DNA of 64,000 nucleotides, from contig NC_016631.1 in NCBI RefSeq assembly GCF_000178955.2, positions 434,001 through 498,000 on the forward strand, in the 5' to 3' direction. The DNA comes from Granulicella mallensis MP5ACTX8. Lineage in GTDB: Bacteria > Acidobacteriota > Terriglobia > Terriglobales > Acidobacteriaceae. Numbering within the stretch: position 1 is the first letter of the stretch; every line of letters begins with the position of its first letter. Below the pieces are notes generated by a model that saw only the letters and a program-made list of their open reading frames with translations, searched no databases and was not told where the DNA came from. The position numbers and the translations under genes were made by a program. Shown piece by piece: positions 1 to 64,000 of the stretch.

Positions 1-1142
1 CCGGCATAGGCGCCATCCTTGCGCAGGATGTAGTACTCCATATCGAGATAGCGAACCTTACTCATGTCGCCGTTGTAATTGCGTACGATGCGTCGCAGAG
101 TCTCCAGACCCGCTTCTTTGGGGCTCCATCCCTGCCGCATGAGCTCGACGATGGTGTGCGCTCCTGCAACCTTGATGTTCTCTTCGCCCGTTCCGGTAGC
201 GCCGGCTGAGCCGACGTCCTGATCCGTATAACTTCCCGCGCCAAGGATGGGCGAGTCGCCGAGTCTTCCCGCCAGCTTCCAGGCCAGCCCCGAGGTGGTT
301 GTCGCGCCGGACATCTCGCCCTTCGTATTGATCGTGGAGACGTGAATGGTCCCGGTCGTCGGCCACAGAATCTGTTCGGCGGCGAAGAGGCGTTTGTCCG
401 GCTCGATGTTGAGGTCGGCAGCCATCTCGGTCAGCTGCCGCATGCGGGCCTGGATCGTGGCCTGCCACTCCGGCGTAGGATGGCGCGGCACGGGGCCGGG
501 GCGCAGTTGCGAGAGTCCATGCAGGTCCATCGTCGGCTTCGGAGCAGGGCGGCCCTCGTAGGGATCTTTCCATGCGGGATCGGCCATGGGGACTCCCCAC
601 CAATCCATCGTAGAGTGGTTCTCCTTCCAGAGCATCCAGATCTTGCGGGCATCCTCGGTCAGCAGATTCTCTTTGGCAAACCCGAGGTCGATGCCGAATT
701 TCTCCGCGCCCTCGGCCACCATCATGACGTGCGAGGTGTGCTCGTAGACCTTGCGCGCCAGCAGGCAGACGTTCCTGATATTGCGAACGCCGCCCACGGA
801 ACCGGCGCGGCGTGAAGGCCCGTGCATGCAGCAGGAGTCCAGCTCCACAATCCCATCTTCGTTCGGCAGGCCTCCGAGACCGACGCTGTGGTCGGTCGGA
901 TCGTTCTCCCGGCCCAGGCAGATGTGGTGCGCGGCATCCAGCGTATCGGTGCCGTCGAGCAGCATCTGATACGCCTGCTGAATCGTCTGGTCTCCCGTCA
1001 CACGGGTGATGATGACCGGCTTTGCCGGTGGCTTGAGTTGCTTGACCTGTTCCGCCGGGGTGGCATGGCTTTCGCGTTCAGAGGCACAGAATCCAGCAGC
1101 GCTCAGAGCGCCAAGAGAAAGAAAATCACGTCGTGTAGTCAA
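1..1142 (-). CDS. N4-(beta-N-acetylglucosaminyl)-L-asparaginase (glycosylasparaginase), Tat-exported, 3' end cut by the window
   Basis: Ntn-hydrolase that cleaves the asparagine-GlcNAc bond of glycoasparagines, probably in the periplasm. Reading leftwards from a TTG at 1140-1142, the protein opens with a twin-arginine signal (RRDFLSLGALSAAG, residues 4-17). The family signatures follow: a CCMHGPSRRAGSVGG stretch, then TTGTIHVSTINTKGEMSGAT, with the presumed autocleavage nucleophile Thr about residue 265 (codon 348-350), then GRLGDSPILGAG and GTGEE. Known family biology is self-cleavage before that Thr into alpha and beta chains. No ATG lies near the Tat signal, so TTG was chosen; a GGAG sits about 10 bases upstream. 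About 380 codons are visible and the C-terminus continues past base 1. It lies downstream of the OmpH gene on the same strand, but a strong terminator separates them, so it is probably transcribed on its own. Confidence 0.85.
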   Translation of the reverse strand, partial: MTTRRDFLSLGALSAAGFCASERESHATPAEQVKQLKPPAKPVIITRVTGDQTIQQAYQMLLDGTDTLDAAHHICLGRENDPTDHSVGLGGLPNEDGIVELDSCCMHGPSRRAGSVGGVRNIRNVCLLARKVYEHTSHVMMVAEGAEKFGIDLGFAKENLLTEDARKIWMLWKENHSTMDWWGVPMADPAWKDPYEGRPAPKPTMDLHGLSQLRPGPVPRHPTPEWQATIQARMRQLTEMAADLNIEPDKRLFAAEQILWPTTGTIHVSTINTKGEMSGATTTSGLAWKLAGRLGDSPILGAGSYTDQDVGSAGATGTGEENIKVAGAHTIVELMRQGWSPKEAGLETLRRIVRNYNGDMSKVRYLDMEYYILRKDGAYA

Positions 1143-1202
1143 AGGGGGAGGACTCCAAATCACTCGAATGTAGGAAGAAGGGTATCACTGCGCACAAACA
1201 GG

Positions 1203-1226
1203 AACGGAGGCCCGAAGGCCCCCGTT
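1203..1226 (-). terminator. Rho-independent terminator of the OmpH gene
   Basis: Ten-base-pair stem (one G-U on the minus strand) closed by a TTCG tetraloop when read on the minus strand, followed by a CCTGTTTG tail. It lies about 30 bases past the stop of the OmpH-like gene and before the glycosylasparaginase start. Confidence 0.8.
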
Positions 1227-1256
1227 CTTGTTTGCTACTTATTTGCTGCTGCCGAA

Positions 1257-1916
1257 CTACTTCTTCGGTGCGGCGGATGGTGTCGTGTGGTGAACCGCCG
1301 AAGGAGCCGACGGAGCAGGAGCGGCTACACCCGAGCTCGTGTTGTAGGCGTTGACGACAGCCTGCGAGATATCGGTGGTCTGTGCGAACCACAGGATGGG
1401 ATCTGGAACCTGGGGGTTGCCGGAGCGGTTCAGCAGCAGCGTAAAGCCGTTATCCTGCGCATACTTCACCGCGGTCTGACCAACCTTCTGCTCTACCTTG
1501 CCAAAGGCCTCTTGCAGGTCGCTCTGGTAGGAGTTCTGAGCATCTTCGGCATCACGCTGAAGGGCCTTGTCCTTGACGTCGATGCTCTTGATCAGCGAAG
1601 CGCGCTGCTCATCGGAAGCGCTTGCCGGCAGGGCCTGGAGCTGCTTCTTGAGGGAGTCGACTTCGGCACCCTGGGTCTCGATCTGGCTCTTCTTCGGCTC
1701 GTACTTCTTCTGAACTTCAGCGACGGCGCGCTGACCTTCATTGGTAGCGACGACGACCTGCTCAAAGGCGATGATGGCAACCTTGGCAGGAATAGCCTGG
1801 GGAGCAACAGCGGCAGCAGCAGGTGCGGCGGCGGGCGCAGCAGGAGCCTGCGCAAAGAGGTTGGTGGTGGCCAGGCCTGCAGCCAGCGCGGTAGCGAAAA
1901 CAAGGGTGCGGTTCAT
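1257..1916 (-). CDS. OmpH/Skp-family periplasmic chaperone
   Basis: A 219-residue exported protein of the OmpH/Skp family, which holds unfolded outer-membrane proteins in the periplasm. A signal peptide (residues 1-22, ending LFAQ) is followed by an Ala/Pro-rich linker to about residue 43. The strand KVAIIAFEQVVVATNEGQRA corresponds to the conserved start of the Skp fold. Next comes a long charged coiled-coil arm (about 60-150, e.g. KKYEPKKSQIETQGAEVDSL), and then the returning strand (YAQDNGFTLLLNRSG). The C-terminal 35 residues are Ala/Pro/Ser-rich. In many bacteria skp sits next to bamA and lpxD; here it is alone with a terminator directly downstream. The family call is firm; the exact client range is unknown. 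Confidence 0.85.
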   Translation of the reverse strand: MNRTLVFATALAAGLATTNLFAQAPAAPAAAPAAAAVAPQAIPAKVAIIAFEQVVVATNEGQRAVAEVQKKYEPKKSQIETQGAEVDSLKKQLQALPASASDEQRASLIKSIDVKDKALQRDAEDAQNSYQSDLQEAFGKVEQKVGQTAVKYAQDNGFTLLLNRSGNPQVPDPILWFAQTTDISQAVVNAYNTSSGVAAPAPSAPSAVHHTTPSAAPKK

Positions 1917-3550
1917 GCGGTGTTTGAGACTCCTTACAGGATGGAGAGATTGGTTGGCTTATTCGTCGAGAGATCGATGGCTAAAGCGTTGGATCGGGAA
2001 TCGGCAGTTCGGTTCAATATCTCTGACTGTTGAAAGGAGAGAGTTGCGGGCGCAGAGTGCCGTTGGCTGCCGTCCAAATGTTCCAGTTCAGCGTCTCTGA
2101 TTATAGGAGAGGCCTCTGGCATGGTCAACGTCCGAAAAGACCCAGGTTGACGCGCTTTTTTTAGGCAATTCTTCCGAAAAACGGAGCATGTGTAGGGCTA
2201 TCTCCGGATTTTGGATAGAAATCATTCCCGGCATTCTCGAATTCCCTTGAAATGAAGGGTATTCGGGTTTGGCACGAAGATTGCTTTATCTCTCAGTGTT
2301 CGAAGCATACACTTCGGCGCGGGAGGTTTACCTGCCGATGCGAAGTGTAAAGCTGAATGTTCGGGATCAGGGCATGAAGTCGCACCTAGTGATTATTAGA
2401 GATGCGCCACCCTCCGAACCGGTTCTGCTTCAGGCGGAGCCATTTTAGGGAGGCCAGTGACTGGCCGTTAGAAGCTGAGGGCCATCTTCCGGGGAGGGGA
2501 GGTGGCCCGAGGGCTTTAAGAACTCCAAATGCCTGCACAGCGCTTTGCGTCTGGAGGCGGCCCGAGGGCTTTATAAAGCTGCAAATGCTCGCACAACAAC
2601 GAATCACATATTTTTGCCCCCCACAGGGACGTCATCCTGAGCGGAGCGCCTCGCGTTTTTTTGCGAGGTGCGGAGTCGAAGGACCCCGAAGGACTTGATC
2701 TCACCCAGGAGGTCGGGATCTTTTCCTGCACGAACGTTCAGGCTCGGGCGCTTGAGGTTGAAAAGGGACGAAGAATATAGGCAAGATAGCAACCCTCGGG
2801 GTCCTTCGACTCCGCGTCCCAAAAGCTGGGACGCTCCGCTCAGGATGACAATTCTGTGGAGAGGCATACAAAAAGTTCGAGTACATTGCGATCTTGGTTT
2901 CGATCTAAACCGGCCTAAGACCTTTCTGGAGTGCACTTTCCTCAAAAAGATAGGCATGATTGGCAGAACAGGCTTGCGCATCTCAACTTCCGGGCGTAGT
3001 ATCGCTATGTTTGGCACGCGGATGGGGCTTTATCCGGAGGGTTGCCGGTTTACGCCGGAGGATGAAGCGAAACGCCGGAGGTTTTACACCTCGGGTTATG
3101 CGGGTTGGCCTTCTGGCAAATCAACCGGAATGAGCTGTGCGCTTGCTGGATTGAGCCGGATACAAAAGACGGTATAGGGACAGGTAAGGACAATAGGTAA
3201 GGGATTTTGAGTCCAGGCAGGATTTGGCCGGACTCCTCTCGATGCCGCACAGCCCTGAATTGAGACAGGGCAGAGAAGCAGCGATGCAATGCACAAAACC
3301 GTTCGCCAAGGCTGGCGAATGGGCCGGGTGAGAGCAGTGTCTGAGGCATTCCGACGCTGGAAACCACCGATCGGCAACGATGTTCAGGCCTTAATTTGAG
3401 TCAACGTTTGAGACCGTCTCCTAGGAACTACCCACGGGCTGTCTGTCGTCCGCTCCCTCTTCGGGATGCCGGATACGCGGAATCGTGCATGGGCTTTGTC
3501 TCCGAAGAGTTCATCTCAAGCACCCAATTGCAAGGGGAACCAACAGCACC
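1917..3550. other. Long gene-free stretch (1.6 kb) with a nested hairpin, short repeats and one palindromic repeat copy
   Basis: I find no convincing protein here. The open frames have no ribosome site or family similarity, and several simply translate a repeat. Visible structure includes a nested hairpin at 2308-2349 (outer arms TACACTTCG/CGAAGTGTA, inner arms CGGGAGGT/ACCTGCCG). Two partial direct repeats of GGCCCGAGGGCTTTA lie around 2504-2575, and a full copy of the 220-bp palindromic family lies at 2630-2849. The left part up to about 2300 is AT-richer and probably carries the promoter of the OmpH gene. The 3000-3450 part has several CCGGAGG-like short repeats but nothing I can name. Confidence 0.6.
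2630..2849 (+). repeat. Family A double-palindrome (REPIN-like) repeat, copy 1
   Basis: About 220 bp bounded by CGTCATCCTGAGCG at the left and its reverse complement at the right. A second inverted pair lies inside (GCGGAGTCGAAGGACC left, GGTCCTTCGACTCCGC right), and an asymmetric core contains TTGATCTCACCCAGGA. It can fold into one long imperfect hairpin. The same element recurs at 13073, 20972, 39654, 54021, 58947 and 60707, always between genes and in this orientation. Confidence 0.9.
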
Positions 3551-4717
3551 ATGTCAGAGCAGAATGTAATGGACGTTCCGTCGCATCAGGCGGCGGACGA
3601 CTTCGACGGTGGCGATTTCGGCAACGACTTCGGCAGCAACGACAGCAGCGAAAACGGTAACAATGGAGCGTCTGCCCCTCCCGGCATGGGACTGAGCAAG
3701 AGCAGCCGCCGCCGCCGCCGCAAGCGGAAGATTAAAGTTGCAGGTGTTGATGGCGTGGTCGCGGCCGACGGCGAAGGTTCGCCGGTGCCGGTCGTTCCCA
3801 TCGTGATGGAAGGCGAGAGCCTTGCCCTCGCCGCCGCCGTTGCGCCGCAACAACAACCCCAGCAGCCGCGCAAGCAAAACCAGAACAGCCAGGGCGGTCA
3901 AAGCCAGGGCGCTGGCCAGCCGCAGGGCCAGGGACCCGGCGCCAAGCGCTGGAAGAAGAAGTTCCGCGATCGCGAACGCCGTCCAGGCCGCAGCGAAAAC
4001 CCCGGCAACGACTTTCGCGCAGAGGCCCCCGCCAGCACCGGCCAGAGCAACGGCTATCGTCCGGACAACTTCGGCAATGGTGGTGGTTTCAAACGCAAGG
4101 GCAAGAGTGGCGGCGGTCAGCAGCAGCGCAAAGAGCGCGGCTTTGTTGGTCCGATGGACCACAGCTACCGCGAAGTGAATGGCAACTTTGCAGACGGCCC
4201 ACCCTCGACGATTCAGATGCACTCCAACGGCCGGCGTGGAGGCCATCGCCATCAGGGTGATTCGCAGCCCATCGACCACTCGATGCCGCGTCCGATCCCG
4301 ATCCCCGAGGATGCACAGACGCACATCTATTTCTTCATCGAAGAGCTCTTCTTCATCGCGAAGATTCAGGAGACGGCACGCAAGCAGGGAGTCAAGGTTG
4401 CATTCCTCAAGAACGATAAAGAGGCGATTGCGGCACTGACCAGCGGCGGCGATGAGAACAAGCCTGCTCTGATCGTCTTCGACCTGAACAACGCGAACGC
4501 CAAGCCGCTCACGCTGATTCCTAAGCTCAAGACCAAGCTGAAGCGCTCGGTATCGATCGTGGGATTCCTCTCGCATCTGCAGGGCGACCTCAAGGCCAAG
4601 GCTGTAGAGGCTGGCTGCGATGCGGTCATGCCTCGCGCAGCATTCTCTCAGAACCTGCCGAATCTTCTGCGGAGATACAGCGTCGAAGAGGGCGAGGAAG
4701 TTAACTACAACTACTAG
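3551..4717 (+). CDS. Basic low-complexity protein with C-terminal receiver-like domain
   Basis: A 388-residue protein with no assigned role. Residues 1-250 are low complexity: an Asp/Gly/Asn-rich start, an Arg/Lys block (RRRRRKRKIKV), Gln/Gly/Pro repeats, and scattered basic patches of the kind found in RNA- or DNA-binding tails. From about residue 254 to the end there is a compact alpha/beta domain resembling a response-regulator receiver. LIVFDLNNANA puts an Asp at about residue 311 where the phospho-acceptor would be, and SIVGFLSHL and AGCDAVMPRAAF follow in the usual order. I cannot see a full acidic pocket, so it may be a pseudo-receiver. The ATG at 3551 was chosen because AAGGGGA lies just upstream. 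No kinase or output domain is nearby. Confidence 0.7.
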   Translation: MSEQNVMDVPSHQAADDFDGGDFGNDFGSNDSSENGNNGASAPPGMGLSKSSRRRRRKRKIKVAGVDGVVAADGEGSPVPVVPIVMEGESLALAAAVAPQQQPQQPRKQNQNSQGGQSQGAGQPQGQGPGAKRWKKKFRDRERRPGRSENPGNDFRAEAPASTGQSNGYRPDNFGNGGGFKRKGKSGGGQQQRKERGFVGPMDHSYREVNGNFADGPPSTIQMHSNGRRGGHRHQGDSQPIDHSMPRPIPIPEDAQTHIYFFIEELFFIAKIQETARKQGVKVAFLKNDKEAIAALTSGGDENKPALIVFDLNNANAKPLTLIPKLKTKLKRSVSIVGFLSHLQGDLKAKAVEAGCDAVMPRAAFSQNLPNLLRRYSVEEGEEVNYNY

Positions 4718-4721
4718 GAAA

Positions 4722-4812
4722 CAGGAAGTAGCAAACAGGAAACAGTTAAAGATAGAGGCCGCCGAGTGATCGGCGGCCTTTGTTGTTGCTGTTTCCTGTT
4801 TGCTGTTTCCTG
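4722..4812 (+). terminator. Terminator hairpin nested in a 24-bp inverted repeat
   Basis: The inner stem is AGGCCGCCGA/TCGGCGGCCT (4756-4779), followed by TTTG; it ends the preceding gene. It is framed by an outer inverted repeat, 4722-4745 against 4789-4812, matching at 22 of 24 positions and built from the unit AAACAGGAAACAGC. The whole could form one extended hairpin. Confidence 0.8.
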
Positions 4813-4926
4813 CTTCAGCGTGCTGCAAAATATTTCGGCGAATATCTGCAACGATGACGGCCTCTGGATCACTACCTTCCATACGAGCCGGACTCATGAA
4901 GTCCGAACCCTCGAAGGAGTTTCGTC

Positions 4927-7821
4927 ATGATTCAGGAATTCAACAGCGCGCGTAACGTGTATCTCGACCTGGACAATCAAAAGATCGTACGGCAGCTTAT
5001 TCACACCCATGCTCCCGTCGCCGTTGCAGCCGCAACGCCACAATTGGCCGCAGCCAACTATCTGGGGCAGTATGCCGGACTGTTTGGTGTCAGCACCGCT
5101 CAACTTGCCAATCTGAGTCTGGAGCCCTCTCCAACGATTGAGGATGCGCCGGTCGAGTATCGGTTTCTGCAGCAGAAGAACCAGTTCGACAGTACGACGG
5201 TAGCTTTTTACCAGACCGATCTGGGGTTGCCGGTATGGCAGGCGGGCATCTCGGTGCAGATGCGGGTGAATCCGTTTCGCGTACTGACATCGCAGTCCAC
5301 GCTGCATCCGAATCTTGAGGTGACGAAACCCACGGCGGACGCAGTGAAGCGTGCCGAAGCGATTACCGAAGAAGAGCTGGCTCAACTGCTGGGGCTGGAC
5401 AACTCTCCAGCGGCCTCGTTTGTGCCCGACACCAAGGCGCTGCGTATCGAGAAGAAGACGCTGGTGATCTACCAGTACGAGAGCGCGAACCGAGTGGTTG
5501 CGAATGCTCCGCCCCGGGAGCAGGCGGCAGCAGGCAAGGCGAACGAGTTCGTTTCAACCCTTCCAACGCTGCCATTGCCGGAGGTTTCGGACAAGATCAC
5601 GGAGGGCGATCACTACGTATGCGTGAAGATCGACTTCGAACTTCCAGTGAGCCCGATTGGTGCGCTGCACTGGGTGGCGATCGTCGATGTGCAGACGCTT
5701 TCCGTGCTGTACCTGCGCGCTCTGGTGGACTGCGTGAACGGTCTGGTATTCGAAGACGACCCGATCACGACCAACGGTGGTCCTCTGCCGACGGCGGGCA
5801 GCGCGGCGCTGAACGCGGTGCGCGTCTCCGATACGCTGCCTGGTCTGATTGCGCCCTCGGGTGGGACGCAGTCGCTGACCGGCAATAATGTCATTTTGGA
5901 AGATGTGGAGGCGCCGACGGTCGCGCCGCCCACTGAATCCGGTGCAACCGCCTTCAACTTCGACGCGCGTTCCGACAACTTTGCCGCGGTGAACGCGTAC
6001 TACCACTGCGACAAGTTCTTTCGGCTTCTCGACGGCATGGGCTTCACGCAGTCCGGCTACTTTGGGCATACGACGTTTCCCACGCCGGTCGACCATCGCG
6101 GCTCCATCGGCACAGCCAATGGAGTTGAGGTGAACGCGCACTGCATGGGCAATACGAGCGGCGAGGGAATTCTGCGGACGACGTTTGCTTTGGCCGATAC
6201 CAGTAATACGACGGACCCGATCGGGATCGCGTGCGACTACCGTGTGGTGCTCCATGAGCTCTCCGGACACGGCACATTGTGGAACCACGTCAATTCGCCG
6301 AACTTCGGCTTCTCCCACAGCGCAGGTGACAGTATCGCGGCGATCTTGAACGATCCCGGAACGAAGGCCACGGATCGCTTCGAAACCTTCCCGTGGGTGT
6401 ATGCCTCGGTGAATCGCAGGCATGACAGGACACCGGCGGCGGGTTGGGGTTGGGAAGGGCAGATTGCCCTCAACCCTTTCGATATGTTCCTCGATGATGG
6501 CGGATACAACAATGAACAGATCCTCTCCACCAGCCATTTCCGGATCTACCGGTCGATCGGCGGAGACTCCACCGATCTCCCGACCCAGCAGTTCGCTGCG
6601 CGCGTGGTGACGTACCTGATTCTGCGTGCGATCGCCACGTTGACCCCGGCGACCAACGCGGCGGATGCCGCAGCCTGGGTAACAGCCCTGACAACGGCAG
6701 ACGCCGGCGACTGGGTGAGCGAAAATCTGACCGGAGGCGCCTACAGCAAGGTGATCCGCTGGGCGTTCGAGAAGCAGGGCCTGTATCAACCCTCAGGCAC
6801 TGCGACTCCGAACAACAATGTCGGGTCGCCACCGGCGGTGGATGTCTATGTCGACGATGGCCGCGGCGGGGAATATACGTACCAGCCGAACTTCTGGAGT
6901 AACCAGAGCATCTGGAATCGGCTTGCGCCGGATGGTGGCACGGCCTTCCAGACACCTGTAACCAACCAGCCGAACTATGCGTACGTGACACTGAAGAATC
7001 GCGGGAGCCAGACGGCAACCAACGTGACGGTGAAGGCGTATCACGCCAATCCGGCGGCAGGGCTCTCGTATCCGAACGACTGGGTTCCGATGATCACGTC
7101 GCAGCTTTCGGCTGCGAACGTCCCTCCCAACAGCTCCGGCGAAATCACCGTCGGGCCGTTCGAATGGATTCCGACGAATGTGGGCCACGAGTGCCTGTTC
7201 ATGGTGGTCTCGGCGACGGGCGACTCAAGCAACGTCGACAACATCAACGCCGGCGATTCGATTCCGGAGTGGAGGCTGGTTCCGAACGACAACAACGTTG
7301 GACAGCGGAATGTCTTCCCGATCACCGGAAGCGGCACGTCGGGCCTGACGAAGCAGTTCAACAGCCTGACGTTCAACCTGAAGAATCCGATGCTGGTCTC
7401 ATCCGTCGTAGAGGTGCGGCCGCAGCTTCCTGCATTCCTTGTCGATAGAGGCTGGAAGATTGAGTTCCTCAATGCCGGTGGAGCATCGTTCCGTCTGCAG
7501 CCTGGTGAGAGCCAGGACATGATCATCCGGCTGGTGCCGGGGGCGGACTTCACGCCTGCCGACGTCAACTCGGCGAGCGATCAGACGATCCATCTGTATG
7601 GCTATGCGGGAGGGATTCTGGTTGGCGGCATGTCCTACGTGATCGATCCGAACCTGAAGGTGACGACGGGTGGCGGAGGTCAGTCCGGTGCCTGCAATGC
7701 CATCGGGACGGAGCTGCTGAAGTGCATCGACGTATCGAAGGAAAAGATCACGAAGATACGCGTCAGAAAGGTCAACGTCGATCTCGATTTCGAGGCGGAA
7801 GACTGCGGTTGCTCGGAGTGA
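4927..7821 (+). CDS. FTP-domain / fungalysin-like metallopeptidase-family protein with an HEXXGH motif
   Basis: A 964-residue protein. Residues about 40-125 resemble the FTP propeptide domain of fungalysin/thermolysin peptidases (YAGLFGVSTAQLANL, then VEYRFLQQKNQFDSTTVAFYQ and LGLPVWQAGI). The presumed zinc region reads VVLHELSGHGTLWNHV near residue 442, followed by SPNFGFSHSAGDSIAAILND. The motif is therefore HEXXXH, not the HEXXH normal for M4/M36 enzymes; the HEXXGH spacing is known from dipeptidyl peptidase III (M49). A later part (about 640-790) looks like a beta-sandwich of CARDB type (YVTLKNRGSQTATNVTVKAY). The C-terminus is Cys-bearing (EAEDCGCSE). I see no signal peptide, odd for this family. 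AAGGAG at 4914-4919 fixes the start. Activity is inferred, not proven. Confidence 0.65.
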   Translation: MIQEFNSARNVYLDLDNQKIVRQLIHTHAPVAVAAATPQLAAANYLGQYAGLFGVSTAQLANLSLEPSPTIEDAPVEYRFLQQKNQFDSTTVAFYQTDLGLPVWQAGISVQMRVNPFRVLTSQSTLHPNLEVTKPTADAVKRAEAITEEELAQLLGLDNSPAASFVPDTKALRIEKKTLVIYQYESANRVVANAPPREQAAAGKANEFVSTLPTLPLPEVSDKITEGDHYVCVKIDFELPVSPIGALHWVAIVDVQTLSVLYLRALVDCVNGLVFEDDPITTNGGPLPTAGSAALNAVRVSDTLPGLIAPSGGTQSLTGNNVILEDVEAPTVAPPTESGATAFNFDARSDNFAAVNAYYHCDKFFRLLDGMGFTQSGYFGHTTFPTPVDHRGSIGTANGVEVNAHCMGNTSGEGILRTTFALADTSNTTDPIGIACDYRVVLHELSGHGTLWNHVNSPNFGFSHSAGDSIAAILNDPGTKATDRFETFPWVYASVNRRHDRTPAAGWGWEGQIALNPFDMFLDDGGYNNEQILSTSHFRIYRSIGGDSTDLPTQQFAARVVTYLILRAIATLTPATNAADAAAWVTALTTADAGDWVSENLTGGAYSKVIRWAFEKQGLYQPSGTATPNNNVGSPPAVDVYVDDGRGGEYTYQPNFWSNQSIWNRLAPDGGTAFQTPVTNQPNYAYVTLKNRGSQTATNVTVKAYHANPAAGLSYPNDWVPMITSQLSAANVPPNSSGEITVGPFEWIPTNVGHECLFMVVSATGDSSNVDNINAGDSIPEWRLVPNDNNVGQRNVFPITGSGTSGLTKQFNSLTFNLKNPMLVSSVVEVRPQLPAFLVDRGWKIEFLNAGGASFRLQPGESQDMIIRLVPGADFTPADVNSASDQTIHLYGYAGGILVGGMSYVIDPNLKVTTGGGGQSGACNAIGTELLKCIDVSKEKITKIRVRKVNVDLDFEAEDCGCSE

Positions 7822-7845
7822 TCGGCTAATCATAGTGCAGGAAAC

Positions 7846-7901
7846 AGCAACAGCGCTTCATTCGTGGCAGAGATGCCCAGGATGAAGCGCTGTTGCTTTT
7901 C
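7846..7901 (+). terminator. Perfect 16-bp hairpin terminator
   Basis: AGCAACAGCGCTTCAT at 7846-7861 pairs perfectly with 7882-7897 and is followed by TTTT. It lies just past the FTP-domain protein. The 3' flank (TTGCTTTTCTGGTTGTCATT from about 7894) matches the arm of the 54-bp inverted repeat at 17061, so this hairpin may be a degenerate copy of that family. Confidence 0.75.
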
Positions 7902-7992
7902 TGGTTGTCATTTCCGGAGGGAATCTGCTTCCTCCGCAGTGGCGAAACCGCGTCTTGATAGAACAGCATCCAAGCAGGCAAGGAGACTTTCC

Positions 7993-8190
7993 ATGCCAAC
8001 CACCCAACACTCAGCCGCTGCCGAACGCCATATGCAGGCCGCTCACGCACACGAGGCCGCAGCAGCTTCGCACAATCAGAACGATCACCTCGCCGCCCAT
8101 GAGCAGTCCAGGATCGCCCACGAGCACTCGATGGAAGCGCACAAGCATTCCGAACAGATTGCGAAAGAAAAGGCGGGGGAGGCGAAGTAG
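7993..8190 (+). CDS. Small His/Ala-rich hypothetical protein
   Basis: A 65-residue protein with about a dozen histidines, mostly in the pattern HxxAAxxH on a predicted long amphipathic helix (for example AAERHMQAAHAHEAAAASH). An in-frame upstream extension exists, but AAGGAGAC immediately before the ATG at 7993 sets this start. Similar short His-rich helical proteins of unknown function occur in many soil bacteria. Metal binding or a stress role is possible but nothing in the sequence proves it. It stands alone between a terminator and the convergent AhpD-like gene. Confidence 0.65.
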   Translation: MPTTQHSAAAERHMQAAHAHEAAAASHNQNDHLAAHEQSRIAHEHSMEAHKHSEQIAKEKAGEAK

Positions 8191-8218
8191 CCGCCCCTGC
8201 CTCTACCCTTCACAAACC

Positions 8219-8764
8219 TTAGGCGACTTCGCTGGAGGAGACCTTCGGAAAATCGATGTCCACTTCGGTAGCGATATTGAAGTAGTTGGTAAAGACATTC
8301 AGCGCCACGTGCGCGATGATCTCCGCGATCTCGCCGTCATTGAAACCGGCATCGCGCACTGCCGTCAGATCGCTTTCGCTGATCTGGCCATGAGTCTCAC
8401 CGACGCGCTTGGCGAAGACGAGTGCCGCCGTGATGCGTGGCGTAGTTCCGTTGCCCTTGCGGCTTTCGAAGGCCTGATGCGGGGTCAGTCCCACCATCTT
8501 TCCAATCGCCGTATGGGCGGAGAGGCAGTAGTCGCACCGATTGTCCTGTGAGACAGCCAGGGCAATCTGCTCACGTGTCTGCGCATCGAGCAAGCCATGG
8601 CTGAGCGCTCCGCTGAATCCAAGGTAGCTCTCCAGCACCGCAGGCGAGTTTGCCATCACCTTGGTCATATTGGGGACGATTCCCAACTTGCTCTTGACGG
8701 CATCGAGCAGATCTTTCGCTTTTCCGGTTGCGTTGTTCGGGTCGACTGTATTGAGACGTGACAT
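8219..8764 (-). CDS. Carboxymuconolactone decarboxylase / AhpD-like peroxidase-family protein
   Basis: A 181-residue all-helical protein of the CMD/AhpD family. The redox motif CDYCLSAH has the CXXC plus downstream His used by AhpD-type alkylhydroperoxidases as proton relay. It is preceded by REQIALAVSQDNRC and followed by NDGEIAEIIAHVALNVFTNY, typical of the family. It is transcribed divergently from a TetR-family gene. Its own promoter contains a near-perfect palindrome that recurs before the regulator gene, so it is very probably the regulated target. The likely role is detoxification of an organic peroxide or an electrophile; the substrate is unknown. The start has a GGAG a few bases upstream on the minus strand. 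Confidence 0.88.
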   Translation of the reverse strand: MSRLNTVDPNNATGKAKDLLDAVKSKLGIVPNMTKVMANSPAVLESYLGFSGALSHGLLDAQTREQIALAVSQDNRCDYCLSAHTAIGKMVGLTPHQAFESRKGNGTTPRITAALVFAKRVGETHGQISESDLTAVRDAGFNDGEIAEIIAHVALNVFTNYFNIATEVDIDFPKVSSSEVA

Positions 8765-8810
8765 GATGTTTCTCCTGAAGCCCTGTGGGCGGGTCTATGT
8801 TTCATCTCTT

Positions 8811-8839
8811 TAGATACCGAACGATCGGTATAGTTGCAA
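8811..8839 (-). promoter_or_regulatory. Promoter of the AhpD-like gene with the operator in its spacer
   Basis: On the minus strand, TTGCAA (8834-8839) and TATCTA (8811-8816) are 17 bases apart. The palindrome ATACCGA-ACGA-TCGGTAT (8814-8831) covers the spacer and part of the -10 box, the classic placing for a repressor site. Confidence 0.75.
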
Positions 8840-8921
8840 GACTTTTCAATTTTCTTTTGGGGGCGGATTAGAACCGATTCGTGGCGAGTGCCATCAAATC
8901 CATGACAGGTTTCAAAGATGT

Positions 8922-8939
8922 GAACCGAACGATCGGAAT
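8922..8939 (+). promoter_or_regulatory. Second copy of the TetR operator, upstream of the regulator
   Basis: GAACCGA-ACGA-TCGGAAT matches the palindrome at 8814-8831 in 15 of 18 positions. It lies 25 bases before the TetR start codon, which suggests the regulator represses itself as well as the divergent AhpD-like gene. Confidence 0.75.
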
Positions 8940-8964
8940 ACATTAAGAGACTGGGGGAAGGGCT

Positions 8965-9525
8965 ATGGCACATCGAACAATCAGCGACGAAGAGTTCCTG
9001 GGCCGGGCTTTGGACTTATTCCGTACCTATGGATACGAGGGCGTGAGCCTGAGCCGGTTGTCCGAAGCGACCGGATTGGAAAAGGCCAGCCTCTATTACC
9101 GGTATCCCGGCGGGAAAGAAGAGATTGTGATGGCGGTGGCTGCCCGAGTAGTCCAGGGGTTCGAGGAGCATCTCTTTACCGCCCTCAAGGCTGAAGGCCC
9201 ACCTCGAAAGCGTGTCATGGCGGTTGCGGAACAACTGCGCGATTTCTATTGCGATGGCTCCAAGCCATGCGCCATCAATATGTTGTCCATTGCAGGCGGC
9301 GGCGAAGATCTTAAGACGATGCTGCGCAACGTGACGCAGGCATGGCTGAAGGCCTTTACAGAGATCGCGCGGGAGAGCGGTATGTCTCTCAGCCTGGCTC
9401 GTCTCCGCGCAGAAGAGGCCATCGTGAGGATTGAAGGCTCACTGGTCGTCGCACGAGCCCTTGGCGACAACGCACCATTTCAACGGACGCTCAAGCTCTT
9501 GCCTGATCTTTTGACGGAAGCCTAA
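8965..9525 (+). CDS. TetR/AcrR-family transcriptional regulator
   Basis: A 186-residue repressor-type protein. The N-terminal helix-turn-helix is clear (ALDLFRTYGYEGVSLSRLSE, then ATGLEKASLYYRYPGGKEE, residues about 15-52). The rest is a helical ligand-binding domain with a Cys at CAINMLSIAGGGE. GGGGAAGG sits just before the ATG. It is divergent from the AhpD-like gene, and the same 18-bp palindrome lies before each start, so autoregulation and control of the neighbour are the natural inference. The ligand is unknown; the neighbour suggests an oxidised or electrophilic compound. Confidence 0.9.
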   Translation: MAHRTISDEEFLGRALDLFRTYGYEGVSLSRLSEATGLEKASLYYRYPGGKEEIVMAVAARVVQGFEEHLFTALKAEGPPRKRVMAVAEQLRDFYCDGSKPCAINMLSIAGGGEDLKTMLRNVTQAWLKAFTEIARESGMSLSLARLRAEEAIVRIEGSLVVARALGDNAPFQRTLKLLPDLLTEA

Positions 9526-9527
9526 TG

Positions 9528-9708
9528 TTTTGAAAGGGCGGGGCTTCAGCCCCGCCGCCAAGATCTTCCCACAAAAGCGGCTTCAGCCGCGGAGGGAATG
9601 ATGGGGGTAGCAGATCATGGGTAAGTGTTAGCGCTGGCCCCTCTGCGGCTAAAGCCACTGCATGGAGCTAGCTCTACCGGCGGGGCTGAAACCCCGCCCC
9701 TTCAAAAC
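9528..9708. repeat. Family B palindromic repeat pair (GGGGCTTCAGCCCC type)
   Basis: The outer arms TTTTGAAAGGGCGGGGC and GCCCCTTCAAAA frame two hairpins, GGCTTCAGCC-like at the left and GGCGGGGCTGAAACCCCGCC at the right. Inner units are of the form GCGGCTTCAGCCGC. Related units occur at 53151-53216 and inside mnmG near 12459-12512. Confidence 0.8.
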
Positions 9709-9743
9709 AGAGGCGAGGCAAAACAGCGGTGGGGTAGAGAGAA

Positions 9744-10745
9744 CTACTGCCCGGTATAAGGATCAGGCGTTCCGGGAGTCCCTACCGGTGGGGCTGGTGG
9801 ATTGGTAGGACGTGGCGGAAGAACAGCGCGCGCCGCATCGATGCCGGGTGCGGGTGTGTGGCCTCCACGCAGACCTGCCAGGATTTGAGTCTGGAACTCG
9901 CTGGCTGCGCCTGGGCTATTGGGCAGGAAGAGCGTGTTGGTCCCGCCACGGGTGCCGATATCGCGCAGCGTATCGAAGTACTGCGTGAGCAAAACCAGCG
10001 CCATGACGTCTTCAGCGGAAGCGCCCGGAACGCCCTGCTGGAAGTGTTCGATGGAAGCCGAGAGACCATCGATGATGGCCTGGCGTTCGGCGGCGATGCC
10101 CTGGCCCTGGAGCGCCTTCGACTGGGCTTCGGCCTCGGCCTGTTTCACCTTGAGGATCTTTTCAGCTTCGCCGCGAGCCTGGGCCGCGACCTGCGCGCGC
10201 TGCGCAGCGTTGATGTCGTTCATCGCAGCCTTCACCTTGACGTCGGGGATGATGTCGGTGACCAGCGCGGTGAGGATGTTGAAGCCGAAGCCGGACATGA
10301 TGGCGTCGAGCTCGACCTTGACGGCGACGGAGATGCCGGACTGCTGCTCAAAGGTCTCGTCGAGCGTGAGCTTGGGCACGTGGCCGAGGATCGAGTTGAA
10401 GACGAAGCTCTCGATCTGCTTCTGCGGCATGCTGAGCTTGTAGAACGCGTCGTAGATCTTGTCGTCGAGCACGACGTACTGCACGCTGACGGGGATCTGT
10501 ACGAAGACGTTGTCGCGAGTCTTGGTCTCAACCGAGAACTGAGCCTGCTTGACCTGCAGGTCGACGAAGTAGACGCGCTCGCCGAACGGGATAAGGAAGT
10601 GTAGTCCCGGCCTCGTGATGCGGTTGAACTTACCGAAGCGTTCGACAACGCCGGCGGTCGCGGTACGGACGGTATAGAGAGTCTTGAGAAGGGTGACCAG
10701 CAAGAAGAACAGAATGATGGCGACGAAGATCACAAACAGCGGCAT
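9744..10745 (-). CDS. SPFH/Band 7 (stomatin/prohibitin-like) membrane protein
   Basis: A 333-residue protein. One N-terminal membrane segment (PLFVIFVAIILFFLLVTLL) is followed by a Band 7 domain (GVVERFGKFNRITRPGLHFL, then VQIPVSVQYVV and LTLDETFEQQ). A coiled-coil region (AAQARGEAEKILKVKQAEAEAQ) and a Pro-rich tail of about 40 residues complete it. Such proteins oligomerise into membrane rings or microdomains and often pair with NfeD or FtsH; neither is beside it here. An ATG nine codons upstream is possible, but GAAAGGG precedes the ATG at 10745 at a proper distance. The molecular role is not certain from sequence. Confidence 0.88.
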   Translation of the reverse strand: MPLFVIFVAIILFFLLVTLLKTLYTVRTATAGVVERFGKFNRITRPGLHFLIPFGERVYFVDLQVKQAQFSVETKTRDNVFVQIPVSVQYVVLDDKIYDAFYKLSMPQKQIESFVFNSILGHVPKLTLDETFEQQSGISVAVKVELDAIMSGFGFNILTALVTDIIPDVKVKAAMNDINAAQRAQVAAQARGEAEKILKVKQAEAEAQSKALQGQGIAAERQAIIDGLSASIEHFQQGVPGASAEDVMALVLLTQYFDTLRDIGTRGGTNTLFLPNSPGAASEFQTQILAGLRGGHTPAPGIDAARAVLPPRPTNPPAPPVGTPGTPDPYTGQ

Positions 10746-10855
10746 GAAAGAACCCTTTCGGTACGAGCCCAAGCATACTCCCTGGAGGAACCAGGAAAGT
10801 TAACACCCCGCTCAAGGACTACTTGAAGTGTTACTGAAAGGTAACGGGCGAACGT

Positions 10856-12949
<2,094 letters not shown>

Positions 12950-12957
12950 AGCACTTC

Positions 12958-13013
12958 TATTTTACGGGACTGCCGGTGTCTCTGATATTTTACGGGACTG
13001 CCGGTGTCTCTGA
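12958..13013. repeat. 28-bp tandem duplication upstream of mnmG
   Basis: Two identical 28-base units, starting TATTTTACGGGACTGCCGGT, lie head to tail at 12958-12985 and 12986-13013, within 65 bases of the mnmG start and so in its leader or promoter. Confidence 0.9.
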
Positions 13014-13072
13014 GATAGGCCCGGCTTTTAGCCCGTGTCTGAAGAATCACATATCTTGTTCCTCTACAGCAG

Positions 13073-13293
13073 CGTCATCCTGAGCGGAGCGCCTCGCGCT
13101 TTTTGCGAGGTGCGGAGTCGAAGGACCCCGAGGGACTTGATCTCACCCAGGATGTCGGGACCTTTTCCAGCACGAAAGTCCGGGCTCGAGCGCTTGAAGT
13201 TGAAAAGGTGCAAAGGGCTTGGGCAAGAGGGCAATCCTCGGGGTCCTTCGACTCCGCGTCCCCAAAAACTGGGACGCTCCGCTCAGGATGACG
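13073..13293 (+). repeat. Family A double-palindrome repeat, copy 2
   Basis: Same borders and core as the copy at 2630 (CGTCATCCTGAGCG to CGCTCAGGATGACG). It fills the divergent gap between mnmG and the yceH-like gene. Similarity to the copy at 60707 continues upstream into a shared CTGAGATAGG module. Confidence 0.9.
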
Positions 13294-13378
13294 GTTCTGT
13301 GGGGAGACGTAAAACAAAAAGCCGGCATCTCCAATTCGCCGGACCCACCCTGACCTCGGGCTTCGATAGCATGAAGGC

Positions 13379-14014
13379 ATGGTCGAACTGAATGTGGTCG
13401 AGGCACGCGTGCTGGGCGCGTTGATGGAAAAAGAGATCACCACGCCGGAGTATTATCCGCTCTCTTTGAACGCGCTGGTGAACGCCTGCAACCAGAAGAG
13501 CAGTCGCGATCCGGTCATGGAACTCGGAGAGGCAGACGTACGCACGGCCCTGTTCGACCTTGAGGGCCTGGGGTTGGTCAGAACTCTGGCGGATACGCGC
13601 GTTTCAAAGTTTGAGAACCGCACGCGCGACGGCCTGAACCTGCGTCGCGACGAGTTTGCCGTAATCTGCCTGCTGTTGTTGCGCGGGCCGCAGACCTCGG
13701 CGGAGCTGCGCGCCCGGGCGGAGCGGCTGTACTCATTCGACGACAACGCGGCGGTGATCGCAACGCTGGAGCGACTGGCCACGCGCGAAGAGCCACTCAC
13801 GGTCAGCCTGCAACGGCAGCCCGGCGCACGCGAGGTGCGGTGGGCGCACCTGTTATCGGGAGCCGTCAGCGAGGCTACGGTGTTCACGCCGCGCGAGAAC
13901 GAGGCTCCCCATGCAAATCTTTCGCAGCGCGTGGAAGAACTGGAGAAGCTGGTGCGCTCTCTGGAGGAGCGGCTAACGGCCCTTGAAGGTTCCGGCACGG
14001 TTGGCCAGGAATAA
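13379..14014 (+). CDS. YceH-family (DUF480) protein
   Basis: A 211-residue protein of the YceH family. The conserved start VEARVLGALMEKEITTPEYY is followed by PLSLNALVNACNQKSSRDPV and DEFAVICLLLLRGPQTSAELR. The fold is two winged-helix domains (about 5-85 and 90-160), and a C-terminal coiled coil follows (NLSQRVEELEKLVRSLEERL). The family's role is not established; winged helices suggest DNA binding. It directly follows a family A repeat and is divergent from mnmG. The length matches the family norm. Confidence 0.9.
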   Translation: MVELNVVEARVLGALMEKEITTPEYYPLSLNALVNACNQKSSRDPVMELGEADVRTALFDLEGLGLVRTLADTRVSKFENRTRDGLNLRRDEFAVICLLLLRGPQTSAELRARAERLYSFDDNAAVIATLERLATREEPLTVSLQRQPGAREVRWAHLLSGAVSEATVFTPRENEAPHANLSQRVEELEKLVRSLEERLTALEGSGTVGQE

Positions 14015-14146
14015 TCTTTTCTTTGTCATGACCTGTTGTGCGGAAGACCGTCTATTGGCTATCAGCTTATTCTGAAGAACGCGCATTTCGTGGTGTCTGC
14101 TACGTCTGAGCTGTGGAGTTCTGTTTTTCCTGGGAGAGCAATCGTG

Positions 14147-16975
14147 ATGTCAATGGACTTAAAGAAGGGCCTGGCAGCGGCGATGGCCGTGTGCTTTGCG
14201 ATAGGCGGGTCTGCAATCTCGCAGACAAACGGCAAGCTCAAGCTGCCGGAGATTAAATACGAGACCTACACGCTGCCCAATGGGCTAAAGGTCATCACGC
14301 ATGAAGACCACCGTCTGCCGCTGGTCGCGGTAGATCTCTGGTACCACGTGGGGCCGTTGAATGAGCGTCCCGGCCGCACGGGCTTTGCCCATCTCTTCGA
14401 ACACATGATGTTCGAGGGTTCCGAGCACGTCGGCGAAAAAGCCCACATCAAATATGTGCAGGGCGCGGGTGCGACGGACGTCAACGGAACCACTGATTTC
14501 GATCGCACCAACTACTTCGAGACGCTTCCGGCCAACCAGCTTGAGCTCGGGCTGTGGCTGGAGAGCGACCGCATGGGCTTCCTGATGGAGGGCCTGAACC
14601 GCGACCTGCTGCGGAACCAGCGCGACGTAGTCCGCAACGAACGCCGCCAGGGTGAGGGAAGTCCCTATGCTGCGGCCGACGAAGCTGTCGCGCATCTGCT
14701 CTATCCCAAGGGACATCCTTACTACGGAGACGTGATCGGCTCTCACGCGGACATCGAAGCCGCCCGCATCGCCGACATCCGCGACTTCCACCAGCAGTTC
14801 TATACGCCGAACAACGCTTCGATCGCTATCGCCGGCGACTTCGACCCCGCCAAACTCAAGGAGTTGCTGACGAAATACTTTGGCCCGATTCCGGCTGGCC
14901 CAAAGGTCGATCCCGTCACCGTGGTGACGCCGCCGATCACCTCGCAGCGCCGCCAGACCGTTACCGATACGGTCAAGCTGCCGCAGCTCAATATCGCCTG
15001 GCTCACCCCCGCGGCCTATACTCCGGGCTCCTATGACGTCAGCGCGGCCATCTTTGCGCTCGGCGGCGCCAAGGCCAGCCGTCTCGATGAGGCGCTGGTC
15101 TACAAGACGCAGGTTGCGCAGAGCGTCACCTGCTACAGCCGTCCCAATAAACTCAATGGCACCGCGGAGTGCTCCGTCATCGCCAAGCCCGGTGTAAAGC
15201 TGGAAGACCTTGAAGCCACCGTCTGGGCAGAGATCGCCAAGCTTCAGACGGAAGGTCCCACTGCAGCCGAGGTTGAGGCCGCGAAGGCCGGCAGCCTCAC
15301 GCAGAAGATCAACGGTCTGCAGCGCCTGGGCGGTTTCGGAGGCGTTGCAGACACCCTGGACGAGTACAACCAGTACACCGGCGATCCCGGCTATCTGCCG
15401 AAGGATATCGCCGCGGCTGAGGCCGTCTCCGTTGCCAGCACCAAGGCGGCTGCAGCTCGGTATCTCACGAAGGACACCGCTGTCGTGGTCTACTGCGTCC
15501 CCGGCAAAAAGGTGCTCGACGATGTGCCGCGCAGCCCTGAAGACACCGATGCGAATGTAAAGATCACTAATCCCTACACGCCCGAATTCGAGACGGCGCA
15601 GGAGTGGCGTAAGACGGTGCCGAAGGCTGGCCCTCCGGTCACGGTGCATCTGCCCGTACCGCAGACCTTCACCCTTGCTAACGGCTTGAAGGTCTACGTC
15701 GTCGAGGAGAGCTCGCTCCCTGTGCTCTCGGCCACACTGGTCGCGCGCGCCGGCAGTGAAAATAATCCGTCCGGCAAGGAAGGCCTGGCCTCGTTAACCT
15801 CCCAGACTATGGGTGAGGCGACAACCACGCGTGACCTCAAGCAGCTCGCCGATGCGCAGGAGCGTATCGGTACGCGCATCGGTGTCGGCTCCTCGATGGA
15901 CGGCTCCACGGCTTCGATGACGGTGCTCACCAATCACACCCGCGAAGGCTTCGATCTCCTGTCGGATGTGGTCGAGCATCCTGCCTTCAAGGTCGAGGAT
16001 CTGGATCGCCTGCGCAAGCAGCGCCTGATCGGCATTCAGCAGGAGACGGACTCCGTCTCCGCCATGGCGCAGCGTGTCGGTCCTAAGTTGGTCTACGGAG
16101 ACCAGCCCTACGGCCACTCCCAGACCGGCACGAACGAGAGCGTCACCGGACTTACACGTGACGACGTAACCGGCTTCTACGCGGACCACTATGGCCCGGC
16201 CGATTCCGCGCTGGTCCTGGTGGGAGACGTTACTCCTGCCGAGGCCAGGAAGCTCGCCGAGCAGTACTTCGGCAAGTGGACGGGCAAGGCGACAGCGGCC
16301 ATTACGCTGCCGTCCGCGCCTACCCTGACGCCTACGCATGTCGTCATCGTCGACAAGCCCGGTGCTCCCCAGTCGGCGCTCATCGCCTACGGTCTCGGTG
16401 TACCGGGCAACTCGCCGGATCTCCAGCCCCTGCAGGTGATGAACTATGTGCTCGGCGGCAGCTTCGCCAGCCGTATCAACATGAATCTGCGCGAGGTCCA
16501 CGGCTATACCTATGGGGCCAGCTCCAATTACTCGTTGTATCGCGGCGGCGGGCCCTTCCAGGCCGGCGGTCTGGTTCGTACGGATGTCACGGGCCCGGCG
16601 GCGAAAGAACTGATGACCGAGATCAGACGTTTCCCCTCCACACCCCCGACGGAAGCCGAACTGAATGAAGCCAAGACGGCCCGCATCCAGTCCCTGCCCG
16701 GGCAGTTTGAAACCACCGGATCCATCGCCTCGTCCATGGGGTCGATCTTCCTCTACGACCGTCCTCTCGACTACTACGCCACGCTGCCCGAGAAGTATCG
16801 CGCGGTAACGGCGGCGAATGTGGAGCGGGTTGCGAAGGAGGACGTGCATCCGGACGAACTCATCATCGTGGCTGCGGGCGATCGTACCAAGATCGAACCG
16901 CAGTTGAAGGATGCAGGTCTCGGACCGGTCGAGGTGCGGGACATCAACGGGAAGCTGGTGACAGACGCGAAGTAG
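14147..16975 (+). CDS. M16 (insulinase-like) zinc metallopeptidase, two-domain, exported
   Basis: A 942-residue exported peptidase with two M16 repeats. After a signal peptide (MSMDLKKGLAAAMAVCFAIG, residues 1-27) the first domain carries the inverted zinc motif HLFEH (in GFAHLFEHMMFEG), with a distal Glu expected in the helix after RNQRDVVRNERRQG. The second M16 half starts near residue 500 (TLANGLKVYVVEESSLPVLS) and lacks HXXEH, as is normal for the inactive half. Role: degradation of peptides in the periplasm or outer envelope. An upstream in-frame ATG exists, but GGGAGA lies just before the 14147 start and the signal peptide begins there. Confidence 0.92.
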   Translation: MSMDLKKGLAAAMAVCFAIGGSAISQTNGKLKLPEIKYETYTLPNGLKVITHEDHRLPLVAVDLWYHVGPLNERPGRTGFAHLFEHMMFEGSEHVGEKAHIKYVQGAGATDVNGTTDFDRTNYFETLPANQLELGLWLESDRMGFLMEGLNRDLLRNQRDVVRNERRQGEGSPYAAADEAVAHLLYPKGHPYYGDVIGSHADIEAARIADIRDFHQQFYTPNNASIAIAGDFDPAKLKELLTKYFGPIPAGPKVDPVTVVTPPITSQRRQTVTDTVKLPQLNIAWLTPAAYTPGSYDVSAAIFALGGAKASRLDEALVYKTQVAQSVTCYSRPNKLNGTAECSVIAKPGVKLEDLEATVWAEIAKLQTEGPTAAEVEAAKAGSLTQKINGLQRLGGFGGVADTLDEYNQYTGDPGYLPKDIAAAEAVSVASTKAAAARYLTKDTAVVVYCVPGKKVLDDVPRSPEDTDANVKITNPYTPEFETAQEWRKTVPKAGPPVTVHLPVPQTFTLANGLKVYVVEESSLPVLSATLVARAGSENNPSGKEGLASLTSQTMGEATTTRDLKQLADAQERIGTRIGVGSSMDGSTASMTVLTNHTREGFDLLSDVVEHPAFKVEDLDRLRKQRLIGIQQETDSVSAMAQRVGPKLVYGDQPYGHSQTGTNESVTGLTRDDVTGFYADHYGPADSALVLVGDVTPAEARKLAEQYFGKWTGKATAAITLPSAPTLTPTHVVIVDKPGAPQSALIAYGLGVPGNSPDLQPLQVMNYVLGGSFASRINMNLREVHGYTYGASSNYSLYRGGGPFQAGGLVRTDVTGPAAKELMTEIRRFPSTPPTEAELNEAKTARIQSLPGQFETTGSIASSMGSIFLYDRPLDYYATLPEKYRAVTAANVERVAKEDVHPDELIIVAAGDRTKIEPQLKDAGLGPVEVRDINGKLVTDAK

Positions 16976-16997
16976 CGGACGTTGCGGCAAGACACTA

Positions 16998-17045
16998 GGG
17001 AAACAGGAGAGGTGTCACCTACAGGTGGCGCCTCTTTTGTTTCCC
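16998..17045 (+). terminator. Terminator of the M16 peptidase gene
   Basis: Long hairpin with arms GGGAAACA..GAGAGGTGTCACCT and GGTGGCGCCTCTTTTGTTTCCC. The inner stem is followed by a T-rich stretch. It starts about 22 bases after the stop codon. Confidence 0.75.
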
Positions 17046-17060
17046 GCGGGAGCTTTTGCC

Positions 17061-17255
17061 TTTGCTTTTCTGGTTGTCATTCCGAGCGAAGCGAGGAACC
17101 TGCTGTCTCCCGTTCTTCGTTCGTATTATCCAGAAAATACGCAAGCTACAACTGAGCATCGCTTGAGCTAACGCATAACATTTGTGGTGATACTGGCAAA
17201 AAACGGGAGACAGCAGGTTCCTCGCTTCGCTCGGAATGACAACCAGAAAAGCAAA
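17061..17255. repeat. Perfect 54-bp inverted repeat with 87-bp spacer (family C)
   Basis: 17061-17114 and 17202-17255 are exact reverse complements over 54 bases. The arm begins TTTGCTTTTCTGGTTGTCAT and contains CCGAGCGAAGCGAGG. It lies between the convergent M16 peptidase and fabD genes. A partial arm appears at 7894-7918 and a related outer arm at 43823-43859. The spacer has no reading frame of note. Confidence 0.95.
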
Positions 17256-17317
17256 AACAAGTTACCCTACATGATTTCGGAAACGGTTTTCATCTGAACC
17301 CGAACTAAAGATCAAAA

Positions 17318-18415
17318 TCAGGCAAACACCGCCAGCGCCTTCTCCAAACTCGCAGGATCTTCGACGTTCGTCGTCGCGAGCGCACGATCGATCTGGCGGT
17401 TGAGGCCGCTGAGCACCTTGCCCGGGCCGACTTCGATGTAGTTCGTCGCACCGCTCTGCTGGAGCAACTGGATGCACTCCACCCAACGCACGGCTCCAGT
17501 CACCTGCCGGATAAGCGCATCGCGGACTTCGGAACCACGGGTCATCAGGCGGGCATCCACATTCGCCGCGATAGGGAAGGACGGATCGTTGAAGGCGATG
17601 GATTCCAGGCGGCTGGTGAGTTCATCCTGTGCAGGCTGCATCAGCGCGGAGTGGAAGGGACCGCTGACCGACAGCATCACGGTACGCTTGGCTCCGGCTT
17701 CCTTGCACAGCTCGGCGGCGCGCTCGACGGCGGCTGTCGTGCCGGAGATCACAATCTGGTCGGGCGAGTTGATATTGGCGGGGGCGACGATGGCACTGAC
17801 GCGTGAGGCTGCTTCGACGGGCGTGCTGGCCGGATTATTGGGATCGGCAAGGGCGTCCACCGCAGCGGCGGCCTGGGTGCTGGGATTGCCGGGGTCCTGG
17901 GGCGGCGCTTGTGTCAGATCGTCGGCGACGCGCGCGCAGATGTCGTTGATCTGCTCCACGGGCAGGCCGAGGATCGCAGCCATGGCTCCCTGGCCCGCAG
18001 GCACGGCCGACTGCATGTACTGGCCACGCAGGCGCACGGTGCGCACCGCGTCGGCGAAACCGAAGGTGCCTGCGGCCACATGCGCGGAGTACTCCCCGAG
18101 GGAGTGTCCTGCGGCGAATGCGATAGACAGGCCACGAGACTTCAACTCCGGCTCCAGCACCCGCAGGGCTGCAATCGAGACGGTCAGGATTGCAGGCTGG
18201 GTGTGCTCGGTGCGCTTGAGTTCTTCTTCCGGGCCTTCGAAGATGATCTTCGAGAGCGCAAAGCCGAGGGCGTCATCGGCCTCTTCGAAGACCGCGCGCG
18301 CTGCGGGGAAGGTGTCGTACAGTGCACGGCCCATGCCGACGGTCTGTGAGCCTTGTCCGGGGAAGAGAAGTGCGATCTTGCGTTCGGTCTGCGATGCGGG
18401 AGTTTCGACAGTCAT
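17318..18415 (-). CDS. fabD: Malonyl-CoA:ACP transacylase FabD
   Basis: A 365-residue enzyme that loads malonyl groups onto acyl carrier protein for fatty-acid synthesis in the cytoplasm. It shows LFPGQGSQTVGMG at the start and the nucleophile elbow FAAGHSLGEYSAHVAAG (active Ser about residue 105). RGQYMQSAVPAGQGAMAAIL follows, with the Arg that binds the malonyl carboxylate, then VSGPFHSALM with the catalytic His. It is about 50 residues longer than usual FabD because of a Pro/Ala-rich insertion (residues about 165-205, starting QAPPQDPGNPSTQ). It follows a gene of unknown function by 23 bases, so the two are probably one transcript; other fab genes are not in view. Confidence 0.93.
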   Translation of the reverse strand: MTVETPASQTERKIALLFPGQGSQTVGMGRALYDTFPAARAVFEEADDALGFALSKIIFEGPEEELKRTEHTQPAILTVSIAALRVLEPELKSRGLSIAFAAGHSLGEYSAHVAAGTFGFADAVRTVRLRGQYMQSAVPAGQGAMAAILGLPVEQINDICARVADDLTQAPPQDPGNPSTQAAAAVDALADPNNPASTPVEAASRVSAIVAPANINSPDQIVISGTTAAVERAAELCKEAGAKRTVMLSVSGPFHSALMQPAQDELTSRLESIAFNDPSFPIAANVDARLMTRGSEVRDALIRQVTGAVRWVECIQLLQQSGATNYIEVGPGKVLSGLNRQIDRALATTNVEDPASLEKALAVFA

Positions 18416-18438
18416 GTCATTAGTGTAGCGATTCGTCG

Positions 18439-19878
18439 CTACTGAATCACGCCGCTGACGAACTGCTGCTCTGCCTGTGCGGAGGTCAGGCGGTAGAGCG
18501 CGAACTGCCGTGTCGATTGCGCGCGCAACTCGAAGAGCAGGCTGGCACGATGTCCGGCATCGGGATCGACGGCGTCGACCAGCCGCATCCAGGGCGTGCG
18601 GTCTAGGTGCCCGGCATCGGTGATGGAAGCCAGGGCAATCTGCAGATCGCCCGAGGGCAAACGTTGCGCGACCAGCGTGAGATAGACCGGTCCACCTGTA
18701 GCGAGGGCCGCCTCAGCCGTATAGACGAACGTAGGCAGGCCATCGTAGCTCAGCGTGTAGGGTGTTAGCTGCTCGCTGGAGAGCGCAATCGGCGGGGGCG
18801 GTTGTGGCGTGGAGGGCTTCGCCGCGCTGCGACGAGGAGTTCTCTTTGGCGATGGTTTGGTAGCTGCCGCAGGTACGGCAGGGGGAGCAGGCAGGCTGAG
18901 GTGATTGGTTGCAATGTAGGCCGCAAGGCGCGGCTGGGCGAGCGCCTCGAACTGAAGGGTCGTTTCGGCGCGCTCTGTGGGAGCGGTCCATTCGCGGTTG
19001 AAGAGATGCGGCTCGCGGTTCGCTGCATCGGAGACGGCAGCGACCTGGTGCAGATTCGGCGGCAGGTTGTTGAGTTCAGCCGGTGGGGTAATCCCTGCCG
19101 GTTTCCCGCGACGCATCGTCGGGCGGTTGGGATCGTCGTTCAGCGAGGTGTTCATGCCGGTAACGCTCGACCCGCTGTCTGCCTTGCGGCGCTGGGCGTC
19201 CTGCTTGGGGTCGCGATGACGCAGGGTGGGCCGATCGGGGTCGTCGGCGGGGACATCGCCTTTTGAGGGGGTAGCGGGCGTGTCGGAGGTGCTGTCGCTC
19301 CGGCGCTTCATGTGTGGTCTGTCAGGATCGTCCTCCGCCGGCTTTGACGTATCCGAACCTGTGCTGGAGGGTGTACTGCCCGAGGGAGACCGGGTTACAA
19401 AGTGCGGCCGGTCAGGGTCGGAGCTGGAAACGACGGGTACCGGATGCCCGGAGGCATGCAGGGCAGGGGCCTTGGGTTCGGCAGGTGTCGGCACAAAGCT
19501 GCCATAGCCGAACCAGGCGCTTACCGGGTTGTCGTCCGTAGCCGAACGTCGTGTGACGACGTCGCGCGCATAGTCGAGTCCAACGGTGCCTTTGGAGCGG
19601 CCTGCCTCTTCGACCGAATACACGGTGCCGGTCTGCAGTGCGAAGGGCAGAGGCTGCGTGAGATAGACTCCCGCATCTTGGAGATGGCCGTCGATGAACA
19701 GAGATACCGGGACAAGCCGGGCAGCGGTGGGCTTGGCGAGATCGCCCGTCCACTCGTAGACGGCAACGGCCCGCGTTACGCGTTCCGGGGCCGCCACGCG
19801 ATGCGTCTGCGCATACAGGGGCACGGCGAGGAGTACCGCCAGCAGAGACGGGCCGCGAAGATAAGGTCGCCTGGGCAT
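18439..19878 (-). CDS. Exported protein with four DPDRP repeats, function unknown
   Basis: A 479-residue protein with an N-terminal signal peptide ending near YAQTHR. The N-terminal third (about 35-150) looks like a beta-rich domain (AVAVYEWTGDLAKPTAARLV, GVYLTQPLPFALQTGTVYSV). The middle carries four spaced copies of a short motif: SDPDRPHFVTR, DDPDRPHMKRR, DDPDRPTLRHR and DDPNRPTMRRG, separated by Ser/Thr/Pro-rich linkers. The C-terminal third is folded again (TLSYDGLPTFVYTAEAALAT). I do not recognise a family. It lies upstream of fabD on the same strand. The motif spacing suggests repeated binding sites on a flexible linker, which is inference only. Confidence 0.75.
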   Translation of the reverse strand: MPRRPYLRGPSLLAVLLAVPLYAQTHRVAAPERVTRAVAVYEWTGDLAKPTAARLVPVSLFIDGHLQDAGVYLTQPLPFALQTGTVYSVEEAGRSKGTVGLDYARDVVTRRSATDDNPVSAWFGYGSFVPTPAEPKAPALHASGHPVPVVSSSDPDRPHFVTRSPSGSTPSSTGSDTSKPAEDDPDRPHMKRRSDSTSDTPATPSKGDVPADDPDRPTLRHRDPKQDAQRRKADSGSSVTGMNTSLNDDPNRPTMRRGKPAGITPPAELNNLPPNLHQVAAVSDAANREPHLFNREWTAPTERAETTLQFEALAQPRLAAYIATNHLSLPAPPAVPAAATKPSPKRTPRRSAAKPSTPQPPPPIALSSEQLTPYTLSYDGLPTFVYTAEAALATGGPVYLTLVAQRLPSGDLQIALASITDAGHLDRTPWMRLVDAVDPDAGHRASLLFELRAQSTRQFALYRLTSAQAEQQFVSGVIQ

Positions 19879-20009
19879 GTTCTCATCGGACGCCGGGAAA
19901 CGGCGTTTCGTAGATCGTAGCCCATTGTCCCGCCGGGATGATAGATTTTGCCCAAGGTTGTAGACAGACGGTTAATCTCCCTGTAACGGAAGGGGCCGAA
20001 GCTTTCCGC

Positions 20010-20942
20010 ATGTTCACTAAATTTGCAGCCCTTTTGCTTCTTGGAGTCATCCCCGTGTCCGCTCAGACCATCCTGGTTCATGCCCATCGCGGAGGACGCG
20101 CGGCGCGGCCGGAGAACTCGATCCCGTCGTTTGAGTACGGCATCCAGCAGGGAGCCGATGTCCTCGAACTCGACCTGGCCGTCACCAAGGACAACGTCCT
20201 GGTCGTCTCGCACTCGCCTTACCTGACCCAGGTGCACTCGGACGATCTGCGCATGGCGGAGGTCCTGGCGAACGAACGGCAGTGCATCGGGCCCGCAGTG
20301 CCTCCGGGAACCTTGATTCACTCGCTCACGCTGGCCGAGCTGAAGAAGTACGACTGCGGATCGAAGACGCTGGCCGCCTTCCCGCACCAGGTAGCGGTTC
20401 CGCACACGCCGATCCCCACCTTTGAAGAGGTGCTGAACCTCGCTCCGCAAGGGAACTTCCAGTACAACGTCGAGACGAAGATCTTCCCGAATCGCCCGGA
20501 GATCACCCCCACCCCAGAGGTGTTCGTGCAGATGATCGACGAGGCTGTGAAGCGGCATCATCTGGAGTCGCGCGTGATCCTGCAGAGCTTCGACTTTCGG
20601 ACGTTGATAGCCATGCGGAAACTGGACCCGAAGATCCGTCTGTCGGCGCTCTTTGGGCAGTCGAAGTATGACGTGATGATGGGCATCACGGACTCGGACA
20701 AGAGCTTCGCGCATATCGCCAAGATCACCGGAGCGGAGATCCTGAGCCCGGACCAGAGCCTGGTAACGCCCGAGGAAGTAGCGACGGCTCATAAGCTAGG
20801 CGTACAGGTCGCTCCCTATACGGTGAACACGGAAGAGGGTTGGAAGAAGATGGCCGATGCCCATGTGGACGCGATCATCACGGACGATCCGGCTGGACTT
20901 CTGCGGTGGCTGCGCGCGCAGAACCCGCCGCTGCATCCGTAG
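20010..20942 (+). CDS. Glycerophosphodiester phosphodiesterase, exported
   Basis: A 310-residue enzyme that hydrolyses glycerophosphodiesters to glycerol-3-phosphate and an alcohol. A signal peptide (MFTKFAALLLLGVIPVSAQ) is followed by the GDPD signatures HAHRGGRAARPENS, GADVLELDLAVTKDNVLVVS and FNVETK-like QYNVETKIF, which carry the metal and catalytic residues. The 3' part includes VILQSFDFRTLIAMRKLDP and the closing DAIITDDPAGLLRWL. An upstream in-frame extension has no signal character, so the ATG at 20010 was taken. It is probably periplasmic and used for phospholipid breakdown products. Confidence 0.92.
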   Translation: MFTKFAALLLLGVIPVSAQTILVHAHRGGRAARPENSIPSFEYGIQQGADVLELDLAVTKDNVLVVSHSPYLTQVHSDDLRMAEVLANERQCIGPAVPPGTLIHSLTLAELKKYDCGSKTLAAFPHQVAVPHTPIPTFEEVLNLAPQGNFQYNVETKIFPNRPEITPTPEVFVQMIDEAVKRHHLESRVILQSFDFRTLIAMRKLDPKIRLSALFGQSKYDVMMGITDSDKSFAHIAKITGAEILSPDQSLVTPEEVATAHKLGVQVAPYTVNTEEGWKKMADAHVDAIITDDPAGLLRWLRAQNPPLHP

Positions 20943-20971
20943 CTGTTGCTATCTTGTTCACCGCACTGGAA

Positions 20972-21190
20972 CGTCATCCTGAGCGTAGCGCCTCGCGCTT
21001 TTTGCGAGGTGCGAAGTCGAAGGACCCCGAGGGATTCGATCTCGCCCGTGACGTTGGGATCTTTTCCAGCACGAAAGCCCGGGCTCGAGCGCTTGAGGTA
21101 GAAAAGATGCGAAGGGCATGGGCAAGATTGCGACCTTCGGGGTCCTTCGACTCCGCGTCCCAAAAGCCGGACGCTACGCTCAGGATGACG
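20972..21190 (+). repeat. Family A double-palindrome repeat, copy 3
   Basis: Borders ACGTCATCCTGAGCG and CGCTCAGGATGACG. The core reads TTCGATCTCGCCCGTGAC, slightly diverged but in the same orientation as the other copies. It sits between the convergent GDPD and outer-membrane factor genes. Confidence 0.88.
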
Positions 21191-21241
21191 TTCCAGTGGG
21201 GGATGGAGTTTTACAATTTTGTGGTGGTTCGAATGTCAAAA

Positions 21242-21307
21242 AAGAAAGGGCTGAAGGTTCGATCTACCGGTGATTCCACCGAAAGATCGGGCCTTCAGCC
21301 CTTTCTT
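21242..21307 (-). terminator. Hairpin terminator at the end of the RND efflux operon
   Basis: AAGAAAGGGCTGAAGG (21242-21257) pairs perfectly with 21292-21307, with a smaller hairpin in the loop (ACCGGTGATTCCACCGAAAG region). It lies directly after the outer-membrane factor stop codon and is probably bidirectional. Confidence 0.7.
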
Positions 21308-21317
21308 GTCAAACCGT

Positions 21318-22838
21318 TTACTTCTGAATCGTCGTCTCGTCCTTGGTCAACTTCTTCGACACATCCGCCGGTGTAGGCAACTGCGAGCGATCCCACCCTC
21401 CGCCAAGAGCCTCGATCAATTGCACCGACGACGTCATCACCTGCGTGTGCAGCGTGGCGAGGGTCTGCTGGTCCGATAGCAACGTGGTCTGCGCTGTCAC
21501 AACATCGATGTAAGGATCGATACCCGTGGTGTAGCGTCCCATCTCCAGATCGAGAGACTCCTGCGCTGACTTTTCAGCGTCCTGCTGCTGTTGAATCTGG
21601 TGGGACAGGATGCGTGTGGAGGATAGAGAGTCCTCAACCTGCTGGAATGCAGTAAGAACCGTCTGGCGGTAGCTGGCGACGTCTGCGTTGTAGGTAGAGA
21701 TGAACTGGTTGACGGTGGCGCGGCGCAGGCCGCCATCGTAGATGGTCTCGGATACCGCCGGGCCAACCGACCAGAAGCGACTTGACCAGTCGAAGAGATG
21801 GCTCCAGGCGGAACTCTCAAGACCTCCCGAAGCGCTAAGCGTCAACGTGGGATAGTAAGCGGCATAGGCTATCCCGATCTGGGCATTGGCCGAGGCCATA
21901 TTCCGCTCTGCTGCGGCGATATCCGGCCTGCGTTCCAGCAACTGGGTCGGAACCCCGATAGGAATGGCGGGCGGAGCGGCGTCCAGGGCCTTTACAGGGA
22001 TGGAGAAGCTGGACGGGTTCGTTCCGATCAGCACGGCGATGGCATGCTCGTACTGCGCGCGCAGCAGGCCGACATTGGTCGCGGCGGCTTGAGCATTCTG
22101 CAGCGTGTTTCTCGCCTCGACGACCGAGATCCGATCGCCGATCCCCGTGTCGTACTGCGACTGCGTCAGGTCCAGCGACTTTTTATCGGCTTCCACGGTC
22201 CGGTCCAGGACACCTTGCAAGGCGTCCTGACCGCGAATCTCAAAGAAGGTGATCGCCAGCGTGGCTTGCTCGGTAAGACGCTCGTTCTCCAGGTCGGCAG
22301 CACTTAACTGGGCAGCATATTGCTGCTCGCTGATGGTGTTGCGTACCTTGCCCCACAGGTCCGGTGCCCAGGAGACATCGAAGGGAAGGGATGCGAGGGT
22401 TGAGGTGTGATTGACCCCAGCGCCTGCTGTTGTTGCCGTTGTCAGGTTCGCAGAAGTGCCGGAACGAGTGTAGGCCGGCGATGTGCCGACCGTGGGATAG
22501 AGCTGGGAGCGGGCCTGTGCGATCAGCGTGCGCGCTTCCATGAAGTTCTCGAAGAACTGCTTGATGTTCTGGTTGTCAATGTTCAGCTTGTCTTCGAGCG
22601 CATTGAGTTCGGGGTCGTTGTAGATCTCCCACCACTTGCCATGCAGCATGGCGTCCTGCGGTTGTGCGACCTTCCAGTCGTCGGAGCCGGGGAACTGAGT
22701 GGGCGACTCTTTATACGTGGCCGGAGGGGCCTGTGCGATGGCCGGCGGCGCATGGTACTTGGGGCCGACCCTGCAGCCTGCCAGCAGCAGGACTGCGGCA
22801 GCAGAGGTAATAGCGGCATATTGACGGAAGGTAGTCAT
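21318..22838 (-). CDS. RND efflux outer-membrane factor, NodT/OprM-like lipoprotein
   Basis: A 506-residue TolC-type outer-membrane channel. A lipoprotein signal ends in LLLAGC (Cys about residue 22), followed by RVGPKYHAPP, typical of the NodT subfamily. Two OEP repeats are visible, with signatures WWEIYNDPELNAL, SWAPDLWGKVRN, GIPTQLLERRPDIAAAERN and LSDQQTLATLHTQ. It is the last gene of the four-gene RND operon that begins at 30572, 35 bases after the second permease. Its job is to form the exit duct for the tripartite pump. Confidence 0.93.
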   Translation of the reverse strand: MTTFRQYAAITSAAAVLLLAGCRVGPKYHAPPAIAQAPPATYKESPTQFPGSDDWKVAQPQDAMLHGKWWEIYNDPELNALEDKLNIDNQNIKQFFENFMEARTLIAQARSQLYPTVGTSPAYTRSGTSANLTTATTAGAGVNHTSTLASLPFDVSWAPDLWGKVRNTISEQQYAAQLSAADLENERLTEQATLAITFFEIRGQDALQGVLDRTVEADKKSLDLTQSQYDTGIGDRISVVEARNTLQNAQAAATNVGLLRAQYEHAIAVLIGTNPSSFSIPVKALDAAPPAIPIGVPTQLLERRPDIAAAERNMASANAQIGIAYAAYYPTLTLSASGGLESSAWSHLFDWSSRFWSVGPAVSETIYDGGLRRATVNQFISTYNADVASYRQTVLTAFQQVEDSLSSTRILSHQIQQQQDAEKSAQESLDLEMGRYTTGIDPYIDVVTAQTTLLSDQQTLATLHTQVMTSSVQLIEALGGGWDRSQLPTPADVSKKLTKDETTIQK

Positions 22839-22873
22839 AGTTTCCTATCCATTAATTCTTCAGATTCTTCAAA

Positions 22874-25800
22874 TTACTCTGATGCGGAGGCCGCGAGGCC
22901 ATCCGTGGCATGAAAATCGTCGTGCTCTTTGCCCGACATACGAAGACGCAGCTTGTCGAGTGTGAGGTAGACGACCGGAGTCGTATAGAGCGTAAGCAGT
23001 TGGCTGACGATCAGGCCGCCGACGATGGTGATGCCCAGCGGACGGCGAAGCTCGGATCCCGTGCCTGTTCCAAAGGCCAGGGGAAGAGCGCCGAAGAGTG
23101 CCGCCATGGTGGTCATCAAAATGGGGCGGAAACGCAGCATGCAGGCTTCGAAGATGGCGTCTTCCGTATTCATTCCGCCTTCGCGTTCCTGCTGCAGGGC
23201 GAAGTCGATCATCATGATGGCGTTCTTCTTAACGATACCGATTAAGAGAACGATGCCTATGATCGAGATGACGTTCAGGTCTTCCTTGAAGAGCATCAGC
23301 GCCAGCATGGCGCCCACACTTGCCGAAGGCAGGGTGGACAGGATGGTGAGCGGGTGCATCAGGCTCTCATACAGTACGCCCAGAACGATATAGACCGCGA
23401 TCAAGGCCGTCAACACCAACACCGGCTCGGTGCCGAGTGACTGCTGGTAGGCCTGCAGCGTTCCGGCGAAGAAGCCCTGGATCGACGTGGGCGTACCGAG
23501 CTTCTGCTGCATCTGCTCGATGGCCAGCGTGGCCTCGCTGAGCGAAACACCGGGCGCGAGATTGAACGACACCGTCACCGAAGGAAAGAGCCCGGTATGG
23601 TTGAGCGCCAGGGGAGTCGTATTGGCGCTGGCTCTGGCCATGGTGAAGAGCGGCGTGTTGCCGCTTGCTGTCTTGCTGCTGCTCGAAGCGTCGTGGAAGT
23701 AGATATTCTCCAACCCTTCTGGGTGGGCCCAGTATTGCGGGGCGACTTCCAGCACGACATAGTACTGGTTCAACTGCGTATAGATGAGCGAAACTTCCGA
23801 CTGGCCAAAGGCTCCGTACAGGCCGTTATCCAGCGACTGGGCCGTCTGGCCGAGCTTTGCCGCCGTAACGCGATCGTAGGACAGCAACTCGTCAAGACCG
23901 CCGTTCTGTTGGTCGGAGCTCACATCCTGCAGGCCGTGAAGATGCGTCATCTGCTCCAGCAGCTTCGGTCCCCAGGTCTGGAGGTCGGTCACATTGTCGG
24001 CTTCGATGGTGTATTGATAGAGCGCATTACTGGAGCGGCCACCGATGCGCAGGTCCTGCGACGCCTGGAGAAAAGTAGAGGCTCCGGTCAGCTTGTTTAG
24101 CGGCGCGCGCAGGCGGTTGATGATGTCCGGGGCGCCGATCTTCCGGATATTCAAAGGCTTGAGGATGACGAAGAGGTTTCCGGTGTTGGTCGCGCCCTGG
24201 CCTCCGGTAAAGCCGATCACGTTCTGAACGGATGGATCTTTCTTGATGACTTCCTCAGCCTGCAGCAGAGAGGCATTCATCACCGGATAGGAGGCATCCT
24301 GGGGCCCGCGAATGGCTCCCGACAAGGTGCCTGTGTCCTGTTGCGGGAAGAAGCCCTTGGGGATCTTGATGATGATGACCACATTGAGCGCGATGGTCAA
24401 AAACAGAACGGTGAGGGTGAGCCCCGGATTTCCCAGCACCCAATGCAGGCTCTTTCGATAGATATTCAGGACCCAATCGAAAGCTCCCTCCATCGCCATG
24501 TAGAGCCGGCCATGCTTTTTGTTGTGCTCGCTCTTCAGGAGATAGGCGCACATCATGGGCGTTGTGGTCAGGGAGACCGCCATCGATACCAGGATGGCGG
24601 TAGAGAGCGTCACGGCAAACTCGCGGAAGAGACGGCCCACGATTCCGCCCATCAGCAGCAGCGGAATAAAGACCGCAATGAGCGAGATGCTGATGGACAC
24701 CACGGTAAAGCCGATCTCTTGTGCCCCCTTCAGCGCTGCCGCGAAGGGGGCCACGCCATCTTCGATATGGCGCGTGATGTTCTCCATCACGACGATCGCG
24801 TCGTCCACCACGAAGCCGGTCGAGATCGTCAGGGCCATCAACGACAGGTTGTCGAGGCTGTAGCCGCACATGTACATGATCGCAAAGGTGCCGATCAGCG
24901 AAACCGGAACTGCCACGGCAGGAATGAGCGTCGCCCTGCCGTTGCGCAGGAAGATAAACACTACGACGATGACCAGGCAGACGGAGAGAATCAGCGTCCG
25001 TTCGACGTCATCCACTGAAGCGCGGATCGTCGTCGTGCGGTCCAGGACCTTCGTGATGGTGATGCCCTGCGGGATCGTCGCCTGGAGCGAGGGCATCTGC
25101 TCATCGATACGGTCGACCGTATCGATGATATTGGCGCCTGGCTGACGGAAGACGATGAGTACGATGGCGCGTTTGCCGTTCAGGTAGCCGCCGGCGCGCA
25201 CGTTCTGCACGGAGTCGACGACATCGGACACGTCGGACAGGTGGATCGCCGTCCCGTTGTGGTAACCGACAATGAGCGGCTTGTACTCCTCGGCATGCGA
25301 GATCTGGCCGTTCACCACGATGTCGGCGCTGGCGTCGCCATTGGTAATCTGGCCACGCGCGAGATTGGTGTTTTGCAGGCTCAGCATGGCCTGCAGGTCC
25401 GACATCGCCAGCCCGTAGCTGGCGAGCTTGGTCGGATTAACCTCGACGCGGACCGAGGGCAGGGCACCGCCGCCGGCGCTTACCTGTCCTACACCCTCAA
25501 TCTGCGACAGCTTCTGCTCCATGACGGTAGAGGCTTCGTCATAGAGCTTGTCCGGGCCGTAGATGTCGGACGTCAGGGCAATGATCATGATCGGCGAATC
25601 GGCCGGATTGACCTTGCGATACGTCGGGTTGCTGGGCAGGTTGGTGGGCAGATACGTCCGGGCGGCATTGATCGCCGCCTCCACGTCGCGCGCCGCGCCA
25701 TCGATATTGCGGCTCAGGTCGAACTGGATGGTAATTGAGGTCGCGCCCAGGCTGCTGGACGAGGTCATCTCCGTTACGCCGGCGATGTGGCCGAACTGCC

Positions 25801-26005
25801 GCTCGAGAGGGGTCGCAATGGACGACGCCATAATGTCGGCACTCGCGCCCGGAAGGCTGGCACCGACAGAGATGGTAGGGAAGTCCACCTGGGGCAACGG
25901 GGAGACCGGCAGCACCGTGAACGCGATGGCTCCGGCGATCGCTACGGCAATCGTGAGCAGCGTTGTGGCTACCGGCCTATGGATGAACGGAGTGGAGAGA
26001 CTCAT
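22874..26005 (-). CDS. RND efflux permease, MdtC/MdtB-like
   Basis: A 1043-residue inner-membrane proton-driven pump subunit of the HAE1/RND family with twelve expected membrane segments and two periplasmic loops. It starts SLSTPFIHRPVATTLLTIAV. Family motifs include SSSLGATSITIQFDLSRNID, GFVVDDAIVVMENITRHIED (the proton-relay Asp pair in TM4) and LRFRPILMTTMAALFGALPL. It overlaps the preceding permease by four bases (ATGA). Two different permeases in one operon with a single fusion protein is the MdtABC arrangement, in which the two form a mixed trimer. Confidence 0.93.
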   Translation of the reverse strand: MSLSTPFIHRPVATTLLTIAVAIAGAIAFTVLPVSPLPQVDFPTISVGASLPGASADIMASSIATPLERQFGHIAGVTEMTSSSSLGATSITIQFDLSRNIDGAARDVEAAINAARTYLPTNLPSNPTYRKVNPADSPIMIIALTSDIYGPDKLYDEASTVMEQKLSQIEGVGQVSAGGGALPSVRVEVNPTKLASYGLAMSDLQAMLSLQNTNLARGQITNGDASADIVVNGQISHAEEYKPLIVGYHNGTAIHLSDVSDVVDSVQNVRAGGYLNGKRAIVLIVFRQPGANIIDTVDRIDEQMPSLQATIPQGITITKVLDRTTTIRASVDDVERTLILSVCLVIVVVFIFLRNGRATLIPAVAVPVSLIGTFAIMYMCGYSLDNLSLMALTISTGFVVDDAIVVMENITRHIEDGVAPFAAALKGAQEIGFTVVSISISLIAVFIPLLLMGGIVGRLFREFAVTLSTAILVSMAVSLTTTPMMCAYLLKSEHNKKHGRLYMAMEGAFDWVLNIYRKSLHWVLGNPGLTLTVLFLTIALNVVIIIKIPKGFFPQQDTGTLSGAIRGPQDASYPVMNASLLQAEEVIKKDPSVQNVIGFTGGQGATNTGNLFVILKPLNIRKIGAPDIINRLRAPLNKLTGASTFLQASQDLRIGGRSSNALYQYTIEADNVTDLQTWGPKLLEQMTHLHGLQDVSSDQQNGGLDELLSYDRVTAAKLGQTAQSLDNGLYGAFGQSEVSLIYTQLNQYYVVLEVAPQYWAHPEGLENIYFHDASSSSKTASGNTPLFTMARASANTTPLALNHTGLFPSVTVSFNLAPGVSLSEATLAIEQMQQKLGTPTSIQGFFAGTLQAYQQSLGTEPVLVLTALIAVYIVLGVLYESLMHPLTILSTLPSASVGAMLALMLFKEDLNVISIIGIVLLIGIVKKNAIMMIDFALQQEREGGMNTEDAIFEACMLRFRPILMTTMAALFGALPLAFGTGTGSELRRPLGITIVGGLIVSQLLTLYTTPVVYLTLDKLRLRMSGKEHDDFHATDGLAASASE

Positions 26006-29000
26006 GACAGTCCTGCCGGTTGAGGGGCATCGCCGTTGTGGGGCTCAACGTGGTCTTCCTTGGGCTTGCGCGAGAAGCGCTTCGCCAGGTTGTCGAAGAA
26101 GATATAGATAACCGGGGTCGTGTAGAGCGTCAGCACCTGGCTGAGCATCAAGCCGCCCACCATCGCAATACCGAGAGGCCTGCGCAGTTCGGAACCGATG
26201 CCGTGCCCGAACGCCAGCGGAAGACCGCCAAGCAGCGCCGCCATGGTGGTCATCATGATCGGACGGAAGCGCAGGAGGCAGGCCTCGTAGATCGCTTCGG
26301 TAGAGTTCTTTCCGTGGTGCCGCTCCGCCTCCAGGGCGAAGTCCACCATCATAATGCCGTTTTTCTTAACGATACCGATGAGCAGCACGATACCGATGAT
26401 GGCCACGACGCTCAGATCCTGGTGGAAGAGGATGAGCGAAAGGAAGGCTCCTACACCGGCCGAGGGGAGAGTCGACAGAATCGTGATGGGGTGGATGAAG
26501 CTCTCATACAGAACGCCCAGAACGATATAAACAGTCACCAGTGCCGCAAGGATCAGAAGAGGCTCGTTGGAGAGGGAATTCCTGAAAGAGGCGGCGGTAC
26601 CCTGGAAGTCGGCCTGCACGCTGGCCGGCATGTGCATGTCCTTCTGCACCTTGGTGATGGAGTCGATGGCGCCGCCGAGAGCGGCGTTCGGAGCCAGGTT
26701 GAAAGAGACGGTGATCGACGGGAACTGTCCCTGGTGCGCGATGGAGAGCGCTTCGGTCGTGGTCTCGAAGTGCGAGAAGGCGCTCAGCGGAACGGGGCTG
26801 CCGAAGGATGAGCTGGTCGTACCGGCCGAAGTCGCGCCGCCACTGGAAGCCGCCGTGCTCGAAGTAAGAGCGTTGACTGCCGGTGAAAGAGTGTTTGCGG
26901 AAGGCGTAAAGAGCGCGGAGCCGGTAAGGGCATTCGATCCGGCGGAAGTGGAGCCGTTCCCCGAAGAGGTGGAAGCGCCCGCTCCGCTGGCCCCTGAAGA
27001 GGCGTTGGACTGGATGTACAGGTGATTCAGCTTGTTGGGGTCGAGCTGGAACTGTGGCTGGGCCTCGAGAATCACGTGGTACTGATTCAACTGCGTGTAC
27101 ATCGTGTTGATCTGCCGCTGACCGAAGGCGTCGTAAAGCGTGTTATCGACGGTCGTCGGAGCGATGCCCATGCGGGAAGCGGTGGGACGATCCAGCACGA
27201 GGGATACCGCGAGGCCACCCATCTGCTGATCGGTAGCCACGTCTTCCAGCTCAGGCAATTGCTTCAGCTTCGTCACGAAGCGGGCCGTCCAGTCATTCAG
27301 TTCGTTTTGGTCGGGATCTTCCAGCGTGTACTGGTACTGGGTGCGGCTGACGCGGTCATCGACCGTGATGTTCTGCACCGGCTGCATGAAGAGTTGAATG
27401 CCGTCTACCTTGCTCAAGCTCGACTGGAGTCTGCGGATGACGTCCGAAGCGCTCAGGTTGCGCTGCTCGAGTGGCTTGAGGTTGATCGACATGCGGCCGC
27501 TGTTGAGCGTGGTGTTGGTGCCGTCGGGGCCGATAAAGGAAGACAGGCTCTCAACCGCGGGGTCCTGAAGAATGATGTTGGCCAGGTCCTGCTGCTTCTT
27601 CGCCATGGCCTTTGTGCCGATGGTGGGAGGAGCCTGCGAGATGCCCTGGATGACGCCGGTGTCCTGTACAGGGAAGAAGCCCTTGGGAATGATGATGTAC
27701 AGGTAGATCGTGAGCATCAAAGTGGCGAGCGCAACGAAGAGGGTGATCGTCTGAAACCGCAGAACGAAGCTCAGCGTGCGTCCGTAGAACGCGATCATCC
27801 ACTCGAAGACACGCTCTGAGGCCTGGTAGAAGCGTCCCTGGGTGGCTTCGGGATCGTGTTTCAGGATGCGCGAAGCCATCATTGGCGTGAGCGTCAGCGA
27901 AACCACGGCGGAGATCACGATGGTGACGGCCAGGGTGACGGCGAACTCGCGGAAGAGACGGCCGACGACATCGCCCATGAAGAGCAGTGGAATCAGCACG
28001 GCGATCAGCGAAACCGTCAGCGAGAGAATGGTGAAGCCGATCTGCTCGGCGCCCTTCAGCGCGGCCTGCATCGGCGAGTCGCCCTCTTCCAGGTAGCGCG
28101 AGATGTTCTCCACCATGACGATCGCGTCGTCGACGACGAAGCCCGTCGAGATGGTCAACGCCATGAGCGACAGGTTGTCGAGGCTGTATCCCAGGGCGTA
28201 CATCGCCGCGAAGGTGCCGACCAGCGACAGGGGCACGGCGACGCTCGGAATGATGGTGGCGTACAGATTGCGCAGGAAGAGGAAGATGACGAGGACGACC
28301 AGTCCGATCGTCAGCATGAGTTCAAACTCAACGTCATCGACGGACGCCTGGATGGGAGTGGTCAAATCGGTGAGCGTGGTGACCTGGATGCCCTTGGGCA
28401 GGTTCGCTTCCAGTTGCGGCAGCAGGGCCTTGATGCTCTTGACGACGCTGATGGTGTTGCCGCCGGGCTGTCGCTGCACGTTGAGGATGATGGCCGGCGT
28501 CTGGTTCATCCAGGCTGCCTGCGTGGTGTTTTCCACCCCATCCACGATGGTAGCGACGTCGGTCAGCATGACCGGTGCGCCATTGCGATACGCCACTACA
28601 ACTTTCTTGTAGTCGTCGCTGGTCACGAGCTGGTCGTTCGCGTCGATCTGGTAGTCCTGCCGGGGCCCATCGAAGTTGCCCTTGGCGGCGTTGACGCTGG
28701 ACTGCGAGACCGCCGTGCGGAGGTCTTCGAGGTTGATTCCGTAGGAAGACAGCGCGGTCGGATTGACCTGGATACGAACGGCCGGCTTCTGGCCGCCGCT
28801 GATGCTTACAAGGCCTACACCGCTGAGCTGCGAGATCTTAGGCGCCAGCCGGGTGTCGACGAGGTCTTCCACCTGCGAGAGGGGAATCGTGTTGGAGGTA
28901 ACCGCCAGCGTCAGTACGGGAGCGTCGGCGGGGTTCGTCTTGCTGTAGATCGGCGGTGCCGGCAGGTTCGCGGGGAGGAAGCTCTGCGCGGCATTGATCG

Positions 29001-29331
29001 CCGACTGTACTTCTTCTTCCGCGATATCGATGTTCAGGCTCAGGTTGAACTGCAGCACGATCACCGAGTTGCCGCCGGCGCTCGTGGAGGTCATCTGGCT
29101 CAGGCCCTGCATCTCGCCGAACTGCCGTTCAAGCGGAGCGGTGACCGTGGTGGCCATGACGTCCGGGCTGGCGCCCGGATAGAACGTGAGCACCTGGATC
29201 GTCGGATAATCGACCTCCGGCAACGCGGAGACGGGGAGCTGCGTATAACCGACAATGCCAACCAGCAGAATTGCCGCCATGAGCAGCGCCGTCGCAACAG
29301 GACGGAGAATAAATGGGCGTGAAGGACTCAA
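26002..29331 (-). CDS. RND efflux permease, MdtB-like, with Ser/Ala/Gly-rich loop
   Basis: A 1109-residue RND permease, partner of the one just downstream. It starts SPSRPFILRPVATALLMAAI and carries GFVVDDAIVMVENISRYLEE (TM4 proton-relay Asp pair) and LRFRPIMMTTMAALLGGLPL. It is longer than its partner mainly because of a roughly 75-residue Ser/Ala/Gly/Thr-rich insertion at residues about 772-850 (SSGASGAGASTSSGNGS and onward) in the second periplasmic loop. It overlaps both neighbours by ATGA, pointing to translational coupling. Substrates cannot be read from the sequence. Confidence 0.93.
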   Translation of the reverse strand: MSPSRPFILRPVATALLMAAILLVGIVGYTQLPVSALPEVDYPTIQVLTFYPGASPDVMATTVTAPLERQFGEMQGLSQMTSTSAGGNSVIVLQFNLSLNIDIAEEEVQSAINAAQSFLPANLPAPPIYSKTNPADAPVLTLAVTSNTIPLSQVEDLVDTRLAPKISQLSGVGLVSISGGQKPAVRIQVNPTALSSYGINLEDLRTAVSQSSVNAAKGNFDGPRQDYQIDANDQLVTSDDYKKVVVAYRNGAPVMLTDVATIVDGVENTTQAAWMNQTPAIILNVQRQPGGNTISVVKSIKALLPQLEANLPKGIQVTTLTDLTTPIQASVDDVEFELMLTIGLVVLVIFLFLRNLYATIIPSVAVPLSLVGTFAAMYALGYSLDNLSLMALTISTGFVVDDAIVMVENISRYLEEGDSPMQAALKGAEQIGFTILSLTVSLIAVLIPLLFMGDVVGRLFREFAVTLAVTIVISAVVSLTLTPMMASRILKHDPEATQGRFYQASERVFEWMIAFYGRTLSFVLRFQTITLFVALATLMLTIYLYIIIPKGFFPVQDTGVIQGISQAPPTIGTKAMAKKQQDLANIILQDPAVESLSSFIGPDGTNTTLNSGRMSINLKPLEQRNLSASDVIRRLQSSLSKVDGIQLFMQPVQNITVDDRVSRTQYQYTLEDPDQNELNDWTARFVTKLKQLPELEDVATDQQMGGLAVSLVLDRPTASRMGIAPTTVDNTLYDAFGQRQINTMYTQLNQYHVILEAQPQFQLDPNKLNHLYIQSNASSGASGAGASTSSGNGSTSAGSNALTGSALFTPSANTLSPAVNALTSSTAASSGGATSAGTTSSSFGSPVPLSAFSHFETTTEALSIAHQGQFPSITVSFNLAPNAALGGAIDSITKVQKDMHMPASVQADFQGTAASFRNSLSNEPLLILAALVTVYIVLGVLYESFIHPITILSTLPSAGVGAFLSLILFHQDLSVVAIIGIVLLIGIVKKNGIMMVDFALEAERHHGKNSTEAIYEACLLRFRPIMMTTMAALLGGLPLAFGHGIGSELRRPLGIAMVGGLMLSQVLTLYTTPVIYIFFDNLAKRFSRKPKEDHVEPHNGDAPQPAGLS

Positions 29332-30572
29332 GGAGCGGTACTCCCAGTGGTGCCGCTGGTCGGAACCGGTTGTTTGGAGATGACGACCTTGGCCTTGTCC
29401 TGGAGCTTGTCGAAGCTGCTGTCAGCCAGAACATCTCCAGGATTGATGCCGGTGACTTCGGTAGTATCGCCGTCGGTCACACCTGCCTTGACGTTCTTCA
29501 GGTGGGCGACGTTGTCCTGGATGACATAGACAAACGCCACCTGGCCGTTATGCTGAATGGCCGAGGTCGGCACCAGCGTAGCGTTCTGCAGGGTGTTCAC
29601 GAGCAGGCGGGTATTCACGAACTCGTTGGGATAGAGAACAGAGTCCTTGTTGTCGAACGAAGCGCGGGCCTTTACGGTTCCGGTCGTCGTGTCGATCTGG
29701 TTGTCCAGGGTCAGCAGGCTGCCGCTCGTAATCTGCTTCAGGCCGGTCCGGTCATAGGCATCCACGTCCAGCTTGGCCTTCTTGCGCAGCGCAGGCTGTA
29801 CCTGTCCGAGATAGTCTTCGGGGATGGTGAAGATGACGGTGATCGGCTGAATCTGCGTGATCAGCGCGAGGGTCGTGCCGCCGGTCGATTGAACGACATT
29901 GCCCGGATCCACCAGCCGCAAGCCAACCCGCCCGGTGAAGGGGGCGACAATGTGGCAGTAATCTACCTGGATCTGGTCGAACTGGACCGTTCCCTGGTCG
30001 TTCTTGACGGTTCCCTGATCCTGCAGAACGATCTTTTCCTGATCGTCCAGTGTCTGTTTGGGAATGGCGTTCTTGGCCCAGGCAGCCTGATAGCGCTCCA
30101 GGTCCATCTGCGCCTGCGCGAGAACGGCCTGATCCTTCTCCAGGGTGCCTTGTGCTTCCAGCAGGGTGGCGCGATAGATCCGCGAATCGATATCGATTAG
30201 CGGATCGCCCTTGCGCACGAGCTGACCCTCTTTATAGTGCACCGCCGTGACGATGCCGTTCACCTGGCTGGTGATGGAGGAGGTGTAGACGGGCGTGACG
30301 GTTCCAATGGAATCAAGATAGACCCCGATGTTGCCCTGCCGTGCCGTGACGGTGGTGATCGTCGCGGTTCCGCCGGCGGCATGACGCCCGGTTGCTGGCT
30401 TCGGCTCATCGTGGTGACGCAGAACCAGAAAGAATCCCACACCGAAGATGAGGAGTAAAAGGACCCATACGATCAACCTCACCACTCCGCTTTGTTTGGG
30501 CTTCTCTGGTGGGGGGGCGGGTAGTTGATGATCGGTGCCGATAATCGGGCGCTCATTCGAATCAGATTGCAA
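29328..30572 (-). CDS. RND efflux membrane fusion protein, MdtA-like
   Basis: A 414-residue periplasmic adaptor and the first gene of the pump operon. A single N-terminal membrane anchor (VVRLIVWVLLLLIFGVGFFLV, about residues 27-47) is followed by the split lipoyl domain (TVTPVYTSSITSQVNGIVTA and IVAPFTGRVGLRLVDPGNVV) around a coiled-coil hairpin (EAQGTLEKDQAVLAQAQMDL). The beta-barrel and membrane-proximal domains follow (ALITQIQPITVIFTIPED; LVNTLQNATLVPTSAIQ). The ATGA overlap with the next gene shows a tight operon. No regulator is adjacent. Confidence 0.93.
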   Translation of the reverse strand: MQSDSNERPIIGTDHQLPAPPPEKPKQSGVVRLIVWVLLLLIFGVGFFLVLRHHDEPKPATGRHAAGGTATITTVTARQGNIGVYLDSIGTVTPVYTSSITSQVNGIVTAVHYKEGQLVRKGDPLIDIDSRIYRATLLEAQGTLEKDQAVLAQAQMDLERYQAAWAKNAIPKQTLDDQEKIVLQDQGTVKNDQGTVQFDQIQVDYCHIVAPFTGRVGLRLVDPGNVVQSTGGTTLALITQIQPITVIFTIPEDYLGQVQPALRKKAKLDVDAYDRTGLKQITSGSLLTLDNQIDTTTGTVKARASFDNKDSVLYPNEFVNTRLLVNTLQNATLVPTSAIQHNGQVAFVYVIQDNVAHLKNVKAGVTDGDTTEVTGINPGDVLADSSFDKLQDKAKVVISKQPVPTSGTTGSTAP

Positions 30573-30977
30573 CGGTGTCTCCTGACCAAGGACGAAGGAT
30601 CATATCGTACTACGCAGTTTTGTCTCTCATGTGAAAGACGAATGAGCCCTTTCAGCAGTTGCAAAGCCTGAATCAGTCTCAATCCGAGATTGCCAGACAC
30701 CTGAGACAGGAAGCAACTTTTATCACTGACTACTGCTTCATAGGGTTGAGTTACAACGAAGGACGGTCATTCCGTGTACGTCACGACTGCGGTGGATATT
30801 TCTTAAAATGCGGGGTGAAGCAGGTTGTGGTTGCGCCAGTGCCGAAAAGCTCTTAAGAGTTGCCTGTTTTGGGCCAGCCTGCAACACTTTGATCATACTG
30901 GCAGGTATAGTGACGCAGAGGGGTAGCTGAAGGTTTCCAACGCGAAATTGCAGGAAATCGATAATCGGGCTGCGGCA
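30573..30977. other. Divergent intergenic region (405 bp) between the efflux operon and the HAD-UbiA gene
   Basis: No gene or clear hairpin is visible. The stretch is AT-richer than its neighbours and must hold the two divergent promoters. A TATAGT at 30906-30911 is a plausible -10 box for the rightward gene, without a convincing -35 partner. Confidence 0.4.
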
Positions 30978-32522
30978 ATGCCTCAAGACAGGGAGCGTGG
31001 CGAAGAAGTGACGAATCAGGGAGGCAACAGGGATACGCCCCCGGTTCTGTCCGCCGGGTTGCCAGTGTGCGTCGATCTGGACGGCACGTTGGTCAGGTCT
31101 GACACGCTTGTTGACTCGGTGCTGGCCATTGCGCGCCAGCGCCCTCAGGATCTATGGCGCATTCCTGGCTGGATCGCCCAGGGAAAAGCCGCCTTCAAGC
31201 GGCAGGTGACCTCGGCGGTGGAGCTCGATGTCGAGCACCTGCCCTACAACCTTCCTCTCTTGGAGTGGCTCCGCCAGCAGGCGGCTGAAGGCCGTGAGCT
31301 CTATCTGGCTACGGCGGCCGACCGTGCCCTGGCCGATCGTGTCGCAGCGTATCTCGGGATCTTCCGGGGCGTCCTGGCCTCGGATGGCGCAACGAACCTC
31401 GCTGGCGGCAACAAGCTGGCGGCGTTTCGTGACAGCTTCGGCAGCCATTTTTGCTATATCGGCAACGCCCGGCCCGACGCCGAGGTGCTGGCAGCCTGCG
31501 AGTCGCCGATGGTCGCCAACCCGGACAGCGCCCTGGTCTCCGCGATGCGGCGAGCGGGAACCGTTCCGGTAGCAGTCTTCGACGACCGCACGCCCAGGTT
31601 CAAGAGCTGGCTGAAGGCCATACGGTTGCACCAGTGGGCCAAGAACACCTTGATCTTCGTCCCCCTGCTGCTGGCGCACGCCTGGAACGCGGATAACTTC
31701 GCGAGCACCTTCGCCGGGGCCGTTACCGCTTTCCTGAGCTTTGGTCTGTGTGCTTCCGCGACGTACATCATCAATGATTTATTGGATATAGAGGCCGACA
31801 GGAAGCATCCTCGCAAACGCCGCCGTCCCTTTGCGGCGGGTGATCTATCGGCGATCTCCGGCGCCGCGATGGTCGTGCTGATGCTGACAGCAGGATTGGC
31901 GCTGGCGATTGCCTTGCCCTTTATCGTGGACGCGGCCCCCGGGCCTTACTCGTTGGCGCAGCCCTACAGGTTTCTGGGATGGCTGATTCTTTACACGGTC
32001 ACGACCCTGACGTACTCCCTGTATTTGAAGCGCAAGCTGCTCTGGGACGTCTTCGTGCTGAGCGGGCTGTACACGATCCGTATTCTTGCCGGAAGCGGTG
32101 CAACCGGAGTTCCGGTCTCGGCGTGGCTGGCGGGATTCAGTGTCTTCTTCTTCCTGTCGCTGGCCTTCGTCAAGCGCTTCAGCGAACTGGAAGGCCTGCA
32201 GGCCAGCGGGAAGGTGGTTCCCAACGGTCGAGGCTACTTCGTCACCGACCTGGAGCAATTGCGCGCGTTGGGAACTGGCGCGGCGTATGCGGCGGTTGTC
32301 GTCATGACGCTGTACATCAATAACCCTGAGAGCAAGCTGCTCTACAACCATCCCATCCGTCTCTGGCTGGTGGTTCCGGTGTTGCTGCTTTGGCTAAGCC
32401 AGGTATGGATGCTCGCCAGCCGCGGCGAAATGCACGACGATCCCGTGGTTTTTGCGATTACGGACAAGCGAAGCCTGCTGCTGGGCGTGCTGATGGCCGC
32501 CGTCATCTGGTGGGCACTATAG
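30978..32522 (+). CDS. HAD-like phosphatase fused to UbiA-family prenyltransferase (DPPR-synthase-like)
   Basis: A protein of about 514 residues with two parts. The N-terminal 190 residues are a HAD-type domain: PVCVDLDGTLVRSDTLVDSV (motif I, DLDGT), a Thr in YLATAADRALADRVA (motif II region), and IGNARPDAEVLAA (motif IV-like, with Asn-Ala-Arg in place of the usual acidic pair). From about residue 195 there is a polytopic UbiA prenyltransferase: KAIRLHQWAKNTLIFVPLLL, the Asp-rich motif TYIINDLLDIEADRKHP, then NAREKHPRK-like RKRRRPFAAG. This is the decaprenyl-phosphate phosphoribosyltransferase type, with eight or nine membrane segments. The start is uncertain: a TTG at 30948 and a GTG near 31008 are alternatives. 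Similar fusions are known; the acceptor substrate is unproven. Confidence 0.82.
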   Translation: MPQDRERGEEVTNQGGNRDTPPVLSAGLPVCVDLDGTLVRSDTLVDSVLAIARQRPQDLWRIPGWIAQGKAAFKRQVTSAVELDVEHLPYNLPLLEWLRQQAAEGRELYLATAADRALADRVAAYLGIFRGVLASDGATNLAGGNKLAAFRDSFGSHFCYIGNARPDAEVLAACESPMVANPDSALVSAMRRAGTVPVAVFDDRTPRFKSWLKAIRLHQWAKNTLIFVPLLLAHAWNADNFASTFAGAVTAFLSFGLCASATYIINDLLDIEADRKHPRKRRRPFAAGDLSAISGAAMVVLMLTAGLALAIALPFIVDAAPGPYSLAQPYRFLGWLILYTVTTLTYSLYLKRKLLWDVFVLSGLYTIRILAGSGATGVPVSAWLAGFSVFFFLSLAFVKRFSELEGLQASGKVVPNGRGYFVTDLEQLRALGTGAAYAAVVVMTLYINNPESKLLYNHPIRLWLVVPVLLLWLSQVWMLASRGEMHDDPVVFAITDKRSLLLGVLMAAVIWWAL

Positions 32523-32560
32523 TGCCGGTTTAGAATGAGAGTTCGACGTAAGGAAAACCG

Positions 32561-33661
32561 TTGAATATTCCGCAACTTACAGATTTCACTGAGGCATCTC
32601 TGGATGCCGCCTTCGCCGCTGTTCGCAGCGAAGCTGACGCCACGGTAGCCGCTCCCGGCTTCGACGCCGAGCAGTTCCGTCTGGAATGGCTGGGCCGCAA
32701 GCAGGGTCACCTGAAGGCGATCTCCGATGCGTGGCTCAAAGCCGCGCCACCCGAGGCGAAGAAACTCATCGGCCAGCGCTTCAACGCGCTCAAGGAGCAG
32801 ATCGAAGGCTCCCTGGCTTCGGCCGGCACGGCGGAGACCAAGCCTGCAGCAGCGGGGCTGGACGTCACTCTGCCCGGCAGCGCACAGCGCCTCGGGGTTG
32901 AGCATCCGCTGGTCAGGACAATGGCCGAGATCGTCGGAGTCTTCCAGCGCATGGGCTACTCCGTGGGCCTGGGGCCGGAGGTCGAGAGCGACTTCTACAA
33001 CTTCGAGAGCCTGAACTTTCCGCCGAACCATCCGGCCCGCGATACGCAGGACACCCTGGTCGTCGCCGAGCAGGAGGGCAAGCCGCTACGCGAGCGTCTG
33101 CTGATGCGCACGCACACCTCCCCGGTACAGATTCGCTCCATGCTGGAGCAGGCTCCGCCGCTACGGCTGGTGATTCCGGGCAAGGTGCATCGCAACGATG
33201 CCGCCGACGCCACACACTCGCCGGTCTTCCACCAGGTCGAGGGTCTGTGTGTGGATACGAACATCACCTTCAGCGACCTGAAGGGCACGCTCGACCACGC
33301 GATGAAGGCCTTTTTCGGCTCCGCGGTCAAGACGCGCTTCTTCCCGTCGTTCTTTCCGTTCACCGAGCCCAGCGCGGACGTGCAGATCTCGTGCATCTTC
33401 TGCGGTGGCAAGGGCTGCCGCAAGTGCAAGCACTCGGGCTGGATCGAGCTGCTGGGCTGCGGCATGGTGGACCCTGCGGTATTCGAGGCAGTAAATAAGC
33501 GCCGCATCGAACTGGGCCGCGACCCGGTCTATGACACGCGCCGCATCAGCGGCTTCGCCTTTGGCATGGGCGTCGACCGCATCGCCATGATGAAGTACGG
33601 CATCTCAGACATCGGTCTCCTGTACTCCGGAGACATGCGCTTTTTGGAGCAGTTCGCTTGA
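32561..33661 (+). CDS. pheS: Phenylalanyl-tRNA synthetase alpha subunit
   Basis: A 366-residue catalytic subunit of PheRS, which charges tRNA-Phe as an alpha2-beta2 enzyme in the cytoplasm. An N-terminal coiled-coil (about 1-90) precedes the class II catalytic core: motif 1 region VEHPLVRTMAEIVGVFQRMG, then GPEVESDFYNFESLNFP, motif 2 GKVHRNDAADATHSPVFHQV, and motif 3 GFAFGMGVDRIAMMKYGI. It starts at TTG with TAAGGA eight bases upstream. It ends in TTGA, overlapping the possible TTG start of the four-helix-bundle gene, which separates it from pheT. Confidence 0.97.
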   Translation: MNIPQLTDFTEASLDAAFAAVRSEADATVAAPGFDAEQFRLEWLGRKQGHLKAISDAWLKAAPPEAKKLIGQRFNALKEQIEGSLASAGTAETKPAAAGLDVTLPGSAQRLGVEHPLVRTMAEIVGVFQRMGYSVGLGPEVESDFYNFESLNFPPNHPARDTQDTLVVAEQEGKPLRERLLMRTHTSPVQIRSMLEQAPPLRLVIPGKVHRNDAADATHSPVFHQVEGLCVDTNITFSDLKGTLDHAMKAFFGSAVKTRFFPSFFPFTEPSADVQISCIFCGGKGCRKCKHSGWIELLGCGMVDPAVFEAVNKRRIELGRDPVYDTRRISGFAFGMGVDRIAMMKYGISDIGLLYSGDMRFLEQFA

Positions 33662-34080
33662 GAGCGAGTCAGCGAGTCAGCGAGTCAGCAAGTCAGCGAA
33701 GGACACGGCACTTCAGAGACTTGATTGCCTGGCAGAAGGCAATGAGCCTGGCGAAGAATGTCTATACGCTGACCGCAGTCTTTCCGGACTCTGAACGATA
33801 CGGCCTCATCTCTCAGATGAGACGAGCTGCTGTCTCAGTGCCAAGTAATATCGCGGAAGGCCACGGGCGTTTGACAGATCGCAGTTTTCGACTCTTCCTC
33901 GCGCAGGCGCGTGGGTCCTTGTTTGAATTAGAGACACAGTTGGAACTCGCAATCGATTTGAAGTTTTGTGTTCGGGAAGTGGCCGCCGCCCTGCTTGCAG
34001 ACTGCAATGAAGTGGCACGCATTATCAATGGGCTACTGAAAACACTGGAGGAAGAAAACGGCGCAGCCGCAAACAGCTGA
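33658..34080 (+). CDS. Four-helix-bundle protein of the S23/IVP (23S rRNA intervening sequence) family, inserted between pheS and pheT
   Basis: A 140-residue protein. Residues 20-130 match the S23/IVP four-helix-bundle family: HFRDLIAWQKAMSLAKNVY, then YGLISQMRRAAVSVPSNIAE, GHGRLTDRSFRLFLAQARG and LFELETQLELAIDL. The first 15 residues ([12 protein letters not shown]) are translation of the AGCGAGTC octamer array, as the reading frame starts at a TTG overlapping the pheS stop. No ATG precedes the conserved region, so coupling to pheS or another alternative start must be used. Family members are found in rRNA intervening sequences and, as Avd, in diversity-generating retroelements, where they bind nucleic acid. 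The gene and its 36-bp inverted ends form a discrete cassette in an otherwise conserved operon. Function is unknown. Confidence 0.85.
   Translation: MRASQRVSESASQRRTRHFRDLIAWQKAMSLAKNVYTLTAVFPDSERYGLISQMRRAAVSVPSNIAEGHGRLTDRSFRLFLAQARGSLFELETQLELAIDLKFCVREVAAALLADCNEVARIINGLLKTLEEENGAAANS
33663..33698 (+). repeat. Left 36-bp inverted repeat of the four-helix-bundle cassette (AGCGAGTC octamers)
   Basis: Four tandem octamers (three AGCGAGTC, one AGCAAGTC) plus AGCG. The reverse complement of 34075-34110 matches it at 34 of 36 positions. It starts two bases after the pheS stop codon. Confidence 0.9.
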
Positions 34081-34110
34081 CTTGCTGACTTGCTGACTCG
34101 CTGACTCGCT
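34075..34110 (-). repeat. Right 36-bp inverted repeat of the four-helix-bundle cassette
   Basis: Read on the minus strand: two AGCGAGTC, two AGCAAGTC, then AGCT. It includes the stop codon of the four-helix-bundle gene and ends four bases before the pheT ATG, so it occupies the place where the pheT ribosome site would lie. Confidence 0.9.
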
Positions 34111-34114
34111 ATTT

Positions 34115-36235
34115 ATGAATATCCTGACGAAGTGGTTGCGGTCCTATCTTCCTGAACTGCCTGTTGACGACAGGCAGCTCGCTGAAGACCTTACGCTACG
34201 CGGTATTGCTGTTGAAGGTGAGTTCGACGCCTCTTGTGGCGGTGCGCGCTACGAGATGGACATCACGACCAACCGTGTCGATGCGATGAACCATTACGGC
34301 GTCGCACGCGAAGCTGCGGCAATCTACGATGTGGCGCTTGCACCGCTGAATGAAGGAACTGCCGCCCCCATCGTTGAAACCGTTGCAGGTGAAGGTTTCC
34401 CGGTACGTATCGAGGCGCGCGACCTATGCGGACGCTTTACCGCTCGCGTGATTCGCGGCGTTACGGTTGGTCCTGCAAAGGGTCTTGTCGCCGAGTACTT
34501 CGCCGCGCTGGGGCAGAAGCCGATCTCCGCTCCGGTGGATGTGACGAACTTCGGCTGGCTCGCGATGGGGCAGCCTACGCACGTATTCGATCTCGACACC
34601 CTTGAGGGCGGCATCGTCGTCCGCCGTGCGAAGGCCGGCGAGAAGCTGCGGCTGCTCGACGGCACCGAGCGCACGCTCGTGGCGGACGACCTGGTGGTTG
34701 CCGACGAAAAGAAGGCGCTGGGCTTGGCGGGTGTGATGGGTGGATGGGACTCGCGCGTAACCGAGACCACGAAGAACATCCTCGTCGAGGCCGCCTGGTT
34801 CGATCCGGCGACGATTCGCGCGAGTTCGCGCCGTCACGGGCTGCATACCGACGCGAGCCATCGCTTTGAACGCGGGGCGGACTTCAATGCCGCGCCGCTG
34901 GGAAACCATCTGGTTACACGCCTGGTCGTCGAGCAATCGGGCGGCGAGGTTGTTGGCCCGCTTGTGGATGTGATCGTCCCGGAGCTGCAGGCAAAGACCT
35001 CCGAGCGCGCTCCGATTGTGCTTCGCGTCAGCGAGGTGCAGCGGCACCTGGGCACGACACTTGAAGATGCCACGTGGAGCGGTGGTGAGAACACCTCGGG
35101 GCTAAGTGAAAACGTCGTCGAGCAATATCTCGGAGCCCTGGGTTGCGTGCTTACGCCGACGGGTGCGGTCGCAGGCGAGTACGGCGTCCAGCTGCCGAGC
35201 TGGCGTCTCGACCTCGAACGCGAGATCGACCTCATCGAAGAGGTGGCGCGCGTCTACGGCTACAACAAGTTTGCCGACACGCTGCCCACGTTTGCCGGCA
35301 CGGTCGTCGAACAGCCGCACGCGGAGCAGGAGCACACGATTCGCGAGACCCTGCGCTCGCTCGGCTTCAGCGAGGCGATCTCCAGCACGTTTACCTCCGC
35401 CGAAGAGGCCGCGACGTTCGGCGATGCGAAGACCGGTGCGGTGGCGATGGGCAACCCTCTCAGCGAAGAGGCCGGAATGCTGCGGCCGTCGCTGGTGCCG
35501 GGTATGGCCACGATGCTGGCTCACAACCTGCATCGCGACGTAACGGATGTGCGGTTGTTCGAGATGGGCACGGTCTTTACCGGATCGACCGCCGAGGTGA
35601 GGGAACACACAGGACTCGCTCTGGGCGCGACCGGAGCGGCTGTTGCTACTTCGTTATACGGCGCGCAGGATGCGTTGTTCTACGAGATGAAGGGCGCCAT
35701 TGAGCGTCTGCTCGCAAAGTTTGCAGGGTCTGTGCGGTTCGACGCCGAATCGCTTCCGGCATGGATCGAGCCCGGACGCGGAGCGCGAGCTCTGCTGGAG
35801 GGCGAAGTCGTCGCGGTCTTCGGAGAACTGAGCGCGGCCGAGTCGCAGCGCCGCAAGCTGCGCCAGACCTGCGTATTTGCCGAGGTCCGCGCGGAACTCC
35901 TCTTGCTCCGTACGCTGCGCCAGCCGGTCTCGCGGGAGATCTCGCGCTACCAGGCTGTCGAGCGGGACTTCTCGTTTGTCTTCCCGGACGCCGTGCGCTG
36001 GGAGCAGATCGCGGAAGCCTTGCGTGGCCTGAACATCGCCGAGACGCAGCGCATCGCGCCGGTGGAGATCTTCCGCGACGCCAAGGGCAAGGCGGTTGCT
36101 GCCGGACACTACTCGGCCCTGGTGCGAGTGGTGTTCCAGTCGAACGAGCGCACGCTGACCGAGGAAGATCTTGGCGGTTGGTCGGAGAAGACGGTGAGTG
36201 CGTTGGTTGGTTTGGGTGGAGCACAACGCGCGTAG
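34115..36235 (+). CDS. pheT: Phenylalanyl-tRNA synthetase beta subunit, short form without the EMAP-type tRNA-binding domain
   Basis: A 706-residue beta subunit of PheRS. The start NILTKWLRSYLPELPVDDRQ is the normal N-terminus. Residue 40 (VEGEFDASCGGARYEMDITT) then jumps directly to the B1 domain (NRVDAMNHYGVAREAAAIYD), so the roughly 110-residue EMAP/OB-fold tRNA-binding domain of the usual 800-residue PheT is missing. The B3/B4 editing region (VTNFGWLAMGQPTHVFDLDT), B5 domain, catalytic-like core and C-terminal anticodon-binding domain (SRYQAVERDFSFVFPDAVRW) are all present. The last bases before the ATG belong to the octamer repeat and contain no Shine-Dalgarno site. The absence of frame breaks suggests a working gene. 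Confidence 0.95.
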   Translation: MNILTKWLRSYLPELPVDDRQLAEDLTLRGIAVEGEFDASCGGARYEMDITTNRVDAMNHYGVAREAAAIYDVALAPLNEGTAAPIVETVAGEGFPVRIEARDLCGRFTARVIRGVTVGPAKGLVAEYFAALGQKPISAPVDVTNFGWLAMGQPTHVFDLDTLEGGIVVRRAKAGEKLRLLDGTERTLVADDLVVADEKKALGLAGVMGGWDSRVTETTKNILVEAAWFDPATIRASSRRHGLHTDASHRFERGADFNAAPLGNHLVTRLVVEQSGGEVVGPLVDVIVPELQAKTSERAPIVLRVSEVQRHLGTTLEDATWSGGENTSGLSENVVEQYLGALGCVLTPTGAVAGEYGVQLPSWRLDLEREIDLIEEVARVYGYNKFADTLPTFAGTVVEQPHAEQEHTIRETLRSLGFSEAISSTFTSAEEAATFGDAKTGAVAMGNPLSEEAGMLRPSLVPGMATMLAHNLHRDVTDVRLFEMGTVFTGSTAEVREHTGLALGATGAAVATSLYGAQDALFYEMKGAIERLLAKFAGSVRFDAESLPAWIEPGRGARALLEGEVVAVFGELSAAESQRRKLRQTCVFAEVRAELLLLRTLRQPVSREISRYQAVERDFSFVFPDAVRWEQIAEALRGLNIAETQRIAPVEIFRDAKGKAVAAGHYSALVRVVFQSNERTLTEEDLGGWSEKTVSALVGLGGAQRA

Positions 36236-36269
36236 AGGGCATAGCGCTTTTAGCTTTTGTCGTTGCCTG

Positions 36270-36441
36270 TTTTTCGTCGTCATCCTGAGCGGTACGCGAA
36301 GGACCCCCGCATTGCGGGTTGCCACAGAAGATCGTACCCACCAAGAATGTGCGGGTACGATCTCGTGGCCGTCCCATGCGCCTTGGTGCCACCACAAAAT
36401 GTGGGGTTCCTTCGCCTACGGCTCAGGATGACGACGAAAAA
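36270..36441. repeat. Variant palindromic repeat with 21-bp perfect inverted ends
   Basis: TTTTTCGTCGTCATCCTGAGC at 36270-36290 is exactly reverse-complemented at 36421-36441. The outer ends share CGTCATCCTGAGC with family A, but the inside differs: nested hairpins around GATCGTACCCACC..GGGTACGATC and GGGGTTCCTTCGCC. It fills the gap between pheT and the ZapB-like gene. Confidence 0.88.
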
Positions 36442-36574
36442 CGGACAACAGCTAAGGCAAATACAACATAAAGGCATTCAAAAAGGTTCCCCCTCGAATT
36501 CCATGCCTCAAATCCACTACGCAAATCGCTATACTTCGACCTGATTTACTGTAAGTTCGGAGGCAACGGAAAAG

Positions 36575-36841
36575 ATGAGTTCATCGACCATCAGCGTGGA
36601 CGAGTTCCAGGCGCTGGAACAGAAGGTACTGCAGACCGTCGAGCTCATCAAAAAAGAGCGTGAAGCTCGCGCTGTTGCCGAATCCGAACGTGACGCAGCG
36701 CGTACCGAGGCAGCTTCACTCCGCGAAAAGCTGGCTACTGCCAGCGGCGCGCAGGCCGAAGTGGAGAGCCTGAACCGCGAGCGTGAGGCTGTGAAGCTGC
36801 GCGTGGAGAAGATGCTCGCACAGATGGATGAACTTCTTTAG
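36575..36841 (+). CDS. Short coiled-coil protein, ZapB-like, upstream of zapA
   Basis: An 88-residue protein that is almost entirely coiled coil (EFQALEQKVLQTVELIKKER, then SLREKLATASGAQAEVESLN) with heptad spacing. It has an AGGCAACGG-type ribosome site shortly before the ATG. It lies 21 bases before zapA on the same strand, so the two are co-transcribed. Length, composition and position suggest a ZapB-like partner that bridges Z-ring components, but the sequence alone cannot separate this from any small coiled coil. Confidence in the gene is high, in the name moderate. Confidence 0.8.
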   Translation: MSSSTISVDEFQALEQKVLQTVELIKKEREARAVAESERDAARTEAASLREKLATASGAQAEVESLNREREAVKLRVEKMLAQMDELL

Positions 36842-36862
36842 GAAATAAGGGTAGGAGTAGCG

Positions 36863-37237
36863 TTGGCGGAGATGCAACAAAGAAGTGCGGCGGAGGTTTC
36901 ACGGTCCGAACTGGCGGCGCAGGCTGCAGGCGCGGTCGTGGTTGAAATCTACGACCAGGTCTATCAACTGCGGGGAACCGACCCTGCCTATATCGAGAAG
37001 CTTGCGGGCATCGTCGATGCCAAGATGCGTGCCGTATCCGCGCATGGCGCGACGGTCGATTCGTTGCGCGTAGCCGTGCTGGCGGCGCTGAACATCGCCG
37101 ATGAACTGGTGGCCTTACGCGCGCGGTTCGACACCCTGAACAGCAGCCTGAACCAGGCGCAGAACTCGACGCGAACCCGCGCGGGATCGCTGATGGGCAT
37201 GCTGGATGAAGTGCTGACCGAGCGCAAGGCCGGCTAA
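36863..37237 (+). CDS. zapA: Cell division protein ZapA
   Basis: A 124-residue cytoplasmic protein that binds and cross-links FtsZ filaments. It has the ZapA-type globular head (VVVEIYDQVYQLRGTDPAYI, then EKLAGIVDAKMRAVSAHGAT and VAVLAALNIADELVALRARF) and a C-terminal helical stalk. The start is TTG with AGGAG five bases before it. pheT-zapA neighbourhoods are common in bacteria, which supports the call. A hairpin at about 37271-37304 (TCAACGG..CCGTTGA) may end the transcript. Confidence 0.88.
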   Translation: MAEMQQRSAAEVSRSELAAQAAGAVVVEIYDQVYQLRGTDPAYIEKLAGIVDAKMRAVSAHGATVDSLRVAVLAALNIADELVALRARFDTLNSSLNQAQNSTRTRAGSLMGMLDEVLTERKAG

Positions 37238-37347
37238 ACAGCTCTTCTGTTCTCTCGTATCACACCAGAATGATCAACGGGGGAGACTCATCTCCTCACC
37301 GTTGACCTCCAGGCATCGGTATTCAGCTTCTTCGCATGATTCCGTCG

Positions 37348-38127
37348 TTAAAGTTGGGGCTCGAACTCGGAGCGCTCCTTTGTCGGCTTATAGGCGCTCC
37401 AGGCGTCCTTCCATTTTTTGACGGCTCCTGTTTCCGTGCCGCCCTTCGATGAGGGCATGGTCGTTTCTCTGACCGCATCATCCCAGGGCGCCCCACAAGG
37501 CAGAATTGTCCCAGCAGTATTCGACAACCAGAATTGGACGCCCTGACTTACCAGAGGATTTTTGCGGTTGCGATAAACCCATCGGAGCTCCGAATGAGTG
37601 ATCGTTCGCTCTTTGTCTATGCCTCCTGGCGCTTTACCTCTTGGATCATCTTCAGCAAGAACTTTGCCGGCGGCATCAGTAAATTTGTGAGTCTTTGTCA
37701 CGACTGCAGCCATATCGATATCGTCCAGAACGAAATGGATGTGACCCACATTGTTCCTCAGGGCCCAGTCCAATCCAAACTTCGATTTCGCACGCCATGC
37801 AGCGTTCAACTCCACGTCAGTCGCTTGCGGGTCATTGGCAAAACTTTCGTCGTCGAAGCCGTATTTCGCTATTTTCGAGTAGTAATCCTTATATTGGGGG
37901 TGCTTTTTATTTTTCGCCAGAAACTGCTGCCAAGAGGCCTTTGCTACGGTTGGCGCCCCCTCCGCTATAGCTACACTCTTCTTGAACATGTCGACGGTTA
38001 CAGCTCGACCATCCCCAGTCGAGATCTCATTCACGAACTTCATGATAAGTCTTCTGCGCGACGGGGAAAATCCATAAACTAGATCTCCTGACGTGTAAGT
38101 GTTTTTGAACGGCGAGTTAAATGGCAT
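37348..38127 (-). CDS. Orphan hypothetical protein in an AT-richer patch
   Basis: A 259-residue protein I do not recognise. It has no signal peptide or membrane segment. Features seen: a basic N-terminal part (SPSRRRLIMKFVNEI), GLDWALRNNVGHIHFVLDDI, and a C-terminal SELRWVYRNRKNPLVSQGVQ. AGGAAG precedes the ATG, so expression is plausible. Base composition is visibly lower in GC than the neighbours (about half), and the upstream 400 bp are the same, which suggests recent transfer. No integrase, transposase or tRNA is at either border. The closed look and GHIHFVLDD segment suggest an enzyme-like or toxin-like fold, but this is a guess. Confidence 0.7.
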   Translation of the reverse strand: MPFNSPFKNTYTSGDLVYGFSPSRRRLIMKFVNEISTGDGRAVTVDMFKKSVAIAEGAPTVAKASWQQFLAKNKKHPQYKDYYSKIAKYGFDDESFANDPQATDVELNAAWRAKSKFGLDWALRNNVGHIHFVLDDIDMAAVVTKTHKFTDAAGKVLAEDDPRGKAPGGIDKERTITHSELRWVYRNRKNPLVSQGVQFWLSNTAGTILPCGAPWDDAVRETTMPSSKGGTETGAVKKWKDAWSAYKPTKERSEFEPQL

Positions 38128-38545
38128 AGATCTTCCTTGCTTCGACTTTCACCTGGATTGCACCCATCTTCTGGCTGCGAACGGTGTGAATATCCGCGTT
38201 ATACCCGCTTCTCCATGGAAGCGATGTACGACCTCTAGCAATTGGTCACGGTCTCCTGCCAGCCGCTGCACAACTGTCCCGCCTGGAATCACTCTTGCCT
38301 CGGAACGTTGTCGACATTGTTCGTACTGTCCACCTCAGTTTGCGTGCTGAAAGTGATAACACTCGCTGCTCAGATTTATTCCTGATGACCGGGTGTGCAG
38401 GTGCAGGTCGGTAAGACGAGACGGCTCAAATCCATAAAATTTAGCTCTGACAACGAGCCATTCTGAAGAGTTCGAGAATATTCAGGAAAGTTTCTTGCGA
38501 ATCGCATTCCAACGCGGGATGATGCTCACACACGGAGAGTATGTG
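38128..38545. other. Gene-free stretch (418 bp) upstream of the TlpA-like gene
   Basis: Low-GC DNA continuing from the orphan gene, with no convincing open frame, hairpin or repeat. It must hold the promoters of the divergent genes on either side. I see nothing else in it. Confidence 0.5.
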
Positions 38546-39610
38546 ATGAATCGGATGTTGCAAGGTCTTGTCTTGTTGTTTGCCGTTGGAACGATCTCCG
38601 CGCAGGTGCCGGACGCCGCGCAGAAACCCTTTGCCGACGGTGGAAAGTACGAGCAGGGCAAGCAGCTCTCTGCTGCCATGGACAGCTATCACGCTGCCTT
38701 GAAGGCCTCCGGTGGGCATTGCCTGCCGTGCCTGGATGCGTTGGCGCGCGTGCAGATGAACATGGAGCTGTACAAGGATTCGGCGGGCACAGCCGCGCAG
38801 ATCGCAGCGCAGTCGCCGGATGCGAAGTCGAAGGCTGAAGCGGAGTTTCGCGAAGGTCTGGCCTGGTTCCGGCTGTATTTTGCCCAGACCGAGGGCGAAG
38901 GCGCGATCGACAAAGATCCCAAACACGCGGCGAATTCGTTGAAGCAGGCCGAAGCGGCATTGAAGCAGGGAGAGACGGACGATCCAGGCGATGAGGTCGT
39001 GCGCATGCTGCACGGCCACGTGCTGGCCGAGATGAAGCACGACGAAGAGGCAAGCCGCGAGTTCACGGCCTGCGCTGCCGCCAGCGGAACCAGCCCGGAA
39101 GAGTGCGCCCGCGCCCAGCGCTTTGCGAAGGACGTATCGCTGGCCCGCGGAGAGCCTGTCCCGGCCTTTGAGGCGAAGACGATGGACGGCAAGACCGTAT
39201 CGCTCGACTCGCTCGCGGGCAAGGTCGTCCTGGTGGACTTTTGGGCGACGTGGTGCACCTACTGCAAACGCGACTCCGACTACATCCAGTCGATGCTCGA
39301 CTCCTTCGACGACGGCCGCTTCGTGCTGTTGGAGGTCAACGTGGACGAGAGCGAAGCGGCCTGGAAGCATTACGTGGAGGACGAACGCCTGCATGGCGTG
39401 CAGACGCGCGACGACAGCAAAGAGCTGCGCTCGCTGTTTCACGTGAGCGGCTATCCGACGTACGTGATCTTCGACGGCGACGGCATCGTGCGAGAGCGTG
39501 CCGTGGGCATTGAGGGCGATCTGCGAGGCACAGTACGCAAGCTGCTGGCGACGGTTCCAGCCGTGCCTGCGGACGCGCGTACGCTGCTTCCAAAGCCGGC
39601 GGCTGAGTAA
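38546..39610 (+). CDS. TlpA-like thioredoxin-fold protein with N-terminal helical repeats, exported
   Basis: A 354-residue exported protein. The signal peptide (MNRMLQGLVLLFAVGTISAQ) is followed by about 170 residues of TPR-like helices (QLSAAMDSYHAALKASGGHC; EFREGLAWFRLYFAQTEGEG). A thioredoxin/TlpA domain then carries VVLVDFWATWCTYCKRDSDY, with the WCTYC redox pair near residue 236, and the cis-Pro loop VSGYPTYVIFDGDGIV. It is probably a periplasmic thiol-disulfide reductant acting on cytochromes or envelope proteins. The ATG at 38546 has GGAGAG just upstream; a longer in-frame start would mask the signal peptide. Confidence 0.88.
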   Translation: MNRMLQGLVLLFAVGTISAQVPDAAQKPFADGGKYEQGKQLSAAMDSYHAALKASGGHCLPCLDALARVQMNMELYKDSAGTAAQIAAQSPDAKSKAEAEFREGLAWFRLYFAQTEGEGAIDKDPKHAANSLKQAEAALKQGETDDPGDEVVRMLHGHVLAEMKHDEEASREFTACAAASGTSPEECARAQRFAKDVSLARGEPVPAFEAKTMDGKTVSLDSLAGKVVLVDFWATWCTYCKRDSDYIQSMLDSFDDGRFVLLEVNVDESEAAWKHYVEDERLHGVQTRDDSKELRSLFHVSGYPTYVIFDGDGIVRERAVGIEGDLRGTVRKLLATVPAVPADARTLLPKPAAE

Positions 39611-39653
39611 GCTCAATACCGACGAATCACATATTTCGTCCCCCACACAGAAA

Positions 39654-39873
39654 CGTCATCCTGAGCGGAGCGCCTCGCGTTTTTTGCGAGGTGCGCAGTC
39701 GAAGGACCCCGAAGGACTTGATCTCACCCATGATCTCGGGACCTTTTCCAGCACGAAGATCCAGACTCGAACGTTCGGGGTAGAAAAGGGGCGAAGGACA
39801 TGGGCAGGATTGCAACCCTCGGGGTCCTTCGACTCCGCGTCCCCAAAGGCGGGACGCTGCGCTCAGGATGACG
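39654..39873 (+). repeat. Family A double-palindrome repeat, copy 4
   Basis: Borders CGTCATCCTGAGCG and CGCTCAGGATGACG, core TTGATCTCACCCATGATC. The outer flanks CCCACACAG..TTCTGTGG extend the inverted ends. It lies between the TlpA-like gene and the 6S RNA promoter. Confidence 0.9.
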
Positions 39874-39966
39874 CTTCTGTGGAAGGGGCAAGGCAAAAGC
39901 TATGTTTGGAAGAAAACATAGCCCTTCCTTCATAAATAGCGATAAAAATCAACCGGCGCGGCGCAG

Positions 39967-39995
39967 TTGCACATTGCCGCGCCGACCATTAGCAT
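39967..39995 (+). promoter_or_regulatory. Promoter of the 6S RNA gene
   Basis: TTGCAC (39967-39972) and TAGCAT (39990-39995) are exactly 17 bases apart, and transcription would begin near the A at 40001. It falls in an otherwise gene-free gap and fits the RNA's first paired bases. Confidence 0.75.
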
Positions 39996-40000
39996 CCATC

Positions 40001-40200
40001 AGAGAGACCGGCCTGCAAAGCAGGTACACGAACAACGCAGGTTGAACCAATAATCATTGAACAGGGGTCCAGCTCGTATACATGGCTCGGTGTGCTAGGT
40101 CCGCCAGTCCGGAAAGCCTAAAGAGCCACGGCCGGGTCCCACCGTCTTAGACGGGTTCACCTGCGCTTCGATGTACGGCCCCGTGGGTCGGTCTTTGCTT
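40001..40200 (+). ncRNA. ssrS: 6S RNA
   Basis: About 200 bases that fit 6S RNA, the double-stranded mimic of an open promoter that binds and inhibits sigma-70 RNA polymerase in stationary phase. The 3' half contains GCTAGGTCCGCCAGTCCGG and AAGCCTAAA, then GGGTTCACCTGCG, closely following the order in E. coli 6S (GCTCGGTCCGTCCGAGAAGCCTTAAA..TTCACC). The 5' end AGAGACCGG pairs with TCGGTCTTT near the 3' end to close the rod, and the intervening halves pair around a central bubble. An upstream promoter with 17-bp spacing supports transcription from about 40001. The precise ends are uncertain by several bases. Confidence 0.85.
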
Positions 40201-40255
40201 TACTTCCAGCCTCCTTACGCCAATCGACCGTTGTAGACGCGTATCCTCAAGAGTG

Positions 40256-41074
40256 ATGAATTTTCTGTTCCATGCGACGGCGATGCTCGTGCCGGGATTT
40301 CTGCGTCTCGGGCGGCTGCACCTGCCGGTCTACGGCCTCTTTGCCGCGGCAGGGCTGGTCGCGGCCCTGGCCCTGAGCCAGCGCACGGCTCGTCAGGTAG
40401 GAATTCCTGCGGAAAAGCTGTGGGACGCGGGCCTCTTCGGGATCGTCGCGGCGTTTATCGCCTCGCGGGCGCTGCTGGTGGCGATGGACCCGCATGCGTT
40501 CCTGAAGTATCCGCTGCTGGTGTTGGCGCTGCCTTCGCTGACCTATGGCGGCATGGCGCTGACCGGACTGCTGATGTTGGGCTATCTGCGCTGGAAGCGT
40601 CTGCCGCTAGGCGATGTGCTGGACGCCTGGGCTCCCTGCGCCGCGCTGCTGGCGGCGGTGCTCAGCCTGGGACACTTCGTCGAAGGCACGGAAGCCGGAA
40701 TGCCGACACGGCTGCCCTGGGGCGTCATCACGCCGGGCGATACCGTGCTGGGGCACGTGCATCCGGTGCAGCTTTATGCCATGGCCATAGCGCTGGTGTT
40801 GTGCGTAGTGCTGCTGAGAGTGCTCGCACGCAGGCGTTACGCGGGTGAAGTTGCTGGTATCGGATTGCTGGTGGGCGGGGCTATCGCGTTTTTACTCGAT
40901 ATGCTGACCCAGCCGGTGGAAAGCCTTGGCGACGGTTGGCTCGATCCGGGACAGTGGATTGCGCTGGGCGCAATAGTCGTAGGCGCAATGATCTTCACAC
41001 TGAGATCTCCTGCATCGCAGGAGAAGTTCGTTCTAGCTACTGAATCACGGATCGTCACGACGTCCGAAGGCTGA
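40256..41074 (+). CDS. Lgt-like (prolipoprotein diacylglyceryl transferase family) membrane protein with altered signature
   Basis: A 272-residue polytopic membrane protein of about seven segments. The Lgt family pattern is recognisable: LPVYGLFAAAGLVAALALSQ, EKLWDAGLFGIVAAFIASRA, GMPTRLPWGVITPGD and HPVQLYAMAIALVLCVVLL. In true Lgt the loop before GxPT reads GRxGNFxNGE with an essential Arg; here it is SLGHFVEGTEAGMPT, so that Arg is replaced. The Glu after HPxQLY is also missing (QLYAM). It may be a catalytically altered paralogue, since the window encodes a lipoprotein and another lgt is expected elsewhere. A GTG three bases upstream is an alternative start. Confidence 0.75.
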   Translation: MNFLFHATAMLVPGFLRLGRLHLPVYGLFAAAGLVAALALSQRTARQVGIPAEKLWDAGLFGIVAAFIASRALLVAMDPHAFLKYPLLVLALPSLTYGGMALTGLLMLGYLRWKRLPLGDVLDAWAPCAALLAAVLSLGHFVEGTEAGMPTRLPWGVITPGDTVLGHVHPVQLYAMAIALVLCVVLLRVLARRRYAGEVAGIGLLVGGAIAFLLDMLTQPVESLGDGWLDPGQWIALGAIVVGAMIFTLRSPASQEKFVLATESRIVTTSEG

Positions 41075-41240
41075 AGGCCCCGATATCGATGAAACAATCG
41101 ATGAGTCGGGCTTTTAGCCCTTACAGATCTTCCCGGCCATTCTCCCTGGAGCGTCACCCCAGGCTGTATGAGCCGGGCCGTTGGCCCTGAAACATCCTGT
41201 GGCTTGGTTAGAAGCACACTTGGAATAGGGGACTCAACAG
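41075..41240. repeat. Family E palindromic units between the Lgt-like gene and rluD
   Basis: Hairpins GGGCTTTTAGCCC (41109-41121 region) and GAAGGCCCCGATATCGAT..ATCGATGAGTCGGG, followed by CACCCCAGGCTGTATGAG and CGGGCCGTTGGCCCTGAAAC. The last two blocks recur at both ends of the element at 57156-57437. Confidence 0.7.
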
Positions 41241-41255
41241 AAGGAGTTGGCCTCC

Positions 41256-42596
41256 ATGCCATCGAAGAACATGCTGCCCAAGGGGCAGAGACGTCGCACT
41301 GTAAAACACGAGTACCGCGCACAACGCACCCTGGCCCAGGAGCGCGAAGCCGCCCTGCGCGCCGCCGGTGAGCTCGACGAGGAGGCCGCGCCCGCAACGT
41401 ACGACACGGCGGAGTTCAACGCGCCCAGTTCGGCCCCCCTGCACACTTCTCCCTTTGCCAACGTGCCCGGGCTGGTGACAAGCGGCCCGAGCGGGGGCAA
41501 GCATCCGCAGGAGGAGCAATCCCCCCGGCGCTATCCCGCACCCTATGTATTCGAGGACGAGGCTCCCGAGATCCAGGTGCTCGACGACCTGGAGGCTGAA
41601 GACGGCGTACGCAGCTTCACGGTCGAGCCTGCGGCGAAGGAGATGCGCCTCGACGCCTATCTGGCAAAGGCCATTCCCGACATCAGCCGCGCCCGCGTGG
41701 TGCTGCTGATTGAAAAAGGCCAGGTGACCGTCGATGGCAATCCCGGCAAGGGCAAGCAGAAGCTCAAGGGCGGCGAGATGATCGAGATCGAAGGCGAGCC
41801 GCGTCCCGAGCCGCTGCACGCCCAGCCGGAAGATATTCCGCTGACCATCGTCTATGAAGACGACGATCTGGCCGTGGTCGATAAGGCCGCGGGCATGATG
41901 GTTCATGCGGGAGCGGGTGATTCCGAGCGCAATCGCGGAACGCTGGTCAATGCGCTGCTGTTCCACATGGGCAAGTCGCTGTCTCAGGTCAGCGGAGATC
42001 TGCGGCCGGGCATCGTGCATCGCCTGGACAAGCAGACCAGCGGGTTGATCGTCGTCGCCAAGAACGATTCGACGCACCGCAAGCTGAGCGAGATGTTCAG
42101 CGAGCGGCGGCTGCGCAAGGTGTACCTGGCGCTGGTGCATGGATGGATCGCACCCGCCACCGGAGCGCAGGACTCGGGCACGATCCAGTTGCCGATCAGC
42201 CGTGATCTCGTCCGCCGCATTCGCATGACCACACGCCGCTCGGGCGGCCGCAGCGCGGTCTCGCACTGGCGCGTGCTGGAGAAGATCTCCGGACCGTACG
42301 GCAAGTTCAGCTTGGTCGAGGTGCGCATCGAAACCGGCCGCACCCACCAGATTCGCGTTCATATGCAGGCGATCGGGCACCCGGTAGTCGGCGATTTCCT
42401 TTACGGAGCGCCGCACCGGATCAACCCGATTGGCGGCCCGCAGGCCGAAGTCGAGGGATTCGCCCTGGAGCGTAACTTCCTGCACGCCGCCGAACTGGAG
42501 TTCGTCCACCCTCGCACGGGGGAGAAGCTGGCCCTCGATGCAGCACTTCCCGAGGAACTGGTGCAGGTATTAGAGCGGGTTAGAGGCGCGAGTTGA
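41256..42596 (+). CDS. RluD-type large-subunit pseudouridine synthase with long N-terminal extension
   Basis: A 446-residue RNA-modifying enzyme. The first 125 residues are a charged low-complexity extension not usual in RluD. An S4 RNA-binding domain follows (RLDAYLAKAIPDISRARVVL, residues about 128-190). The RsuA/RluD catalytic domain has GDLRPGIVHRLDKQTSGLIV (catalytic Asp in HRLDKQTSG), RLRKVYLALVHGW and VRIETGRTHQIRVHMQAIGH. It probably converts uridines in helix 69 of 23S rRNA, as RluD does, though RluC-type targets cannot be excluded. AAGGAG lies nine bases before the ATG at 41256, which decides the start. Confidence 0.9.
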   Translation: MPSKNMLPKGQRRRTVKHEYRAQRTLAQEREAALRAAGELDEEAAPATYDTAEFNAPSSAPLHTSPFANVPGLVTSGPSGGKHPQEEQSPRRYPAPYVFEDEAPEIQVLDDLEAEDGVRSFTVEPAAKEMRLDAYLAKAIPDISRARVVLLIEKGQVTVDGNPGKGKQKLKGGEMIEIEGEPRPEPLHAQPEDIPLTIVYEDDDLAVVDKAAGMMVHAGAGDSERNRGTLVNALLFHMGKSLSQVSGDLRPGIVHRLDKQTSGLIVVAKNDSTHRKLSEMFSERRLRKVYLALVHGWIAPATGAQDSGTIQLPISRDLVRRIRMTTRRSGGRSAVSHWRVLEKISGPYGKFSLVEVRIETGRTHQIRVHMQAIGHPVVGDFLYGAPHRINPIGGPQAEVEGFALERNFLHAAELEFVHPRTGEKLALDAALPEELVQVLERVRGAS

Positions 42597-42600
42597 TACG

Positions 42601-43731
42601 ATGGTTGGCATGAACATAAGCAGCAGAGCTCGCTGGGTCCTTCTTGCCCTGGCGTGCGTCACAGGCCCGCAGGCCGCAATCTCACAGACGACCACCCCGC
42701 AGCCCGCGGCTCCCCCCGTCACACCTTCCACGGCTCCTCAACAGCCGGCGACCACGCCTGCCACGACCCCGCAGTCTGCATCGCCCACACAGCCAAATTC
42801 CACAAGCCCCACAAGCCCGACAGGCTCCACGGCTGCCCCGCAGAGCTCCACGCCGACCCTGCAGCCGCGCTCCGATCAGGATGCCCAGGATGGCACCACG
42901 TTTACCCTTCACAGGAGCGTCAACGAAGTCGATCTGATCTTCACCGTGATGGGCAAGGACGGCCACTTCGTCTCCAACCTGCAGCAGCAGAACTTTGGTC
43001 TGCTCGACGATGGCAGACCGCCGCAGCACGTGCTTCGCTTCGCGCAGCAGACGAACCTTCCTCTGCGCGTCGGCATCATGCTCGACACCAGCAGCTCGAT
43101 CCGGCAGCGCTTTGAGTTCGAGCAGCAGGCTGCGACCGACTTCCTGTTGCAGGTGCTGCATCCGGCTGATCGCGCCTTCGTCGAAGGCTTCGATGTGCAG
43201 ATCAACATTGCGCAGGACTTCACCAACCGCATCGACATGCTGGACACCGGCATCCGCCGGCTCCGGCCAGGCGGCGGTACGGCACTCTTCGATTCGCTCT
43301 ACCGGACCTGCAAGGACCAGATGCTGACGCTGCAGCAGGACGCCGAAGTGCGCAAGGCGATCGTGCTGGTGTCGGACGGCGATGACGATTACAGCCGCGT
43401 GCTCGAGACCGAAGCAATCAAGATGTGCCAGCGTGCGGAGACGATCGTTTACACCATCAGCACCAACGTCGGCCCCAGCAGGGACAAGGGCGACGATGTG
43501 CTGCAGCAGATCTCCGACGCTACCGGCGGGCAGTCGTTCTATCCCCAGCGCATCGACGATGTAGCGATCGGCTTCCGCAATATTGAAGAAGAGCTGCGCA
43601 GCCAGTATCTGCTGGTCTATGAGCCGGCGGACTTCAAACGCGACGGTTCGTTCCGCACCATCTACCTGCATTCGCTCGACCCGCGTTACGGCGTCCGCGC
43701 GAAGAAGGGGTACTTCTCTCCGCACGAGTAG
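42601..43731 (+). CDS. VWFA-domain protein of the acidobacterial type, exported
   Basis: A 376-residue exported protein. A signal peptide (about residues 1-28, ending AAISQ) is followed by a Pro/Thr/Ser-rich linker of about 65 residues. After a beta-rich segment (DLIFTVMGKDGHFVSNLQQQ) comes a von Willebrand factor A domain with the metal-ion-dependent adhesion site DTSSS (LPLRVGIMLDTSSSIRQRF) and the later GGTALFDSLYRTC and IVLVSDGDDDYSR. This is the VWFA-related domain expanded in Acidobacteria. Protein-protein binding at the cell surface is the likely role. The ATG at 42610 is an alternative start. It begins five bases after rluD and is probably co-transcribed. Confidence 0.88.
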   Translation: MVGMNISSRARWVLLALACVTGPQAAISQTTTPQPAAPPVTPSTAPQQPATTPATTPQSASPTQPNSTSPTSPTGSTAAPQSSTPTLQPRSDQDAQDGTTFTLHRSVNEVDLIFTVMGKDGHFVSNLQQQNFGLLDDGRPPQHVLRFAQQTNLPLRVGIMLDTSSSIRQRFEFEQQAATDFLLQVLHPADRAFVEGFDVQINIAQDFTNRIDMLDTGIRRLRPGGGTALFDSLYRTCKDQMLTLQQDAEVRKAIVLVSDGDDDYSRVLETEAIKMCQRAETIVYTISTNVGPSRDKGDDVLQQISDATGGQSFYPQRIDDVAIGFRNIEEELRSQYLLVYEPADFKRDGSFRTIYLHSLDPRYGVRAKKGYFSPHE

Positions 43732-43747
43732 TGCAGCGGCACCTGCG

Positions 43748-43780
43748 AAAAGGCTGAGTCCCAAAGGGGCTCAGCCTTTT
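43748..43780 (+). terminator. Terminator of the rluD-VWFA transcript
   Basis: AAAAGGCTGAGTCCC pairs with GGGGCTCAGCCTTTT, a 15-bp stem with one wobble pair and an A-rich loop, followed by T-rich sequence. It starts 17 bases after the stop codon. Confidence 0.9.
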
Positions 43781-43822
43781 CGTTTTGCTGTTGCTTTTCT
43801 TTGCCGTTATTTTTCGTGTTGT

Positions 43823-44338
43823 TGTTTTTCTTGTTGTCATTCCTGCAGGGAATCTGCTGTTTGCTCGTACCTGGCACTTCTTCGTGGGTGCAAACAGCTT
43901 GCGGCGGCATTGTTTCGTTAAGGGCATGGCTTCAGCCATGCCGTAAATAACAGGCCAAAGGCCATACCACTCTGCCGAAGGCGGGAGTGAAGCCCGCAGG
44001 GCGCAACGACTGAATTGCCTTCTTTGGTTGTGGCGAAACCAGTCATCCCTCGCTACGGATACATCCCTGTGAGCCTTGCACAGTCCTGGCCGCACAAATG
44101 AAAGCAATTCAGTCGTTCCGGCTGCGCCTCCACTTCAGCCTTCGGCAGAGCAGTAGGCTTTTCTGCCCAAACTTTACGGCATGATGCCCTTAACGAAACA
44201 AGCTGCCGCAAGCTATTCACATGGCTCAATCTTTATCTCGAACGGCAATTTGACGACACACCCTAGGTTGCCTCGCAAAATATCGGTCCTGCGCCGACAG
44301 AAAGCAGATTCCCTACGGGAATGACAACAAGAAGAACA
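43823..44338. repeat. Nested 516-bp inverted-repeat element
   Basis: The outer arms 43823-43859 and 44304-44338 share CTTGTTGTCATTCC and GGGAATCTGCT. The inner arms 43890-44023 and 44099-44218 are imperfect reverse complements over about 110 bases (TTTCGTTAAGGGCAT, TCTGCCGAAGGC, GACTGAATTGC in both). The outer arms are related to the 54-bp repeat at 17061. No open frame inside has a ribosome site. Confidence 0.85.
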
Positions 44339-44371
44339 AAACAGGTTAGGACATCTGTCTTGACTTCGCGC

Positions 44372-44926
44372 CTAGACAAGCCCCGTCAGCGCCAGCGCCT
44401 CATCCACTGTCGTCGCCACCAGCAATCTCTTGAGATTCCCCCGCAGCATGCCTTCCCGCTCGCACACATCGAGAAACTGCAGCATCGTGTCATAGAATCC
44501 CGCGACGTTCAGCAGGACGATAGGCTTCTCGTGCAGTTTCAGCGTCTGCCAGGCAAGCACCTCGAACAGCTCTTCAAACGTGCCGAAGCCGCCGGGCATC
44601 ACGAGGAAGGCACTCGCCTTTTCGCCCATGAGCGCCTTGCGGGTGTGCATGGTGTCGACGACGTGCAGCTCCGAGATGCCCTCGTGTGCCACCTCGAGAT
44701 CGACCAGCACATGCGGGATTACGCCAATCACGTGGCCTCCCGCAGCCAGCGTGGCGTCGGCGACCGCGCCCATCAGGCCGACCTTGGCTCCGCCATAGAT
44801 CAGCCCCAGGTTGTGCGCTGCCAGTGCTCGACCCAGTTCTTCCGCAACCGCACGATACTCAGGCCGCGCGCCTTCAGCCGCCGCACAGAATACCGCAATA
44901 CTTTTCTTCGCAACAGACTCCGTCAT
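44372..44926 (-). CDS. LOG-family cytokinin-riboside 5'-monophosphate phosphoribohydrolase-like protein
   Basis: A 184-residue Rossmann-like enzyme of the LOG/TIGR00730 family, which splits nucleoside 5'-monophosphates to base and ribose-5-phosphate. It shows AVFCAAAEGARPEY, LGLIYGGAKVGLMGAVADAT and the defining PGGFGTFEELFEVLAWQTLK (PGGxGTxxE). The substrate in bacteria is often AMP or modified nucleotides. The true start is the ATG at 44926 (MTESVAKKS); a longer in-frame extension overlaps the divergent RNase gene and has no family similarity. It is divergent from the RNase T2 gene by only 71 bases. Confidence 0.92.
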   Translation of the reverse strand: MTESVAKKSIAVFCAAAEGARPEYRAVAEELGRALAAHNLGLIYGGAKVGLMGAVADATLAAGGHVIGVIPHVLVDLEVAHEGISELHVVDTMHTRKALMGEKASAFLVMPGGFGTFEELFEVLAWQTLKLHEKPIVLLNVAGFYDTMLQFLDVCEREGMLRGNLKRLLVATTVDEALALTGLV

Positions 44927-44997
44927 CGAGACAGAATACCGTTTTTGCAGTCGAGTATCATGGCTTTCTCGCCCTGCGGCGAGACTGGAGTCAGACG

Positions 44998-45654
44998 ATG
45001 CGTACCTGCTTCTCTCGTTTTTCGTCTTGTGTCGTGATGCTGTTCTCCTTCGCCGCTCTGCTGGCCGCAACCAGCGCCGCAGCGCAGAACAAAGGCGAGC
45101 CGGGCAAGTTCGACTTCTATCTCATGAACCTCTCGTGGTCGCCGGAGTTCTGCTCGATACAGGGCGTCTCTCCGCAGTGCGCGGCGAAGCCCGGCTTCAT
45201 TCTGCACGGACTGTGGGCGCAGAACAATGACGGCAGCTATCCTGTCTTCTGCAGCGAAGAGCACGGACCCGCAAAGCCGTCAGAGAATCTCGACCTTACG
45301 CCCGACCCCTCGCTGCTCGATCATGAGTGGGCCAAGCACGGCACCTGCTCCGCCGTTGGCCCGCAGCGTTTCTTCGCGATGGAACGCGAAGCCTATCACT
45401 CGTTGAAGATTCCGGCCGAGTTTGTCCATGTCGATCAAGAGATCAGCATGACGCCCGACAAGATTCTTGGTTTGTTTTATCGCGCCAACCCCGCGTATCC
45501 GCAAGGCAGCATTCTATTAAGCTGTGGGCGTAATCATCTGACGGCTATCGAAGCCTGCTTCAGCAAAGACCTGAAGCCGATTGTGTGCCAGGGGCTTCGC
45601 ACCTGCCATGCGAACTCAGTCAAGATCACGCCACCGGGAACTGCAGCGCAATAG
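44998..45654 (+). CDS. Ribonuclease T2/RNase I family protein, exported
   Basis: A 218-residue secreted or periplasmic endoribonuclease of the T2 family. A signal peptide (residues about 1-29, ending SAAAQ) precedes FYLMNLSWSPEFC. The first active-site block is FILHGLWAQNNDGSYP (CAS I His) and the second HEWAKHGTCSAVGPQRFF (CAS II, with Glu, Lys and His). Several Cys pairs suggest disulfides. It cleaves RNA without strong base preference and may be a scavenging enzyme. The ATG at 44998 starts the signal peptide; a longer in-frame reading overlaps the divergent LOG gene. Confidence 0.92.
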   Translation: MRTCFSRFSSCVVMLFSFAALLAATSAAAQNKGEPGKFDFYLMNLSWSPEFCSIQGVSPQCAAKPGFILHGLWAQNNDGSYPVFCSEEHGPAKPSENLDLTPDPSLLDHEWAKHGTCSAVGPQRFFAMEREAYHSLKIPAEFVHVDQEISMTPDKILGLFYRANPAYPQGSILLSCGRNHLTAIEACFSKDLKPIVCQGLRTCHANSVKITPPGTAAQ

Positions 45655-45680
45655 GAAATACGCTCCCGGCCCCTCGAAGA

Positions 45681-45711
45681 GCGGCGCCCAAATGGCGCAC
45701 GCTCTTGCATC
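45681..45711. terminator. Hairpin between convergent RNase T2 and small exported-protein genes
   Basis: AAGAGCGGCGCC and GGCGCACGCTCTT pair around CAAAT, with one bulge. It lies 27 bases past the RNase stop and about 30 before the end of the convergent gene, so it may serve both strands, although no long T tract follows. Confidence 0.6.
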
Positions 45712-45741
45712 AACAGGATGCAACGGTATTGCAGGTTCAGT

Positions 45742-46080
45742 CTAGCGAAGTGCGAGTGTGGTGCCGTTCAACTGGTCCGAGACGGTCGTGATCACGGCAC
45801 CGGCAGCGTAGCTGGACGAGGCTTCAACGGCAACGATCTGCTGACCTTCTGCAAGCTTTACATCCAGCGGCTTACCGGGCATCAGGGTCATCTCGCTGTC
45901 GCCGGCCTTCAGCTTCAGGGGGGCAGCGGTATCGTTGCGCAGCGTGAACTTTACGAGCTTGACCTTCGCGAAGATCGCGTTTACAGGCGTGTGGATTGCG
46001 GTGGGTGCGGCATACACAGCCTGCGCGGATACCAGCGAGGCTGCCATCAACATAACTCCAAATACAGAACGACGATTCAT
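45742..46080 (-). CDS. Small exported protein of unknown function
   Basis: A 112-residue protein with a signal peptide ending QAVYA about residue 24. The mature part is a short beta-rich domain (KVKLVKFTLRNDTAAPLKLK; DSEMTLMPGKPLDVKLAEGQ) like a single Ig-type sandwich. I know of no function. It has AGGAGC before the ATG on the minus strand and seems to be a single gene. The upstream 316-bp gap toward pcrA contains no other gene that I can see. Confidence 0.7.
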   Translation of the reverse strand: MNRRSVFGVMLMAASLVSAQAVYAAPTAIHTPVNAIFAKVKLVKFTLRNDTAAPLKLKAGDSEMTLMPGKPLDVKLAEGQQIVAVEASSSYAAGAVITTVSDQLNGTTLALR

Positions 46081-46396
46081 AACTGCTCCTTGAAAACACT
46101 TTGAGATTGGACCGTATTCTCTTGTTCAGGGAACCGGTCGCAAAGGTCAGTACGCAGCGGTTCCAGGAATGGTTCCGGTTTTTTCAGATAAAAGATCATC
46201 TTTTGCGATGCTGTCCCTTCTCCCTAACAAATAACGTTTGGCAACGGAAGATATTCCACTTCTGGGCGAAATGAAATATTGCGGCCCAGTGAATTCCTCA
46301 AGGGTGCCTCTAACGAACGATTCAATAGAGGGTCTAATTCGAGCGACAACCCCACCCCTGCAAAACTCAAAACCCCAGCCAGATAAAATAGAGATT

Positions 46397-49219
46397 GTGT
46401 CCGATCTTCTCGCCAATATGAATCCGCAACAGCGCGAAGGGATCACCTCGGTTGATGGGCCCGTACTGCTGCTCGCAGGCGCAGGTTCGGGTAAGACGAG
46501 GGTTATCACTCACCGCATTGCCTACTTAATCAAGGAGCGCGGAGCCGCGCCCGACAGCATTCTTGCCGTCACCTTCACCAACAAGGCCGCCAAAGAGATG
46601 GCCGAGCGCGTCGAGAAGATCCTCGGCCACTCCACGCTTGCCTCACCGACCCTCGCAACGTTCCACAGCTTCTGCGTGCGCGTACTGCGCCGCGATATCG
46701 AAGCACTGCGCGTGGGCAACGTTGGCCTCACACGTTCCTTCGCCATCTACGACGAGAACGATCAACAGGCCGTGGTGAAGCAGGCGCTCAAACGCCTGGG
46801 CATCGATGACAAGGCCTTGAAGCCGCGCGTGGCGCTGGGCCGCATCTCCTGGGCCAAGAACCACATGATCGACCCGCAGGAGTACTTCCTGGCCTCCACC
46901 AATCCGATGGAGGAGAAGATTGCGCATATCTTCGAGATCTACAAGAAGGAACTCGCCAAGGCCAACGCGCTCGACTTCGACGATCTGCTGCTTGAGACCG
47001 TGCGTCTGCTCAAGTCGTCTAGCGAGGTGCGCGAGCGCTACAACCGCAAGTACAAGTACCTGCTGATCGACGAATACCAGGACACCAACCGCCCACAGTA
47101 TGAGTTGATGAAGCTGCTCGGCCGCCACGGCAACGTGTGCGTCGTCGGTGATGAAGACCAGTCGATCTACTCGTGGCGTGGCGCGGACATTCGCAACATC
47201 CTCGAGTTCGAAAAAGATTTTCCTGACGTCCGCACCATCCGGTTGGAGCAGAACTACCGCTCCACCCAGGTGATTCTCGAAGGTGCAAGCGCGGTCGTCG
47301 CGCAGAACACGCAGCGCAAGGGCAAGAATCTCTGGACGGCCCGCGAGGGCGGCTCGATGATCGGCTACTACGAGGCCCCGGACGGCGAGAACGAAGCGCT
47401 ATTCATCGCCGACCGCATCAAGAAGTACCTCAAAGAAGCCGGCGCGAGCGAAGAGGAGCCTCGCTGTGCGGTGCTGTATCGCACCAACTCGCAGTCGCGA
47501 CTGGTGGAAGAGGCGTTGCGCCGCTATCAGATTCAGTACCACATGGTCGGAGGCTTCAGCTTCTACGACCGCTCTGAAGTAAAGGACATCCTCAGCTACC
47601 TGAAGCTGGTGCAGAATCCGCATGACTCAGTAGCTCTCGGCCGCGTCGTGAACTCACCGCCGCGCGGCATCGGCAAGACCACGATGGACACGCTCGAGCG
47701 CATGGCGCTGACGGTGGGCATGAGCAGCTGGGATGCCATCGCGCGAGCCTCCGAGGAGAAGCTTTTGCCGGCACGAGCGCTGACAGCGCTCAACAGCTTT
47801 CGCAAGCTGATCGAAGACGCCAGGGCGATGCTTGGCCCGGACTTTGCTGCAGCCCTTACCGCGGATGCTGCAGGCTCAGAGCTCGCGACGGAGGACACAC
47901 AACTGGAGGACGGAGACACAAGCTTCGATCCAGCCGCAACAGCCTCTGCCGACAGCGACACCAACTTCGACTTTGGCTTTGCCACCGAGGAGGGAACGCC
48001 GTCCACTATCGCAGCCAACGACGCGAACACCAGCTTCGATACAAGCTTCAACTTCGACTTCGACTTTGGTCCCAGCGAAGAGATCAGCACGGTCGCCCCG
48101 GAGAACGCTGCCGACTTCAATCCGTTTGCTCCCGTTCCGCTCAAGCTCTCTGCGAGCGACACGATCAAGGAACGCCTGCGTCAGCAGAACGCCGAAGCCC
48201 CGCAGGCGGAGGACGCACCCGCGCCCTTCCGCAAGCTTGGCGATCCGGCCACGCTGCCCGAGCTCATCAAGTTCCTCAACGAGCGCTCGGGCTACATCCG
48301 CGCCCTCGAAGACGAAGCCACGCCCGAGAGCTTCTCGCGCATCGAGAACCTGAAGGAACTCGCCAACGCCGCGCAGGATGCAACGTCGCGTGGCGAGACC
48401 CTGGCCGAGTTCCTGGACCACGCCGCGCTGGTCTCGGACGCCGACCAGTACTCCGCCGAGGCTCGCGTGACCCTGATGACGCTGCATGCGGCCAAGGGCC
48501 TGGAGTTTCCGCTGGTCTTTCTCACCGGCATGGAGGAGGGGCTCTTCCCGCACTCGCGTTCGGTCGTCGACCCGACGCAGATGGAAGAGGAGCGCCGGCT
48601 CTGCTACGTGGGCATGACCCGCGCGATGGACACGCTGGTCATGACGCGGGCACGCTATCGCCGCCGCTACGGCAACGACTCGCCGGAAGCCTCAATGCCG
48701 TCGCGCTTCCTCGAAGAAGTGCCCTCGAAGCTGGTCGAAGACCTCTCTCCGGCGGCCTACGGTGGAGCCTATGCAACGCCCTATCCTCAACGCGGCAAAC
48801 GCTTTGGGGCAGGGGACGACGATTTTGGCGGCGAGCAGCACTATAGCTACGAGGATGAAGACCAATCAGGCGGCCGCGGTGGTTCGTCTGCGAAGTCCTA
48901 TGCCTCCGAACGCTTTGGCGGCGCAAAACGAGGCACCGGCAGCGGCCCGCTGGACAACACCGCAGCCTTCTTCGGCAAGGGTGGAGCGGGCTTTAAACCG
49001 AGCGGATTGCAGTTCGGATTACGGCCCAAACCCGGGTCCGATGCCCCCGCTGGACGCACCGGAATGGGCAAAGGAGCCCGTGTGCGCCACCCCAAGTATG
49101 GGGAGGGTGTCATCTTTGCCCGCGAAGGCGATGGGGAAGATGCCAAGCTTACAGTACAATTTAGTAGCCACGGTATGAAAAAGCTGGTCGAGAAGTTCGC
49201 CCAGCTCGAGCGATTGTAA
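46397..49219 (+). CDS. UvrD/PcrA-type superfamily 1 DNA helicase with acidic insertion
   Basis: A helicase of about 940 residues that unwinds DNA 3' to 5' for repair and replication restart. It has the Q-motif MNPQQREGI, Walker A LLLAGAGSGKTRVITHRIAY, motif Ia VTFTNKAAKEMAERV, DEYQDTN (Walker B), GDEDQSIYSWRGADI (motif III), LEQNYRSTQ (IV), LMTLHAAKGLEFPLVFLTGM (V) and VGMTRA (VI). A low-complexity acidic/Phe-rich insert of about 120 residues (TSFDPAATASADSDTNFDFG and onward) lies at about 505-610 in domain 2. The C-terminus has a Tudor-like region (VRHPKYGEGVIFAREGDGED), as in PcrA. The GTG at 46397 was preferred because the upstream in-frame 53 codons are not conserved; the start is uncertain. 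Confidence 0.93.
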   Translation: MSDLLANMNPQQREGITSVDGPVLLLAGAGSGKTRVITHRIAYLIKERGAAPDSILAVTFTNKAAKEMAERVEKILGHSTLASPTLATFHSFCVRVLRRDIEALRVGNVGLTRSFAIYDENDQQAVVKQALKRLGIDDKALKPRVALGRISWAKNHMIDPQEYFLASTNPMEEKIAHIFEIYKKELAKANALDFDDLLLETVRLLKSSSEVRERYNRKYKYLLIDEYQDTNRPQYELMKLLGRHGNVCVVGDEDQSIYSWRGADIRNILEFEKDFPDVRTIRLEQNYRSTQVILEGASAVVAQNTQRKGKNLWTAREGGSMIGYYEAPDGENEALFIADRIKKYLKEAGASEEEPRCAVLYRTNSQSRLVEEALRRYQIQYHMVGGFSFYDRSEVKDILSYLKLVQNPHDSVALGRVVNSPPRGIGKTTMDTLERMALTVGMSSWDAIARASEEKLLPARALTALNSFRKLIEDARAMLGPDFAAALTADAAGSELATEDTQLEDGDTSFDPAATASADSDTNFDFGFATEEGTPSTIAANDANTSFDTSFNFDFDFGPSEEISTVAPENAADFNPFAPVPLKLSASDTIKERLRQQNAEAPQAEDAPAPFRKLGDPATLPELIKFLNERSGYIRALEDEATPESFSRIENLKELANAAQDATSRGETLAEFLDHAALVSDADQYSAEARVTLMTLHAAKGLEFPLVFLTGMEEGLFPHSRSVVDPTQMEEERRLCYVGMTRAMDTLVMTRARYRRRYGNDSPEASMPSRFLEEVPSKLVEDLSPAAYGGAYATPYPQRGKRFGAGDDDFGGEQHYSYEDEDQSGGRGGSSAKSYASERFGGAKRGTGSGPLDNTAAFFGKGGAGFKPSGLQFGLRPKPGSDAPAGRTGMGKGARVRHPKYGEGVIFAREGDGEDAKLTVQFSSHGMKKLVEKFAQLERL

Positions 49220-49292
49220 AAAGCAGGACCTCCTGTCTCGAGCGCCCGCGCCGGCAAAGATTCCAGAAAGTTCAGAGAGAAGAAGACAATTC

Positions 49293-49448
49293 ATGGCAAA
49301 CACCAAGTCCATCACCAATAAAGAAGAGCGCAAGGCCGTAAAGCGCACCGCTCGCAAGAAAGCCGCTCCCAAGGCCCCACGTACCGGAGCACGCGGCGAG
49401 AACAAGGCCAAGGTCAAGAAGGCAGCACGCGGCGCCTCCAAGCGCTAA
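49293..49448 (+). CDS. Small highly basic protein, downstream of pcrA
   Basis: A 51-residue protein in which about 35% of residues are Lys or Arg (for example EERKAVKRTARKKAAPK and GENKAKVKKAARGASKR), with Ala and Gly in between. GAGAAGAAG precedes the ATG and a strong terminator follows 18 bases after the stop, so it looks like a real gene. Such composition suggests binding to nucleic acid or ribosomes. I do not recognise a named family. Confidence 0.75.
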   Translation: MANTKSITNKEERKAVKRTARKKAAPKAPRTGARGENKAKVKKAARGASKR

Positions 49449-49465
49449 CGGCACAGAAATCAATC

Positions 49466-49497
49466 ACGGCGGACGGAGCTTCGGCTCTGCCCGCCGT
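49466..49497 (+). terminator. Terminator after the small basic protein
   Basis: ACGGCGGACGGAGC pairs with GCTCTGCCCGCCGT around a TTCG tetraloop (one mismatch, one wobble), followed by TTTC. It probably also ends the pcrA transcript. Confidence 0.85.
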
Positions 49498-49568
49498 TTC
49501 TCTTGCGGAAATTCCGCGCACCTGTCCGGTTGCGCATAAAATCACCCTACGTTCATAATTTCCTGCCG

Positions 49569-51131
49569 ATGAGGAACGAGCACCTGGCCCGCCAAATCTT
49601 CGCCACGAAGTCCATCGACAAGCTGATTCGCGAGTCGGAGCTCCCTGGGAGCGCGCTCAAGAAGACGCTTGGCCCCATCTCGCTTACGGCGCTGGGGGTC
49701 GGCGCGGTCATCGGCTCAGGCATCTTCACGGTCATCGGCACGGCCATCGGCGGCAATCCCGCCGCGCTGGCCAACTGGAAAGAATCTCCGGTCATCGATC
49801 TGCTTCTGCACCACGGGCACATCGCCGGACGCCCCGGCGCAGGCCCGGCGCTAGCGCTTTCGCTGGTCCTGGTGGCGATCGTCTGTTGCTTCACCGGCCT
49901 CTGCTATGCCGAACTGGCGAGCATGATCCCCATCGCCGGTTCGGCCTACACCTATACCTACGCGACGCTCGGCGAGCTGATCGCCTGGATCATCGGCTGG
50001 GACCTGATCCTCGAATACGCCTTCTCGAACATGAGCGTATCGGTGGGCTTTGCCGCGCACTTTGTCGACCTGCTCGACTGGCTGGGCTTTCGACTGAGCC
50101 CCAAATGGCTCTCGCCTGCGTATCTTCCGCTGGGCTTGCAGGACCTCGCGGGCAAGGACATCTACGCGCCCGGCTGGCACTTCGGCTTCAACATTCCGGC
50201 GTTCCTCATCGTCATCCTGCTGACGATGATCCTGGTGCGCGGCATCCGCGAATCGGCCCGCACCAACAACATCATGGTGCTGGTGAAGATGGTCGCGATC
50301 CTCGTGTTCATCTTCGTGGGACTGCACTTCATCCATCCTGCAAACTACGTCCCCTTCTCGCCGAACGGCTGGAGTGGCGTGCTCGCGGGCGGAAGCATCA
50401 TCTTCTTCACGTACATCGGCTTTGACTCCGTCTCGACAGCCAGCGAAGAGTGCTGCAATCCGCAGCGCGATGTGCCGATCGGTATCATCGCGACGCTGAT
50501 CGTCTGCACGATCCTCTACATTGGCGTGGCTCTGGTGTTGACGGGCATTGTGCCGTGGCAGACTGTCATCGGCGATGCCGCGCCGGTGGTTAACGCGCTC
50601 AAGCGGCTGACGCTCCAGACCGGCAGCCCCCTGCTGCACTGGACACGCCTCATTGTCTTGCTGGGCGCGATCATCGGCATGGTCAGCTCGATCCTGGTCT
50701 TCCAGCTTGGCCAGGCGCGCGTGTGGTTTGCGATGTCGCGTGACAGGCTGCTGCCGGACATCTTCTCAAGACTGCATCCCAAGTTTCGTACTCCGGCCTT
50801 TGCGACGTGGTTCGCGGGCATCCTCGTCGCGATCCCTGCAGGGTTGTTCGATGTGGGCACGCTGGCCGAGCTCTCGAACATCGGCACACTGTTCGCGTTT
50901 GTGCTCGTATCGATTGGAGTGCTGGTGCTGCGCCACAAACAGCCTGAACGCCGTCGCGGCTTCCGCGTCCCCGGCGGCCCGGTATTTCCTGTGCTGAGCG
51001 TGATCTTCTGCGTGCTGCTGATGGCGGGACTGCCTGTTCGGACCTGGGAACGCTTCTTTATCTGGCTTGTGATTGGGCTGGTGGTTTACTTCTTCTACAG
51101 CCGCAAGCGCAGTGAGTTCTACAAGGGCTAA
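49569..51131 (+). CDS. APC-family amino-acid permease
   Basis: A 520-residue inner-membrane transporter with twelve or more membrane segments. Family motifs: the TM1 helix-break LGVGAVIGSGIFTVIGTAIG, then LCYAELASMIPIAGSAYTYT, GWDLILEYAFSNMSVSVGFA, FFTYIGFDSVSTASEECCNP and RDRLLPDIFSRLHPKFRTPA. It belongs to the cationic/YfnA-type branch, which imports amino acids with protons. A small 40-residue loop (KESPVIDLLLHHGHIAGRPG) follows TM1. The ATG at 49569 begins a plausible cytoplasmic tail; an upstream in-frame ATG is possible. Confidence 0.9.
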   Translation: MRNEHLARQIFATKSIDKLIRESELPGSALKKTLGPISLTALGVGAVIGSGIFTVIGTAIGGNPAALANWKESPVIDLLLHHGHIAGRPGAGPALALSLVLVAIVCCFTGLCYAELASMIPIAGSAYTYTYATLGELIAWIIGWDLILEYAFSNMSVSVGFAAHFVDLLDWLGFRLSPKWLSPAYLPLGLQDLAGKDIYAPGWHFGFNIPAFLIVILLTMILVRGIRESARTNNIMVLVKMVAILVFIFVGLHFIHPANYVPFSPNGWSGVLAGGSIIFFTYIGFDSVSTASEECCNPQRDVPIGIIATLIVCTILYIGVALVLTGIVPWQTVIGDAAPVVNALKRLTLQTGSPLLHWTRLIVLLGAIIGMVSSILVFQLGQARVWFAMSRDRLLPDIFSRLHPKFRTPAFATWFAGILVAIPAGLFDVGTLAELSNIGTLFAFVLVSIGVLVLRHKQPERRRGFRVPGGPVFPVLSVIFCVLLMAGLPVRTWERFFIWLVIGLVVYFFYSRKRSEFYKG

Positions 51132-51136
51132 TAAAC

Positions 51137-51187
51137 CACCCAAACCTTGTCATCTCGACCTTCGGTCGAGATGACAAGGTTTGGGTG
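51137..51187. terminator. Perfect 23-bp hairpin between permease and reductase pseudogene
   Basis: CACCCAAACCTTGTCATCTC at the left is part of a 23-base arm that pairs exactly with the right arm around CTTCG. It lies between convergent genes and would end both transcripts. The unit TTGTCATCTCGACC is shared with the repeat at 62526. Confidence 0.85.
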
Positions 51188-51193
51188 ATTACA

Positions 51194-52257
51194 TCACGCC
51201 GGAATCAACTGCTCGGCCTTCAACCGCTCAAACAGATCGAAGAACGACTTCGGCGTGTCCTGGTGCGCCAGGAACCCGAGCTTCCGGCTCTTGCTCATAT
51301 CGTTGACGCACTCGATCTTCCGTCCCAGGTCGCCATCCGTGTGCCACCATGAGGCCAGCCGGTTGACATTGCTCTCCACCAGCCCATACTTCGCGGCAAT
51401 GGCCTTCCACGTCTCGGCCGCGCCGGACATCTTTCCTTCGAGCGGAGCGCCGCCTTCGGGTGGTCCACCAGCCTCGATTCCAAAGTAAGCGGCCAACTGC
51501 GGCCACAGCCAGCGCCAGCGGAACACATCGCCGTTGACGACATTGAACGCTTCATTCCGCGCCGCCGGAGTCGTTGCCGCCCACTCCAGGTGCTCTGCCA
51601 GCAGGCGCGCATCGGTCATATCGGTCAGCGCGTTCCACTGCTCTACCGAGCCGGGAAGATGAACTTCTCGCCACTCTCGCGGCACAGCGTCGCGTACACC
51701 GCGAGCGTCGATCCCATGTTCATCGCATTGCCCACCGCAAAGCCGACGATCGTATGCGGCCGATGCACACTCCACCCGAAGCCTCTGCGCTCTGCCGCGG
51801 CATACATCACATCTTCCTGGGTGTAGTAGAAGTTCAGCCCCGGCAGGCGCGGCGTGTCCTCGCGGAACGGAGTCTCCGCAGCCGTCTGCCCATAGGACTC
51901 GAACGGTCCCAGGTACTGCTTCGTCCCGGTCACCAGGGCTGCGTGCTGCAGGCTCTTCGCACCTTCCAGTCCGGCGAAGACGTTCTCGACGATTCCGCCG
52001 TTGACCCGCACATTCTCGGCTTCGGTATCGTGGCGCACCCACGCGCTGATGAAGACGTCCGTAACATCTACACCCTGCAGGGCCTTGCGCACGGCTTCGG
52101 CGTCGCGAAGGTCGGCCGCAAGTCCGCGCACGCCGTCTACCACCTGTGCTCCGCGAGAGAGCCCAAGGACCTCCCAGCCGTTACCGATCAATCTCTTCGC
52201 CAGGTTCTGTCCTACCACCCCTGTCGATCCCACCACCAAAGCCGTCCGCTTCTGCAT
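51194..52257 (-). pseudogene. NAD-dependent SDR / PRISE-type reductase, interrupted by a one-base frameshift
   Basis: Reading leftwards from the ATG at 52257, 201 codons encode the start of a short-chain reductase (KRTALVVGSTGVVGQNLAKR; GLAADLRDAEAVRKALQGVD; QEDVMYAAAERRGFGWSVHR, with a YYTQED-type active site). The frame then ends in a TAG at about 51643. The matching C-terminal half (SVEQWNALTDMTDARLLAEH; NEAFNVVNGDVFRWRWLWPQ) continues in another frame to 51194. One base missing in the run CCGGG near 51651 would restore FPGSVEQWN. Either the gene is broken or a base was lost in the data. The intact family reduces enones such as progesterone and related compounds. AGGAGG precedes the start. 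Confidence 0.85.
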
Positions 52258-52390
52258 TAATCCTCCTGCTCGCGAGCACTTCCGTTTGCTCCGCAAGCAC
52301 TCCCTTTATAGATGCTCGACCGGGCTGGAAGCATCAGGAAGGGCGGCCTCGAAGTTCGCGACAGCCTATAACTGCGTCCAACAGAGGAGA

Positions 52391-53116
52391 ATGCCGAAAA
52401 CCTTCCTCACAGCCGAGTGGCGCAAGCTCATCATGGCGCAGTACGACGTCGCACCGGAGATGCTCGCGCCGTGGCTTCCACGCGGTCTGGAGCTCGATCT
52501 CTTCCAGGGACGGTGTTACGTCTCGCTCGTCGGCTTCCTCTTCGACCGCGTTCGCCTCAAGGGCCTGCCGATTCCTTTCCACACCCGTTTCGAAGAGGTG
52601 AACCTGCGCTTCTACGTCGCGCACACCGCGCCGGACGGCACACGCAGGCGTGGCGTCGTCTTCATCCGCGAGTTCGTACCCCGAGCGGCGATTACGTTCG
52701 TCGCCAACACCTTCTACGAAGAGCCCTATGTAACCCTGCCGACGCTCTCCAGCATCGTGAAGAGCCCGCAATCGCTCGATGTGCAGTACTCCTGGAAGCA
52801 CCGCGACAGGTGGCACAGCCTTGGGGTTGAAGCTTCGTTTGCCGCCCAGCCTATCGCCGCTGGAAGCGAAGAGGAGTTCATCACCGAGCACTACTGGGGC
52901 TATACCCGTCGCGGGAATGGCAGCACGTCGGCCTACGAGGTCCAGCATCCACGCTGGGAGACCTATCCCATTCTCCGCCATACCCTTGACGTCGATTTTG
53001 GTGCGCTCTACGGCGAGGCCTTCGAGGCGCTCAATGGCCAGAAACCGGCCAGCGTGCTGCTGGCCGAAGGCTCCCCGGTGAGCGTGCTGTCGGGGAGTGG
53101 CGAAAGCATCGCCTAG
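52391..53116 (+). CDS. DUF2071 (YqjF-like) family protein
   Basis: A 241-residue protein of the DUF2071 family, an acetoacetate-decarboxylase-like fold of unknown role. It shows FLTAEWRKLIMAQYDVAPEM, LAPWLPRGLELDLFQGRCYV, SLVGFLFDRVRLKGLPIPFH and FEEVNLRFYVAHTAPDGTRR. GGAGA immediately before the ATG at 52391 decides the start over longer in-frame readings. It is divergent from the frameshifted reductase; the two promoters share the 133-bp gap. I cannot assign a substrate. Confidence 0.88.
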   Translation: MPKTFLTAEWRKLIMAQYDVAPEMLAPWLPRGLELDLFQGRCYVSLVGFLFDRVRLKGLPIPFHTRFEEVNLRFYVAHTAPDGTRRRGVVFIREFVPRAAITFVANTFYEEPYVTLPTLSSIVKSPQSLDVQYSWKHRDRWHSLGVEASFAAQPIAAGSEEEFITEHYWGYTRRGNGSTSAYEVQHPRWETYPILRHTLDVDFGALYGEAFEALNGQKPASVLLAEGSPVSVLSGSGESIA

Positions 53117-53150
53117 CTGTAGCTATTTCGTAAGCGCGCAGCTTTTGCCT

Positions 53151-53216
53151 TGAAAGGGCGTGGCTTCAGCCCCGCCGTTGGGACAACCTCTAAAGCGGCT
53201 TTAGCCGCCGAGGGAA
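53151..53216. repeat. Family B palindromic units
   Basis: TTGAAAGGGCGTGGCTTCAG and GCGGCTTTAGCCGCCGAGGG resemble the element at 9528-9708, including the TTGAAAGGGCG lead. It lies between the DUF2071 and Bax-inhibitor-like genes. Confidence 0.75.
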
Positions 53217-53291
53217 TCCTCGCTCACCACCCCCAATGCGACCCCAGCGCTTTCCCAGCGTCTAATCCTGTGGAGGTTTAAGATTGTCATC

Positions 53292-53978
53292 ATGAGAACC
53301 ATCGACGCCTCACAGGGCATTCGCATCCTCGACAGCCGCACTACCGCAAGCCTTCTCAGCAAGGTGCTTTGGATCACGACTGCCGGATTTCTTTTTACCG
53401 CCTTCGGAGCCTACATCGCTCCCGACGTTCTGCCCGGCGCGGGCTTCTTCGCGGTCGTTCTGATCAACTTCGGCCTGATCTTCGGAATCAGGGCCGCCAC
53501 GCGCCGCTCCACGGGGCTGGGTCTGGCGCTCTTCTACCTCTTCACCGTGCTGATGGGTGTTGAGATCGGCCCGCTGCTCAAGGCCTATCTGCATATGGCC
53601 GGCGGCCAGACCATCGTCTTCGAAGCCGCGCTGACCACCGCGATGGGCATGGCGGTCATGGCCATGATCGCGCAGATCGCCCGCTTCGACTACCGCAAGC
53701 TCGCCTCGTTTGCCTTCGCAGCCCTGATCGGGCTGGTCATCATTGGCTTCCTCTCGGCGTTTCTGCACTTCATTAGCCCCGGTGTCTATGCCTGGCTGGG
53801 CCTGGTGATCTTCAGCGTCCTGCTGCTGGTGGATTTCATGCGGCTCCGCGACAGCCCCGCAGGCACCACGCCGGTGATGCTCGCTCTTAGCATCTATCTC
53901 GACGCGCTCAACATCTTCATCTTCCTGTTGCAGATCTTTGGCAACGGCGGCGGACGGCGCGATAACCGCTGGAGTTGA
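53292..53978 (+). CDS. Bax inhibitor-1 / YccA-family membrane protein
   Basis: A 228-residue protein with six or seven membrane segments (for example VLWITTAGFLFTAFGAYIA, ALFYLFTVLMGVEIGPLLK, LSIYLDALNIFIFLLQIFG). The family signature SIYLDALNIFIFLLQ at the C-terminus and a Gly-rich tail match YccA/BI-1. Members modulate membrane proteases (YccA with FtsH) or calcium leak. The GGAGG is about 13 bases before the ATG, rather far. It is followed by a family A repeat. Confidence 0.88.
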   Translation: MRTIDASQGIRILDSRTTASLLSKVLWITTAGFLFTAFGAYIAPDVLPGAGFFAVVLINFGLIFGIRAATRRSTGLGLALFYLFTVLMGVEIGPLLKAYLHMAGGQTIVFEAALTTAMGMAVMAMIAQIARFDYRKLASFAFAALIGLVIIGFLSAFLHFISPGVYAWLGLVIFSVLLLVDFMRLRDSPAGTTPVMLALSIYLDALNIFIFLLQIFGNGGGRRDNRWS

Positions 53979-54020
53979 GCCGGCTGACTGTCTCACGTTG
54001 TTTTTATCCCGCCATAGAAT

Positions 54021-54241
54021 CGTCATCCTGAGCGAAGTAGCTCGCGCACTTTGCGAGCTACGCAGTCGAAGGACCCCGAGGGGTGTCATGTCGCCCATGC
54101 CTTTGGCACCTTTTCGACCTCAAGCGTTCGAGCCCGGACCTTCGTGTTGGAAAAGGTCTCGGCATCATGGGTGAGATTGCAACCCTCGGGGTCCTTCGAC
54201 TCCGCATCCCCAAAGGCCGGGACGCTACGCTCAGGATGACG
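54021..54241 (+). repeat. Family A double-palindrome repeat, copy 5
   Basis: Borders CGTCATCCTGAGCG and CGCTCAGGATGACG. The core is the most diverged (GTGTCATGTCGCCCATGCC), but the orientation is the same. It lies between the Bax-inhibitor-like gene and the adenosine deaminase gene. Confidence 0.85.
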
Positions 54242-54350
54242 ATTCGGGGAAGGGTCTGAACAAGAACATCTAGGGCCTCTACCTTGGTTTGTTCTAACCT
54301 ACCGAACCGTTCCTCATGTGATGCGCACGAGAGTTGACTACACTACTTGA

Positions 54351-55400
54351 ATGGCACGCCGCACCAACTCTGCGCAAGATTCGCCGACTCAACTCGATCC
54401 GCTCACCTGGCTTCGTGGTCTCCCCAAAGCCGAGCTGCATCTGCACCTCGAAGGGTCGATCACCCCTGAGACCCTCGTAGAGCTCTCGCGCACCAACGAT
54501 GCCGCACCCCTGTCTCTCGAAGCGGCGAAACAGGTCTACAGCTACGCCGACTTCCCCAGCTTCCTGATGAGCTTCAAGGCAGTCACCGAGCGGCTGCACA
54601 CGCCCGCCGACTACGAGACCATCACCTATGCCATGCTGCGCGATCTCGCCGCGCAGGGCGTGCGTCACGCCGAGGCTTATATCTCCATCGGCATTCTCTA
54701 CCACTTCGCGCGGCTGGATGTGGACGAGGTGATGGCTGCCATCGAGCGCGGCCGCGTGCGCGGCGAAAAGGACTTCGGCGTCTCGCTGCTGTGGATCATC
54801 GACGCTGTGCGCCACTTCGGCATCGAGGAGTGCGAACGAGTCTTCCGCAAGGCCGCTGAACTGCAGCATCAGTATCCCAGCGTGGTCGGCATTGGTATCG
54901 GCGGAGATGAGGCTCGTGGGCCCGCTCAAGAGTTCCGCGAGCTCTATGCCGAGGCCAAGGACGCAGGCCTGCACCTGACCTGCCACGCGGGCGAATCGAC
55001 CGGCCCGCAGAGCATCTGGGCAGCTTTGAATATAGGAGCCGAACGCATCGGCCACGCCCTCACGGCGGAGCAGGACCCTGACCTCATCGAAGTGCTGGCC
55101 CAGCGGCAGATTCCGCTCGAACTCAACATCACGAGCAATCTCCGCACCGGCTGCTGCCCGGCCCTGCCGGAGCATCCCGTGCGCCGCTACTTCGACGAAG
55201 GCCTGATGGTTACGCTCAACTCCGACGACCCGCCGTTCTTCGGAGCCAACCTGCTCGACGAGTACCTGCTCTCCCACACCCAGTTCGAGTTCACGCTGGA
55301 CCAGCTTCGCGAGGTCGCGGCCAACTCCATCGAGGCCAGCTTCCTCAAGCCGGAGCGCAAGCTCGCGCTGCTCGGCGAGATCGAACGCTACGGCTGGTAG
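54351..55400 (+). CDS. Adenosine deaminase family protein
   Basis: A 349-residue TIM-barrel deaminase. Zinc and catalytic motifs are in order: PKAELHLHLEGSITPETLVE (HLH), VGIGIGGDEARGPAQEFREL, LTCHAGESTGPQSIWAALN (HAGE, with the catalytic Glu in the same region as family), ERIGHAL and VTLNSDDPPFFGANLLDEYL (the metal-binding Asp). It removes the amino group from adenosine or from a purine derivative such as aminodeoxyfutalosine in the futalosine route to menaquinone; the sequence alone does not choose. It ends three bases before the convergent CGNR gene. Confidence 0.9.
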   Translation: MARRTNSAQDSPTQLDPLTWLRGLPKAELHLHLEGSITPETLVELSRTNDAAPLSLEAAKQVYSYADFPSFLMSFKAVTERLHTPADYETITYAMLRDLAAQGVRHAEAYISIGILYHFARLDVDEVMAAIERGRVRGEKDFGVSLLWIIDAVRHFGIEECERVFRKAAELQHQYPSVVGIGIGGDEARGPAQEFRELYAEAKDAGLHLTCHAGESTGPQSIWAALNIGAERIGHALTAEQDPDLIEVLAQRQIPLELNITSNLRTGCCPALPEHPVRRYFDEGLMVTLNSDDPPFFGANLLDEYLLSHTQFEFTLDQLREVAANSIEASFLKPERKLALLGEIERYGW

Positions 55401-55403
55401 CCG

Positions 55404-56012
55404 CTATTCCGCATTTTGCCGGCGCCTTCTAAAGGCGGCTACCTTGTGGCGATTGCCGCAGGTAGCCATGCTGCACCATCTGCGCCGATGCGACTTCGTC
55501 TGATCGTAGAACCAGAGAACACACTCCTCGTTTTCACAGCGCCGGACCAGCTCAAAGTTGGCGGTGGTAAGAAACTCCGCCGCCGCTTCGGCGAGGGGCG
55601 CGAGAACTTCCTCGGCGCTGCGCTGCTTCCAGCGCCGCACCAGGCGTAGGCCAGTCTTCTCCGGGATGAGTTCAAGATGGCTTCGCGCCTCCGAGAGAAA
55701 CTCGTTGAGCGTGGACAGTTCCAGGCGCTTCTCCGCCTTGCGCCTCTCGATCAGCGTGCGGATCGCTTCACGCAGCGTACGCGCGCCGTGGAGCAGGGAA
55801 GCGGGTTTGAGGCCGGAGAGCTCCTTTTCGACAGGCCAGCCCGCCTGGGCCAGCCACTGCCGTACGTCGCCATCACTCTGCAGAGCGTCCACCAGCTCCC
55901 CATCGACAGCCGAGACAGTGTTGAGCATCTGAATCGCGGGATGCTCGGTGAACTTGTTGGGCAGGTCTTGCAATCCTGTTCCTTCGTGCAAAACGGTTAC
56001 TTTCTCCGACAT
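55404..56012 (-). CDS. CGNR zinc-finger regulator (ABATE domain)
   Basis: A 202-residue protein with an N-terminal ABATE domain (about 20-140) and a C-terminal CGNR zinc finger: CENEECVLWFYDQTKSHRRR followed by WCSMATCGNRHKVAAFRRRR. Four Cys are placed as in the family. CGNR proteins are presumed transcription regulators because the finger binds DNA. It is divergent from the alpha/beta hydrolase gene, and repeated GTAACC half-sites lie between the two starts, so control of that gene is a reasonable inference. Confidence 0.9.
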   Translation of the reverse strand: MSEKVTVLHEGTGLQDLPNKFTEHPAIQMLNTVSAVDGELVDALQSDGDVRQWLAQAGWPVEKELSGLKPASLLHGARTLREAIRTLIERRKAEKRLELSTLNEFLSEARSHLELIPEKTGLRLVRRWKQRSAEEVLAPLAEAAAEFLTTANFELVRRCENEECVLWFYDQTKSHRRRWCSMATCGNRHKVAAFRRRRQNAE

Positions 56013-56042
56013 TCTGGCGGCCTCCTCTTCGCTTTATTTATT

Positions 56043-56090
56043 GTAACCCCTAAATATCATATTGACAGGTTACCAATGCAGGGTGTAACC
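56043..56090 (+). promoter_or_regulatory. Promoter of the hydrolase with GTAACC/GGTTAC half-sites
   Basis: TTGACA (56062-56067) and TGTAAC (56084-56089) are 16 bases apart. GTAACC occurs at 56043-56048 and 56085-56090, and its complement GGTTAC at 56068-56073, directly beside the -35 box and over the -10 box. This fits a regulator binding site shared by the divergent genes. Confidence 0.55.
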
Positions 56091-56154
56091 ATTGAAGTGC
56101 GGGATAGGTGGTGTCTTGATCCGGCGAGCACTCGAGTACCAAGGAGAGAATGAA

Positions 56155-57126
56155 ATGACACGTAGAGACTTTGTCGTACAGGGCGGCAGCCTGGTGGCTG
56201 CGGCAGGTGCAGCTTCTGCTGCTGCGGAAAAACCGTCGGTGGCAAAGACGAAGGCACTTGTTCCGGTGACGTCGATTCGCCGGGTCGAAGCGGATGGGGT
56301 TACGGTGTTCTACCGTGAGGCCGGTGCTCCGGACGCGCCGGTGGTTCTGCTGCTGCATGGCTTTCCGACCTCGTCATTTCAGTACCGCGAGCTGATTCCC
56401 CGCCTTGCCGACAAGTACCGCGTGATCGCGCCCGACTTGCCGGGATTTGGATTTACAGAGGTCCCTGAGGGACGGCAGTACAAGTACACGTTCGACGCTC
56501 TGGCGAAGACGATATTGGCCTTCACTGAGGCTCTGAACCTGAAGCACTATGCGCTGTATGTCTTTGACTATGGAGCACCCACGGGGTTCCGCCTGGCGAT
56601 GGCGCACCCGGAACGGGTAACGGCCATCGTGTCGCAGAACGGCAATGCGTATGAGGAGGGCCTCGGCGACGCCTGGGCGCCCATCCAGCGCTACTGGAGA
56701 GAGCCGACAGCCGCGAACCGCGAGGTGCTTCGCGGAGCCCTGAGCCCGGAGGGCTTGCGTTCGCAGTACGTCGATGGCGTGCCGCACCCCGAGAGGATCG
56801 CTCCAGAGGGCTACACGCTGGACGCGGCGATGATCGCACGGCCGGGCAACATGGAGATCCAACTCGACCTGTTCCTCGACTATGCCAACAACGTGAAGCT
56901 CTACCCGGCATTCCAGGAGTACTTCCGGAAGTCGAAGCCGCCGCTGCTGGCGATCTGGGGCAAGAACGATCTGTTCTTCATTCCCCCAGGGGCAGAGGCC
57001 TTCCGCCGCGACAACCCCAACGCAACGGTCCAGCTTCTGGATACGGGACACTTTGCGCTGGAGACGCATGTGGAAGAGATCGCCGAAGCCATGCGGCAGC
57101 TTCTCGCCAAGACCAGCGTAGGCTGA
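56155..57126 (+). CDS. Tat-exported alpha/beta hydrolase with Asp nucleophile (epoxide hydrolase / haloalkane dehalogenase type)
   Basis: A 323-residue enzyme. The start TRRDFVVQGGSLVAAAGAAS is a twin-arginine signal. The fold is recognisable from VVLLLHGFPTSSFQYRELIP (oxyanion HGFP) and RVIAPDLPGFGFTEVPEGRQ. The nucleophile elbow is YVFDYGAPTGFRLAMAHPER, with Asp in place of Ser, as in epoxide hydrolases and haloalkane dehalogenases. The acid lies in IWGKNDLFFIPPG and the His in LLDTGHFALETHVEEI. AAGGAG eight bases before the ATG decides the start. It is divergent from the CGNR regulator, probably its controller. The substrate is unknown. Confidence 0.9.
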   Translation: MTRRDFVVQGGSLVAAAGAASAAAEKPSVAKTKALVPVTSIRRVEADGVTVFYREAGAPDAPVVLLLHGFPTSSFQYRELIPRLADKYRVIAPDLPGFGFTEVPEGRQYKYTFDALAKTILAFTEALNLKHYALYVFDYGAPTGFRLAMAHPERVTAIVSQNGNAYEEGLGDAWAPIQRYWREPTAANREVLRGALSPEGLRSQYVDGVPHPERIAPEGYTLDAAMIARPGNMEIQLDLFLDYANNVKLYPAFQEYFRKSKPPLLAIWGKNDLFFIPPGAEAFRRDNPNATVQLLDTGHFALETHVEEIAEAMRQLLAKTSVG

Positions 57127-57155
57127 CGAAGACGCTGAACAAGAGAGTCCTGATC

Positions 57156-57437
57156 TTTAGGGCCAAAGGCCCGTTTCATACCAGCCTGGGGTGAAGTGCA
57201 GCAGCGAGCGTTTCTAGCTCGCTGCAAGCGTAGCCCCAGGTGAGGAGCCAACAAGAAAGCAGAGGGCTGTAAGCCCGATTCATAGGATTCTGCACAGGAG
57301 ATAGGTCGGGCTTACAGCCCTCAACTTCTTCTACTGCACCTGACCTGGGGCTACGCTTCCTGAGCCACCACGCTGTCGCATGCCGGCTCGGGTTCGCTCC
57401 ACCCCAGGCTGGTATGAGACGGGCTCTTGGCCCTAAA
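57156..57437. repeat. Family E nested palindromic element
   Basis: The outer arms 57156-57193 and 57400-57437 are near-perfect reverse complements (TTTAGGGCCAAAGGCCCGTT and GGGCTCTTGGCCCTAAA). An inner pair, GAGGGCTGTAAGCCCGA at 57262-57278 and its exact complement at 57306-57322, forms a second hairpin, and CAGCGAGC..GCTCGCTG a third. It occupies the gap between the hydrolase and TauE/SafE genes. Confidence 0.85.
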
Positions 57438-57566
57438 CATCAAATACGAACTCTTCCGCAGCCTGTCTAGCCGCTGAGGGAATGACGCAGAGCGCGCCTC
57501 CAACATTGGTCTCGCGCTCTGCGTCCAACTCCTCCAGCCATCTCGCGCGCATACAATAAACAGAGA

Positions 57567-58346
57567 ATGACGCTCGCGCACATCCCTCATCTTCACTACA
57601 TCTGGCTGGTAGTCGCATCCACAATCGCCGGTGTAATGAATGCGATGGCCGGCGGGGGTTCGTTCGTTTCTTTTCCCGCGATGCTGGGCGTGGGGGTTGC
57701 TCCGGTACAGGCCAATGCGACGAATACCGTCGCCCTCTGGCCGGGACAGCTTACCTCGGTCGCAGCACTGCGAGATGATGTCCGTCGGGACCTGTTGCCG
57801 ACGGTCGCGCTGACCTGTCTCATCGGTGGAGTAGCGGGCGCTGAAGTGCTGCTGAACACGCCGCAGAGCACCTTCTTCAGACTGGTTCCATGGTTGCTGC
57901 TGGGCGGAACGGTGCTCTTCGGCATCAGCGGGCCCATCTCGCGCCGGCTGCGGTCGCGCGCAGCGCATCCTCATGAGCAACGCCCGATCCCTAAGCTCGG
58001 TCTGGCCGCTGCGTTGTTTCCGGTGTGCTTTTACATCGGCTACTTCGGCGCGGGCGGCGGCTTTCTGGCGATGACGGTTCTTGCGCTCTTTGGCGTGGAG
58101 AACATGCATGAACTGAACGCGATGAAGGTGGTCGCGGCACTGCTGTCCAACCTGGTGGCGATCGTTACGTTTATCTTGAAGGGCGCCGTGGTGTGGCACT
58201 ATTGCGTTATCTCGATGGTCTTCGCGGCGGCTGGCGGCTACGTCGGAGCGCGTTGGGCCAAACGCACCAATCCCAACGTGTTGCGAGCGGTGATCGTCGT
58301 GACCGGATGCACGATTGCGGCTTATTTTTTCTGGAAACAGGCATAA
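57567..58346 (+). CDS. TauE/SafE-family membrane transporter
   Basis: A 259-residue protein with about eight membrane segments. It shows the repeated halves of the family: LVVASTIAGVMNAMAGGGSF (GGGG-rich motif with VSFPAMLGVG) and FYIGYFGAGGGFLAMTVLAL. NATNTVALWPGQLTSVAAL is conserved. Members export sulfite, organosulfonates or related anions. No sulfur gene is nearby, so the substrate is open. The start has no strong ribosome site. Confidence 0.88.
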   Translation: MTLAHIPHLHYIWLVVASTIAGVMNAMAGGGSFVSFPAMLGVGVAPVQANATNTVALWPGQLTSVAALRDDVRRDLLPTVALTCLIGGVAGAEVLLNTPQSTFFRLVPWLLLGGTVLFGISGPISRRLRSRAAHPHEQRPIPKLGLAAALFPVCFYIGYFGAGGGFLAMTVLALFGVENMHELNAMKVVAALLSNLVAIVTFILKGAVVWHYCVISMVFAAAGGYVGARWAKRTNPNVLRAVIVVTGCTIAAYFFWKQA

Positions 58347-58426
58347 AAAGGACAACGAAACTGGTCCGGCCCAGCCCGGAGAAGCGCCGCGATAGGGATT
58401 TTGCCCTTAGGGATGAGGATATTTGT

Positions 58427-58861
58427 ATGAGTCATGAAGGAATCCGTATCGTTAGTGCGGAAGAAGCAATGAGAGAAGAAGCCACACCGAAGCTGACGGG
58501 AGATGCGATCTCTCCCGCGAAGGTGCGTGTGGACAAGAGCGGCGGCACGGGGATGACGATCGAGTGGCGCGATGGCCACACGAGTTCGTGGAACTTCGCG
58601 TGGCTGCGCGCGGCCTGCCCCTGCGCAACCTGTCATGAAGAGCGCAACGCCGCCGATCGCGCTCCCGGCATCGCGAAGCCGAAACCCGCGTCGTTGCTGC
58701 CGATGTTCGAAGCTCCGCCGCGGCCCGTCGATGTAACGCCGGTGGGCAAGTACGCGCTGCGCTTCAAGTGGAACGATGGCCACGAGGCCGGGTTGTACTC
58801 GTGGGATTATCTGAGGAACGTGTGCGATGTCGAGGCCCGGAAGCAGTCGCAGAAGCTCTAA
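58427..58861 (+). CDS. DUF971-family protein (gamma-butyrobetaine hydroxylase N-terminal-like)
   Basis: A 144-residue protein. The core SWNFAWLRAACPCATCHEER and YALRFKWNDGHEAGLYSWDY match DUF971, a small fold with three Cys (CPCATC) that may bind zinc or an iron-sulfur cluster. It is the domain found at the N-terminus of gamma-butyrobetaine hydroxylase, while stand-alone copies occur near Mrp/ApbC genes. Here it follows the TauE/SafE gene by 80 bases. Function is unknown. Confidence 0.85.
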   Translation: MSHEGIRIVSAEEAMREEATPKLTGDAISPAKVRVDKSGGTGMTIEWRDGHTSSWNFAWLRAACPCATCHEERNAADRAPGIAKPKPASLLPMFEAPPRPVDVTPVGKYALRFKWNDGHEAGLYSWDYLRNVCDVEARKQSQKL

Positions 58862-58946
58862 GAGGCGCAGAAGCTCTGAGAGCGTTCGAATTGGATCTGC
58901 GAATTCCGCAATATCGCATATGTCCTTGTTCAACTCCCCACAGAAT

Positions 58947-59167
58947 CGTCATCCTGAGCGAAGCGCCTCGCGTTTTTTGCGAGGTGCGCAGTCGAAGGAC
59001 CCCGAGGGGCCTGATCTCACCCATGATCTCCGGACCTTCTCCACCACAAAGGCCCAGGCTCGAGCGCTTGAGGTGGAAAAGCGGCGAAGGACATCGGCAA
59101 GATTGCAACTCTCGGGGTCCTTCGACTCCGCGTCCCCAAAGGCCGGGACACTACGCTCAGGATGACG
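58947..59167 (+). repeat. Family A double-palindrome repeat, copy 6
   Basis: Borders CGTCATCCTGAGCG and CGCTCAGGATGACG, flanked by CCCCACAGAAT at the left and TCTATGG at the right. It sits between the convergent DUF971 and ABC ATPase genes. Confidence 0.9.
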
Positions 59168-59196
59168 TCTCTATGGCGAGATCAAGATAAAACACT

Positions 59197-60015
59197 TCAA
59201 GCCACCGGCAGCTCCGGTGTCGCCGCCAGCAACTGCTGCGTATAAGCCTCACGCGGCGTCTCGCAAACCTCGCTCCACGTCCCTGTCTCGACCAGACGTC
59301 CACGCTGCATCACCGCGACGCGATGACAGAGATACCGCACCAGCGGCATCGAGTGCGAGATAAACAAACACGTCAGCCCATAACGCTGCTGCAAATCCCG
59401 CAGCAGGTTGATGACCTGCGCACCCACCGAGACATCAAGCGCACTCACCGGCTCGTCGAGCACCAGCAGATCGGGCCGCAGAGCCAGGGCACGGGCGATA
59501 TTGATGCGCTGCCGCTGCCCGCCGGAGAACTCGTGGGGATAGCGCCGCAGCGCGGAGCGGTCGAGGCCTACTTCACTCAACAACTCGTCGAGTCGCGCCT
59601 CCAGTCCCTGCGGAGGCCGCTCTCCATGGATGGCGAACGGCTCAGCCAGCGTCTGCTGTACCGTCATGCGCGGATCGAGCGCCGCGTAGGGGTCCTGGAA
59701 GACGATGGCGAGCCTGCGGCGCAGGCGGCGCATCTCGCGCGGAGGGATGCGCATCAGGTCGAGCGTGCGCTGCTGTCCGTCGGCCTCTGTCGCGTTGTAG
59801 AGGATCTCCCCGGCGCTGGGTTCGATCAGCCGCAGCAGCATGCGCGCGACGGTGCTCTTGCCGGAGCCCGATTCGCCGACGAGGCCCAGCGTCTCCCCGC
59901 GAAAGATCTGCAGAGACACGTGGTCGACGACGCGTGCGCTGCCGTAGTCCTTGATGAGGTCCCGGGCCTCGATAAGAGGTTCGGCTTCGTGGAGATCGTT
60001 TGACTGAAGACTCAT
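59197..60015 (-). CDS. ABC transporter ATP-binding protein, OppF/DppF-like
   Basis: A 272-residue ATPase of the oligopeptide type. It has Walker [19 protein letters not shown], the Q-loop [20 protein letters not shown], signature [18 protein letters not shown], Walker [16 protein letters not shown] and the H-loop [20 protein letters not shown]. The C-terminal [18 protein letters not shown] is the OppF-type tail. No permease, second ATPase or binding protein is adjacent, so it is an orphan here and its partner is unknown. A DUF4440 gene lies 28 bases upstream on the same strand. Confidence 0.9.
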
Positions 60016-60043
60016 GCCGTCCTGAATGATGATACGAGGTCAG

Positions 60044-60514
60044 CTACTTCGAGGGGGCGGCATCGGTGCTCGTCGAATCGTCGCGCACGATCTTCCAGCC
60101 CGCCGGAGTCTTCTCCATGACGACCATGAAATAGCCGTTCGCATTACCGACGGCAGCGCTCCGCTCCAGGTGAAAGTGCCCTGTAGCCGTTGCGAAATGC
60201 TCATCCAGTGGCTGCACTTCAAGATTGGAGAAGGTGAGCGTGCCCATCTTCTCGCGTGTGGAATAGCCCGTGCGATAAGCCTCAAGCATCTGCGCATAGC
60301 CGCGGCGTACGGTGCGGCCGATGAACAGAATATCCGGCGAGTTCTTGTAGCTTGTGGCAAAGGAGTCCAGGTCTCCGCGATTCCAGTCGGCGGCAGATTT
60401 CTGCAGCACCGCGATGATGGCAGCGTCTTCGTGCGAAGAGGCCGTCTGTGCACGAAGAGGCAGAACGAGCAGGTAAAGTGCAAGAGGCAGGGAAAGAAGA
60501 CGAAGCAAACGCAT
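60044..60514 (-). CDS. Exported DUF4440 / SnoaL-like protein
   Basis: A 156-residue protein with a signal peptide (about 1-23, ending PLRAQ). The mature part is an NTF2-like cone: AIIAVLQKSAADWNRGDLDS, FATSYKNSPDILFIGRTVRR and GYFMVVMEKTPAGWKIVRDD. Such domains bind small hydrophobic ligands or act as isomerases, but this one has no assigned activity. It lies upstream of the ABC ATPase on the same strand and is probably co-transcribed. Confidence 0.85.
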   Translation of the reverse strand: MRLLRLLSLPLALYLLVLPLRAQTASSHEDAAIIAVLQKSAADWNRGDLDSFATSYKNSPDILFIGRTVRRGYAQMLEAYRTGYSTREKMGTLTFSNLEVQPLDEHFATATGHFHLERSAAVGNANGYFMVVMEKTPAGWKIVRDDSTSTDAAPSK

Positions 60515-60706
60515 AACGGGCTCCTGTAAATGAAGTGATGAAATTGTAGAACCTGCCGGCTGTTCCTGTTTCGCGATCCTCGCAGAGATACCTGTCTATT
60601 CGGTAATGTCTGATGACGCGACGATCACTCTTTTGCCGTTGTTTCTGAGATAGGTCCAGCCTTTACGGGACAGACACGAATCCCATACTTTATGCCCCCA
60701 CAGGAA

Positions 60707-60927
60707 CGTCATCCTGAGCGTAGCGCCTCGCGTTTTTTGCGAGGTGCGGAGTCGAAGGACCCCGAAGGACTTGATCTCACCCATAGTGCTGGGAGCTTTT
60801 CTACCTCAAGCGTCCAGGCTCAAGTGCTTGAGGTAGAAAAACTCCAAAGAGTCTAGGCAAGAGGTCAACCCTCGGGGTCCTTCGACTCCGCGTCCCCAAA
60901 AGCTGGGACTCTACGCTCAGGATGACG
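60707..60927 (+). repeat. Family A double-palindrome repeat, copy 7
   Basis: Same borders, with flanks CCCCCACAGGAA and TTTTGTGGGG that extend the inverted ends to about 24 bases. Similarity to the copy at 13073 begins further left at CTGAGATAGG. It lies in the divergent gap between the DUF4440 and SDR genes. Confidence 0.9.
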
Positions 60928-61077
60928 ATTTTGTGGGGATACATAAAACAAAAGCCACGGGTGCAGCGAGCTTGATTTCACTCTAAACCCGGCCTTAACT
61001 CCAAGTCCTCAGACATTCTCTGGCCCAAAGCCTGCATCTCAAACTTGCAGACCCGCAAGGCGGGTGCTGGAGGATGT

Positions 61078-61974
61078 ATGGCCAAAGATCTCTACACGCT
61101 GCAAGACCCGACGAAGCAATATCCTTTGCCCAAGTTCAAGCATCAGCCCCAGCGTGTTCCCGGGCTCGCCGCGAAGATGACGCCGAAGCCCGACCACGGC
61201 GAGACGAGCTATCGCGGCAGCGCACGGCTGCCCAATCGCAAGGCCCTCGTAACAGGCGGAGACAGCGGCATCGGCCGCGCGGCGGCGATCGCCTTTGCGC
61301 GCGAGGGTGCGGACGTCGCAATCAACTACCTGCCGAGCGAAGAGAGCGACGCGAAGGAAGTCATCGCGCTGATCGAAGCCGAAGGCCGCAAGGCCTTTGC
61401 GTTTCCGGGCGACATCAGCAACGAGAAGTTCGCACGCAAGCTGGTGAAGGAGGCGCACAGGAAGCTGGGTGGCCTCGATGTGCTGGCATGTGTCGCGGGC
61501 AAGCAGCATGCAGTGGACAAGATCGCCGACGTGACGACGAAGCAGCTCGAAGAGACCTATCGCGTGAATGTCTTTGCCCTGTTCTGGATATGCCAGGAAG
61601 CGTTGGCCTTGATGCCTCCGGGTGGCTCGATCATCACGACAGCCTCGATTCAAGCCACGCACCCCAGCCCGAGCCTGCTGGACTACGCGCCGACGAAGGC
61701 CGCGATTCTCGCCTTCACACGCGCCTTGGCGCGGCAGGTAGCGGAAGACGGTATCCGCGTGAACTGCGTGGCGCCGGGGCCGGTATGGACGCCCCTGCAG
61801 ACCAGCGGCGGACAGCCGGACAAGAAGATTCCGGCGTTCGGTTCGGAGACGCCGATGAAGCGGCCGGGACAACCGGTGGAGATGGCTCCGTTGTATGTGT
61901 TGCTGGCAAGCCAGGAGTCAAGCTATGTGACCGGCGAGGTCTACGGCGCGACTGGTGGGCTCGAGGTGGGATAA
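61078..61974 (+). CDS. Short-chain dehydrogenase/reductase (YhdF/YhxC/YghA-type)
   Basis: A 298-residue NAD(P)-dependent oxidoreductase with a 45-residue N-terminal extension ([20 protein letters not shown], then [10 protein letters not shown]), typical of this SDR subgroup. The Rossmann part has [20 protein letters not shown], a cofactor-binding [10 protein letters not shown], the catalytic Ser in [34 protein letters not shown] (the YxxxK motif) and [19 protein letters not shown] before the ATG fixes the start. Substrates are unknown; related proteins act on small alcohols and are often stress-induced. Confidence 0.92.
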
Positions 61975-62014
61975 CGGTTGTACTTCGATCTCGCAACCGT
62001 AGAGAATTGAAGCT

Positions 62015-62401
62015 ATGGATAGCGTACGGATGGACAAGTGGCTGTGGGCGGCGCGGTTCTTCAAGACCCGCGCCCTCGCTGCACAAAGCTGCGAGCTGGG
62101 CCGCATCACCTCGAACGATCATCAGGCAAAGGCAGCGCGCGACGTGCGCGTCGGCGATCTGCTGCGTGTGAAGAACGAAGGCGGATTATTTGAAGTCGAA
62201 GTACTTGGGCTGAGTTCCGTGCGCGGCCCGGCTGCGACGGCGCAGGCCCTCTATCGCGAGACGGAAGCCAGCAAGGTGGCACGAGCAAAGGCAGAGGAAG
62301 AGCGAAAGGCCATGGCGGAGTTCGAGCTGCCGACCGGGCGGCCGAACAAGAAGGATCGACGGACGATTAGTAAGTTTCGCGGTCGGGTGATTGGCTTTTA
62401 A
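62015..62401 (+). CDS. RNA-binding S4-domain protein (Hsp15-like)
   Basis: A 128-residue protein related to heat-shock protein 15. The S4 domain starts VRMDKWLWAARFFKTRALAA and continues through CELGRITSNDHQAKAARDVR and VGDLLRVKNEGGLFEVEVLG. A basic helical tail with KAEEERKAMAEF and GRPNKKDRRTISKFRG follows. Hsp15 binds stalled 50S subunits carrying a nascent chain and helps free them. It is 40 bases after the SDR gene and may share its transcript. The ATG at 62030 is an alternative start. Confidence 0.9.
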   Translation: MDSVRMDKWLWAARFFKTRALAAQSCELGRITSNDHQAKAARDVRVGDLLRVKNEGGLFEVEVLGLSSVRGPAATAQALYRETEASKVARAKAEEERKAMAEFELPTGRPNKKDRRTISKFRGRVIGF

Positions 62402-63022
62402 TACGTTTCCTCACATGTCCTTAGATTGAGGAGGACAGGCGGAGCCTTGGCCTTAGGCCCAGCCGTTTCAAGATCTTTGTACATCGGTGTCTTTCAGGTC
62501 AGATGTTGTGCCCTTTGCATACTCTGTCATCTCGACCGAAGCATGCATGACGGCTTTGTGTCATGCGTAGTGGAGAGACCTGCAGTTTGCCTATGGAGGC
62601 GATATCGCCCGTACGAGCAAACTGCAGGTCTCTCCACTGCGGCGGCAAAGAACGCCGCCTCCGGTTAAGATGACAATTCTGAGATAGGTTGGTCGCCGCG
62701 ACCTCAAAGACCTTGAAGCCATTGACTTTCAGACCCTTGCTCCCCCCGCGAGAGTCAGGCCGACAAAGTCGGCGATGGTGGAATAAATTTACGCTTTGCG
62801 TGTCTTCTCATTAGACAAATATTCGGAGAGACTCCGCCTGATTTTCTAGAGCGTGACGTTGTCGCTCGCGGATAAAACATAGTCTCTCGCCAGCGGCGTG
62901 CCTCGTGAGGATAACTTCACTGCGCGAATTCGCGCAGGCATCGTCGTTCCGAAAACTGGATAGAAGCATCTTGAGCTCTCTGCTTTGTCCCACTAATTGA
63001 AGAAGGGCTTCGTAAACAGAAC
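62402..63022. repeat. Gene-free gap (621 bp) with an inverted repeat (family D)
   Basis: GTGGAGAGACCTGCAGTTTG starts a 21-base arm at 62570-62590 whose exact complement is at 62617-62637. It lies in a block bordered by TGTCATCTCGACCGAA and AAGATGACAATTCTGAGATAGG, so the ends are also partly inverted. The rest, about 62680-63020, is AT-rich and should hold the promoter of the receptor gene; I see no gene in it. Confidence 0.75.
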
Positions 63023-64000
63023 ATGTCTTTTAGGGTTGCCGTAACAATAGTTATTCTTTTTTTCTGCTCTATCCCAACATTCGGAGAATCATGCGCAGCA
63101 GGGTTTCGTGTTGAAGGTACCGTACTGGATCCGGATGGTCTGCTGATCGAGGGCGCGCACATCACAGCGACCGATGGTTCAAGTACTCAGACCAATACCA
63201 AAGGCTATTTTGTACTGCCATGTGTCTCTTCGAGCGCAACCGATCTAACCGTAGAAGCGGGCGGCTTCGCCTCTTCGTCAGTACACGCCGAGAACACCGC
63301 AGCAGGGAGCGCTACTGTCACCGTCAAGCTTGCCCTCGCCCAGGTTGATGCAGACGTAAGCATCGCTGCCGATTCGGGGACGGACGCTCCCGTTCTGGGC
63401 AGCCAGACATTAAATACAAAACAGGTAGAGCAGCTTGCTGATGATCCGGATGATCTCACTCGCGAGCTTCAGGCACTAGCCGCAACGGCCGGCGGCGGCG
63501 CAGCCAATGCGACGATCACGGTCGATGGCTTCGAGAATGCCAGTGCTTTGCCGCCAAAGGACACCATCGCATCTGTCAATCTTGACCCGGACCTGTTTTC
63601 GCCCCAGTACGAGTTCCCACCTTTCGATGGCGGTCATATTGAGATCACGACCAAGCCGGGACTAGGCGATCTGCATGGCTCCGTGTTCTTTACCGACAGC
63701 GACGGCAGTTTTAATGCCACAGATCCTTTTTCGCTCACCGCGACCCCTGCGAGCAAGCGTCGCTATGGCTTCAGCGTCGGTGGCCCCATTGTCAAGAAGA
63801 AGAGCGGCTTCAATCTGTCTTTGGAAAAACGCGACATCAATGAGTTCAACGTCGTAAACGCCATCACGCTCGATGCCAACAACAATCAGGAAGCCCTTCA
63901 GCAGGCGGTACAGGCACCGCAGCGCCTATGGATCGCTTCGGCACGAGCAGACGCACAGATAACCCCAAGCGAGTCGATTGTCGTCTCCTTCGCTGCGAAC
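63023..64000 (+). CDS. TonB-dependent receptor with carboxypeptidase-regulatory-like N-terminus, 3' end cut by the window
   Basis: 326 codons of an outer-membrane receptor of the kind expanded in Acidobacteria. A signal peptide (about residues 1-22, VTIVILFFCSIPTFGES) is followed by a carboxypeptidase-regulatory-like domain (GFRVEGTVLDPDGLLIEGAH, DGSSTQTNTKGYFVLPCV). The plug region follows (NATITVDGFENASALPPKDT; GGHIEITTKPGLGDLHGSVF; YGFSVGGPIVKKKSGFNLSL). The barrel continues past base 64000. Such receptors import large substrates such as glycans or siderophore-like molecules with TonB energy; the ligand cannot be read. The start has no strong ribosome site, but the signal peptide begins here. 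Confidence 0.85.
   Translation, partial: MSFRVAVTIVILFFCSIPTFGESCAAGFRVEGTVLDPDGLLIEGAHITATDGSSTQTNTKGYFVLPCVSSSATDLTVEAGGFASSSVHAENTAAGSATVTVKLALAQVDADVSIAADSGTDAPVLGSQTLNTKQVEQLADDPDDLTRELQALAATAGGGAANATITVDGFENASALPPKDTIASVNLDPDLFSPQYEFPPFDGGHIEITTKPGLGDLHGSVFFTDSDGSFNATDPFSLTATPASKRRYGFSVGGPIVKKKSGFNLSLEKRDINEFNVVNAITLDANNNQEALQQAVQAPQRLWIASARADAQITPSESIVVSFAAN

Follow-up and report, generated by a model that had tools for sequence, protein, structure and literature searches.

What is an S23/IVP four-helix-bundle gene doing between pheS and pheT in Granulicella mallensis MP5ACTX8, and why do inverted arrays of one octamer, AGCGAGTC, frame it? S23 proteins are widespread and, to our knowledge, without known function, and the locus joins this puzzle to two others, the origin of rRNA intervening sequences (IVSs) and the heptamer arrays of bacteria. 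An initial annotation of the window (the whole 64,000-nt stretch analyzed here, positions 434,001 to 498,000 of NC_016631.1) interpreted the unit as a mobile, repeat-framed S23 module, an interpretation that our analysis supports in part. We favor, with a probability of roughly 0.55, a compact mobile or selfish element with the build of an rRNA IVS outside rRNA, in which a DNA-level process keeps the two arms alike. The features are listed in Table 1.

Table 1. Features of the pheS-pheT insert and of two arrays without S23, in window positions.
Feature	Position	Strand	Description	Basis
pheS	32561..33661	+	host gene directly upstream of S23 insert	Pfam tRNA-synt_2d
Left arm, ~4.6 copies of AGCGAGTC	33663..33699	+	forms N-terminus of S23 frame	Tandem Repeats Finder
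S23/IVP four-helix-bundle gene, 140 aa	33658..34080	+		PF05635, TIGR02436, 2gsc_A
Right arm, ~4.4 copies, inverted	34076..34110	-	holds S23 stop codon	Tandem Repeats Finder
Whole insert, 453 nt	33662..34114	+		measured against empty pheS-pheT junction of relatives
pheT	34115..36235	+	host gene directly downstream of S23 insert	Pfam
Mini-element, inverted heptamer arms (GGAAACA/GCAAACA type)	4717..4818		without S23	DNA fold z -8.5
Solo array of AGCGAGTC octamer	12522..12556	-	without S23	Tandem Repeats Finder

The S23 frame begins with a TTG, overlaps the TGA of pheS and ends at 34078-34080, inside the right array; one base separates the pheS stop from the first octamer, and four bases separate the right array from the pheT ATG. 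Both arrays have a period of 8 (Tandem Repeats Finder) and, lying 378 nt apart, pair over 35 nt at 97% (34/35). The initial annotation described the near-perfect inverted repeat and the spacing to pheT correctly, together with the translation of the left array as the N-terminus and the stop codon in the right one, although its count of 34 of 36 positions and its two bases after the pheS stop need correction. The framed gene that it proposed is confirmed as a family member, with 128.8 bits against PF05635 (curated cut-off 33.8), 121.5 bits against TIGR02436 (curated cut-off 24) and an E of 2e-24 against 2gsc_A. The frame fills the insert, its Pfam matches being PF05635, a sub-threshold bAvd match and nothing else, and the Pfam scan found no transposase, integrase or reverse transcriptase within the unit, which is not a classical insertion sequence with a transposase between terminal inverted repeats. 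Both ends of the insert show a 3-nt TGA, which might be a target-site duplication but which the two genes may themselves force.

That the unit is an insertion, as had been proposed, is borne out by empty sites in relatives: among 16 testable pheS-pheT loci, 11 are empty, the two genes overlapping by 4 nt, and two are occupied by S23, and at a second site, between rpoA and rplQ, 8 of 24 loci are occupied. Some of the rpoA-rplQ units contain, as judged by eye, a GC hairpin between the left arm and the gene, which simple insertion does not explain. In 85 of 120 armed loci, no more than 12 nt separate the left arm from an upstream stop codon (random positions, 156/2,360). The element that we favor would consist of a single S23 gene flanked by inverted arms of short tandem repeats, and would enter tight junctions, such as the pheS-pheT overlap here, immediately 3' of the stop codon of the upstream gene, leaving both host genes intact, with S23 probably read together with the host operon. 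Comparison between sites suggests that it moves as a unit, since in the tree of the genus (48 of 50 rows; L050 and L052 were too short) the pheS-pheT S23 is sister to a gene of another species (L038) that carries the same octamer at a different site. More broadly, S23 pairs at different sites share their arms in 5 of 12 cases at protein identity of at least 70% and in about 1% below 50%; even across sites, arms correlate with S23 kinship. S23 genes from the same site often cluster in the tree, and much of the spread may therefore be vertical descent combined with loss.

The framing by inverted arrays extends to the S23 family at large. Flanks form arms at 125 of 177 S23 loci (which are not independent of one another), whereas controls rarely give them (391/31,152 when flank pairs are swapped, 11/1,001 at shifted positions, 3/197 for other ORFs). 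The inverted AGCGAGTC arms at pheS-pheT are neither chance nor local. Below the arm threshold lie 52 of the 177 loci, as well as 13 of 30 in 12 named genomes (several of these 30 repeat named-set loci), and the one cyanobacterial genome examined had no arms. The loci were drawn from a genus set (50 of 55 S23 matches, excluding the two halves of a broken third copy in G000 and three weak or partial matches of G005 and G027), a named set (the best 80 of at least 585 matches) and a phylum set (48 loci from 47 genomes, the top of the matches listed); because the latter two were taken from the top of their lists, strong S23 matches are over-represented. One locus (L142) was removed as a duplicate of L040, and L122 and L125 are apparently one locus in two near genomes. 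The repeat-framed layout is found in many bacterial phyla. Its period is 7 or 14 in 106 of the 125 armed loci and 8 in 12, and the word varies from locus to locus, even inside one genome, so that the octamer, suggested earlier as a recognition end, is not a fixed one. Read on the gene strand, the left arm has more AG than CT in 104 loci and less in 14. The S23 protein itself is under purifying selection, with a dN/dS of 0.06-0.10 in five of six pairs with estimable dS and of about 0.2 in the little-diverged pair L001/L040. For the host genes, the ungapped dN and dS estimates (pheS, pheT) are unsound because of indels. As a separate observation, the element is 98.2% identical between G000 and G003, with flanks at 94.4% and 91.1%; the windowed view is uneven and we draw no conclusion from it.

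Where different species share a site, the word may differ between them and the two arms still match. Across 22 loci in five groups with homologous flanks, own arms matched better than the arms of other species, and none of 20,000 permutations was as good; the largest groups gave 427/20,000 (rpoA-rplQ) and 55/20,000 (the ABC site), matched arms were not significant in the three small groups (3, 3, and 2 loci), and in one pair (L043/L066) the arms match the other locus slightly better than their own. A test for a mirrored order of variant units between the arms gave a higher in-register score in 60 of 80, but is biased since the alignment itself picked the register, and we set it aside. In the element as we envisage it, a process acting on DNA, such as arm-to-arm copying or recognition of a DNA hairpin, would keep the arms alike, so that the unit word could change and the two arms would remain complementary. 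The S23 protein would most likely act on its own arms, spreading or maintaining them, which makes these arms a candidate substrate for S23.

Selection for a long RNA stem, rather than upkeep of the DNA, could also produce paired arms. Cleavage of such a stem by RNase III, as in rRNA IVSs, would release the S23 mRNA from those of pheS and pheT and protect the host operon. The RNA fold of the pheS-pheT stretch beats 100 of 100 shuffles (z -6.4; DNA fold, z -5.3), the predicted transcript forming a closing stem some 35 bp long that places the S23 frame in the loop, and a long co-directional frame (at least 70 codons; not all need be genes) ends near the left arm at 110 of 120 armed loci. There is also a precedent in the Coxiella IVS, for which the available part of the source describes a 28-bp terminal stem cut by RNase III (PMC4990558). 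We nevertheless consider this explanation unlikely, as the mini-elements and solo arrays have no gene to free and as the arm mismatches carry no sign of RNA-level selection. RNA pairing tolerates G.U and not A.C, and the mismatches of the two types number 122 and 131 (L040, L179, and L189 left aside), with an excess in 40 loci and a deficit in 40; two other settings gave 184 vs 187 and 134 vs 141. Such an absence of G.U bias fits a process at the DNA level.

Arrays of the octamer occur at 16 places of this genome (hits within 1 kb merged), 15 of which have no S23 gene, which indicates that arrays exist in their own right. The initial annotation had held that octamer arrays unconnected to such genes would argue for chance; arrays of this kind do exist, yet S23 genes and arms occur together far more often than chance would give. 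A single unit can have many gene-less copies within a genome. We suggest that arrays without S23 are mini or decayed copies of the element. The mini-element of the window starts at the stop codon that ends the ORF before it, and its arms enclose a terminator-like GC hairpin.

The abundance of S23-less arrays, the differences in array copy number and presence between sister genomes, and mismatches free of strand bias could all be accommodated if mutation alone were at work, slippage building the heptamer arrays, template switching in the quasi-palindrome keeping the arms alike, and S23 being a surviving bystander. Mutation alone leaves unexplained, however, why arms accompany S23 genes so much more often than other ORFs (125/177 vs 3/197), why arms track S23 kinship across sites and why AG exceeds CT so consistently in the left arm (104 loci vs 14), and we judge it distinctly improbable. 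The inverted heptamer pairs might instead serve the host as terminators or mRNA stabilizers behind stop codons, with S23 as trapped cargo. The hairpin of the mini-element, right after a stop codon, points in this direction, as does the mean distance of 28 nt between Xanthomonas heptamer arrays and their 5' neighboring ORF given in the available text of PMC4692102. A shared regulator would not allow the word to differ between loci and, at one site, between sister species, and some arrays lie in frame within coding genes (L226, a leucyl-tRNA synthetase-like frame; L032, a recG-like frame); a host regulatory origin thus appears very unlikely.

REP/REPIN and MITE families also comprise small inverted gene-less copies dispersed beside gene-bearing ones, and each family has one conserved palindrome. 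S23 elements share only a layout among themselves; their units differ between loci, and they are not dispersed copies with a conserved sequence. Among the closest known systems is the IVS of 23S rRNA, in which, as at pheS-pheT, an S23 frame is looped out by a long stem of complementary ends. The pheS-pheT unit differs in lying between protein genes rather than in rRNA, in leaving its host genes intact without excision, and in having arms that are repeat arrays, the word of which changes by locus; an Rfam scan covering 20 further S23 loci, all from the named set of 80, found rRNA at none. Tandem repeats of a short unit mark the 5' end of both, octamers here and GACAGAT heptamers in the 5' region of the Coxiella IVS, which measures 428-444 nt and has its sense strand in the host transcript (PMC4990558, available part). 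In CPR bacteria, S23/IVP ORFs lie within insertions in 16S and 23S rRNA, sharing the protein domain of the pheS-pheT unit but not its location outside rRNA (PMC11270868, in the portion available), and "inverted repeat," "tandem repeat," and "heptamer" do not occur in the main text of that article. Conversely, arrays of 7-nt tandem units, mostly intergenic, are described from Xanthomonas and Nostoc (PMC4692102) and, as TAACTGA repeats, from Beggiatoaceae (PMC4679880), the Xanthomonas arrays including 70 and 75 inverted pairs shortly downstream of the upstream gene (PMC4692102). Unlike the S23 unit, these arrays are described without an S23 gene, and the main texts of both articles contain no occurrence of "four helix," "S23," or "23S rRNA." Among the papers listed for our searches of the open-licence PMC literature, none connects S23 with heptamer arrays that lie outside rRNA. 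The S23 genes outside rRNA studied here carry the stem and heptamers of rRNA IVSs, with words that vary by place and arms that match, and the origin of heptamer arrays thereby becomes simply testable.

The link to reverse transcriptases suggested in the initial annotation found no support. Avd of diversity-generating retroelements belongs to a related fold family, the relation of S23 to Avd being stated in the available part of PMC10053308; the S23 protein scores 23.3 bits with the bAvd profile, below the cut-off of 40, and the pheS-pheT locus contains no reverse transcriptase. A general need for a reverse transcriptase in trans was rejected because RVT_1 matches are absent from 10 of the 19 genomes of the genus that carry S23; completeness is below 90% for two of these ten and 98% for two others, which have 6 and 7 S23 matches. 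The sole RVT_1 match of the present genome lies at 913,493, about 445 kb from S23 at 467,715. A Y1 transposase of the RAYT type, found in 26 of 28 genomes, does not discriminate, and the two genomes without it, which also have no S23, are 67% and 84% complete.

A bolder and tentative conjecture, which we consider unlikely, is that the 7-8-nt tandem arrays dispersed in bacterial genomes are the work of S23 proteins, which would make or spread them; a single class of mobile DNA would then comprise S23 elements along with mini-elements and solo heptamer arrays. Its ends would be set by layout and not by sequence, its best known member would be the rRNA IVS, and both arms would carry the word of a single templated-addition event. 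Templated addition to the two ends of an opened DNA site would agree with the arm polarity, as the G-rich strand heads towards the gene from both sides, in the way that telomeric repeats point towards a break.

Within the source genome of the window (G000; one contig of 6,237,577 bases), pheS and pheT are separated by a frame that scores as an S23/IVP gene (PF05635, 128.8 bits; TIGR02436, 121.5 bits) and whose product has 2gsc (XCC0516) as its closest solved structure (E 2e-24). The TTG start of this frame overlaps the pheS stop, and the two flanking arrays, complementary at 34/35 positions, are spaced 378 nt apart. In the predicted RNA fold, a single long stem closes the whole unit with the S23 gene in the loop (z -6.4), while the predicted DNA fold gives z -5.3. 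An imperfect long inverted repeat was also seen by eye 3' of pheT (window ~36260-36450).

Features of the window, in window coordinates
Feature	Position	Strand	Remarks
pheS	end 33661		gene 5' of the S23 frame
S23/IVP four-helix-bundle frame	33658-34080		sole frame separating pheS and pheT
Left array of AGCGAGTC	33663-33699		
Right array of AGCGAGTC	34076-34110		inverted relative to left array
pheT	start 34115		gene 3' of the S23 frame
Mini-element (paired inverted arms) without S23	4717-4818		inverted heptamer arms around intrinsic-terminator-like hairpin, immediately 3' of stop codon
Solo octamer array	12522-12556	minus	kept in the near relative G003 at different copy number

To place this unit in context, the pheT start region was fetched from 27/28 genomes of the genus, with pheS in the same stretch in 16 loci; in the remaining 11 of 27, pheS lies beyond the fetched stretch, hence outside the n=16 count. 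The two genes overlap by four bases in 11/16 loci, and are separated by the S23 unit in two (G000 and G003) and by other sequence in three. The initial annotation suggested looking for an empty site in relatives, and one was found: the G009 junction is uninterrupted precisely at the unit's position. By comparison of these junctions, the pheS-pheT unit is an insert. TGA flanks it on either side, which may reflect a 3-base duplication or merely be required by pheS and pheT. A second site, rpoA-rplQ, carries S23 in 8/24 testable genomes, with the left array beginning no more than about ten bases from the rpoA stop. By eye, a GC hairpin separates the left arm from the gene in some of these units, and filled sites apparently lack the native hairpin of empty sites; these differences suggest that entry at rpoA-rplQ was not clean cut-and-paste.

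Loci were drawn from the genus (50 S23 loci), from named records across many phyla (80, the best of at least 585 matches) and from the phylum (48, the best-listed loci), a sample in which strong S23 matches are over-represented. Arms, that is, inverted arrays of short tandem repeats, reached threshold at 125/177 distinct S23 loci, compared with 391/31,152 swapped flank pairs, 11/1,001 shifted positions within the same loci and 3/197 other ORFs; the 52/177 loci below threshold were counted as not fitting the view of the unit as an element. Within the genus, 29/50 loci pass the threshold and 33/50 a looser one, with arm words including AGGGATT, AGGGTCC, AGAGATT, GGAAACA and AGCGGAAC. By the titles of 79 named records, again from the best 80 of at least 585 matches, arms occur in Planctomycetota (8/9), Acidobacteriota (23/26), Bacteroidota (8/14), Bacillota (6/10), Verrucomicrobiota and Kiritimatiellota (4/4), Pseudomonadota (3/8) and six smaller groups together (5/7), and did not reach the threshold score in the single named cyanobacterium. 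Twelve named genomes, some of whose loci are shared with the named set, have arms at 17/30 S23 loci, and single genomes carry several words (four in G324, for example). The best repeat period is 7 or 14 at 106/125 armed loci and 8 at 12/125. An Rfam scan of 20 S23 loci placed none within rRNA. The initial expectation that arrays frame S23 genes at different sites was thus borne out, but that of a common octamer was not, as the word varies by locus: the layout of the arms is general, the word is not.

Across different sites, pairs of S23 genes share arms in 5/12 cases at ≥70% protein identity, in 13% of 196 at 60-70% and in ~1% below 50%. This rise with S23 kinship supports the view that arms and gene travel as a unit, and the comparisons likewise show that the word can change after such putative joint travel. 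The pheS-pheT protein has as its sister, in a tree built from 48 S23 proteins, L038 of G023 (71% identity), which lies at a different site, 3' of a gene reading as fabD, with an identical octamer. A fully supported clade of 12 (100/99), several members of which adjoin a gene reading as pgk, has no arms even at the loosest threshold (0/12), while 33/36 of the remaining proteins have arms at the looser one; L050 and L052, short rows outside the tree, have none.

Arms are shared by only 1/31 S23 pairs whose outer DNA is homologous and whose proteins are 50-60% identical. When same-site groups were defined by homology at both outer flanks, a left arm tended to pair better with the right arm of its own locus than with right arms from other species, both at rpoA-rplQ (8 loci; own-arm score 17.8 vs 13.1 foreign; 427/20,000 permutations as good) and at one ABC-transporter site (6 loci; 20.1 vs 9.7; 55/20,000). 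Groups of 3, 3 and 2 loci were individually not significant, the pair being slightly opposite; with all 22 loci pooled, 0/20,000 permutations were as good. The S23 protein is under purifying selection (dN 0.08-0.2 at dS at least 1, from ungapped codon counts, with three additional pairs saturated). Collectively, these data indicate that the gene changes more slowly than its arms, which nonetheless stay paired.

At 85/120 armed loci, a co-directional frame of at least 70 codons has its stop codon no more than 12 nt from the left-arm start, a proximity seen at 156/2,360 random positions, and a convergent frame ends within 12 nt of the right edge at 47/116. Arm sequences in left-arm sense are rich in G (35%) and poor in C (16%; GG 11.6% vs CC 1.6%), with AG exceeding CT at 104 loci, the reverse at 14 and equality at 7.

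Heptamer arrays have been described in Xanthomonas, including 70 and 75 inverted pairs (PMC4692102), as have TAACTGA repeats in Beggiatoaceae (PMC4679880), and rRNA inserts are a known location of S23/IVP ORFs (PMC4990558; PMC11270868). Neither array paper uses "S23", "four helix" or "23S rRNA" in its main text, and the association of non-rRNA S23 genes with inverted heptamer arms was not found among the open-licence PMC papers listed in literature searches.

The build of the S23 unit outside rRNA is that of the rRNA intervening sequence (IVS), which in Coxiella is described as having a 28-bp terminal stem with the S23 frame in the loop, GACAGAT tandem heptamers in the 5' region and cleavage by RNase III (PMC4990558). 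While this likeness points to a role as RNA, under RNA pairing G.U mismatches between the arms would be expected to outnumber A.C ones, and no such excess is seen (122 vs 131, in a comparison of limited power that presumes equal mutation of both arms), so that pairing seems to be maintained at the DNA level, perhaps through copying from arm to arm or recognition of a DNA hairpin. Moreover, a reverse transcriptase in the same genome is not required. The preferred reading of these observations is an IVS-type mobile or selfish element that would act on DNA through its own S23 protein, with the chemistry possibly supplied by host replication or repair.

Arrays also occur without S23. The octamer of the pheS-pheT unit is present at 16 places in G000, of which one has S23 and five, that one included, have an inverted partner close by; G000 has more solo arrays than S23 elements, which was counted as not fitting the element view. 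For 13/16 places a homologous array is present among fetched G003 loci, and the octamer occurs in 7/28 genomes of the genus, all seven with S23 genes. One octamer array lies in frame within a leucyl-tRNA synthetase-like gene of G003 (L226 1003-1034; 48 bases, missing from G000) and another within a recG-like gene (L032 1485-1516), contributing SESASQRV-type residues. At an ABC-transporter site where the flanks of G000 and G003 are 97% identical, the S23 element of G003 has AGAGAGT arms, and G000 has a gene-less mini-element with AGGGATT arms; AGGGATT is also the word used by the S23 element of G003 at rpoA-rplQ.

Elsewhere in G000, ~20 consecutive octamers are followed by a hairpin repeat together with a partner array in inverted orientation (L012, 5,667,064-5,667,451), and an octamer array marks a second synthetase pair, the glyQ/glyS junction (L026, 2,213,317; names by eye). 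G000 also has a third S23 copy, split into two overlapping fragments (L003 and L004, 5814713-5815023) and adjoined by a long palindrome. By eye, the site 3' of the recG-like gene holds an S23 element in G003 and two small genes resembling a toxin-antitoxin pair in G000 (L032 compared with L068). Finally, two Acido-Lenti-1 RNAs lie near an S23 gene of a KSB1 bacterium (L165 2974-3019 and 3547-3592).
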